Below are positions 1 through 38,934 of a stretch of DNA of 38,934 bases, piece by piece; within the stretch, counting starts at the first letter, position 1; each line of letters opens with the position of its first letter. Source of the DNA: Bacillota bacterium (GTDB lineage: Bacteria; Bacillota; Dethiobacteria; Dethiobacterales; Dethiobacteraceae); the NCBI GenBank assembly GCA_012523945.1, contig JAAYSO010000052.1, positions 1-38,934 of the forward strand, read 5' to 3'. The position numbers and the translations under genes were made by a program. The notes below the pieces were generated by a model. It was not told the DNA's origin, ran no database searches, and worked only from the letters and a program-made list of their open reading frames with translations.

Positions 1-34
1 AAAAAACAGGACCGGATAATTGGTCCTGTTTTTT
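1..34 (-). terminator. Intrinsic terminator, probably bidirectional
   Basis: A perfect 9-bp stem (AACAGGACC / GGTCCTGTT) with an 8-nt loop is flanked by A-runs on one side and T-runs on the other. It lies 23 bp beyond the stop of the minus-strand DUF1858 gene and can also serve a plus-strand gene entering from the left of the window. Confidence 0.85.
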
Positions 35-56
35 ATCTCTATTTTTTTACTGTTTA

Positions 57-251
57 TTAGACTGCCTCGTTTAATTTTTTCAAGAACTCATCGGGATCTT
101 GACCGTGTACCATGGCAGCCTCCCGGATGGATTCAGCTGTGGCAGAAGGACAGCCTAAACAGTGAATCCCCATGGACATTAGAATTTTAACTGTTGACGG
201 ATACTTTTCTATGACTTGGGCAATTGTCATATCGCCGGTGATTTTTGCCAT
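57..251 (-). CDS. DUF1858 domain protein (hybrid-cluster-protein-associated redox disulfide type)
   Basis: A 64-residue cytoplasmic protein made almost entirely of one DUF1858 domain. The pattern is an N-terminal T-I-x-x-V-I-x-x-Y-P stretch followed by G-I-H-C-L-G-C-P near residues 28-35. The CxxC pair is what defines the putative redox-disulfide subgroup often found beside hybrid cluster protein genes. Start ATG at 251 has a good AAAGGAG ribosome binding site. The gene is monocistronic, with its own promoter and terminator. No hybrid cluster protein gene is in the window. The family assignment is firm; the redox role is only inferred from the CxxC and from family context. Confidence 0.88.
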   Translation of the reverse strand: MAKITGDMTIAQVIEKYPSTVKILMSMGIHCLGCPSATAESIREAAMVHGQDPDEFLKKLNEAV

Positions 252-321
252 TTAATTCACACTCCTTTTACTATCTTAACATTATTATTTGTCTCAGACA
301 GATATAAAAACCGTCATTCAC

Positions 322-330
322 ATTATACCA
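322..330 (-). promoter_or_regulatory. Extended -10 promoter for the DUF1858 gene
   Basis: On the minus strand this reads TGGTATAAT, a perfect -10 hexamer preceded by the TGn extension. No convincing -35 is present at the right distance. An 11-bp palindrome TGTCTGAGACA (positions 290-300) lies just downstream of the expected start point. Confidence 0.5.
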
Positions 331-384
331 TACAATAACATAAAGAGCATTACAACCTAAAATCTAAAATAAATTGTTAATTAC

Positions 385-1074
385 TTAATTTTCCTCATTC
401 GCATCTTCCTGTTCTGATTTTTCCAATTCGGCTTTGACGGCAGAAACCCAAGCACGTGCCGCTTCAACTAATTCAGTATTCTCCTCATTTTCCAGGGCAA
501 TCACTGCTTCCCATTGGGCCAGTGCTTCATCCGGTTTATTGGCACCATAATAGAGAAAAACTCCGTACTGATAGCGAGCTTGGGCGTGTTCCGGATCCAG
601 TTCAACGGCCTGCTGAAATTCAGTTTCAGCCACTTCTGTCTCTCCTGCATAGTAAGCTGCCACTGCCCGATCCACATGCAGATTGACATTTTCCGGCTCT
701 GACTCCAGTGCCTTGCCATAAGCCTCCATAGCCTTGCTAAAGCTCTCATTTGCTTTTTCACTTTCATCAGTTAAGCTGTAGAGCACACCCAGATTATAAT
801 TAGCATTACCCAGTTGTGTTAGCAAACCAACATCTTCTGGTGAGTCTTTTAAGCTTTCCTCGTACTGGGCCACTAAATCATTAATCTGGGCAATTTGACT
901 TTCATAATCCCAAGGCTCCTCCTGCCTGGGAGCGGATGGGTTGGCAAACACTGCTATAAGTGAAGAAACAATTAATCCACCTGCAATCAAAAAGACAAGA
1001 ATATAAACTGCAACTTTATTTTTTCTCATTCTGGCTATGAAGTTGTTTGCTGACGACGTATTTTTCTTTTTCAC
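385..1074 (-). CDS. Membrane-anchored tetratricopeptide repeat protein
   Basis: A 229-residue protein with a basic cytoplasmic N-terminus, one transmembrane segment at about residues 21-43, and a predicted outside region. About three TPR units fall between residues 80 and 205 (N-Y-N-L-G-V-L-Y, then A-V-A-A-Y-Y-A-G-E, then A-R-Y-Q-Y-G-V-F-L), with an acidic tail. Start is GTG at 1074 behind a strong AGGAGGTAACC site. The anchored TPR layout suggests a scaffold for protein-protein contacts at the membrane; the partner is unknown. It is divergent from the YqhV gene. Confidence 0.8.
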   Translation of the reverse strand: MKKKNTSSANNFIARMRKNKVAVYILVFLIAGGLIVSSLIAVFANPSAPRQEEPWDYESQIAQINDLVAQYEESLKDSPEDVGLLTQLGNANYNLGVLYSLTDESEKANESFSKAMEAYGKALESEPENVNLHVDRAVAAYYAGETEVAETEFQQAVELDPEHAQARYQYGVFLYYGANKPDEALAQWEAVIALENEENTELVEAARAWVSAVKAELEKSEQEDANEEN

Positions 1075-1246
1075 TGGTTACCTCCTGGGGCAGATGTTTT
1101 TACGTCTGAAGATCCTGCTTTCTATCTTTCGCTTTATGCTGATGAAAATCCTTTGCTTAAATTTTGAATTTTTTGTGGCGTTTCTGCAGTTACTTTTTTC
1201 TTTTAAACGTATATTTATGACAAGGAAAAATATACAGGAGGAAGTA

Positions 1247-1510
1247 ATGAAAAACTCTACCATTTATCTCATGTCGGCACTGCGGCTATTCTCGGGGCTC
1301 ATGGAAATTTTGGCAGGCTACCTGATTCTCCGCTTTAACAGCATCGAAACTGCTTTGCGCATAAACAGCCTTTTAGCAGTTGTCGGCCCTTCTTTACTCA
1401 TTATCTGTATTTTCATAGGCATCACCGGTCTTTCCTCACGCCTGCCCCTCTACCGCTTAATCCTCATTTATGCCGGAGCTTTTTTAATTTTTTGGGGAAC
1501 ACGTACTTAA
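1247..1510 (+). CDS. YqhV-family membrane protein (DUF2619)
   Basis: An 87-residue protein with three hydrophobic segments. It resembles Bacillus YqhV in the pattern A-L-R-L-F-S-G-L-M-E followed by I-N-S-L-L-A-V-V-G-P-S, and in length. The start chosen is ATG 1247, preceded by AGGAGGAAGTA. A longer open frame back to 1037 exists, but it overlaps the divergent TPR gene and lacks a ribosome binding site. YqhV genes in spore formers are often near stage III sporulation genes; here the partner is a prenyl diphosphate synthase 20 bp downstream. Function unknown. Confidence 0.8.
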   Translation: MKNSTIYLMSALRLFSGLMEILAGYLILRFNSIETALRINSLLAVVGPSLLIICIFIGITGLSSRLPLYRLILIYAGAFLIFWGTRT

Positions 1511-1530
1511 AAAGCATACTTCTTTCTTAA

Positions 1531-2547
1531 ATGGGTCAGGCTAAAGTTAACAAAGAAACAGGTGATGCAGATTTGACTACAGACCAAAAAACTCTTTCCC
1601 GGCTCTTGACTTTGCCTGGCCTGGAAGAAGTGGAAAAACGCCTGCAGGAATTAAGTACAGGTTTTGATGATTACACCCCTCTTTTTGCCAAAGTTGTCAC
1701 CGGCGGGGGCAAAAGATTACGCCCGGCGCTGGTATTATTATGCGGCTCCTTCACTTCTGCCCCGCCGGCAGTTTTAGTGGATGTGGCTTGCGCCGTGGAA
1801 TTAATCCATGCAGCTTCATTAGTCCATGATGATGTGATTGATCATGCCCAATTGCGGCGCGGTCTTCCTACCGTCTCCGCCCAGTGGGGGGATCATCAGG
1901 CTGTTTTGTACGGGGATTTTTTATTTGCCAGAGCTTTTTCCCTTTTAACCAAGCCGCAAACGGCACAGATTTTAGAGTCCATGACAAAGGCCATCAGCCT
2001 GATGTGTGAAGGTGAAATAGAAATGGCTAACCTGCTTTACAATTGTGATTTTACAGAAGCAGATTATTACGATTACATTTATAAAAAGACTGCTTTTTTT
2101 CTATCCGCCTGCTGTCTGGCCGGTACACAAGCCGGTAAAGCGTCGCAAACAGTCTGTAATGCTCTGGCTGCTTTCGGTTTACATCTGGGCTATGCCTTCC
2201 AACTGAAAGATGATCTTTTAGACTTTACCGGCAAGGCAGAAATCACAGGCAAACCGGCACTGCAAGATTTGCGGGAAGGTTACCTGACTTTGCCGGTTAT
2301 TAAGCTTTTACAGCATCCCCTCTACAGTACATACACAAAAAAAATCATTACGGACCGTAATTTTACAGTGCAAAATCTCCGCTTTATCCGCCAAAGTTTA
2401 GACGAAAGCGGCATTGTCACCGAACTGGAAAATGATGTCCGCAATTTTACAGCTAAGGCAAAACAATATTTAAATCTTCTGCCGAAAAAACCAGGCCGCA
2501 TTATTCTGGCCCGCCTGGCCGATTATATCGCACAACGCAAACACTAG
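1531..2547 (+). CDS. Long-chain polyprenyl diphosphate synthase (heptaprenyl-type catalytic subunit)
   Basis: A 338-residue trans-isoprenyl diphosphate synthase that elongates allylic diphosphates with isopentenyl diphosphate, making the menaquinone side chain or a terpene precursor. It shows G-G-G-K-R-L-R-P at 58-65, the first aspartate-rich motif D-D-V-I-D at 100-104 followed by R-R-G, and the second motif D-D-L-L-D at 227-231 preceded by Q-L-K. There is no bulky aromatic just before the first motif (A-S-L-V-H), which fits a long-chain product, but length cannot be fixed by eye. The ATG at 1531 has no Shine-Dalgarno sequence, so coupling to the upstream YqhV gene is likely. Its last four bases overlap the end of the convergent terpene synthase-like gene. 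Confidence 0.88.
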   Translation: MGQAKVNKETGDADLTTDQKTLSRLLTLPGLEEVEKRLQELSTGFDDYTPLFAKVVTGGGKRLRPALVLLCGSFTSAPPAVLVDVACAVELIHAASLVHDDVIDHAQLRRGLPTVSAQWGDHQAVLYGDFLFARAFSLLTKPQTAQILESMTKAISLMCEGEIEMANLLYNCDFTEADYYDYIYKKTAFFLSACCLAGTQAGKASQTVCNALAAFGLHLGYAFQLKDDLLDFTGKAEITGKPALQDLREGYLTLPVIKLLQHPLYSTYTKKIITDRNFTVQNLRFIRQSLDESGIVTELENDVRNFTAKAKQYLNLLPKKPGRIILARLADYIAQRKH

Positions 2548-3611
2548 ATTACACCGCCTTTACGCAGGTAGAGACAAAAGCGATGCAGCCATCTTGCTTC
2601 AGCTCCCGCAAAGTGCAGCAATTGCTGTACTGTTTTTTTGCAGCCGTGTTGGAAAGCTTTAGGATCAGAAAGATATAGAGCCAAAAGTCCTATACTCACT
2701 GTAAAATGAAAAGCCGGCCGGGGGAGCTTCTTAACGCGGGTTAAGGTTTCTTCCAGGAAACGCAACAGACCTTTTTCGGCAGCCAAAGCAGTAGGATAAA
2801 AGTTGACAAAATTTAAATCATTAAAATCTTTATCTTCATCCAGATCAATAAAGTAATCTAAAAGGATGTGCAGTCCACAAAGCCAGGGGAAGTAACAGGA
2901 AAGTAGTTGCGAGATTTCTTTTGGCGAAACAGGGCCTGCCGCCGCCATGGCTGCCAGCATAAAAACGCCAAGAGTTGAACCGCAGGCAGCGGCAAACTCC
3001 CACCAGTAAACATCCGTTTGACTGCTATTTTGCCGGTTAAACCAAGAAACCAGCTTTTCCACGCGTACATTTATCTCCAAATGCTTGTAAACTTGCAAAT
3101 CTGCATATAGCTCCACCAAACGGCGCATGTTCTGACGAATATCATTATACCCTGCCAGTTCTGACAGCGCCTGCCGGCAGGTTTGTACTAAATGATTAAG
3201 ATAACCGCCGTCATTTTGGTAAGGATAATCTTCATACCAAAAACAGAAAGGTTCATTTAAATCAACGGCTGCCAGGATCGCCTGATGTAAAGTCCTCAGG
3301 CTTTTTTCATTTGTCCCCGGCACCCGGTCACTTAAATTATCCAAATAATCACTTATGGTTTGTAAAGCAACAATAAAACGGAGTAAGACGGACTTTTTTT
3401 CCGGCGTATAAACAGAATAAATGCTGCCACCCTGGCAGTGAAAACGTTTGTGGACTATGCTGTTTAGGGCTTGCGTACGCAGTTGCGGACAGGGGATGGC
3501 TGCGGCTAGTTTCCGCCATCCGGCCAATTCCCGGTTTACCTGCGGAAAAACTCGCAGGGTAAATGGTACAATTAATGCCAGTTCCTTTGATTTTGCCAAG
3601 ATACTTGCCAA
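2544..3611 (-). CDS. Tetraprenyl-beta-curcumene synthase-like protein (YtpB/DUF2600 family)
   Basis: A 355-residue, largely alpha-helical protein matching the YtpB family. In Bacillus subtilis YtpB cyclises all-trans heptaprenyl diphosphate to the C35 terpene tetraprenyl-beta-curcumene. Key matches are D-Y-L-D-N-L-S-D-R at 88-96 and D-Y-F-I-D-L-D-E-D at 252-260 followed by D-L-N-F, both acidic and suited to Mg-diphosphate binding. The start is TTG at 3611, supported by GGAGGG seven bases upstream. Convergent with and overlapping by 4 bp a polyprenyl diphosphate synthase that could supply its substrate. No squalene-cyclase-type partner (SqhC) is in the window. Family call good; exact product inferred. 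Confidence 0.85.
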   Translation of the reverse strand: MASILAKSKELALIVPFTLRVFPQVNRELAGWRKLAAAIPCPQLRTQALNSIVHKRFHCQGGSIYSVYTPEKKSVLLRFIVALQTISDYLDNLSDRVPGTNEKSLRTLHQAILAAVDLNEPFCFWYEDYPYQNDGGYLNHLVQTCRQALSELAGYNDIRQNMRRLVELYADLQVYKHLEINVRVEKLVSWFNRQNSSQTDVYWWEFAAACGSTLGVFMLAAMAAAGPVSPKEISQLLSCYFPWLCGLHILLDYFIDLDEDKDFNDLNFVNFYPTALAAEKGLLRFLEETLTRVKKLPRPAFHFTVSIGLLALYLSDPKAFQHGCKKTVQQLLHFAGAEARWLHRFCLYLRKGGVI

Positions 3612-3743
3612 AAAAGTCCCTCCAATCCTTTAGCCTAACCTTACTATGCCCCAAAACAATGCCTTTAGTCGCCCCAGCTTGCGCGGCGCCGTACAAAGGA
3701 ATTACCCTGTAAGGTAAGCAAATGCAGGATTTCTCAGTTTGCA

Positions 3744-3779
3744 CAAAAAAAAGACGATGAAGCCAAAGCTTAATCGTCT
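3744..3779 (-). terminator. Intrinsic terminator for the ferredoxin-like gene
   Basis: Minus strand: AGACGAT stem, a 14-nt loop, ATCGTCT, then eight T residues. It lies 25 bp past the stop of the 3804-4544 gene. Confidence 0.8.
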
Positions 3780-3803
3780 CGATAATTAAAGCTAAGATGT
3801 CGT

Positions 3804-4544
3804 TTATGCAGTTAGTTGCTGGCGATTGATAATTTTTCCGTCCAGGGAAATACGTACTAAATTTACCGGTACGGGAACACCGGCGCGTTTAACGGCTTCC
3901 TGGACAATTCTGACCAGCCCGCCGCAGCAAGGCACTTCCATGTAAGCAACTGTAATGCTTTTCAAATTGTTTTGACGGATGATTGCTGTCAGTTTTTCCA
4001 CATAGCTCATGCCGTCATCCAGTTTCGGACACCCCACGGCAAGTGCTCTGCCGCGCAGTAAATTTTTATGAAAATCGGCATAAGCAAAAGATGTGCAGTC
4101 TGCAGCAATTAAAAGGTCGGCATTTTTAAAATAATCAGCTTTAGGATTTACCAGGGCAAATTGTACAGGCCACTGTGTCAGTTCAGAAGGTGTTTCTGTA
4201 AAATCGTCAACATTGGTTGTTTCTTTTTGCGGTTGAATTCTTCTGGCCATGGTGCCAGGGCAGCCGCAACCCAGAGGCTCCTGCTCTTCTTTTTGGGTAG
4301 CCAGATGTTCAGCCACGGCTTCTTCATCAAAGGCTTCAGCTTCCCGTTCTTCAATGATTAGTGCACCTTTAGGACAATCACCCAAACAGGCGCCCAGGCC
4401 GTCACAGAGATTTTCCGCCACTAATTTCGCTTTTCCGTTTACTATTTGCAAAGCGCCTTCTGCGCAACCAGGTATGCATAAACCGCAGCCATCACATTTT
4501 TCTTCATCAATCCGAATAATCGGTCTTAACATTTTTTTCGCCAT
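3804..4544 (-). CDS. Two-cluster 4Fe-4S ferredoxin-domain protein
   Basis: A 246-residue cytoplasmic protein. Residues 10-70 hold two ferredoxin-like cluster sites: C-D-G-C-G-L-C-I-P-G-C, then C-D-G-L-G-A-C-L-G-D-C-P. A linker carries a C-G-C-P group. The C-terminal half has conserved W-P-V-Q, A-D-C-T-S-F-A-Y, V-G-C-P-K-L-D-D and P-C-C-G-G motifs, a pattern I associate with a clostridial family of unknown reaction. The extra conserved cysteines suggest a further cluster or a redox-active site. Start ATG 4544 has GGAGGT seven bases upstream; an ATG 18 bases earlier overlaps that site and is rejected. Monocistronic. An electron-transfer role is inferred. Confidence 0.82.
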   Translation of the reverse strand: MAKKMLRPIIRIDEEKCDGCGLCIPGCAEGALQIVNGKAKLVAENLCDGLGACLGDCPKGALIIEEREAEAFDEEAVAEHLATQKEEQEPLGCGCPGTMARRIQPQKETTNVDDFTETPSELTQWPVQFALVNPKADYFKNADLLIAADCTSFAYADFHKNLLRGRALAVGCPKLDDGMSYVEKLTAIIRQNNLKSITVAYMEVPCCGGLVRIVQEAVKRAGVPVPVNLVRISLDGKIINRQQLTA

Positions 4545-4645
4545 TTCTTGTACCTCCTGCATTCTTCTTACTTGCAGTATAACACGGTGTAATAATTAAA
4601 GATGTGATCTAGATCAAATCCATAAGAAAGACAGAAGTATATCAT

Positions 4646-4681
4646 GAAAAAATCCGCAAGCCTTCACTTGCGGATTTTTTT
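4646..4681 (-). terminator. Intrinsic terminator after aconitase, bidirectional
   Basis: The stem AAATCCGCAAG / CTTGCGGATTT has a short loop and A/T runs on both sides. It sits exactly at the aconitase stop codon on the minus strand. Confidence 0.85.
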
Positions 4682-6606
4682 TAGGCATTTTGCTTTTTCG
4701 TGTGATTGAGTAAACCACCGGCCGTAATTATATTGATCTGGCGCGGGGTAAGACCGTGATAAACAGCAAAAGTTGTGCCCCTGGTCTCGTTTTCAATTTC
4801 AATAGTTTCCTGTTGCAACTGCTGGTGCAGGTTGCGAATGACTAAAACGTCATCCTGTTTAATCTGCTCATAATCGGCTTCATTCACAAATGTTAGCGGT
4901 AAAATCCCGAAGTTGACCAGGTTGGCATGGTGGATACGGGCAAAGGATTTGGCGATAACGGCCTTCAAACCCAGGTACATGGGAGCTAAAGCGGCATGTT
5001 CGCGACTGGAACCTTGTCCGTAGTTATGCCCGCCCACAACAACGCCGCCTTTGGCTGCCTTGGCCCGTTCGGCAAATGTGGGATCAATGCCGGAAAAGAC
5101 ATATTCACTGATGGCTGGAATGTTTGAACGTAGCGGCAAAATTTTTGCCCCCGCCGGCATAATATGGTCCGTGGTAATATTGTCTTCTACCTGCAGCAGG
5201 ACTTTAAGGCTCATTGTATCCGGCAGATCCTCATTAACCGGCAGCGGTTTAATATTGGGGCCGCGGATTACTTCCACTTCATGCGGGTTATCAGCAGGAG
5301 GTATAATCATGCCGTCATCAATAATGAATTTCTCCGGCAATTCAATTCTTGTATATTCTCCCAGCTCACGGGGATCAACCAGTTCACCCCTCAGGGCGGC
5401 AGCAGCGGCAGCTTCCGGTCCCGTTAAATAGACCTGGGCATCTGCTGTGCCGGAACGTCCTTTAAAATTACGGTTAAAAGTACGCACAGAAACTGCCCCG
5501 GAAGCAGGAGCCTGTCCCATACCGATACAAGGGCCGCAAGCCGATTCTAAAATCCTGGCGCCGGAAGCGATTAAATCGGCTAAAATGCCGTCCCTGGCTA
5601 GCATTTCAAATACCTGACGTGATCCGGGTGAAATCACCAGGCTTACATCCTCATGTACTTTTTTGCCGCGCAATATTTTTGCCACCTGGGCTAAATCGGC
5701 ATACGAAGAGTTAGTACAACTGCCAATAGCCACTTGCTGCACTTTCAACCCGGACAGTTCCCTGATGGGCTTGACGGCATCCGGGCTGTGGGGGCAAGCC
5801 ACAAGCGGCTCCAATTCACTTAAATTAATGATAATTTCTTCATCATATTCAGCATCTGCATCAGGCTGTAATTCCACCCAGTGGTGGAGGCGATCCTGTG
5901 CCGCCAAAAATGCTTTCGTCATTTCATCGCTGGGGAAAATAGAAGTGGTGGCTCCCAGCTCGGCACCCATATTGGTAATGGTAGCCCGTTCAGGCACAGT
6001 TAAAGTTTTGACGCCTTCCCCGGTATATTCAATAACCTTGCCTACCCCACCCTTTACAGTCAGGAGGCGCAGGACTTCCAGGATAACATCTTTTGCCGAG
6101 ACCCACGGCGACAATTTGCCCAATAATTTTACCTGCACCACTTTGGGCATGGTCAAATAAAAGGGTCCTCCTCCCATGGCCACGGCCACATCCAGGCCAC
6201 CGGCACCTATGGCCAACATACCGAGACCGCCGGCAGTAGGCGTATGGCTGTCGGAACCAAGGAGAGTTTTACCAGGCACGCCGAAACGCTCCAGATGTAC
6301 TTGGTGGCAAATACCGTTTCCGGGGCGGGAGAAATGGATACCGTGTTTGGCCGCCACAGTTTGCAGGTAGCGATGGTCATCAGCATTTTCAAAACCTGTC
6401 TGCAGCGTATTATGATCAACATAAGATACAGATAATTCCGTTTTAACCCGCGGCACGCCCATGGCTTCAAACTGTAAGTAAGCCATGGTCCCGGTAGCAT
6501 CCTGGGTTAAAGTCTGATCAATGCGAATGGCAATTTCAGAACCGGCAATCATTTCACCGGAAACTAAATGTTCTGCAATAATTTTACGCGTTATATTCTG
6601 TCCCAT
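4681..6606 (-). CDS. Aconitate hydratase, Aquifex type
   Basis: A 641-residue [4Fe-4S] enzyme that interconverts citrate and isocitrate through cis-aconitate. It is single-chain: the N-terminal three-domain core is followed by the swivel domain from about residue 480 (L-P-L-R-S-N-I, then Y-G-Q-G-S-S-R-E-H-A near 560). Cluster ligands are Cys297 (G-S-C-T-N-S-S) and Cys357/Cys360 (A-C-G-P-C-I-G-M-G). The length of about 640 separates it from the about 900-residue AcnA and fits the short aconitase group of Aquifex and many Clostridia. ATG 6606 has an AAGGAGGAG site. A sigma-A-like promoter lies just upstream. The 3-isopropylmalate and homoaconitate branches are less likely because those are usually split or shorter. 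Confidence 0.92.
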   Translation of the reverse strand: MGQNITRKIIAEHLVSGEMIAGSEIAIRIDQTLTQDATGTMAYLQFEAMGVPRVKTELSVSYVDHNTLQTGFENADDHRYLQTVAAKHGIHFSRPGNGICHQVHLERFGVPGKTLLGSDSHTPTAGGLGMLAIGAGGLDVAVAMGGGPFYLTMPKVVQVKLLGKLSPWVSAKDVILEVLRLLTVKGGVGKVIEYTGEGVKTLTVPERATITNMGAELGATTSIFPSDEMTKAFLAAQDRLHHWVELQPDADAEYDEEIIINLSELEPLVACPHSPDAVKPIRELSGLKVQQVAIGSCTNSSYADLAQVAKILRGKKVHEDVSLVISPGSRQVFEMLARDGILADLIASGARILESACGPCIGMGQAPASGAVSVRTFNRNFKGRSGTADAQVYLTGPEAAAAAALRGELVDPRELGEYTRIELPEKFIIDDGMIIPPADNPHEVEVIRGPNIKPLPVNEDLPDTMSLKVLLQVEDNITTDHIMPAGAKILPLRSNIPAISEYVFSGIDPTFAERAKAAKGGVVVGGHNYGQGSSREHAALAPMYLGLKAVIAKSFARIHHANLVNFGILPLTFVNEADYEQIKQDDVLVIRNLHQQLQQETIEIENETRGTTFAVYHGLTPRQINIITAGGLLNHTKKQNA

Positions 6607-6632
6607 TGCATCTCCTCCTTACTCTTCACTTG

Positions 6633-6661
6633 AATTTACCACATATATTTTAAATCGTCAA
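6633..6661 (-). promoter_or_regulatory. Sigma-A-type promoter for aconitase
   Basis: Minus strand: TTGACG, exactly 17 bp, TAAATT, ending 27 bp before the aconitase ATG. It lies just past the end of the decayed gene at 6668-7218, so aconitase can be transcribed independently of it. Confidence 0.6.
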
Positions 6662-6667
6662 CGAACA

Positions 6668-7218
6668 CTATCTTTCCGGGCGGTTTTTAAGCAGGAACTT
6701 TTTCAGCTCTGTAGCGGTAGCCTTAAAACGTTTTTCAGCAAAAGTGTAAAAATGGGCTTTAAATGCGATTAAGACGAGTAAAAGTGCACAGAAATATCCA
6801 GCCTTCTTGACCGGGTTATCTTTTATCCGCTACAGACTCATATTTTGTTTGAAATCCAGCACCTCCTGGTGCAGATTGATGATAAAAAAACCTCGTTTTG
6901 TCTTGAACATAAGAAAGGGCGGCTCTTTGGGATTTAAATACAGTTTGCCCCGGGCGTGGTAAATTCCGCTTTTACTGCCGCCCACAGCACTGCCACAATA
7001 TATATTAGTGTGGAGAGCATAAATACCATAAAGGAAATCCGGCCGGTTATACCTAACCAAAATATAATGCAATATACTGCGTTTAACCAGGCAGAGATCA
7101 GCCAAAAGCGGGCCCAGTTATATTTTCTAACCTTGGTTAATTCTTTATTGATCGCACTATCTATATCAATAATTTCTGTGGGCTGCCGCGAAACAAGCCG
7201 GGAAAAAATATATAACAA
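6668..7218 (-). pseudogene. Decayed membrane-protein gene (one frameshift, one nonsense codon)
   Basis: Three consecutive coding-like segments on the minus strand seem to be one broken gene. From TTG 7218 (GGGGGAT upstream) a frame runs 94 codons with two membrane segments (W-A-R-F-W-L-I-S-A-W-L, then F-M-V-F-M-L-S-T-L-I-Y). Near 6940-6955, at a CCCGGGG run, coding character jumps to the -1 frame with G-K-L-Y-L-N-P-K-E-P-P-F. That frame stops at TAG 6830-6832 but stays open for 53 more codons to 6668, with a third membrane segment (Y-F-C-A-L-L-L-V-L-I-A-F). Upstream of 7218 the frame has hydrophobic codons back to a TGA with no better start. The G-x-x-Y-x-N-P pattern recalls DUF5808-type membrane proteins. 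Sequencing error at the G/C run is an alternative for the frameshift. Confidence 0.55.
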
Positions 7219-7368
7219 AACGATCCCCCAAACCAGTCAATGTTGTTTTACCTGCCTATTCCCTCAGTTCGCTGTACCAAATTCCCGCCGTCATACTGTA
7301 TAAAGTCCTGGCGGCATAAATTTGCCGGAGGCAGTAGAAGAATAAATTTAACAGTGGAGGCTAAACAA

Positions 7369-8625
7369 TTGAAGAAATTGTCCATTTTTCTTTTTTGTCT
7401 CATACTTATCGGCTCAGGTGTTTATTTTGCCGTACAACGGCAGGATCGTGCTCCCAATGGTGACATGTTGCCACCGCCTGCCGGCGATCAAAATGACAAA
7501 GGACAACCGCCCATACCCCGTGATCCCTTAAAAGAACAGCTTAACAAGATGACCCTGGAAGAAAAAGTGGGACAACTCGTGATCGTAGGAATGGACGGTA
7601 CTGAACTCACTGAAAATATTACCAATTTAATTCAGAACTATCATGCCGGCGGTGTCATTCTCTATCAGAAAAATATTACCAATAGTATGCAGCTTTTACA
7701 GTTATTAAATCAGCTCAAAAGCAGCAATAACAGTAAAATACCTTTATTTCTCTCCCTGGATGAAGAAGGCGGAGCCGTAAGCCGCTTGCCTGATGAAGTG
7801 ACAAAGCTTCCCTCCAATAAAATTATTGGTGAAATTGATAATGAAAAGCTTTCTTACAATATCGGCCTGGCCCTGGCACTGCAACTGCAAGCCTATGGCT
7901 TTAACCTTAATTTCGCGCCTGTTGTAGATATTAACAGCAACCCGCAAAATCCGGTTATTGGAGATCGCTCTTTTGGTGCTGAGGCAGATTTGGTCAGCAG
8001 GTTAGGCGTGGCCACCATCAAAGGTTTGCAAAACGGCGGCATTATCCCCGTGGCTAAACATTTTCCCGGACACGGCGACACATCCGTTGATTCCCATGTG
8101 GGTTTGCCCATCGTTAACCATGACTTGGACAGATTAAAAAGTTTTGAATTGCGGCCTTTTCAGGCAGCCATAAACACCGGGGTTGACGCTGTGATGGTGG
8201 CGCATATTCTACTGCCCAAACTGGATGACGAGTACCCCGCTTCCCTGTCTCACACCATTATTACCGGACTATTAAAGGAAGAGTTGCAATTTCAGGGGCT
8301 GGTAGTCACGGACGATCTGACCATGGGGGCCATTGTCAAGCATTATTCCCTTGAGCAAGCCGCTGTCCAGGCAGTTAAAGCCGGTAGCGACCTCCTCCTG
8401 GTGTGCCATGATTATGAAAGCCAAGTGGCTGTTTTAAAAGCTTTACATTACGCCATGGCACAGGGAGAAATTCCGGAAGCACAAATCAACAACAGCGTTT
8501 ATAAAATCTTACAGCTGAAACAGAAATACAATTTAAACAACCAAACCATTGCAAATATTAATGTGACGTCTGTAAATGCCGAAGTGAAAAATCTTCTGGC
8601 TCCTTTTCTGACGCCGGACAATTAA
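7369..8625 (+). CDS. Beta-N-acetylhexosaminidase, GH3 (NagZ-like), exported
   Basis: A 418-residue glycoside hydrolase family 3 enzyme, expected to release N-acetylglucosamine from muropeptide or cell-wall fragments. The N-terminus has a hydrophobic segment at 3-21, so it is secreted or membrane-anchored, followed by a Pro-rich linker. Motifs: D-E-E-G-G-A-V-S-R-L; K230-H-F-P-G-H-G-D-T-S-V-D241-S-H243, where Asp-His is the acid/base dyad typical of NagZ-type GH3; and V-V-T-D315-D-L-T-M-G, holding the nucleophile Asp. The start chosen is TTG 7369 with GGAGG eight bases upstream. The frame is open back to 7240, but that extension has no export-like sequence and would hide the signal. Convergent with the 612-residue gene. 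Confidence 0.88.
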   Translation: MKKLSIFLFCLILIGSGVYFAVQRQDRAPNGDMLPPPAGDQNDKGQPPIPRDPLKEQLNKMTLEEKVGQLVIVGMDGTELTENITNLIQNYHAGGVILYQKNITNSMQLLQLLNQLKSSNNSKIPLFLSLDEEGGAVSRLPDEVTKLPSNKIIGEIDNEKLSYNIGLALALQLQAYGFNLNFAPVVDINSNPQNPVIGDRSFGAEADLVSRLGVATIKGLQNGGIIPVAKHFPGHGDTSVDSHVGLPIVNHDLDRLKSFELRPFQAAINTGVDAVMVAHILLPKLDDEYPASLSHTIITGLLKEELQFQGLVVTDDLTMGAIVKHYSLEQAAVQAVKAGSDLLLVCHDYESQVAVLKALHYAMAQGEIPEAQINNSVYKILQLKQKYNLNNQTIANINVTSVNAEVKNLLAPFLTPDN

Positions 8626-8661
8626 ACCTATATTTCTGAATGTAAACTTCTGTTCTCTCGT

Positions 8662-10500
8662 CTATTCCTCGCCATCATGGATAAAATCATGCGGGGCAGA
8701 AGCCACCTGCGCTTCAACTTTCTCGCCTGCTCTGTTTTCATTCCATTCAATTTTAAAAAAGTTTAAATCACCGGGCTGCAGCATGGGCAAATCGAAAACT
8801 GTTTGGTACCCGGCACTGCCTGCCAAATCATAGGAAACAACAGGGCCTTTTCTTGTTGGCTTAATAACCAGATTGGGGTTATTGAGACTACGGAGGGCAT
8901 CGGCGTTGCCCCTGGCAACAATGCGGTAGCTGCCCGTTGTTAATTCTCCCACATAGAGATAAAGGGTAAAAACGTCATTGTCATAAACAAAAAGAGAAGC
9001 CTGTCCCGGGCCTTCCAGGTAAAAAGGTACCGTGTCCGTAAATTGAGAGCGGATAATGGCCAGGATTTGCGGCGGGAGATCGTAGATATACCCATATTCA
9101 TCGGGCACTGCAACTGTAATCAATTGACCTTTCCCATATGTATCCCGCAGCACGATGGGATAGTTTTCTTCACCCACCACGGCTTTTGCCAGTGTCCAAG
9201 TAGTATTATTACGATGCTCCAGTAGTGGGAAAGTCATTTTGTGCCGGCTATACCAGTACTCGGAAAAGACAACACCGCCGGACTGAAACTGATTGGAGCG
9301 AAAACGGCGGCCGCGATAGCGAATGGATGTGAGTTGGTCAATCCCCTTATTTAACCCCTCAAGGACAAAGCCGGAAGTTACAACGGCTTTGCCGCCTGCA
9401 GCCACAAATTTCTCCAGCTTACTGATAATATCGGGATCTTTATGCGCCTGAACCGTTAAGAAAACGGTTTTACTTTCATTAAAGTCCGGAAAATTAGGTG
9501 TATGCTCAAAGGGAATCCCCGCCATGCCGAGGAAATCCTCCAGATGATCTTCCCCCTGGGCGTTGGGCGGTAGATAGCAGGGCGTCCCCAGGCAATTACC
9601 GGCCTGGGTGAGAAAACGGTCAATGAAATCAAGCTGCAAACCCAGCGGGGTAACGACACGGTTTTTATACAGAGAGCCCCAACAAAAAAGAGTTAACTCC
9701 TTTGACTTGGCAAAGGCAGACAGATAAGCCTGCTCAAGATAGATATCTATTGGCGTACAACCATAGGGATCAAACCAGCTGCCCAGGTTTTTACCGGGGG
9801 CATAATTTTCCAAAAGGCGCACCAGGGAATAACTTAAATAGCGGGGCAGGTGCTGATCTGTGGCTTTTGTGTTACGTGTTTCCGTGCCGGTATAAATCCC
9901 GTCAAAAATATGTCTTTGCACGGCAGGGTCGTAACCTGCTTCCTGATACGATTCAACCCAGTTGGGAAATTTAATAATGATTTTACAATTAGGATTCACT
10001 GCCTTTGCTGCTTTCACAATGAGATTTTCACTGACTTCCGCCAAAAGTCTTGTCCGGAATTCTTCCCAGCTCTGATTTCCTTTGGCCTCACAACATTCCC
10101 GGCAGGTGCAGTTGGTAAAAAACCAATCATCAATAATAATTTCATCAAAAAGGCGGGCCGTGTATTGAACAGTTTTAACAAGATGAGCGCGCATATTTTG
10201 GTTTACATAGCAGTAGGTACCGCCCAAACGTTGTTTTTCCTGATCTGCTTCCGTCAGGTTGTGCACAGTTGTAGTCAGGGCACCTGACACTTCTATGCCT
10301 TGAGACTGAAAAAAATTTCTGATCATCTCCAACTGCTTTTGCGGCACCATTAAACCGTCACGATACGGTTCAAGATAGATTTTGTCACAACCGCAGTAAT
10401 GTTTGAAAAATCCCAGCTGTTTGTTTAACGCCTTTTCGGAAATATCCACCATATTTTGTGCTGTACAATAAATAGCCAGTTTAAAATTTTTATATCTCAC
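8662..10500 (-). CDS. Uncharacterised protein, possible glycoside-hydrolase-like TIM barrel
   Basis: A 612-residue protein without signal peptide or membrane segment. I do not recognise a named family. Residues 1-310 alternate beta strands and helices like a TIM barrel and contain I-I-I-D-D-W at about 121-126, a cysteine group C-T-C-R-E-C-C at 131-137, and T-E-T-R-N at 206-210. The Asp and Glu would sit at strand ends like retaining-glycosidase acids (inference only). Residues 320-490 look like a class I amidotransferase/flavodoxin-like domain, as in some beta-galactosidases, with G-G-K-A-V-V-T-S-G and Y-G-K-G-Q-L-I-T-V-A. The tail is beta-rich. Start GTG 10500 has AAAGGGG nine bases upstream. 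Convergent with the GH3 enzyme, so a carbohydrate role is plausible. Confidence 0.75.
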   Translation of the reverse strand: MRYKNFKLAIYCTAQNMVDISEKALNKQLGFFKHYCGCDKIYLEPYRDGLMVPQKQLEMIRNFFQSQGIEVSGALTTTVHNLTEADQEKQRLGGTYCYVNQNMRAHLVKTVQYTARLFDEIIIDDWFFTNCTCRECCEAKGNQSWEEFRTRLLAEVSENLIVKAAKAVNPNCKIIIKFPNWVESYQEAGYDPAVQRHIFDGIYTGTETRNTKATDQHLPRYLSYSLVRLLENYAPGKNLGSWFDPYGCTPIDIYLEQAYLSAFAKSKELTLFCWGSLYKNRVVTPLGLQLDFIDRFLTQAGNCLGTPCYLPPNAQGEDHLEDFLGMAGIPFEHTPNFPDFNESKTVFLTVQAHKDPDIISKLEKFVAAGGKAVVTSGFVLEGLNKGIDQLTSIRYRGRRFRSNQFQSGGVVFSEYWYSRHKMTFPLLEHRNNTTWTLAKAVVGEENYPIVLRDTYGKGQLITVAVPDEYGYIYDLPPQILAIIRSQFTDTVPFYLEGPGQASLFVYDNDVFTLYLYVGELTTGSYRIVARGNADALRSLNNPNLVIKPTRKGPVVSYDLAGSAGYQTVFDLPMLQPGDLNFFKIEWNENRAGEKVEAQVASAPHDFIHDGEE

Positions 10501-10559
10501 TGCAATCTACCCCTTTCGCAAAAGATCAACCACCCAAAAGTTAATTCCATTTTACCCAC

Positions 10560-10568
10560 ATTATACCA
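10560..10568 (-). promoter_or_regulatory. Extended -10 promoter for the 612-residue protein
   Basis: Minus strand TGGTATAAT, the same sequence as at 322-330. No good -35 at 17 bp. It sits 60 bp before the GTG start. Confidence 0.45.
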
Positions 10569-10611
10569 CTGCCAACTACATAAAGCTGCTAAATTTTTTT
10601 CCTAATGTTTT

Positions 10612-10639
10612 TTGTCTAAAACTAGGATAAAATTAATAT
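10612..10639 (+). promoter_or_regulatory. Candidate promoter for the 10792 gene
   Basis: TTGTCT, 16 bp, TAATAT. This would give a leader of about 145 nt, in which I see no clear structure. Confidence 0.35.
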
Positions 10640-10791
10640 AGGTACTATTAGTGGCACTATCCAAAACAAGTTTTCGGAATTTTCGTTCTACTTTTGGCCT
10701 GTCAAAACTTTAAGCTACAAACATGAAACAGATACTTCAAGCAATTTTCTTGGCCGGAGAAAAAAGAGAAAAGAGCTTGAGGGGATGAATC

Positions 10792-11433
10792 ATGGAAAGC
10801 TTGCTGGTTATCTCCAGGTTGTATCTTCTTGCCCTTGTCTACAATTTCATCATGCTTGTCCTTTTAAGTTGGTGTTATCCCGAAACATTTTCACTGGTGC
10901 AGTACCCGCTCAGTTGGCTGGGAAAAATCGTCCTTGATAGCGGCCTCACCAATATTCTGGCGGCAGTTTTGTTTGCTGCAGGAAACCTTTTCAATATGTA
11001 TCTTTGGAAAAAAGTAATGGATGAATTAACTAAAACAAGCATGGGCAAGAAACTAACGGCAAAAATTTTCGGCAACTTTATACTGCTTGGCTTCCCGCTT
11101 TTGGCCTTACCTTGTGATGTCTTTGTCCTGCTGCATAGCATCGGTGGAGGTTTACTGGTAGGAGGGCTGTGGGCTATGACCACCTGGCTGCTTTATTATG
11201 CCAGAAACGACCTCGGACGGCGTAACCACCTGCTGCTGCAGGTAGTTCTGCACTTTGCCGCTTTATATTGTTTTTATCATTTTCTTCTGGACAGCGACTT
11301 AAAAGGATTAAGTCAAAAACCTTTACTTTTGGCCATAACTATTGGCTCGGGAGCCAGCCTCAATACGCTCCTGCAAACGCGCTACGGCATAAACCTTTTT
11401 AGAATGCCTTTTTTCCATTCCTACAAATATTAA
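10792..11433 (+). CDS. Integral membrane protein of unknown function
   Basis: A 213-residue hydrophobic protein with about six predicted membrane segments, starting near residues 6-28, 45-68, 90-112, 117-138, 148-165 and 175-192. No catalytic motif or family pattern is recognised. The ATG at 10792 follows GAGGGGATGAATC, an acceptable ribosome binding site. Flanked by the divergent 612-residue gene and the DUF169 gene, with no sign of coupling to either. Confidence 0.7.
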   Translation: MESLLVISRLYLLALVYNFIMLVLLSWCYPETFSLVQYPLSWLGKIVLDSGLTNILAAVLFAAGNLFNMYLWKKVMDELTKTSMGKKLTAKIFGNFILLGFPLLALPCDVFVLLHSIGGGLLVGGLWAMTTWLLYYARNDLGRRNHLLLQVVLHFAALYCFYHFLLDSDLKGLSQKPLLLAITIGSGASLNTLLQTRYGINLFRMPFFHSYKY

Positions 11434-11605
11434 CACGAAAAATTTTACGCAGACTAAAACTTACCCGGCTGAGTTTTTTCTTGTTTTAAGCAGGTTAAAA
11501 TGGTCCGGATCAAGAAATTAAAAATTATCTATTTTTAAAATCTTAATAAAATAAATATACAATGTTTGCGGGGCAAGTATTTAATATCAAGAAGGAGGCA
11601 AAAAA

Positions 11606-12412
11606 ATGACTGATTATAACAAGTATGGCCGGGAATTGGACGAATTGCTAAAGTTGCGTTATGCACCTATAGCCATAAAACTTTTAAAGACTGAAGATGA
11701 TATTCCCGAGGGGAGCTTGCGCCCCAAAAGAGATTTAGGGGAGCACTTGGCATTATGCCAGGCCTTTGCCATGGTGCGCCGTCAACGAACAAGTCTGGTT
11801 TTGCTAAAAGAAGATCATTGGTGTGTCTGGCCCCTGATTAGTTTTGGGCTGGTGGAATTCCGCAAGGGTGAAGATTACTACGACCAGGTAGTTTCCATCA
11901 ATTTTATTGAAGACCCGCAAAAAGCTAAAGAGTTTTTTGAAAAAAATTATCCCCGCCTGGAAAACGGGGGGAATATTGGTTTAGCCATGGCACCACTGGA
12001 TACATGCAATTTTGAACCGGATTTAGTTTTGATCTATGCCAGACCTGCCCAATTGAGAAATATGGTGATGGCGGTAAAATTTAAAACGGGTGAGCTGCTG
12101 AAAAGTGAGTTTGATGGGGCAGATTCCTGTGTCTATTCAACAATACCGGTATTAAAAACCGGTGATTATAGAATTACAGTTCCCGATCCCGGTGAGTATG
12201 AGCGGGCTTTAACTGATGAAGATGAAATGATTTTTTCCGTCCCGGCTGCCAAACTGGCAGAACTGCTGGATGGACTAAAGAAACTTTCCGACAGGGGGTT
12301 TGGCTACCGGCAACTTTTTATGGAAATGAAACTGGATTTTGCCCGCCCGCAATTTTATGATGATTTATTCAAAAGATGGGGTTTAGAGCAGGGAGAAATC
12401 TGGAAAAGATAA
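11606..12412 (+). CDS. DUF169 family protein
   Basis: A 268-residue cytoplasmic protein of the DUF169 family, common in anaerobic bacteria and archaea and of unknown reaction. Recognisable parts are P-I-A-I-K-L-L near residue 20, P-K-R-D-L-G-E-H-L-A-L-C-Q-A-F-A-M-V-R-R at about 40-60, K-E-D-H-W-C-V-W-P near 68-76, and a later G-A-D-S-C-V-Y-S. The conserved cysteines (two in the first half, one near 172) could bind a metal or cluster, but this is inference. ATG 11606 has a strong AAGGAGG site. Monocistronic, closed by the terminator at 12461. Confidence 0.87.
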   Translation: MTDYNKYGRELDELLKLRYAPIAIKLLKTEDDIPEGSLRPKRDLGEHLALCQAFAMVRRQRTSLVLLKEDHWCVWPLISFGLVEFRKGEDYYDQVVSINFIEDPQKAKEFFEKNYPRLENGGNIGLAMAPLDTCNFEPDLVLIYARPAQLRNMVMAVKFKTGELLKSEFDGADSCVYSTIPVLKTGDYRITVPDPGEYERALTDEDEMIFSVPAAKLAELLDGLKKLSDRGFGYRQLFMEMKLDFARPQFYDDLFKRWGLEQGEIWKR

Positions 12413-12460
12413 TTTTAAAGAGATAAAAACTTTAGATTAAATGTTCGGAAAAAGAGCAAA

Positions 12461-12494
12461 CCACCCTCATTCACTAAAGCTGAGGGTGGTTTTT
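12461..12494 (+). terminator. Intrinsic terminator after the DUF169 gene
   Basis: CCACCCTCA stem, 12-nt loop, TGAGGGTGG, then TTTTT. Confidence 0.85.
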
Positions 12495-12552
12495 AGCTTG
12501 GAATGCGTGGCATAGTCTGAATTTGAGGGAAAAGCAGCTTACTTTGTAGTGA

Positions 12553-13362
12553 TTAAAATGCCGGGACGACACTGCCTGCATAATTTTCTTCAATAAATGC
12601 TTTTACTTCCGGTGACTGCAGGGCTTGAGCAAGCTTTTTGACACTTTCTTTATCTTTATCTTCTTCCCGGACAACCAGGACGTTAGCAAAGGGAGAATCT
12701 TTAGGTTCCATGAAAATGGAGTCTTCCACCGGGTTTAGATTTGCTTCCAGGGCATAGTTACTGTTAATAACACAAATATCGAGATCGGCCAAAGCCCGGG
12801 GCAGCATAGCGGCATCCATCATTTGGATTTCCAGCCCTTTGGGATTCTCGACGATATCGGCATCTGTAGCCGTGACCCCGGCCCCTTCTTTCAGTTTGAT
12901 CAGTCCGGCAGATTCAAGCACATTCAAAGCCCGGCCGCCGTTAGTGGCATCATTGGGAATACCAATGGCAGCTCCGTCAGGCAACTGGTCAAGACTGTCA
13001 ATTTTAGTGGAATAAACGCCCATAGGTTCGTTATGCACTTTAGCTACCCAGACCAGGTTGGCATTATTTTTTTCATTATAGTCCTCAAGATAGGGTATGT
13101 GCTGGAAGAAGTTGGCGTCAATCTTTTTATCACTTAAGGCCGGGTTAATTAATACATAATCGGTAAACTCTTCGATTTCTAACTCAATGCCTTCCTTTTC
13201 CAGCAGCGGTTTAACAATATCCAGGATTTCAGCATGGGGTTTAGCTGTAGCCCCCACCACTAACTTGCCGGGATCACCGGTCTTATTACCGCTACTCCCA
13301 CAGCCCGTAACAACTACTGCCAGTAAAAGAAGAGAACATAATAAAGCAAAAATTTTTTTCAT
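12553..13362 (-). CDS. metQ: Methionine-binding lipoprotein (MetQ/NlpA family)
   Basis: A 269-residue substrate-binding lipoprotein of a methionine ABC importer, anchored outside the membrane. The signal peptide of about 20 residues ends in a lipobox V-T-G-C with Cys21. Family features are V-G-A-T-A-K-P-H-A-E-I, D-A-N-F-F-Q-H-I-P-Y-L, and C-V-I-N-S-N-Y-A near the C-terminal third. ATG 13362 has a GGGGG site. It is the last gene of the metN-metI-metQ operon, 6 bp after metI. D-methionine or methionine derivatives could also be substrates. Confidence 0.92.
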   Translation of the reverse strand: MKKIFALLCSLLLLAVVVTGCGSSGNKTGDPGKLVVGATAKPHAEILDIVKPLLEKEGIELEIEEFTDYVLINPALSDKKIDANFFQHIPYLEDYNEKNNANLVWVAKVHNEPMGVYSTKIDSLDQLPDGAAIGIPNDATNGGRALNVLESAGLIKLKEGAGVTATDADIVENPKGLEIQMMDAAMLPRALADLDICVINSNYALEANLNPVEDSIFMEPKDSPFANVLVVREEDKDKESVKKLAQALQSPEVKAFIEENYAGSVVPAF

Positions 13363-13368
13363 TAATTA

Positions 13369-14031
13369 TTACCCCCTGTTTTTACTTGCTTTTTGGGCGA
13401 GTTTTTCGCCAAGGAATTGCACACCCTGAACTACCAGGATTAAGACAATAACGGTTGCCCACATGATTGTATTTTCATAGCGCTGGTAACCGTAGTAATA
13501 AGCCAGTGTCCCCAAGCCACCTCCCCCGACAATACCTGCCATAGCTGAATAGCCAATCAGATTAATGGTCGTTATGGCAACTCCTAAAATTAAGGAGGGT
13601 TTTGCTTCCGTTAATAAAACTTTGGTGATAATAGTCCAGGTGTTGGCTCCCATAGACAAAGCTGCTTCAATTAATCCCCATTCTATTTCTTTCAGGGAGG
13701 TTTCCACCAGCCGGGCTACAAATGGGATGGCGGCCAAAGTAAGCGGGACGATGGAAGCCACAGTACCAATGTATGTTCCCACCAGCAGCCTGGTAATGGG
13801 AATGATTAAAATTAAAAAGATAATGAAAGGTATGGAACGAGTGGCATTAATAATCCACCCCAGCACCCGGTTTACCACTTTATTTTCCATGATATGGCCC
13901 CGTTCGGTAATAACCAGGATCACACCCAGGGGCAGACCAAATAAATAACTGAAAAATGTTGATGTTGCAACCATGTAGATTGTTTCCCAGGTGGCAACCA
14001 GCAATCTTTCCATCAGCCAACTGTCAATCAT
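13369..14031 (-). CDS. metI: Methionine ABC transporter permease
   Basis: A 220-residue MetI-type permease with five membrane segments, including the cytoplasmic coupling region around [10 protein letters not shown] (residues 123-132) that docks on the ATPase, and the conserved [15 protein letters not shown]. The gene begins inside the end of metN (8-bp overlap), which indicates translational coupling. Confidence 0.92.
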
Positions 14032-15055
14032 TATTCAACACCTCAACTTCCAGACCCCGGCTTTGCAAATAATCTATAGCTTCCTGCAAATCATTGGACA
14101 GCCCCATTAACTCTAAAGTCAGATTACCGTAGGGTGTATCTTTAATCCGGTCAATATTGCCGTAAAGAATATTGGCCTCCACATCATACTTGCGGATCAG
14201 GGAAGAAATGATGGGCTCGCCGGCGGAGGTACCGATAAAAGCCACACGCACAAGCCAGGTTTGTTCCCGGTCACCCCCGGCAGTAGTACGGTGTAACAAT
14301 TCCGCAGGAACTTCCCGGCTAAATACCGAATTCACAAAACTGCGCGCAGTAGGTGAACCGGGGGAAGTAAAGACATTCAGGACATCGTCTACCTCAATAA
14401 TGCGGGAATTATCAATAACTGCCACCCGGTCACAGACCTCTTTAATCACATTCATATCGTGAGTAATAAGTAGAATAGTCAGGTCAAACTTTTTGTTGAT
14501 ATCCCTTAATAACTGCAAAATAGAGCGAGTGGTCTGGGGATCCAGGGCCGATGTGGCTTCATCAGATAACAATAATTTGGGATTATTAGCCAAAGCCCGG
14601 GCAATACCAACTCTTTGTTTTTGCCCACCGCTAAGCTGGCTGGGATAAACATTTGCTTTATCAGTCAGTCCTACCAGCTCTAAAAGTTCATGTGTCCGTT
14701 TAATGGCTTCCTTCCGGGGAACTTTGGCAATTTCCAGCGGAAACATAATATTGCCAAAAACAGTTCTGGAAGACAAGAGGTTGAAATGTTGAAAAATCAT
14801 GCCGATTTTTTGTCTGGTCAGCCGCAGTTCATGCTTATTTAAGGTGGTAATTTCCTGGCCGTCCACCAGAATTGAACCGGCTGTCGGTTTTTCCAGCATA
14901 TTAATACACCTGATCAGTGTACTTTTACCCGCACCGCTTAATCCGATAATGCCAAAGATTTCACCCTTTTCTATGGTGAGACTGACATCATCTAAAGCAA
15001 CAATTTTTTGCCCGGATGCGTGATAAATTTTAGTCAGGTTTTCGATCTTAATCAC
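14024..15055 (-). CDS. metN: Methionine ABC transporter ATP-binding protein with NIL domain
   Basis: A 343-residue ATPase. Walker [10 protein letters not shown] and signature L-S-G-G-Q-K-Q-R are clear; the Walker B region reads L-L-S-D-E-A, with Ser before the Asp-Glu. The C-terminal 75 residues form a NIL domain, the sensor by which cytoplasmic methionine inhibits MetN transporters (known for Escherichia coli). The start chosen is GTG 15055, with GGGGAGGG seven bases upstream; a GTG nine codons earlier would swallow that site. No S-box (SAM-I) riboswitch core is visible in the leader, so allosteric control through the NIL domain may be the main control seen here. Confidence 0.92.
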
Positions 15056-15272
15056 TTTTGTGCCCTCCCCAGGATTTTCCACACAATGCTTTGCATAGAG
15101 ACCATAAATATAACTATTTCCTCAACGAAAGCGGAAAACCTGCTATCTAAATAAAGTTTATCTCCATCATATCATAACGGACACATCATTATTGCATACA
15201 ATAATTAGAAAGTAAAGTAGGACAAATCCTGAAAAGCACCGGGAAAAGCAAGTGAAGCGGCCTGGAATGGTA

Positions 15273-15304
15273 AAAAACCGTCTGTATAGTTACAAACGGT
15301 TTTT
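15273..15304 (-). terminator. Intrinsic terminator after the flavodiiron gene
   Basis: A 14-bp stem with one mismatch (AAAAACCGTCTGTA / TACAAACGGTTTTT) and a 4-nt loop, with T-runs on both strands. Lies 18 bp past the stop of the minus-strand gene. Confidence 0.85.
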
Positions 15305-15321
15305 CGATAATTTTTTTTCGC

Positions 15322-16509
15322 TTATGCTTTGGCAATTTTTTTACCGAACTCTACGGCGGCAAGCTGCTGGTCATTATCGGGATACCAGGTGGTTTTCAGC
15401 TCTTCGTCAATTAACTGAAAACCGGCTTTCTCCAATAATTCCCGGATATACTTCACCGCTTCCCCGCTCCAGCCATAGCAGCCGAAAGCGCCGGCTTTTT
15501 TCTTTTTAAAGCCCAATCCTCTCATCAGCTCTATCAGTCCGGCTACAGAATGCAAGATAGTCCTGTTGATGGTGGGTGAACCGATAACAACCGTTTTGGC
15601 TTTAAACACCTCAGTAATGGCATCGTTGACATCTGTTTTGGCAATATTAATTACTTTGACTTTAACCTCCGGATCGGCACTGGAGATCCCTTCGGCGATT
15701 TTTTCCGCCAGTCTTTTCGTGCCACCCCACATGGTATCATAGATGACTGAAATCTGGTTTTCCTGGTAGTCATCGCACCACTGTGCATACTTTTCTACGA
15801 TCTGCATGGGGTTGTCCCGCCAGATAACACCATGGCTGGTGGCAATGATATCAATTTGCAAGTTCAAGGCCAGGATCTCATCCAGTTTCCTCTTTAAAAT
15901 TCTGCTGAAAGGTGTCAGGATATTGGCGTAGTATTTTATTGATTCGCCATACAGGTCACACTGATCCACCAGGTCATTAAAAAGCTCTTCAGTAGCCAGG
16001 TGCTGGCCAAAAGCGTCGTTACTGAAAAGAATATTATTACCGGTCATATAGGTGGCCATACTATCAGGCCAGTGTAACATTGCCATTTCCACAAAGATAA
16101 GTTCTTTGCCGTTACCCAGGTCTAACTTATCGCCTGTTTTGACCACCTGAAAGTTCCAGTCCTGATGGAATTGTCCTTTCAGAGATTTAACGGCATTTGC
16201 CGTGCAATAAATAGGTACGTCCGGGATCTGTTCCATTAAAACGGGCAGTGCGCCACTATGGTCTATCTCACCATGATTAATAACTATGTAGTCGATTTTA
16301 TTTAAATCTATTTCTTGCGCCAAATTGTCAACAAATTCCCGGGCAAAAGGACTCCAGACCGTGTCAATTAGCACAGTCTTCTCCTCCTGTACCAGGTAGG
16401 AATTATATGTGGAGCCTTTGTGGGTTGAATACTCATCGCCATGGAACTTCCTTAATTCCCAGTCCACCTTGCCTACCCAATAAACATTATTTTTAATCTG
16501 TTTTTTCAA
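15322..16509 (-). CDS. Flavodiiron protein (FprA family, A-type flavoprotein)
   Basis: A 395-residue soluble enzyme that reduces O2 to water or NO to N2O. The N-terminal metallo-beta-lactamase-like domain holds the diiron ligands H79-x-E81-x-D83-H84, His146, Asp165 and His226, all present. The flavodoxin domain begins near residue 252 with I-Y-D-T-M-W-G-G-T for FMN phosphate. No C-terminal rubredoxin or flavin reductase domain is present, so electrons come from a separate donor not in the window. Start is TTG 16509 with AAAGGGG nine bases upstream. O2 versus NO preference cannot be read from sequence. Confidence 0.93.
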   Translation of the reverse strand: MKKQIKNNVYWVGKVDWELRKFHGDEYSTHKGSTYNSYLVQEEKTVLIDTVWSPFAREFVDNLAQEIDLNKIDYIVINHGEIDHSGALPVLMEQIPDVPIYCTANAVKSLKGQFHQDWNFQVVKTGDKLDLGNGKELIFVEMAMLHWPDSMATYMTGNNILFSNDAFGQHLATEELFNDLVDQCDLYGESIKYYANILTPFSRILKRKLDEILALNLQIDIIATSHGVIWRDNPMQIVEKYAQWCDDYQENQISVIYDTMWGGTKRLAEKIAEGISSADPEVKVKVINIAKTDVNDAITEVFKAKTVVIGSPTINRTILHSVAGLIELMRGLGFKKKKAGAFGCYGWSGEAVKYIRELLEKAGFQLIDEELKTTWYPDNDQQLAAVEFGKKIAKA

Positions 16510-16717
16510 TTACCTCAACCCCTTTGATTTTTTACCAATCCGCCTTCCGCTAAAGAAAATCACTCGTCATTTTAATACCCATTATTTGTGGACATATACT
16601 TTTTCCCGCTTAAGAGCAAAATTGAGCAAGAAAATGTTTGGAAATATAGTACAATTATATAAGCTGCGTCTTGCCATGTCGAGGAATAAAAAATTAAGAA
16701 AGGAGAAAACAAATTAC

Positions 16718-17248
16718 GTGGGTGCTTTTAGAAGTTTTTACTGGGGATTTTTGTTGACGATGTTGGATTTTCGCATCAACGGTTTTGATATTTTACCTGA
16801 TATCCTTGGCTTTATCTTTTTTGCCATTGGAATTAATGCTCTACTTGCAGAAAGTGAACATTTTCAGCAAGCCCAAAAGTTTAATCTTGTAATGATTCTG
16901 CTATCTATTTTTTCTTTTTATGAGCCACAAGCGGAACCAGGTTTCCGTTCCTATTTGTTTGTTATCTTAATTAGTATTGTCTCGATAATCGCCACCTGGT
17001 TTCTGGTTTATCATCTTTTTATGGGGATCAGTGAAATGGCAACATATGCAGGGCAAGCAGATTTAGCAGAAGAAGCAGAAAGGCGCTGGGAACAATACCG
17101 GCTACTGTTAATTGCCACCTTGGTTACACTCTTTCTGGTTATTATGCCACCACTGGCAGTGCTTGCCATACTTGGCTTATTATTTGCTAATATCATTCTG
17201 GTTATTAGAATTTTAGGCTTTCTAAAACAATGCACGGAACGCCTGTAA
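16718..17248 (+). CDS. Small integral membrane protein, function unknown
   Basis: A 176-residue protein with about four membrane segments. The opening L-D-F-R-I-N-G-F-D-I-L-P-D-I-L-G-F-I-F-F-A-I-G is a pattern I associate with uncharacterised Bacillota membrane proteins; no function is known to me. The start chosen is GTG 16718, preceded by AAGGAG at a rather long 12 bases. ATG 16676 is the alternative and would add a basic 14-residue extension. Its frame is open back to 16586, but that part does not look coding. Divergent from the flavodiiron gene. Confidence 0.65.
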   Translation: MGAFRSFYWGFLLTMLDFRINGFDILPDILGFIFFAIGINALLAESEHFQQAQKFNLVMILLSIFSFYEPQAEPGFRSYLFVILISIVSIIATWFLVYHLFMGISEMATYAGQADLAEEAERRWEQYRLLLIATLVTLFLVIMPPLAVLAILGLLFANIILVIRILGFLKQCTERL

Positions 17249-17323
17249 GTATTAGACGCGACTAATTCCTTTTAAATTCCGTAGAAAACAAAAAATTAGT
17301 TTGATACAATTTCTTATTCAGAA

Positions 17324-17359
17324 AAAACCGCTATCTCCGATGGGGAAATAGCGGTTTTC
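17324..17359 (-). terminator. Intrinsic terminator after the glycyl radical enzyme gene, bidirectional
   Basis: AAAACCGCTAT / AATAGCGGTTTT with a 12-nt loop, located 10 bp beyond the minus-strand stop and about 75 bp beyond the plus-strand membrane protein. Confidence 0.8.
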
Positions 17360-17368
17360 TTATTATCG

Positions 17369-19846
17369 TTATACTCCAAGCTCAACTCTGTTAATATAGT
17401 CCTCCTGCATGTCAAAGGGCAGGTGTGTAAAGTAGGCGGAGAAGCCTGCAATACGCACGATTAAGTCTTTATAATCTTCAGGATTCTTCTGGGCTGCACG
17501 TAAAACTTCTGTATCCGCCACCGTAAAGTGGAACTGGATTCCACCCATTTCAAAGAACGATTCTATCAGTTTCCGTACCTTGGAGGTGGCATCTTCACTA
17601 CGGACGGAATTGGCATCAAGACGCACATTAATGGCTCCGCCGCAGCGCATTTTATCCCACGGTAATTTGGCCACACTCTTGACATAAGCCAAGGGGCCGT
17701 TTTTAACGGCACTCTGGCGCGGGTCACTTGAGTGTGACAATGGTTCACCGGCTTTTCTGCCGTCAGGTGTTGCCCAAGCCCTTTTACCGGCGGCAACCCA
17801 GTAGAGATCCAGTGCACCACAGTTATTGGTGCCGTTATTAACTCCCGGACGCGAGTTATAATAGTCGGCGTAAAAGTTGGTAAACCATTGCATCAAGGAA
17901 TCAGGCTCATCATAATCGTTGCCGTAGAAAGGTACTTCATTCAGGATACGTTGACGGAGCAGTTCGTAACCTTCCCAGTTAGCGCTGAGTGCATCATACA
18001 GCTCCTTGGCAGAAACAATTTTATCATCGAAACAAAGCTTTTTGATTGTCATCAGGCTGTCTGTGACTGTGCCGACGGCACTGAACATGGAGCCCATACC
18101 GTTATACTTGGCACCGCCCCAGGTAACATCTTTACCTGATTCGATACAGCCTTCAGTCATCACGGAAGCAGACAGGCACGGCCATTCATGGTTAAAGACC
18201 AGGGCGGCAAAGTGGTACAATCTGGCCTGGTAATCGAGATAATGTTTAATTTGCCGCTCAAATTCTGCCTGCAGCTCTTCAAAAGACTCGTATTCGTAGA
18301 GTTTTTTACAGGGCAACATCCCTTTGGCACCGGTCATGGGATTGACGTTGCCAAATATCACATATTGCAGTATATCAACTAAACTGGAACCGCCGCCAAA
18401 GCCACCGCAGTTGGCTGCCATGGACCATTCTTTACCGCTGATTGCCGGTTCGACACAGCCGAAAACGGCATAGCGCCTGGCATCCTCCAGCGGCACACCT
18501 TTGTCAAGCATGGTCTGGATAATAACATCATCATTATTGAATTGCGGCATACCGCCCGAGCGGATACTGCAGGCAATGGCCAAATCCCAAATGCGGTCAG
18601 GGGTATGCTTATTAATCCGCAGTGCCAGGCTCGGCTCAGCAACACGCAACCGGTAATACGACAGCAGCAGCATTTCTGTAGCCAAGTTATAGTCGCCTGT
18701 GCCGTCTGGTTTTTGCCCGCCAAGAGTAATCAGGCTGCCTGCGGCAATATTTTGCGCACCGCCCTGAAGGTCAAAGAATGTTTTTCCGCTTTCGTGAGCT
18801 TCAATAAGCTGGTCATTTGTGGGTTTCGGGAACATAATAATTTGGTTACCCACTTGCAGTAAATATGCATCGCACAATTCCTGTGCCTGTTCAGGAGTAA
18901 GTACTCCTGTTTTAATATCATTTTCCAAAATCGGACCAAGGAAACTGTCAATGAGTCCCGGGGAATCTGCCCAGTGTGTCCCGTCGGCAATGAGCAGGTA
19001 CTGGTAGAAAAGCATGGTCTGGAAGGCTTCCCACAAGTTCCTGGCAGGATTTTCAATAATCCAGTCGCAGGAATCAGCCATTCTCAACAGTTCTGCACGG
19101 CGTTCAGGAGTTGGTGCCGTTTCCGCTTTCTTACGGCATGCCTCGGCATAACGCTTGCTCATCAGGATCATGCCGTCGCAGACCTTGATGATGGCACGAT
19201 AGAATAAATCACTGCGTACATTGTCGGCTGTTGTATGCTTGCGAATTTCTTCCAGCTTTTCCATGGCGGTACGACGCACCGCACCGAAACCTACAGTTAC
19301 TGCCCGCTCGTAGTTAGGGTTAAAGTGACCCGGATACGAACCGGATAAATGCTCAAGAAACGGCCCGACATTTTTAAAGAATTCCGGCGGGAACAAGCCA
19401 CGGGCTGTGGCCGCTATATCGTTATCTTTCCAGTAATCTGCAGCTTCTAAAATCCACTCACGATCTTCATCGTCCACCCAGACACTGCCCGGAACCTGCC
19501 AGGCGGCACGGAACCGTTCATCTGTGTCGCCAAAACAGCCGCGGATCCAGGTCTGGCTGGTTTGTTCAATATCGAAGTGTACCGTGCGGCAACGCGGTCC
19601 GCCGTCACCGAGAAAAATATCATCGTCATCGATGTTTATTTCCCGTGTTGCGCACCATTCATAGAGGAAGCCGGCGCGCTTTAACACCGGGTATTCTTTT
19701 GCATGGTTCTTATAGTAATCGGTGAGAATGCGATTGCGTTCAAAGTTTAAACGCATATCCCTGTTAATACGCTCCCGTTTTTCCTTGAGCGCTTTAATAC
19801 GATCAGAAATCGGAACATCAAATTTTGACAATAAGGTTGTTGACAT
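17369..19846 (-). CDS. Glycyl radical enzyme, pyruvate formate-lyase family, substrate unassigned
   Basis: An 825-residue radical enzyme. Numbering from GTG/ATG 19858 (four residues longer), the thiyl cysteine is C468 in F-G-C-V-E-P, with Glu470 two residues on, and the radical glycine is G805 in R-I-A-G-F-S-A-Y-F near the C-terminus. The conserved G-K-D-V-T-W-G-G-A-K-Y-N is at 575-586. A C-x-E site rather than C-C excludes true pyruvate formate-lyase and fits the dehydratase, C-N/C-S lyase or arylacetate decarboxylase branches. It also lacks the C-M-S-P type site I recall for benzylsuccinate synthase. The N-terminal G-D-G-G-P-R-C and L-S-G-S-Y-P-G-H-F-N-P do not let me choose a branch. ATG 19846 has GGAGG five bases upstream. 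Expressed after its activase. No microcompartment genes nearby. Confidence 0.9.
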   Translation of the reverse strand: MSTTLLSKFDVPISDRIKALKEKRERINRDMRLNFERNRILTDYYKNHAKEYPVLKRAGFLYEWCATREINIDDDDIFLGDGGPRCRTVHFDIEQTSQTWIRGCFGDTDERFRAAWQVPGSVWVDDEDREWILEAADYWKDNDIAATARGLFPPEFFKNVGPFLEHLSGSYPGHFNPNYERAVTVGFGAVRRTAMEKLEEIRKHTTADNVRSDLFYRAIIKVCDGMILMSKRYAEACRKKAETAPTPERRAELLRMADSCDWIIENPARNLWEAFQTMLFYQYLLIADGTHWADSPGLIDSFLGPILENDIKTGVLTPEQAQELCDAYLLQVGNQIIMFPKPTNDQLIEAHESGKTFFDLQGGAQNIAAGSLITLGGQKPDGTGDYNLATEMLLLSYYRLRVAEPSLALRINKHTPDRIWDLAIACSIRSGGMPQFNNDDVIIQTMLDKGVPLEDARRYAVFGCVEPAISGKEWSMAANCGGFGGGSSLVDILQYVIFGNVNPMTGAKGMLPCKKLYEYESFEELQAEFERQIKHYLDYQARLYHFAALVFNHEWPCLSASVMTEGCIESGKDVTWGGAKYNGMGSMFSAVGTVTDSLMTIKKLCFDDKIVSAKELYDALSANWEGYELLRQRILNEVPFYGNDYDEPDSLMQWFTNFYADYYNSRPGVNNGTNNCGALDLYWVAAGKRAWATPDGRKAGEPLSHSSDPRQSAVKNGPLAYVKSVAKLPWDKMRCGGAINVRLDANSVRSEDATSKVRKLIESFFEMGGIQFHFTVADTEVLRAAQKNPEDYKDLIVRIAGFSAYFTHLPFDMQEDYINRVELGV

Positions 19847-19885
19847 AAAACCCTCCATCCTGCACCTGGTAGGCGCATTTATTTT

Positions 19886-20845
19886 CTAATGCAACTGGCA
19901 ATTTAAGCCATAACCTTGAAACATTTCGAGAGCTTTTTGCATAAAATCATCTTCGGGAGGTTCAAGATTGGTCAGCCGGTAACGCCAGCCCAAGCGTTCA
20001 TACTTAGCGCTACCAGTCTTATGGTAGGGCAAGAGCTGTACCAATTTCACCGCTTTACCCAATGATACACAAAACTCTGCCGTCTGCAGCAGATTTGTTT
20101 CCTTGTCATTTAGTTTAGGAATAATTGGGACTCTAATCTGTAAAGCAGCATCATGTTCGGCTAAAAAGCGGGCATTGTTAAGTATTTTCTCATTGCCAAC
20201 CCCTGTCAGTCGCTCGTGCATTTTGGTATCCATATGTTTAATGTCATACAAAAACAAGTCAACATACGGCAAAATCTTTGCATACAATTCCGTAGCGGCT
20301 AAACCTGACGTATCAAGGCAGATATGTATGCCGCTATCCTTTAATCTTTTTGCTAAATTGTAGGTAAATTCAAACTGAGCCATCGCCTCCCCGCCGGAAA
20401 TTGTTATGCCACCGCCGTCATTAAAGAACCCACGATCTTTAATAACGCGGTCAAAGACCTCATCAACAGTCGTCTCCCAACCGGAAGGATAAAGTGCCTT
20501 CGTGACACAGACTTCTGCACATTTTAAACAGTTTGTGCAGCGGGAGCGATCAATTTTTGCTTTTTGTATCAAGCCTGACTTGTCTGTGGCCTCTACCGGT
20601 TCATCTCTGGATATTGCATTTTCGGGGCAGGCATCGATGCATGCGTTCTGGCAGATGTCCGCACCGATACATTTTACCGGCAGATAACCCAATTCAAACT
20701 CATAGCGCTGTGATTCCGGACTATGGCACCAGAGACAGCGCAAAGGGCAGCCTTTGGTATAAACTGTAGTACGAATCCCGGGCCCGTCATGTACAGCATA
20801 TCCCTGTATGTCATAGATGTGTCCTGTTACGTTTTTATATTCCAC
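19886..20845 (-). CDS. Glycyl radical enzyme activase (radical SAM)
   Basis: A 319-residue activating enzyme that uses S-adenosylmethionine to install the glycyl radical on its partner. The radical SAM triad is C33-x3-C37-x2-C40 in K-G-C-P-L-R-C-L-W-C. Between residues 55 and 115 lies an insert with two ferredoxin-type cluster sites (C-I-G-A-D-I-C then C-T-N-C-L-K-C-A-E-V-C), the layout of activases of non-PFL glycyl radical enzymes. G-G-G-I-T-I-S-G-G-E binds SAM. Start is GTG 20845 with AAGGTAGG upstream. It precedes its enzyme by 39 bp in one operon. Confidence 0.93.
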   Translation of the reverse strand: MEYKNVTGHIYDIQGYAVHDGPGIRTTVYTKGCPLRCLWCHSPESQRYEFELGYLPVKCIGADICQNACIDACPENAISRDEPVEATDKSGLIQKAKIDRSRCTNCLKCAEVCVTKALYPSGWETTVDEVFDRVIKDRGFFNDGGGITISGGEAMAQFEFTYNLAKRLKDSGIHICLDTSGLAATELYAKILPYVDLFLYDIKHMDTKMHERLTGVGNEKILNNARFLAEHDAALQIRVPIIPKLNDKETNLLQTAEFCVSLGKAVKLVQLLPYHKTGSAKYERLGWRYRLTNLEPPEDDFMQKALEMFQGYGLNCQLH

Positions 20846-20943
20846 TGTCGAACCTACCTTTGCTGAATTTGATTGTTAGCCTATCTAAGCAGTAGAAGCT
20901 TCGAACCCGTAACAATCTTCAAAAAAATTTACCTTTTACAAAT

Positions 20944-20971
20944 ATTATAGTCTTTTTCCGGTAGATAGCAA
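20944..20971 (-). promoter_or_regulatory. Promoter of the activase / glycyl radical enzyme operon
   Basis: Minus strand TTGCTA, 16 bp, TATAAT (perfect -10). This gives a leader of about 90 nt before the GTG of the activase. Confidence 0.6.
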
Positions 20972-21003
20972 CAATTATCTTTTGCAATGTTTCTAATTAT
21001 ATT

Positions 21004-21028
21004 AAAAATGGGCGCTTGTGCGCCCTAT
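21004..21028 (-). terminator. Intrinsic terminator after the 21055 gene
   Basis: Minus strand GGGCGC, 4-nt loop, GCGCCC, then ATTTTTAA. Positioned 27 bp past the stop. Confidence 0.75.
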
Positions 21029-21054
21029 AATACTTTTTTATACCGCCGCCAAAC

Positions 21055-22002
21055 TTACAGCTTACCGGCTGAATGGCGGCGTAGCAGCCAGTATACTATT
21101 CCCAGGAGCGGGATGGCAAAAACCAGGAAATAAAGAGGAGGAGTGTTTTTTTCGCTGATAGGTATAACCGGAGGAGCAGCTCCGTCTAAAACGACAGCTG
21201 TATCGTCAACTGAGTTGGTCTGTGCCAGCTCGGCTTCCAGAGCATAAACCCTGTCATCACTGATGAGCCCAACTGCATCTAAAGTAGCAAAGTCATTAAT
21301 TTCTGTCTTTGTCAGTTCAGCGGTAATTACACCATACTCATAGGTGTAGTTAAGACCCAAATCTGATAATCTCTCTGTGATGATTCCGGCAGAGGCCTCC
21401 AGACCGGCAAGGCGGATTGCTTCCAATTCTTGATGGTACGCTTCATAATCTTCTTCTATTACGGGCAGGTGGCGTGCCGGTTCCCCCGCAGAGCCGCCAT
21501 ATGCCGGCATGCTTCCGCCTCCTTCTTCGTCTTGATACAGGGGGGTGTCGGCATCATCCAGGATTTCGCCTGTTTTTTCCCGGATATAGATGGCGCCGGA
21601 ATTAGGCTGGGCAGGAAAAGCATTCGCGTCAAAGCGGGGAGCATTACTGACAGGCGTATCCGGATCCTCCCCATATTCGGGACTGGGCAGATCTTCCGGC
21701 AGATCCGGCTCCGGTACAGGCGTCACTTGCGGCAGTGCAGGTTCTATACTGCCGGGTGGCTGCGACAGAACTGGCTGAGTTGGGTCAACCTCTGTAATCT
21801 CATATTTAGCACACCAAAACGATTCCTGTAAATACTCTAAAACGATTTTACCCCCCTCATAGAGATGGACATGTTCTGCCGGGACACCGTGTTTTTCCAC
21901 TAAAAAGTCTATTGCGGCCTGGCGGTAATCTGCTGCAAAACCAGGCAGAGCCATGGCCAAAGTGATAACAAGGGCAAGCAAAAGAGTTACCGGTTTTCTC
22001 AT
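21055..22002 (-). CDS. Secreted protein anchored by a C-terminal membrane segment, function unknown
   Basis: A 315-residue protein with an N-terminal signal peptide (residues 1-23, ending A-L-P-G-F-A-A), a Pro/Glu/Asp-rich middle (about 75-185), a helical stretch around 190-260, and a C-terminal membrane segment at about 290-307 followed by R-R-H-S-A-G-K-L. This is the topology of a cell-surface protein held in the membrane by its tail; there is no LPxTG motif. No family recognised. ATG 22002 has an AAGGAGG site. Transcribed alone between two terminators. Confidence 0.72.
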   Translation of the reverse strand: MRKPVTLLLALVITLAMALPGFAADYRQAAIDFLVEKHGVPAEHVHLYEGGKIVLEYLQESFWCAKYEITEVDPTQPVLSQPPGSIEPALPQVTPVPEPDLPEDLPSPEYGEDPDTPVSNAPRFDANAFPAQPNSGAIYIREKTGEILDDADTPLYQDEEGGGSMPAYGGSAGEPARHLPVIEEDYEAYHQELEAIRLAGLEASAGIITERLSDLGLNYTYEYGVITAELTKTEINDFATLDAVGLISDDRVYALEAELAQTNSVDDTAVVLDGAAPPVIPISEKNTPPLYFLVFAIPLLGIVYWLLRRHSAGKL

Positions 22003-22066
22003 GTTAAGCCTCCTTTTGACCTTTGCCCCATTAGACGCCGGCAGATTCCTTTAGGTTCCGTACTAT

Positions 22067-22106
22067 AGAGTAAAAAAATCAAGCCTGGCCGGCTTGATTT
22101 TTTACT
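22067..22106 (-). terminator. Intrinsic terminator after the DUF438 gene
   Basis: The stem GAGTAAAAAAATCAAGCC pairs with GGCTTGATTTTTTACTC around a short loop, immediately after the DUF438 stop codon. The symmetric A/T parts make it bidirectional. Confidence 0.85.
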
Positions 22107-22107
22107 C

Positions 22108-23337
22108 TTATTCTTCTACCAGTCTCTTCTCACCACTTATGGCCTGTAGCGGCGCTATATCCTGTGTCACTTCCATCACGCCGAGGAATTCATTGTTTTC
22201 ATTCCTGACGGCAAAGTAGCGAATGTGAACATATTTGTCCCCCATGCGCAACCAGAAATCTTCATGATCTTTTTTCCCTGCCCGCAAATCTTCCACAATT
22301 TGTTCTACAATATGCACACTTGCCGGCGGGTGGCAGTTGGAGACTTGACGCCCAATAATAGTTTTGGGACGGGCAAAAATCCGCTCTTTACCCTGGGAGA
22401 AAAACTTTACTGCCCCGTCTTTATCCACATAGGTGATGTCTATGGGCAGAGTATTAAAGATCGCATTAATCTCCTCCGGCTTGAGAATGCCGGCAGAAAA
22501 TTTGATATAACCCTCGTCAAAAGCCTGCTCTCCCCGGGCTTGCTCTTTTGCTTCCACATCTACCCTGGCCGGCTTCCATTTTACCTGCGGTTCGTAGAGT
22601 GTGTAACCGATTTCTTCGCTTTCCTCTTCTATGCGGATCCATTCATCTTCCGCCAGGGTTTCTGTAACCAAGGGGAAGAGAATATTTTCCTCTTTATAGA
22701 TCATTTCATTTACCCCGTCCACTGCCGCCTGCGCCTTTGCCAACAACGCATCTTTACCGCCGCTGTAATCCGCCAGCATTCTGCGTACATCCTTAATATC
22801 GGCACGGATTTCATCGTCCACTCCCCACATCACTTTCGGGGGTGCCGTGATGCCGTATTTCTCCAAGTAAGGGAAAAGCAGATTCTCCTTACGTGAATAA
22901 TGTTTGTCTATTTCCCAAAGCTGCTCAAAAGCTTCGGTCAGAAGATGAACATTGTCCACATTGTCGTCTTGACGGAAACTTTCCAAAAGCGGCTGGATTT
23001 TTTCATTAATTAACTTCTCCAGTGCTCTGTTTTCCTCTTTAAAAGTATGTAAAGGATGTCCCGGTATTTCTGCGAGAGTATCCGGTTTATGAATATCTTC
23101 AATTGAACCTTTAAAAACGGCAGCATGAACATCACACAACCGCTGGATCTCTTCCACTGGCATACCTTCTGCAATTAAAGCTTGCTCCATTTCTGAAATT
23201 TCTGCGGTGGAAACGCCTTCAATCAACTTGGCAAAACGCTCTTTTACTTCATCCACGCTTTTGCCGTCATGCAGCTCCATAATCAGCTCTTTTAAGACTT
23301 TTTGCCGGTATTCCCGGTTATTAATAATTTCACTCAT
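22108..23337 (-). CDS. DUF438 / hemerythrin / PAS protein
   Basis: A 409-residue cytoplasmic protein with three parts: DUF438 (about 15-80), a hemerythrin-like HHE four-helix domain (about 90-225) and a PAS-like domain (about 285-400). Likely diiron ligands are His94, His97, His146, Glu151 and Glu216. The PAS part carries N-C-H-P-P-A-S-V at 334-341, a conserved motif of this family. The layout points to a sensor or handler of O2 or NO through a diiron site. No output domain such as kinase or DNA-binding is present, so a partner is implied. Start ATG 23337 with AAAGGA upstream. It follows the DUF1858 gene by 14 bp, in one operon. Confidence 0.9.
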   Translation of the reverse strand: MSEIINNREYRQKVLKELIMELHDGKSVDEVKERFAKLIEGVSTAEISEMEQALIAEGMPVEEIQRLCDVHAAVFKGSIEDIHKPDTLAEIPGHPLHTFKEENRALEKLINEKIQPLLESFRQDDNVDNVHLLTEAFEQLWEIDKHYSRKENLLFPYLEKYGITAPPKVMWGVDDEIRADIKDVRRMLADYSGGKDALLAKAQAAVDGVNEMIYKEENILFPLVTETLAEDEWIRIEEESEEIGYTLYEPQVKWKPARVDVEAKEQARGEQAFDEGYIKFSAGILKPEEINAIFNTLPIDITYVDKDGAVKFFSQGKERIFARPKTIIGRQVSNCHPPASVHIVEQIVEDLRAGKKDHEDFWLRMGDKYVHIRYFAVRNENNEFLGVMEVTQDIAPLQAISGEKRLVEE

Positions 23338-23351
23338 TTTTTCACATCCTT

Positions 23352-23627
23352 TTATTCACTGATTGTGTATCCCCTGTTTTTAAATTCCGCCTTGACTTTT
23401 TCCAAATCGATCCCCCGCATGGCTGCACCTTTCGGAATGGTCATAAACCTGCCCACAGAATTCAGCATGGTCGGACTTGTAATATTGTCAAAACCCAGCT
23501 CCTTCATAATTTCAGCCACTTCCGGGTTTTCCCGGCATAAGTCGCGAACAGATTTTTTTAAATCCAGCTTCTTTGCCACCGGCACCAGCGCCTTCCTTTT
23601 TATGTTAGATATAGATAAATTCTGCAT
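23352..23627 (-). CDS. DUF1858 domain protein, first gene of the DUF438 operon
   Basis: A 91-residue protein with a DUF1858 domain over residues 20-85 (S-V-R-D-L-C-R-E-N-P-E-V, then M-K-E-L-G-F-D). Unlike the 64-residue protein at 57-251, it lacks the CxxC pair; only one Cys is present at residue 33 or so, within D-L-C-R. The DUF1858-DUF438 pairing is frequent in anaerobes and is also found as a fused protein. ATG 23627 lacks a strong ribosome binding site. A perfect 10-bp palindrome lies about 100 bp upstream. Confidence 0.85.
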   Translation of the reverse strand: MQNLSISNIKRKALVPVAKKLDLKKSVRDLCRENPEVAEIMKELGFDNITSPTMLNSVGRFMTIPKGAAMRGIDLEKVKAEFKNRGYTISE

Positions 23628-23729
23628 CCATCTTTTCTTACCTTCAGAAGCAGCAAAGATCTTTCTTACATAAATCTTAAAATTTGACGCACTTTACTTA
23701 TTTTTTTCTTTCCGGCAAGTTTATTATTC

Positions 23730-23739
23730 TGTCGCGACA
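23730..23739. promoter_or_regulatory. Palindrome, candidate operator
   Basis: TGTCGCGACA is a perfect inverted repeat, extended asymmetrically by C and AAA. It is 103 bp upstream of the DUF1858-DUF438 operon. On the minus strand TTACTT-17 bp-TAAACT surrounds it, but this promoter match is weak. Confidence 0.35.
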
Positions 23740-23850
23740 AAAGTAATATACACAAAAAGCCCACATGAGTCATCTCCTTGCACTGAAGTAAACCAGTAAA
23801 TAAGAAGTCTCTTTTTTGCTTCTATTTATAGAACCGAAAAGATAGGCTTT

Positions 23851-23879
23851 TTGTTACGAAGAAATTTTATTTTTATGAT
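23851..23879 (+). promoter_or_regulatory. Promoter for the TGS GTPase gene
   Basis: TTGTTA, 17 bp, TATGAT. The predicted start near 23886 leaves a leader of about 180 nt before ATG 24069. Confidence 0.5.
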
Positions 23880-24068
23880 TTGCAGGTGGGCATGAATTAC
23901 CGGTACAAAAGCATTAAAACCATGGCAGAACATGTGCCTAACAACGAAAGGCAATCAGCAAGATGGCCACTTTAAATCCGGCCTGACATAAGCCTTCCGG
24001 GTAAATGAGCAGGATTTACCGGGTTTAAACAAGAAATTTAGTAAAAAGCCTAAAGTGTGGTGATTTTT

Positions 24069-25028
24069 ATGCCTGCTAACCTCACTCCTCAATATTATGA
24101 AGCTGAAGAAAAATACAGAAAGGCATCTACACCGGAAGATAAAATTGCCGCCCTGCAGGAAATGCTGGCAACTATCCCCAAGCATAAAGGTACGGAAAAA
24201 TTGCAAGCAGATTTAAAAAGGCGGCTTTCCCAACTGCGGGAAGAAAGCCAGCAAAAAAAGAAACAGAAAAGCACGTACAATCCCTTTCATGTGGAAAAAC
24301 AGGGAGCCGGACAGGTTGTCCTCACCGGTTACCCCAACACAGGTAAATCAGCCTTGGTAGCAACCCTTACCCGGGCTAAAGTTAAAGTGGCAGATTACCC
24401 CTACACCACTTCAATTCCTGCCACCGGGATGATGCCGTATGAAGATATCCTGATTCAGCTGGTTGACACTCCTCCTTTTACGGCTGACAATGTGCCGCCA
24501 GGTCTTTTGGGAACACTGCGTAATGCTGATTTGTTGCTCATTACCATTGATTTAAGTAGTGGTGAATGCCTGGAGCAACTGGAATCATCACTGGCACTTT
24601 TGGAGGAGCGTGGAGTTATTGATCCTACCGGGGAAAGTCCCGTTGCCATACCCTATATTATACTGGGCACAAAAGCAGATCACGAGGAAGCCGACTCCAA
24701 TTTAGAGATTTTACAAGAACTTCGTCCCGATGTGGAAATTCGGCCCATCTCAATTAATAACGATCTTACTGATCTGCAAACACTTATTTTCAAAAAGTTA
24801 GATGTTATCCGTATTTACAGTAAGGCACCGGGGAAAAAACCTGACCTTAAGCGTCCTTTCATTCTGAAAACAGGCTCTACCGTGGTGGACCTGGCTTATA
24901 ATATTCACCGTGATTTCCCCAACAAACTAAAAAGCGCTTTAGTTTGGGGTTCTGCCCGTTTTGACGGCCAGGCTGTTGCCCGTGATTATATCCTGCAGGA
25001 CCGGGATATAGTGGAAATAGTCCTTTAA
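24069..25028 (+). CDS. TGS-domain GTPase (DRG/Obg-like)
   Basis: A 319-residue GTPase. After a basic helical N-terminus (1-75, a coiled-coil-like region) the G domain has G1 G-Y-P-N-T-G-K-S at 87-94, G3 D-T-P-P near 134, and G4 T-K-A-D near 203. The C-terminal TGS domain covers about 253-319 (F-I-L-K-T-G-S-T-V, ending D-R-D-I-V-E-I-V-L). DRG-type GTPases act around translation, and the TGS domain binds RNA or ribosome partners in related proteins. ATG 24069 is preferred to a GTG four codons earlier because GTGGTGA lies at proper spacing before it. A nucleoside kinase with its own TGS domain follows. Confidence 0.85.
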   Translation: MPANLTPQYYEAEEKYRKASTPEDKIAALQEMLATIPKHKGTEKLQADLKRRLSQLREESQQKKKQKSTYNPFHVEKQGAGQVVLTGYPNTGKSALVATLTRAKVKVADYPYTTSIPATGMMPYEDILIQLVDTPPFTADNVPPGLLGTLRNADLLLITIDLSSGECLEQLESSLALLEERGVIDPTGESPVAIPYIILGTKADHEEADSNLEILQELRPDVEIRPISINNDLTDLQTLIFKKLDVIRIYSKAPGKKPDLKRPFILKTGSTVVDLAYNIHRDFPNKLKSALVWGSARFDGQAVARDYILQDRDIVEIVL

Positions 25029-25058
25029 TTCGTCAAATCATAAGAGTTTTTTAAGGTT

Positions 25059-25088
25059 TTGCGGACAAGGTTTATCATATACTATAAG
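25059..25088 (+). promoter_or_regulatory. Candidate promoter for the nucleoside kinase gene
   Basis: TTGCGG, 18 bp, TATAAG. A short GAGTT/AACTC hairpin follows at the expected transcript start. Confidence 0.35.
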
Positions 25089-25176
25089 AACGAGTTAAAA
25101 CTCATACTTACACAATGTCAAAAAAGGTAAGTAAGAGAATCAATGATTGTGATCAGCGGAGGTTGTTATAACCAAA

Positions 25177-26844
25177 ATGACCAACAACACAGTTAAAATA
25201 ATTTTACCTGACCAAACCGTTATCAATACGGAAGCGGGACGCAGCTTGCTTGAAATCAGCAAAGAAGTGCAGGAACACTATCCGACGCCGATAGTTGCCG
25301 CCATGATCAATAATAAACTTAAAGATTTAATGCATACCACCCAGGAACGTTCTGTAGTTGAATTTCTTGATCTGGGCACAAAAGAAGGTGCCCGTATTTA
25401 TCAGCGCAGCCTGACTTTTTTGCTAATTTACGCCACGAAACAGCTTTTCCCGGAGTCGCAAGTGGCTGTGGAACATTCTCTGGGCAAAGGTTTGTACTGT
25501 GAAATTAAGAAAAAACCGGCATTAACGGCGGCTGATGTGGAAGCCATAGAAGAAAAAATGCGTGAAACTGTTGCTGCAGACTTGCCTATTGAAAAGAAAA
25601 GAATCCCCCTCAAAGAAGCCCTTGAAATCTTTGCTGCTGAAAACTTTGATGATAAAATTCGTCTTTTAAAAAGATGGCAGGAAGACGAAGTAACAGTATT
25701 TTCCCTGGGCAATCTTACAGACACCCTGCATGGGTACATGACAATAAGTACAGGCATCCTACAGCGTTTTGCCCTGCACTACCATCCTCCCGGACTGGTA
25801 TTGCGTTTTCCCACAGAAGAAGATCCTTTCACTATCCCTCCCTATGTGGAGCAAACTAAACTGTTTGAGATTTTCCGGGAATCGGAAAAGTGGACGGAAA
25901 TTCTCGGCATTGATACGGTGGGCGTGCTGAATGATCTCATTGAAGAAGGCCAAGGACCCGATATTATCCGCATTTCAGAAGCTCTCCACGAAAAAAAGAT
26001 AGCGCAAATTGCCGATATTATCAGTTCCAGAAAAGATGAAATTCGCATTATTTTAATTGCCGGCCCTTCTTCTTCAGGCAAAACTACTTTTGCCCAGCGC
26101 CTGCGCATCCAGCTTTTAGTTAACGGTATCCGGCCGTATCCCATTTCTTTGGACGATTATTTTGTTGACAGAGACAAAACACCTGTTGACGAATCCAATA
26201 ATCCTGACTTTGAGCATATTGAAGCCATTGACCTGCCGCTCTTTAACGAGCATCTTATGCGGCTCATTAACGGCGAGACTGTAGAAATCCCCACCTTTAA
26301 TTTTACAACCGGTCAGCGGGAGTACAGGGGGAATTCTTTGACCTTAAAGCCCGGCCAGCCTTTGATCATTGAAGGTATACACGCCCTGAATGAAAGGCTG
26401 ACAGAAGCAATACCGCGCAATCAGAAATATAAAATCTATATTTCGGCACTAACAGCCCTCAATGTGGATCGCCATACACGCATCCATACCACCGATACTC
26501 GTCTTTTGCGCCGTATTATCCGTGACAACCAGTTTCGCAGCCACAGTGCTTTAGAAACTATCCGCCGCTGGCCTTCCGTCCGCCGCGGAGAAGAGCGCAA
26601 TATTTTCCGGTTACAAGAAGAAGCCGATATTATGTTTAATTCATATCTGGCTTATGAACTGGCTGTATTAAAGGATTATGCCGTACCACTGCTGGAGAAA
26701 ATTCCCCAGTCCGAGCCGGAATATATTGCCGCCAAACGCCTGTTGCTCTTTCTTTCCAGTTTTGTCAGCCTTAATGCTTCTGATGTGCCTTCAAACTCCA
26801 TTTTGCGCGAGTTTATCGGTGACTCTTGTTTCTTTCAGGAATAA
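25177..26844 (+). CDS. TGS-domain nucleoside (uridine) kinase
   Basis: A 555-residue fusion. Residues 1-65 form a TGS domain, 66-200 resemble the second additional domain of threonyl-tRNA synthetase, and 285-500 are a phosphoribulokinase/uridine kinase domain with Walker A G-P-S-S-S-G-K-T-T at 296-304 and D-D-Y-F-V-D-R near 325. Such proteins phosphorylate uridine or related nucleosides; exact substrate not readable here. It lacks the tRNA synthetase catalytic core. ATG 25177 is 14-15 bases from the best GGAGG, an unusually long gap, and no other start with better spacing is in frame, so initiation may be weak. A terminator follows. Confidence 0.88.
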   Translation: MTNNTVKIILPDQTVINTEAGRSLLEISKEVQEHYPTPIVAAMINNKLKDLMHTTQERSVVEFLDLGTKEGARIYQRSLTFLLIYATKQLFPESQVAVEHSLGKGLYCEIKKKPALTAADVEAIEEKMRETVAADLPIEKKRIPLKEALEIFAAENFDDKIRLLKRWQEDEVTVFSLGNLTDTLHGYMTISTGILQRFALHYHPPGLVLRFPTEEDPFTIPPYVEQTKLFEIFRESEKWTEILGIDTVGVLNDLIEEGQGPDIIRISEALHEKKIAQIADIISSRKDEIRIILIAGPSSSGKTTFAQRLRIQLLVNGIRPYPISLDDYFVDRDKTPVDESNNPDFEHIEAIDLPLFNEHLMRLINGETVEIPTFNFTTGQREYRGNSLTLKPGQPLIIEGIHALNERLTEAIPRNQKYKIYISALTALNVDRHTRIHTTDTRLLRRIIRDNQFRSHSALETIRRWPSVRRGEERNIFRLQEEADIMFNSYLAYELAVLKDYAVPLLEKIPQSEPEYIAAKRLLLFLSSFVSLNASDVPSNSILREFIGDSCFFQE

Positions 26845-26862
26845 AACAGCGACTTGTACCAC

Positions 26863-26900
26863 AAAAGTACAGTGCCTACTCTTTGGCGCTGTACTTTTTT
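26863..26900 (+). terminator. Intrinsic terminator after the nucleoside kinase gene
   Basis: AAAAGTACAGTGCC pairs with GGCGCTGTACTTTT (one G-T pair) around an 8-nt loop and ends in TTTTTT. Separates the kinase from clpB. Confidence 0.85.
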
Positions 26901-26913
26901 AGATTGTTTCTGA

Positions 26914-26942
26914 TTGACATAATGTGGAATAATAATTACGAT
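26914..26942 (+). promoter_or_regulatory. Sigma-A promoter of clpB
   Basis: TTGACA (perfect), exactly 17 bp, TACGAT. No CtsR heptamers and no CIRCE repeat are visible here, so this looks constitutive or controlled by something else. Confidence 0.65.
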
Positions 26943-26972
26943 AAAAATAGAATTTCTTTGGGAGGGCCTAGT

Positions 26973-29567
26973 ATGGATATAAACAAATTTACGGAAAAAG
27001 CCGCACTGGCTTTACATACGGCACAAAATGCGGCAGCCCGCAGGAAACATCAAGCCATTGACTGTGAACACCTGCTGCTGGCTTTGTTGGCGCAGGAAGA
27101 CGGCTTAATCCCCCGACTTTTCACCAGAGCAGGCGTATCTTTACAAAGGGCTAAAAGTGAATTAGAAAAAAACCTGCTAAAAAGGCCTGCCGTTTCCGGT
27201 TCCGTCTCCCCCTACATTACACAGCGGCTAAATCAGTTAATAATCCAGGCTGAAGAAGAGGCCCAATTTTTAAAAGATGAATACATCAGTGTCGAACATT
27301 TCCTGCTGGCTATGTTTCATGACCAGGAAATGCGAAACTTTCTTTCCGCTTTAGGGCTGGAACGCCACTCCTTCATGCAGGCCATGATGGATGTGCGGGG
27401 AAACCAGCGCGTCACCGGCCCCAACCCAGAGGAAACATATGAAGCTTTAGAAAAATACGGGCGTGATTTAACCGCCATGGCCGAGCAAAATAAATTGGAC
27501 CCCGTGATCGGCCGTGATGCGGAAATCCGGCGCGTTATTCAAGTATTATCGCGCCGCACAAAAAATAATCCTGTGCTTATCGGCGAGCCAGGCGTAGGGA
27601 AAACCGCTATAGCCGAAGGGTTGGCACGGCGGATTGTGGCCCAGGATGTACCGGAAAGCCTGAAAGACAGGCGGATAGTAGCCCTGGATATGGGCTCACT
27701 TCTGGCCGGGGCTAAATTCCGGGGTGAATTTGAGGAACGCCTGAAAGCAGTTTTACAGGAAGTAACCCAGGCAAAAGGTCGCATCATTCTTTTTATTGAC
27801 GAGCTGCACACAGTTGTGGGCGCCGGTAAAGCTGAAGGCGCCCTGGATGCCGGTAATATGTTAAAACCAATGCTGGCACGGGGGGAACTGCACTGCATTG
27901 GCGCCACCACACTTGATGAGTACCGCTGGTACATTGAAAAGGATGCCGCCCTGGAAAGACGTTTTCAGCCCATCCTGGTGGAAGAGCCTTCTGTGGAAAG
28001 TACTATTTCCATTTTACGCGGCCTGCGTGAACGCTATGAGCTGCATCACGGTGTCCGCATTCAGGACGCCGCCCTGGTTGCCGCCGCCGTCTTAAGCCAG
28101 CGCTATATTTCAGATCGCTTCCTGCCTGATAAGGCTATTGATCTTATTGATGAAGCGGCCGCCAAACTACGCACGGAAATGGAAAGTATGCCGGAAGAAC
28201 TGGAAATACTGGAACGCCGCCTACTGCAGCTGGAAATAGAACGTGAAGCGCTGCGCCAGGAAAAAGATGAAGCTTCGAAAAAGAGGTTAAAAGCTCTGGA
28301 AAAAGAATTGGCAGAAATTAAAGCTGACCGTGATGCTCTCCGTGCCAAATGGGATGAAGAAAAAAGTGTGATCGGCAGTTTAAGTAAACTGCGTGCAGAA
28401 CTGGAACAGGCACGAACTGAAATGGAGCAGGCTCAACGCGAATATGATTTAAATAAAGTAGCTGAATACCAGTACGGCAAAATTCCGGCTTTAGAACAAC
28501 AGCTAAAGGAAGCTGAAGCTAAACTGGGGGCAGATCAAACCAAACTGTTAAAAGAAGAAGTTACGGCAGAGGAAGTGGCGGAAGTTGTCTCCCGCTGGAC
28601 AGGAATTCCCTTAAGCCGCCTCTTGGAAGGCGAAAAAGAAAAACTGCTACGTTTAGATGAACTTCTCCACAAACGGGTCATCGGCCAGCATGAGGCGGTA
28701 CAGGCAGTCAGTGATGCCGTCATTCGTGCCCGCTCCGGCCTGAAAGACCCTAATCGCCCCATTGGTTCTTTTATCTTTTTAGGTCCCACAGGCGTGGGAA
28801 AAACGGAATTGGCAAAAGCTTTGGCGGAAGCTCTTTTTGATACGGAGGAAAATATGATCCGGATCGATATGAGCGAATACATGGAAAAGCATGCCGTTGC
28901 CCGCTTAATCGGCGCCCCTCCCGGTTATGTTGGCTATGATGAAGGCGGCCAGCTAACGGAAGCCGTCCGCCGTAAACCCTACAGTGTGCTGCTTTTTGAT
29001 GAGATCGAAAAAGCACACCAGGACGTTTTTAATCTATTGCTGCAGCTTCTTGATGACGGCCGCCTGACAGACAGTCAGGGGCGCACGGTAGATTTTAAAA
29101 ACACCATTGTGATTATGACTTCCAATCTTGGCAGCACATATCTTTTGGAAAATATTTCTACCGACGGCACCATTGCCCCGCAGGCAGAGGACAGGGTTTT
29201 AGCTGAATTACGCACCCATTTTCGGCCGGAGTTTTTAAACCGGATAGATGAAATTGTCCTCTTTTCACCACTGACAAAGGCACAGCTAAAGCAAATAGTT
29301 GATTTACAAATCCAGCAACTACAGGTACGGCTGTCAGAGCGCCACATTACCCTTGCCTTAAGTGAGGCGGCAAAAGATTTAATTGTGGAAGCAGGATATG
29401 ATCCGGTTTTTGGGGCACGCCCCCTGAAACGTTACCTGCAGCGCACACTGGAAACAACACTTGCCCGCAAACTAATTGCCGGGGAAATAACTGATCACAA
29501 CAGTATTCTTGTAGACGTAGAAAATAAAAAACTTGTTTTTCGAGCCAATAACCCTGCAGCAAAATAA
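26973..29567 (+). CDS. clpB: Chaperone ClpB (disaggregase)
   Basis: An 864-residue AAA+ unfoldase that rescues aggregated proteins with the DnaK system. It has an N-terminal double Clp repeat (1-145), first AAA module with Walker A G-E-P-G-V-G-K-T near 208, and a long coiled-coil middle domain (about 405-525) with the heptad pattern typical of ClpB. The middle domain separates ClpB from ClpA. The second AAA module has G-P-T-G-V-G-K-T near 605. The IGL-type ClpP-binding loop is not seen. Start ATG 26973 has GGGAGGG upstream; the frame stays open to 26826 but runs back through the terminator and overlaps the kinase gene. Confidence 0.95.
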
Positions 29568-29600
29568 AATAACCCTGTCCGCCACGGGCAGGGTTATTTA
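29567..29600. terminator. Shared bidirectional terminator between clpB and the Hsp20 gene
   Basis: AAATAACCCTGTCC pairs with GGGCAGGGTTATTT around a short loop. It lies exactly between the convergent stop codons of clpB and the small heat-shock gene. Confidence 0.88.
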
Positions 29601-29610
29601 AGTTTAGTCC

Positions 29611-30045
29611 TTAATTAATATCTATTTTTTTACCTTTGGGGCCGGGTTCGGCTTTAGGCAAGGTTACTGTGAGTACGCCATGCTCATATTTAGCACTGAT
29701 TTTATCTGCATCAACATTGTTAACATAGAAGCAGCGTTGGAACTTCCCGTATCTTCTTTCTTTTCTGATGTAGTTTGCATTTTTGTTTTCATAAATTTCT
29801 TTGTTTTCTGCCTTGATGGTTAAATAATTGTCCCTATATTCCACATTGATTTTGTCTTTATCCAGTCCGGGCAATTCTGCTTCCACAAGATAGGCAGCTT
29901 CCGTTTCTCTGATATCAGCCTTAAACCCGGGCAAATGATTTACCCCATAAAAACCTGTCAGGAAATTATTGAAAAAGTTATCGAAAGCATGGTCCATACC
30001 CATCAGATGTCTCCCTCTCCTACGAAAAGGAACCAGATCAAACAT
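29611..30045 (-). CDS. Small heat-shock protein (Hsp20 / alpha-crystallin)
   Basis: A 144-residue ATP-independent holdase. The alpha-crystallin domain covers about 38-130: V-E-A-E-L-P-G-L-D-K-D-K-I-N-V, then N-Y-L-T-I-K-A-E, and Y-E-H-G-V-L-T-V-T-L-P-K, the classic A-x-x-x-n-G-v-L motif variant. The tail ends K-K-I-D-I-N, with an I-x-I motif for oligomer docking. ATG 30045 is preceded by GGAGGT seven bases away; an ATG six codons earlier covers that site and is rejected. Convergent with clpB. Its promoter carries a CtsR-like operator. Confidence 0.93.
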   Translation of the reverse strand: MFDLVPFRRRGRHLMGMDHAFDNFFNNFLTGFYGVNHLPGFKADIRETEAAYLVEAELPGLDKDKINVEYRDNYLTIKAENKEIYENKNANYIRKERRYGKFQRCFYVNNVDADKISAKYEHGVLTVTLPKAEPGPKGKKIDIN

Positions 30046-30090
30046 GCACAGCACCTCCTGCAAGTTATTAATTAGTAAATTTTCACTTTC

Positions 30091-30119
30091 ATTATAAGCT
30101 AATGGTCAAATTAGGTCAA
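30091..30119 (-). promoter_or_regulatory. Sigma-A promoter of the Hsp20 gene
   Basis: Minus strand TTGACC, exactly 17 bp, TATAAT (perfect -10). The -35 hexamer is part of the CtsR-like repeat at 30104-30120. Confidence 0.7.
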
Positions 30120-30120
30120 A
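30104..30120 (+). promoter_or_regulatory. CtsR-like operator 1 (overlaps the Hsp20 promoter)
   Basis: GGTCAAA-TTA-GGTCAAA, a tandem heptamer with 3-nt spacing that matches the established CtsR operator (A/G)GTCAAA-NAN-(A/G)GTCAAA at all 14 heptamer positions; the spacer is TTA rather than NAN. It covers the -35 box, where bound CtsR would block RNA polymerase. Confidence 0.8.
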
Positions 30121-30202
30121 CTCAACAAGCAGCAAACAACAGATTTTAACAGACGAATACGCCTGTGCAGGTAAAATAGCTCACTTTTTCAACAAAAATC
30201 AA

Positions 30203-30219
30203 GGTCAATAATGGTCAGA
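30203..30219 (+). promoter_or_regulatory. CtsR-like operator 2 (upstream, degenerate)
   Basis: GGTCAAT-AAT-GGTCAGA has the same orientation and 3-nt spacing as site 1, with two changes in the heptamers (the final T, and the G for A in the second). It is 99 bp from site 1, about 120 bp from the Hsp20 -10 box. It may be a second site or relic. Confidence 0.5.
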
Positions 30220-30255
30220 TTGTTGCCTGTAACCTATCCCTGGTTGATTCCATAT

Positions 30256-30281
30256 AAAAAACGGGCTGCTCTTTTGCAGCC
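30256..30281 (-). terminator. Intrinsic terminator after the HD protein gene
   Basis: Minus strand GGCTGC, 6-nt loop, GCAGCC, then CGTTTTTT, starting right after the stop codon. Confidence 0.8.
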
Positions 30282-31484
30282 TCAATCTAATTTAAAATAA
30301 ACAAACCAACGTGAGAAATCGTAATCTGCCACAATTTTTTCCTGATATTGCGTGGCCAGTGCCTGATAGCCTTCCAGTAAAGCTTGAGTCCGGACCCCAT
30401 GGATCAGGGAAAGATATGCTTCCATAAAAGCGGCAAAATGGTCACAAACACGGATTAACTCCCCGTCTAAAGGCCAAAACTCATCTTTATTGTAAAGAGC
30501 ATCGATGGCACCTGCCGGTACAATTTTTACTTTACCGTCTAAGATTATTTTGTTGGCAAACTCATCTTCAGTATAATAGCGTATCTGCTCGTGCCAGGCA
30601 TCCGGGAGTAATGGCAATAACTTATCCTGCACCTGAAGCATTTCAATTTCTTTAATCACTTCATCCAGTCCGGCCACAGCCCGTTTAACAGGTGAGACTA
30701 TGTCGCGCGTTAATACTTCAGGCAAATCATGAAAGAGACCGGCCAGGCAATTATTGACTAGGCGCTGCGTGCAGGGCTCAATTTCACTGGTGGCAAAATA
30801 GGTCAGCAAAAATACGATCAGCATATGGCCCAGAACGGAAGTCTCTGGCAGGCGTGGTGTTTGCGCCCAGCGCTGCTGGAAGCGCAGCTGCCCCACCAAA
30901 TCCATAAAGTGGCTGGTTTTTTTGCCCAAAAGCAGTTTTTGTACTCCCGCCAAATGATAATGATCCTCTATTTCGTCTTCTATTTTATTTTTTGTTTCCT
31001 CCAAGCCATACAAACCGGCATTAAGATGATACACCAGCTTAAACTCCCAGTTTGTGGCCAGGTAATGAGATGCTTTTAAAATATCTTTTTCTAAAGCACT
31101 GTATTCCGGTTGAAACAAATACGCCGCAAATTTTTCGTAAAAATTATCTTTAACTTCTTTAAGGTGATTTTCCAGTTCTGTTAAAACCCATTGGTTCAGC
31201 AGTTCGCCTTTTTCCGCCATTAACCGGTGAAAAATGGGCGGTTTGATATCTGTCAGTACAATCCGGTGTAAAAACTCAAAAATACCGCCTTCAAGCAGCT
31301 TCCGCCAGTCAATGGTGATGCCCCGATCGGTTTCTTCAAACTTTGCCAAAAGAAAAGCATAGATCATTTTATGGGCCTGTTTATCCAATTCAGTAAAACC
31401 TTTATGCGGTCTATTGTGGTCATTCCAGCGCTGTATACTGGCCGCCTCAAACAAGAGCAGCAGCAGTTCCTTAGTAATCATCAT
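30282..31484 (-). CDS. HD-domain phosphohydrolase
   Basis: A 400-residue cytoplasmic protein with HD-type features in both halves. The first (1-50) has Q-R-W-N-D and E-L-D-K-Q-A-H-K-M. The second has His220 in L-G-H-M, then F-H-D-L-P-E at 251-256 and T-R-D-I at 259-262, which give a metal-binding set. It resembles the nucleotidase YfbR group (COG1896-like), in which the enzyme removes phosphate from deoxynucleoside monophosphates, but the activity here is inferred. ATG 31484 follows GGGGAGAAA; the next ATG is one codon later. Likely in operon with rmuC, 22 bp upstream on the minus strand. Confidence 0.8.
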   Translation of the reverse strand: MMITKELLLLLFEAASIQRWNDHNRPHKGFTELDKQAHKMIYAFLLAKFEETDRGITIDWRKLLEGGIFEFLHRIVLTDIKPPIFHRLMAEKGELLNQWVLTELENHLKEVKDNFYEKFAAYLFQPEYSALEKDILKASHYLATNWEFKLVYHLNAGLYGLEETKNKIEDEIEDHYHLAGVQKLLLGKKTSHFMDLVGQLRFQQRWAQTPRLPETSVLGHMLIVFLLTYFATSEIEPCTQRLVNNCLAGLFHDLPEVLTRDIVSPVKRAVAGLDEVIKEIEMLQVQDKLLPLLPDAWHEQIRYYTEDEFANKIILDGKVKIVPAGAIDALYNKDEFWPLDGELIRVCDHFAAFMEAYLSLIHGVRTQALLEGYQALATQYQEKIVADYDFSRWFVYFKLD

Positions 31485-31506
31485 TTTCTCCCCTTGTTTT
31501 CTTTAC

Positions 31507-33018
31507 CTAAAAATCGTCATCACCTGCGGGCAAATCCAGCTTAATACTTTGCGACGCAGCCACAGGTAGCTCCTGCACTTTTTTTAGCTTCCGTTCAATG
31601 GTACGGCTTTTGCGGGAGGCGCCGTCAATAGTATTGCTGGCTTCTTGCAGTTTCTGTTTTGTTTTTTCAAGCAGCGAGCCAAAATAACCAAATTCCCTCT
31701 TCACAGCCCCTAACAACTCCCACACTTCACTGGATCGTTTCTCAATGGTGAGCGTTTTAAATCCCATTTGCAGGCTGTTTAAAAAGGCGGCCAGTGTGGT
31801 GGGACCTGTTACCGCCACTTTATAATCACGCATTAATGTTTCAAACAAGCCGCTACGCCTTAAAACTTCGGCGTACAAACCTTCAAAGGCTAAAAACATA
31901 ATGGCAAAATCAGTGGTATGGGGCGGGCGAATATACTTATCCTTAATGTCTTTGGCACATCTTTTAATACTGGCCTCCAGCTTCCGGGCACAAGCTTCAA
32001 CTTGGTCCACAGCGGCATTTTCGTAAGCATCCAGTAAGCGGTGATAATCTTCTAAAGGGAACTTGGAATCAATGGGCAACAAAACCGGGTGGTCATCATC
32101 TTTGCCCGGCAATTTTAAAGCAAATTCCACTCGCTCCCGGGCATGAGGTGCTACCGCCACATTCTTCTCATATTGAGAGGGAGCAAAAATCTGTTCCAAA
32201 ATATTTTCCAGCTGTATTTCCCCTAATGTGCCGCGCACTTTCACATTGACTAAAGCTTTTTTCAAATCACCGACACCGCTGGCCAGGGCCTGCATTTCTC
32301 CCAAACCCTGGTGCACCTGCTCCAGCCGCCGGCTTACCTGATGAAAAGATTCTCCCAGTCTTTTTTCCAATGTACTTTGCAGCTTTTCATCCACTGTGAT
32401 ACGGATTTTTTCTAATTTATCGGCATTGTCCTGCTGCAGACTTGCCAATTTTGCCTCTAAAGTATCCCGCATTTTCCCCAGTTTATCGTCACTGGAAGTA
32501 ATCAGTTTTTCCAACTGTTCTGACAAAACAGCAAATTTTTGCTGCTGGTGTTCATTAAATTCACCAACACTGAGGCGAAAGCTTTCTTCAAAGGATTTTA
32601 AAGCATTCACCAGCTCCGCCCGGTTTTGTCCTGCATCCTGATTTAACTGCTCCTGCAGTTTTACTAATCTTTCTTCCATGACGGCACGTATACTGTCCAG
32701 CCTTTCATTATTGCTACGGGTCAACAAATCCAAATGCGTTTTTAAAAGCATAGCCATTTCCGCCACCTGTTTTGAGAGGGAATCGCTCACACCCTTCAGT
32801 GTTTGGCTTAATTCCAGGCGGTTTTCCCTGGCATTAGAGGCTATTTCTTCACGACAACCGGATAAGCCGTTATTAATCAGCTGCTGGTTACGCTCTGTCA
32901 TTTTTTCCAAGTCCGTTAGCGACTGCTTTAGATTGGAAACGCCTGTACCTTTCACCAGCAAGATAATATTCAGCAGTAACACAAGCAAAATCGCCACAAG
33001 CAAAAAAATATCCGTCAT
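31507..33018 (-). CDS. rmuC: DNA recombination protein RmuC
   Basis: A 503-residue protein with a single N-terminal membrane segment (about 2-22), a long coiled coil (about 28-230), and an RmuC domain (about 245-450) with P-I-D-S-K-F-P-L and a conserved F-L-A-F-E-G-L-Y-A-E-V. RmuC limits inversions at short inverted repeats and is predicted to carry a PD-(D/E)xK nuclease fold; the D-S-K with nearby Glu is consistent. Start ATG 33018 has GGGAGGA upstream. It is followed 22 bp later by the HD phosphohydrolase. Confidence 0.92.
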   Translation of the reverse strand: MTDIFLLVAILLVLLLNIILLVKGTGVSNLKQSLTDLEKMTERNQQLINNGLSGCREEIASNARENRLELSQTLKGVSDSLSKQVAEMAMLLKTHLDLLTRSNNERLDSIRAVMEERLVKLQEQLNQDAGQNRAELVNALKSFEESFRLSVGEFNEHQQQKFAVLSEQLEKLITSSDDKLGKMRDTLEAKLASLQQDNADKLEKIRITVDEKLQSTLEKRLGESFHQVSRRLEQVHQGLGEMQALASGVGDLKKALVNVKVRGTLGEIQLENILEQIFAPSQYEKNVAVAPHARERVEFALKLPGKDDDHPVLLPIDSKFPLEDYHRLLDAYENAAVDQVEACARKLEASIKRCAKDIKDKYIRPPHTTDFAIMFLAFEGLYAEVLRRSGLFETLMRDYKVAVTGPTTLAAFLNSLQMGFKTLTIEKRSSEVWELLGAVKREFGYFGSLLEKTKQKLQEASNTIDGASRKSRTIERKLKKVQELPVAASQSIKLDLPAGDDDF

Positions 33019-33166
33019 AAGGTCCTCCCAGGCAGCATATTCACATCTTTTATAGTACTTCGCTTTATGTCGATTTTTTCCTGCTCACTGCTTTTAAATT
33101 GTCTTTTCCTGTTAGGCAAAAACTGTTGTTTTTTTATAGGATAGCCCGGAACTAAAAGTCAGCAAT

Positions 33167-35779
33167 TTACTTGGCGTGGTAAAATACTCGCTGTAAAGCT
33201 TTGATAATTTCTACAATGGGTGTGATGGCCACAGAGCAAGCAAGGGCATAAAGCCACTGCCGCAGCGAAAGCGGTGTTAGTTTAAACCAGCCGGCAAGGA
33301 CAGGCAGCTGCACAACAGTAACTGTCAGTAAAAAAAGCAAGACATTGCCTACTATAATGACCGGGTTATTAAAAGTGCGCAGAGAAAAAACAGTGTCTTT
33401 GCCCTGCTTAATATTGACTGCATGCACAAATTGCGCAGTTGACAAAGTAATAAAGGCCATGGTGGTACCGATTTGAGGAGCCACCAGGCTCCCCAGGTAA
33501 TAGGAAAGCAGCGTAAAACAAGCAATCAAAAATCCTTGATAAATAATACTGATGCCAAGCCCGCCGGCAAAAAAGCTTTTGCGCGTGTCCCGCGGTGGTT
33601 CCGCCATTAAGTCTGAATGAGCCGGGTCTACACCTAAACCTATGGCCGGGATGCTGTCAGAAACCAAGTTAATCCATAAAATATGAACCGGGCTTAAAAA
33701 ACGGATCCCCGCCGGCAGGAACAGTGTAGCCACAAATAGGGAAAGTACTTCACTCATATTGGTGGAAAGTAAAAACTGGACTGCTTTACGCACATTAAGA
33801 TATATTTTACGTCCTTCTTCCACCGCATTAACTATGGTGGCAAAATTGTCATCTGCCAAAAGCATATCGGCAACATCTTTTGCCACATCTGTTCCGGTTA
33901 TACCCATACTAATACCGATGTCGGCAATTTTTAATGAAGGCGCATCATTGACACCGTCTCCGGTCATGGCCACAACTTTGTGACGGTTTTTCCAGGCTTT
34001 AACTATTCTCACCTTATGTTCCGGACTCACCCGGGCATAAACTTTGTAACGCTCCAGAACAGCGTCAAATTCAGCACCAGATAAGCTGTCAAGTTCATGC
34101 CCGCTTAAAGCTTCCTTTTCTGAAGTAATAATACCTAAATCCTTGGCGATGGCAACGGCAGTATCTTTGTGGTCACCTGTAATCATTACCGGTAAAATCC
34201 CGGCAGCTTGGCATTTTTCAACGGCAGCATAAACTTCAGGGCGGGGCGGATCCATCATCCCCACCAAACCGACAAAAATCAGTTGGGATTCTACTTCCTG
34301 CAACGGATCATAAGTTTTATAAGCTGCGCCGATAACGCGCAGAGCTTGATCCGCCATCTTTTTGTTTGCCTGCAAAACTGCCGAGACATCAGCTTCAGTC
34401 AAGGGACGCACTTTTTCATTTTGGTAGATATAGGCACATTTTTGCAAAAGTTCATCCGGCGCTCCCTTTGTATGCACCAACAGTCCTTCTTTGCTTTCAT
34501 TAACTGTAGACATCATTTTGCGGTCAGAATCAAAGGGAAGTTCATCAACACGCGTGCGCCCCGCAAAAACTTCCGGTGCATACTTACGAAAGACAAAGCG
34601 TTTAAGTGCCGTTTCCGTCGGATCACCCACTTCTTTTTCACCACTGACTTCAGAATCGTTACTCAACATGATGATATCAGTTAATTTTTGCTCATCAATT
34701 TCCTGCAGGTAAGCATCCGCAGTATAAAACTTACCACTATACCAGATTTGCTTCACTTCCATTTTATTTTGTGTCAAAGTTCCGGTTTTGTCTGTACAGA
34801 TGATTTGGGCACATCCCAGTGTCTCCACGGCAGGCAATCTGCGAATTATGGCTTTACGTTTTGCCATTCTTGTTACCCCCAGGGCCATCACCACAGTGAC
34901 CACGGCCGGTAAACCTTCCGGAATAGCGGCAACGGCCAGACTGACGGCTACCAGGAATGATTGCAGTACAGTGTCAAAATTTATTTGCCCGGCCTTAATC
35001 ACGCCGACAAAAAAGATTAAAGTACAAATAGCAAGTACTAAACGGGTTAAGATCACACCGATTTCAGCAAGTTTCCGTTGCAACGGCGTTTTATTTTCCT
35101 CCACGCCACTAATGAGCAGGGCGATCCGGCCCATTTCCGTATCCATACCGGTAGCCGTGACTACACCTCTGCCACGGCCGTAAACTACACTGCTGCCGCT
35201 AAAAGCCATATTCAAACGATCCCCCAGGGGACAGTCTTCCGCACAGATAGATTGAGCATCTTTTTCCGCCGGAACAGATTCCCCTGTGAGGGACGCTTCT
35301 TCAATGCGCAAGGATGAACTCTCAAGCAGTCGCAAATCGGCAGGCACCATGTCCCCGGCATCCAACAACACAATGTCGCCGGGCACAATTAGTTCAGCCG
35401 GAATCAAGCGAGCTTGCCCCTCACGCATGACTTTGGCCTGAGCAGCACTGATTTTCTTTAAAGCTTCTATTGCTTGTTCAGCTTTATTTTCCTGGACAAG
35501 ACCAATGACCGTATTTAAAACAACTACAGCTAAAATGATGACAGTATCGGCAACTTCGCCCAAAAGGCCGGCTACAGCGGCGGCAGCAATGAGGATTAAA
35601 ACCATGGGGTCTTTTATTTGTGCCCAAATTTTCTGTGCCAGTGTTTGCTTTTTCTTTTGCGCCAAAACATTTTTACCGTAACGTTCTAAACGGAGATTGG
35701 CTTCCTTTTCTGCCAATCCGGTTTCCACTGTACCCAGTTCTTTTAGCACATCTACTGCGTTTTTTGCATATGGTTTCAT
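33167..35779 (-). CDS. Calcium-type P-type ATPase (P2A)
   Basis: An 870-residue membrane pump with the full P2 layout. The N-terminal cation ATPase domain is followed by T-G-E-S at 165-168. The membrane segment 4 motif A-A-I-P-E-G-L-P is at about 284-291, and phosphorylated Asp330 is in C-T-D-K-T-G-T-L-T. T-G-D-G-V-N-D-A-P is in the P domain, and N-L-V-S-D-S-I-P-A sits in segment 6. The P-E-G-L-P motif and the N/D residues in segment 6 are characteristic of Ca2+ or Mn2+ transporting SERCA/PMR1-like pumps. There is no C-terminal calmodulin-binding tail. ATG 35779 follows AAAGAGGTAGA. Monocistronic. Confidence 0.9.
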   Translation of the reverse strand: MKPYAKNAVDVLKELGTVETGLAEKEANLRLERYGKNVLAQKKKQTLAQKIWAQIKDPMVLILIAAAAVAGLLGEVADTVIILAVVVLNTVIGLVQENKAEQAIEALKKISAAQAKVMREGQARLIPAELIVPGDIVLLDAGDMVPADLRLLESSSLRIEEASLTGESVPAEKDAQSICAEDCPLGDRLNMAFSGSSVVYGRGRGVVTATGMDTEMGRIALLISGVEENKTPLQRKLAEIGVILTRLVLAICTLIFFVGVIKAGQINFDTVLQSFLVAVSLAVAAIPEGLPAVVTVVMALGVTRMAKRKAIIRRLPAVETLGCAQIICTDKTGTLTQNKMEVKQIWYSGKFYTADAYLQEIDEQKLTDIIMLSNDSEVSGEKEVGDPTETALKRFVFRKYAPEVFAGRTRVDELPFDSDRKMMSTVNESKEGLLVHTKGAPDELLQKCAYIYQNEKVRPLTEADVSAVLQANKKMADQALRVIGAAYKTYDPLQEVESQLIFVGLVGMMDPPRPEVYAAVEKCQAAGILPVMITGDHKDTAVAIAKDLGIITSEKEALSGHELDSLSGAEFDAVLERYKVYARVSPEHKVRIVKAWKNRHKVVAMTGDGVNDAPSLKIADIGISMGITGTDVAKDVADMLLADDNFATIVNAVEEGRKIYLNVRKAVQFLLSTNMSEVLSLFVATLFLPAGIRFLSPVHILWINLVSDSIPAIGLGVDPAHSDLMAEPPRDTRKSFFAGGLGISIIYQGFLIACFTLLSYYLGSLVAPQIGTTMAFITLSTAQFVHAVNIKQGKDTVFSLRTFNNPVIIVGNVLLFLLTVTVVQLPVLAGWFKLTPLSLRQWLYALACSVAITPIVEIIKALQRVFYHAK

Positions 35780-35855
35780 TACTCTACCTCTTTAACCAAA
35801 TTATTTACGGATAAACTCTTTTATAGCATACCCCGGTAACCTCTTTTATTTTATG

Positions 35856-35881
35856 CAAAAAAAATTGCTTGAAACAAGCAT
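35856..35881 (-). terminator. Intrinsic terminator after the GGDEF/HD-GYP gene
   Basis: Minus strand TGCTTG, 3-nt loop, CAAGCA, then ATTTTTTTT. It starts right at the stop codon. Confidence 0.75.
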
Positions 35882-37428
35882 TAAAACTTAAATTTATTAA
35901 ATTCATTATGGATTTCATCAATAAGTTTACTCTGCTCCAGTGCTTCTTTACTGTTAACACCTTTAGTGGCCGCAATTTCTCTTAATTTTTCCCTCTCTCT
36001 TTCCAACTTTTTATTCAATTCTTCCCGCCGCATCATCTGGCAAAATAAATGTACAATTTCCGGATCAAACTGCTGTCCGGAACACCTTTCCAATTCGTCC
36101 AAAGCCTCCAGCGGCGAAACTTTTTGGCGATAAACTCTATACTGAGTCATGGCATCAAAAGCATCGACCACGGCAAACACTCTGGATAAAAGTGGTATTT
36201 CCTTACCCTTTAAGCCGCGGGGATAACCGAAACCATCCCAACGTTCATGATGGCATAAAACTGCTTCCGCCACAGAAGCCAATTCCGGAACGGTACAGAT
36301 AATGCGCCATCCGCTTTCACAATGTTTTTTGATTTCCTGCCACTCCTGCATTGTCAATATTTTTGATTTTTGCACAACTCCTTTCGGAACTTTGAGAAAA
36401 CCGACATCATGCAGGATGGCCATAATTTTTAAATCTTCTAATTGCTTTGCCGTTAAATCCATCAGTTTGCCTAGCTTGAATAATAATGTCTCTAAACGCC
36501 CCCAGTGCCTGGAGACGCCTTTATGTTCACTTGCCAGCATATTTCGTATTGATTTTAACAAATCAACCCGTATTCGATTTCTGTTAATTTGTTTGTTCTG
36601 TCTCAATTTATACCTGGCAATAGTATAGAGCTCATTTAAGTTGTGCTCGTATGTTTTAGCAAAGGCAGCTTCAATCAACAAGCATGTTTTAAAATAGCCT
36701 TTTGTTCGCTTACAACAATCCTTAAATTTCTGAACAAATTTTTTTACTTCCTCACAAGATGCTGCCGGCAAAATTACTGCCAATTCATCACCAGCCATGC
36801 GCAGTACAATTTCTTTTTTTCCCACTGCAGACAAAAGGAGATCTGCGGCAGATTTTAGATACTTTTCTCCATATTCCTTTCCTAAAAGGTTATGAATAAT
36901 CTCCAGTCCGTTTACAGAGAGCAAAACCAGCCCCAAAGACTGCTTTTGCTTTTCCATAATCTGCGGCAGTATCTCCTGAAAATAACTGTAGTTATATAAA
37001 CCTGTCACTTTGTCACGGTATGAAGGCGATGTTTTCCCCCTACTTTCTTTGACATATAGTTGAGAGGCAGAATTTTTGGCATCTGTGAAAAATCTGGTAA
37101 TGTAAGTTTGCTTATATCTTTTGACGGAAACGTTATATTTTTTCCCTTGCAATTTAACTGCCAATTCCACTTCAGTGCTAAAACTGTTATTGGCAAAAAC
37201 GAGCAAGCTGCGCCAAAAATCTGCATCATAAAGAGGAAACACTTTCGACAAATACCTATTTTGTGCAACCTGCTCACCACCGATTGCATTTAAACACCCG
37301 ATCCAATCAATAAGCTCAAAATCGACAATATGCTGTAAATCGTTATAAACAGGCTGCATTATAATTGCGGTAAACGTCTCCATAGAATAGAACATTCTTT
37401 CCTTTAATTTCGAGATATTTGAACTCAT
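35881..37428 (-). CDS. GGDEF-like plus HD-GYP protein with N-terminal sensor region
   Basis: A 515-residue signalling protein. Residues 1-125 are an N-terminal sensor-like region without membrane segments. Residues 130-275 form a GGDEF-like domain whose signature is A-G-D-E-L (212-216), so cyclase activity is uncertain. Residues 300-470 are an HD-GYP domain with H-D at 340-341 and H-H-E-R-W-D-G-F-G-Y-P-R-G-L at 393-406, intact. HD-GYP enzymes hydrolyse cyclic-di-GMP, so net phosphodiesterase action is likely. The C-terminus is a helical coiled tail. ATG 37428 is preceded by GGAGG. Monocistronic. Confidence 0.88.
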   Translation of the reverse strand: MSSNISKLKERMFYSMETFTAIIMQPVYNDLQHIVDFELIDWIGCLNAIGGEQVAQNRYLSKVFPLYDADFWRSLLVFANNSFSTEVELAVKLQGKKYNVSVKRYKQTYITRFFTDAKNSASQLYVKESRGKTSPSYRDKVTGLYNYSYFQEILPQIMEKQKQSLGLVLLSVNGLEIIHNLLGKEYGEKYLKSAADLLLSAVGKKEIVLRMAGDELAVILPAASCEEVKKFVQKFKDCCKRTKGYFKTCLLIEAAFAKTYEHNLNELYTIARYKLRQNKQINRNRIRVDLLKSIRNMLASEHKGVSRHWGRLETLLFKLGKLMDLTAKQLEDLKIMAILHDVGFLKVPKGVVQKSKILTMQEWQEIKKHCESGWRIICTVPELASVAEAVLCHHERWDGFGYPRGLKGKEIPLLSRVFAVVDAFDAMTQYRVYRQKVSPLEALDELERCSGQQFDPEIVHLFCQMMRREELNKKLEREREKLREIAATKGVNSKEALEQSKLIDEIHNEFNKFKF

Positions 37429-37642
37429 ATGAAGCCTCCTATCTTCAGCAAACTGCCTGCAACCAACAGGCGTTTAAGAGACCCCCAAAAAATCCAAATA
37501 TTTACGACGATTCTTAATTTAATCTACCATAATTGCGCTTTTAAGACAACCATAATTATACATATTTTTACTTTTTTTCTTGTTTATATCGGACTAAATA
37601 AGTTCCACATTCTTAATTCTTTAGACAAGAAACCTTTAATTC

Positions 37643-37672
37643 TTGCAAAAGAGGATAAGATTCTTCTAAGAT
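37643..37672 (+). promoter_or_regulatory. Candidate promoter for the CCA-adding-enzyme remnant
   Basis: TTGCAA, 18 bp, TAAGAT, 50 bp before ATG 37722. The rest of 37429-37721 is AT-rich with no gene visible. Confidence 0.35.
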
Positions 37673-37721
37673 AGATTAAAGTAAATCTTTAGTTCTAAAG
37701 CTAGCAAGGGAGATATAGGAA

Positions 37722-38392
37722 ATGGATAAATTAAAACAAATAGCAAAGGAAATTTTGCAGGCCGGCGGGCAAAGTTAGGTTTTACAATCCATCAGGAAAC
37801 TTTAATGCTGATGGCAAAGCATTTGCTTTTATTAAATACAGTTCCGCAAGAGCGGATTTATAGCGAGTTAAAAAAACTGCTGCTGAAAGCTCCAAATCCT
37901 TCTCTGGGACTGCGATACCTGCAGCAGATCGGGGGATTGAAATTATACCCCGAGCTGCAGGCACTGATCAACTGCCCACAACCGCCCAAACACCATCCTG
38001 AAGGCGATGTTTGGGAGCATACGTTGCTGGTTGTAGATGAAGCCGCAAAGCTTCGTCAAAAAGCTAAAAATCCCGAAGGTTTAATGTGGGCGGCTCTTTG
38101 TCATGACCTGGGTAAGCCCCAAACCTTTAAAGAAGATAACGGCAAAATCTCCTTTTACGGACATGATGCTGCCGGCGCCGATGTGGCACGGAAATTTATG
38201 CTGCGGTTTACAGCAGAAAAAAATTTAATCAATTACGTTTCTTCCATGGTAAGGGAGCATATGAAGCTTTATTTTTTATACAGGGACAAAGCTTCCGCTG
38301 CTGCTGTGCGTCGTCTTGCGGCTCGCATTGATCTAGAGGAATTGCTTCTTCTTGCCCGGGCCGATGATGCCGGTCACCCAACCGAAAAATAA
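37722..38392 (+). pseudogene. Internally deleted CCA-adding enzyme / poly(A) polymerase-like gene, HD part remaining
   Basis: An AGGGAG site precedes ATG 37722, which encodes M-D-K-L-K-Q-I-A-K-E-I-L-Q-A-G-G-Q-S before a TAG. That is the typical first segment of a class II tRNA nucleotidyltransferase, where Y-L-V-G-G-x-V-R-D should follow. Instead the sequence goes, in another frame, to L-G-F-T-I-H-Q-E-T-L, which normally follows the catalytic domain, then to an HD domain with H-H-P-E-G-D-V-W-E-H-T-L and L-C-H-D-L-G-K-P. Thus the nucleotidyltransferase domain (about 120-150 codons, from family knowledge) is missing. It ends at about the point where many homologues continue another 60-100 residues. 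A free-standing HD protein starting at ATG 37805 (CAGGAAAC upstream) could still be made. The CCA-adding function cannot come from it. Confidence 0.78.
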
Positions 38393-38418
38393 AAACACCG
38401 CGCTAAAACGCAGTGTTT
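38393..38418 (+). terminator. Weak hairpin after the HD frame
   Basis: AAACACCGCG pairs with CGCAGTGTTT around a 4-6-nt loop with one mismatch. Only TTTAT follows, so termination is uncertain. It also marks the end of rnpB on the other strand. Confidence 0.4.
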
Positions 38419-38428
38419 ATAAGAATTT

Positions 38429-38869
<441 letters not shown>

Positions 38870-38888
38870 TGTATGCTCAAGGAATTTA

Positions 38889-38917
38889 AGTATAGCATAA
38901 AAAAGTACTATAGTCAA
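38889..38917 (-). promoter_or_regulatory. Sigma-A promoter of rnpB
   Basis: Minus strand TTGACT, exactly 17 bp, TATACT; both hexamers match the consensus at 5 of 6 positions. Transcription would begin about 13 nt before the P1 helix. Confidence 0.8.
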
Positions 38918-38934
38918 AGGTAATAAGTGGACTG

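Follow-up and report, generated by a model that had tools for sequence, protein, structure and literature searches.

The segment at positions 37722-38392 of the window (the whole 38,934-nucleotide stretch analysed, which is the entire contig C120 of the draft genome G000: 154 contigs, 2.08 Mb, 96.7% complete) is in all likelihood a recently broken and redundant class II tRNA nucleotidyltransferase gene that persists as a pseudogene or remnant. Relative to the uninterrupted gene of a second genome of the same genus (G001) it is truncated twice and lies at a different genome position, while the source genome carries a second enzyme and has CCA encoded in its tRNA genes. The feature is genuine, but we regard it as a commonplace gene remnant, one for which the underlying redundancy is clear. 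In a deletion of about 400 bp, with short matching sequences at its two ends, the gene would have lost its catalytic head and gone out of frame; a further loss, at the 3' end, would have taken away the C-terminal part, up to the terminator of the RNase P RNA gene. The CCA end would be made or repaired by an 876-aa enzyme of the CBS-DHH type, and it is in any case encoded by the tRNA genes. As the head is gone, the remnant cannot have tRNA-end-building activity, and we infer that it is without function.

The fragment consists of two parts in different reading frames. The first is an 18-codon N-terminal stub, MDKLKQIAKEILQAGGQS, on the forward strand (37722-37778), which runs from the ATG at 37722 to a TAG at 37776-37778. 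The second frame contains no stop between 37730 and the TAA at 38390-38392, and 220 stop-free codons have a chance probability of about 4e-6 at the base composition of this segment. Within this frame, the ATG at 37805 starts an ORF of 195 aa (37805-38392, forward strand) that comprises the RNA-binding (neck) part and the HD domain of a class II tRNA nucleotidyltransferase (Pfam PolyA_pol_RNAbd, E 1.5e-5; Pfam HD, E 2.4e-12, covering profile positions 1-111 of 116). Two Shine-Dalgarno-like motifs were read from the sequence, both on the forward strand: AAGGGAG (37706-37712) upstream of the stub, which would belong to the original gene, and AGGAAA (37794-37799) upstream of the inner ATG, which may be due to chance. 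The PolyA_pol head (PF01743) was found neither in the fragment nor elsewhere in the window by Pfam profile search, and of the motifs of a functional class II enzyme (GGxVRD/DxD, RRD, EDxxR, ERxxxE) only the stretch ERIYSE is left in the alignment, the head being absent. The full-length Cca models of NCBIfam match the fragment far below their cut-offs, as is expected when only part of a protein is present. Its descent is apparent from the homology of neck and HD domain to an uninterrupted member of the class. The first-pass annotation had described an 18-codon stub with its own ribosome binding site, a TAG and an out-of-frame continuation with a retained HD domain, all of which we find.

That uninterrupted member is the Cca protein of G001, which has 446 aa with head, neck and HD domain and is encoded on the public contig JAAYMK010000033.1 (Bacillota bacterium MAG; 100% identical over 446 aa). 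Alignment with an intact homologue from a related genome, as had been advised at first pass, placed the breakpoints: the G001 protein starts with MTKVKEVAQAIAQAGGQS, which aligns with the stub, and from ARLEFTIHQ onward it aligns with the second frame of the window at 71-72% identity. Between the joins, 397 bases of the G001 gene are missing in the window and the catalytic head lies within the lost stretch; since division of 397 by three leaves a remainder of one, the reading frame is shifted. At the deletion join (37767-37780, forward strand), GGGCAAAGTTA of the 5' part passes into TTAGGTTTTAC of the later part, with an overlap of at least TTA when G001 is made to stand in for both parent sequences. 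The C-terminus is also cut, as 82 further residues follow RADDAG in the G001 protein where the window has HPTEK and a stop (38375-38392, forward strand). The fragment is directly adjoined by a terminator-like hairpin (38393-38418, reverse strand) located 3' of a full-length RNase P RNA gene (RF00010; 38429-38865, reverse strand). The fragment thus carries two lesions that would disable a gene, the frame-shifting loss of 397 bases and the loss of 82 C-terminal residues. The earlier proposal that a cca-like gene had lost its nucleotidyltransferase core by internal deletion is borne out, including the position of the join; what it missed were the 3' truncation, the different genome position, the excess divergence and the CC-adding appearance described below.

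One alternative is that the deletion is an artefact of assembly or binning and that the living strain possesses an uninterrupted gene, an idea to which the fragmented state of the source genome and a contig end only about 540 bp from the fragment lend some weight. However, an overlap of a few bases at the join would be too short for the collapse of a k-mer repeat, and two separate truncations occur within the one gene. We therefore consider an artefact improbable, and the deletion would be present in the organism and not solely in its assembly. Because the genome is a draft of 154 contigs and 96.7% completeness, there is room for an unassembled intact copy or for an assembly error, the latter being the main uncertainty.

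The absence of decay in the remaining frame speaks against its being a remnant. There is no stop in 195 codons and pN/pS relative to G001 is 0.18. Relaxed constraint, the other mark of a pseudogene, was not seen in 119 conserved columns, as deviations confined to G000 (2) are not in excess of those confined to G001 (7). Residues H72, H100, D101 and D187, which we take to be metal ligands, are invariant in a four-row alignment. A structure model of the HD frame by itself, built from an alignment of only four sequences, is confident (pLDDT 86, pTM 0.85) and suggests that the HD part could fold alone. This pattern fits a very recent deletion as well as an HD protein that has been kept, and of these we prefer the recent deletion.

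In the second case, the HD half would survive as a small phosphohydrolase in its own right. Its translation would start at the ATG at 37805, either through reinitiation once the stub has been read or with the help of a weak Shine-Dalgarno sequence of its own (AGGAAA). An open and conserved frame, the invariant residues and the confident model are what such a protein would show, but the conservation may be older than the deletion and the C-terminal region has been lost. Furthermore, a sigma-70-like promoter for the HD frame was not found on the forward strand. HD-only homologues, which the first-pass annotation had named as the observation that would speak against a deletion, did not turn up in the 97 genomes of the class that were searched: the gene is patchy there, with matches to the HD fragment in 17 genomes including the source, and none of the other 16 has an HD-only version, their open frames being 343-519 aa long. 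A limited literature search did not turn up papers in which a tRNA nucleotidyltransferase persists as a stand-alone HD remnant. We thus consider retention of a stand-alone phosphohydrolase unlikely. Slightly less likely still is the more far-reaching version, in which the gene was cut down to neck and HD domain and kept as a new small hydrolase directed at tRNA or nucleotides, the lineage passing from two tRNA-end enzymes to one.

For a broken and redundant gene, as we prefer to read it, the question is what builds the tRNA ends. The sole other PF01743 match in the source genome is a protein of 876 aa (on contig C135) with a DHH domain, two CBS stretches, a PolyA_pol head and an RNA-binding domain. 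In the alignment its head shows all the catalytic motifs (GGFVRD, DLD, RRD, EDPLR and ERLYEE, named partly after PMC7014341) together with a full-length loop. The closest solved relative is 3h37 (E 4.2e-72), an entry titled CCA-adding enzyme. According to PMC3925840, a single enzyme of the CBS-DHH type adds CCA in Thermotoga maritima, though it is homologous to the A-adding enzyme of Aquifex aeolicus. The CBS-DHH enzyme of the source genome would likewise be expected to add all three bases. Among 18 further family members, 10 genomes contain exactly one PF01743 match each, and the open frames are 784-951 aa long. The source genome was also searched for another copy of the broken gene, with the fragment, the PolyA_pol profile and the G001 protein as queries, and none was found; the search for a second cca suggested at first pass has thus yielded a second nucleotidyltransferase but not a second copy of this gene.

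All 40 matches to the tRNA family in the source genome are followed by CCA, counting two that were settled by reading the sequence: a tRNA-Sec match that ends one base off, and a truncated match at a contig end. ARAGORN predicts 36 distinct tRNA sequences, every one with a CCA end. Dependence on enzymatic CCA addition alone is ruled out by the 40 encoded ends. The first-pass annotation had reasoned that the cell needs another CCA-adding enzyme or genomically encoded CCA, and both are present. A tRNA-Sec gene with anticodon tca (C57:1483-1574, L165), predicted by ARAGORN, is an observation in its own right, and the organism may therefore use selenocysteine. Because an intact CBS-DHH enzyme is at hand, these 10 family genomes have a single PF01743 match and CCA is encoded, loss of the gene looks tolerable for the cell.

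The surroundings of the fragment differ from those of the G001 gene. Window positions 29208-37577 and 38391-38931 are collinear with contig C163 of G001, so that the fragment lies in the gap between them, and collinearity restarts at 38391. In the matching interval of G001, between rnpB and a GGDEF-HD gene, there is no cca and about 260 bp of other sequence. The cca of G001 is flanked by kamA on one side and dedA on the other, while in the source genome kamA and dedA are adjacent, about 200 bp apart, with no cca between them. Synteny thus contradicts a positional orthology of the fragment and the G001 gene.

Several other features of this region may be recorded. At the interval of the fragment, G001 has a stop-free stretch (RVFETLSSYQ...LLIY; L094, about 8058-8200) that lacks a start and looks like the end of a gene. 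The window encodes at 35881-37428 (reverse strand) a GGDEF and HD protein with a weak Spo0E-like C-terminal match (PF09388, 20.1 bits, cut-off 23). A P-type ATPase gene at 33167-35779 has an uninterrupted frame of 870 aa in the window, and its homologue in G001 (C163; L094, 10157-11997) has an internal deletion of its own, which spans about 770 bp and shifts the frame; at the join, TATGATCCG is preceded by a short near-repeat, AAAACCT/AAAACTT.

The arrangement could have arisen if the gene changed its place inside the genus: the fragment would derive by transposition or duplication from the gene that stands between kamA and dedA in G001, and the source genome would have lost the original. This is possible but doubtful, and it is compatible with a broken, redundant gene. 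It agrees with the lack of cca both between kamA and dedA in the source genome and between rnpB and the GGDEF-HD gene in G001. However, the kamA orthologues of G002 and G015, from two other genera of the family, also have no cca (nor dedA) beside them in the stretches read. The synonymous differences (pS) between the fragment and the G001 gene amount to 0.80 over 202 codons (95% bootstrap 0.70-0.91), compared to 0.49-0.64 in ten control rows (nine shared genes, the ATPase counted as two parts). The flanking genes diverge less than this, so that simple vertical inheritance combined with relocation inside the genus does not suffice as an explanation; the fragment and the G001 gene would be xenologues or old paralogues, judged from a single gene and with saturation blurring the size of the excess. 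An ancestral cca beside rnpB likewise found no support, as tblastn with the G001 Cca gave no match in the rnpB regions of G003, G004, G005, G007, G008 and G009, i.e. in six of the eight family genomes besides the source that have an rnpB match (the other two being G001 and G010, the latter with a partial match). A move could thus have gone either way. For the broken gene we consider lateral acquisition probable.

Which bases the gene product added can be approached through its G001 homologue. From the third carboxylate (NNID) to the RRD motif, about 13 residues were counted by eye in the alignment of the G001 protein, compared to about 28 in the CBS-DHH protein of the source genome. Among PDB sequences the G001 protein matches 3wfo best, and all 17 fold matches of the HD-frame model at E <= 0.001 are to chains of 3wfo-3wfs, which we take to be the CC-adding enzyme of A. 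aeolicus. A short or missing loop is described as a hallmark of bacterial CC-adding enzymes in PMC3925840 and PMC7014341, the former also stating that loop transplants did not in every case alter activity. The G001 enzyme thus looks CC-adding rather than CCA-adding, and the gene in the window probably encoded a CC-adding enzyme as well, a conclusion from this one homologue because the loop of the window's own gene is gone.

The broken gene would be a further case in which a redundant tRNA-end enzyme is lost from bacteria that encode CCA and keep an enzyme of the CBS-DHH type. If the genus did possess both a CC-adding and a full CCA-adding enzyme, its two species would provide a small natural comparison of one enzyme versus two. 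Among known systems, the fragment is closest to class II tRNA nucleotidyltransferases with an HD domain as represented by the G001 Cca, with which it shares the stub and, at the identity given above, neck and HD domain, but from which it differs in having neither catalytic head nor C-terminal region and in its broken frame; the corresponding models TIGR02692 and PRK10885 match it below cut-off. The 3wfo-3wfs enzyme resembles it in the fold of the HD frame, and resembles the G001 protein in sequence and in the short loop, a comparison made at the level of sequence and fold, whereas in the window the loop falls in the deleted stretch. The CBS-DHH-type CCA-adding enzyme of the Thermotoga maritima type (3h37) has its likeness in the intact copy on C135, a separate gene and not the source of the fragment.
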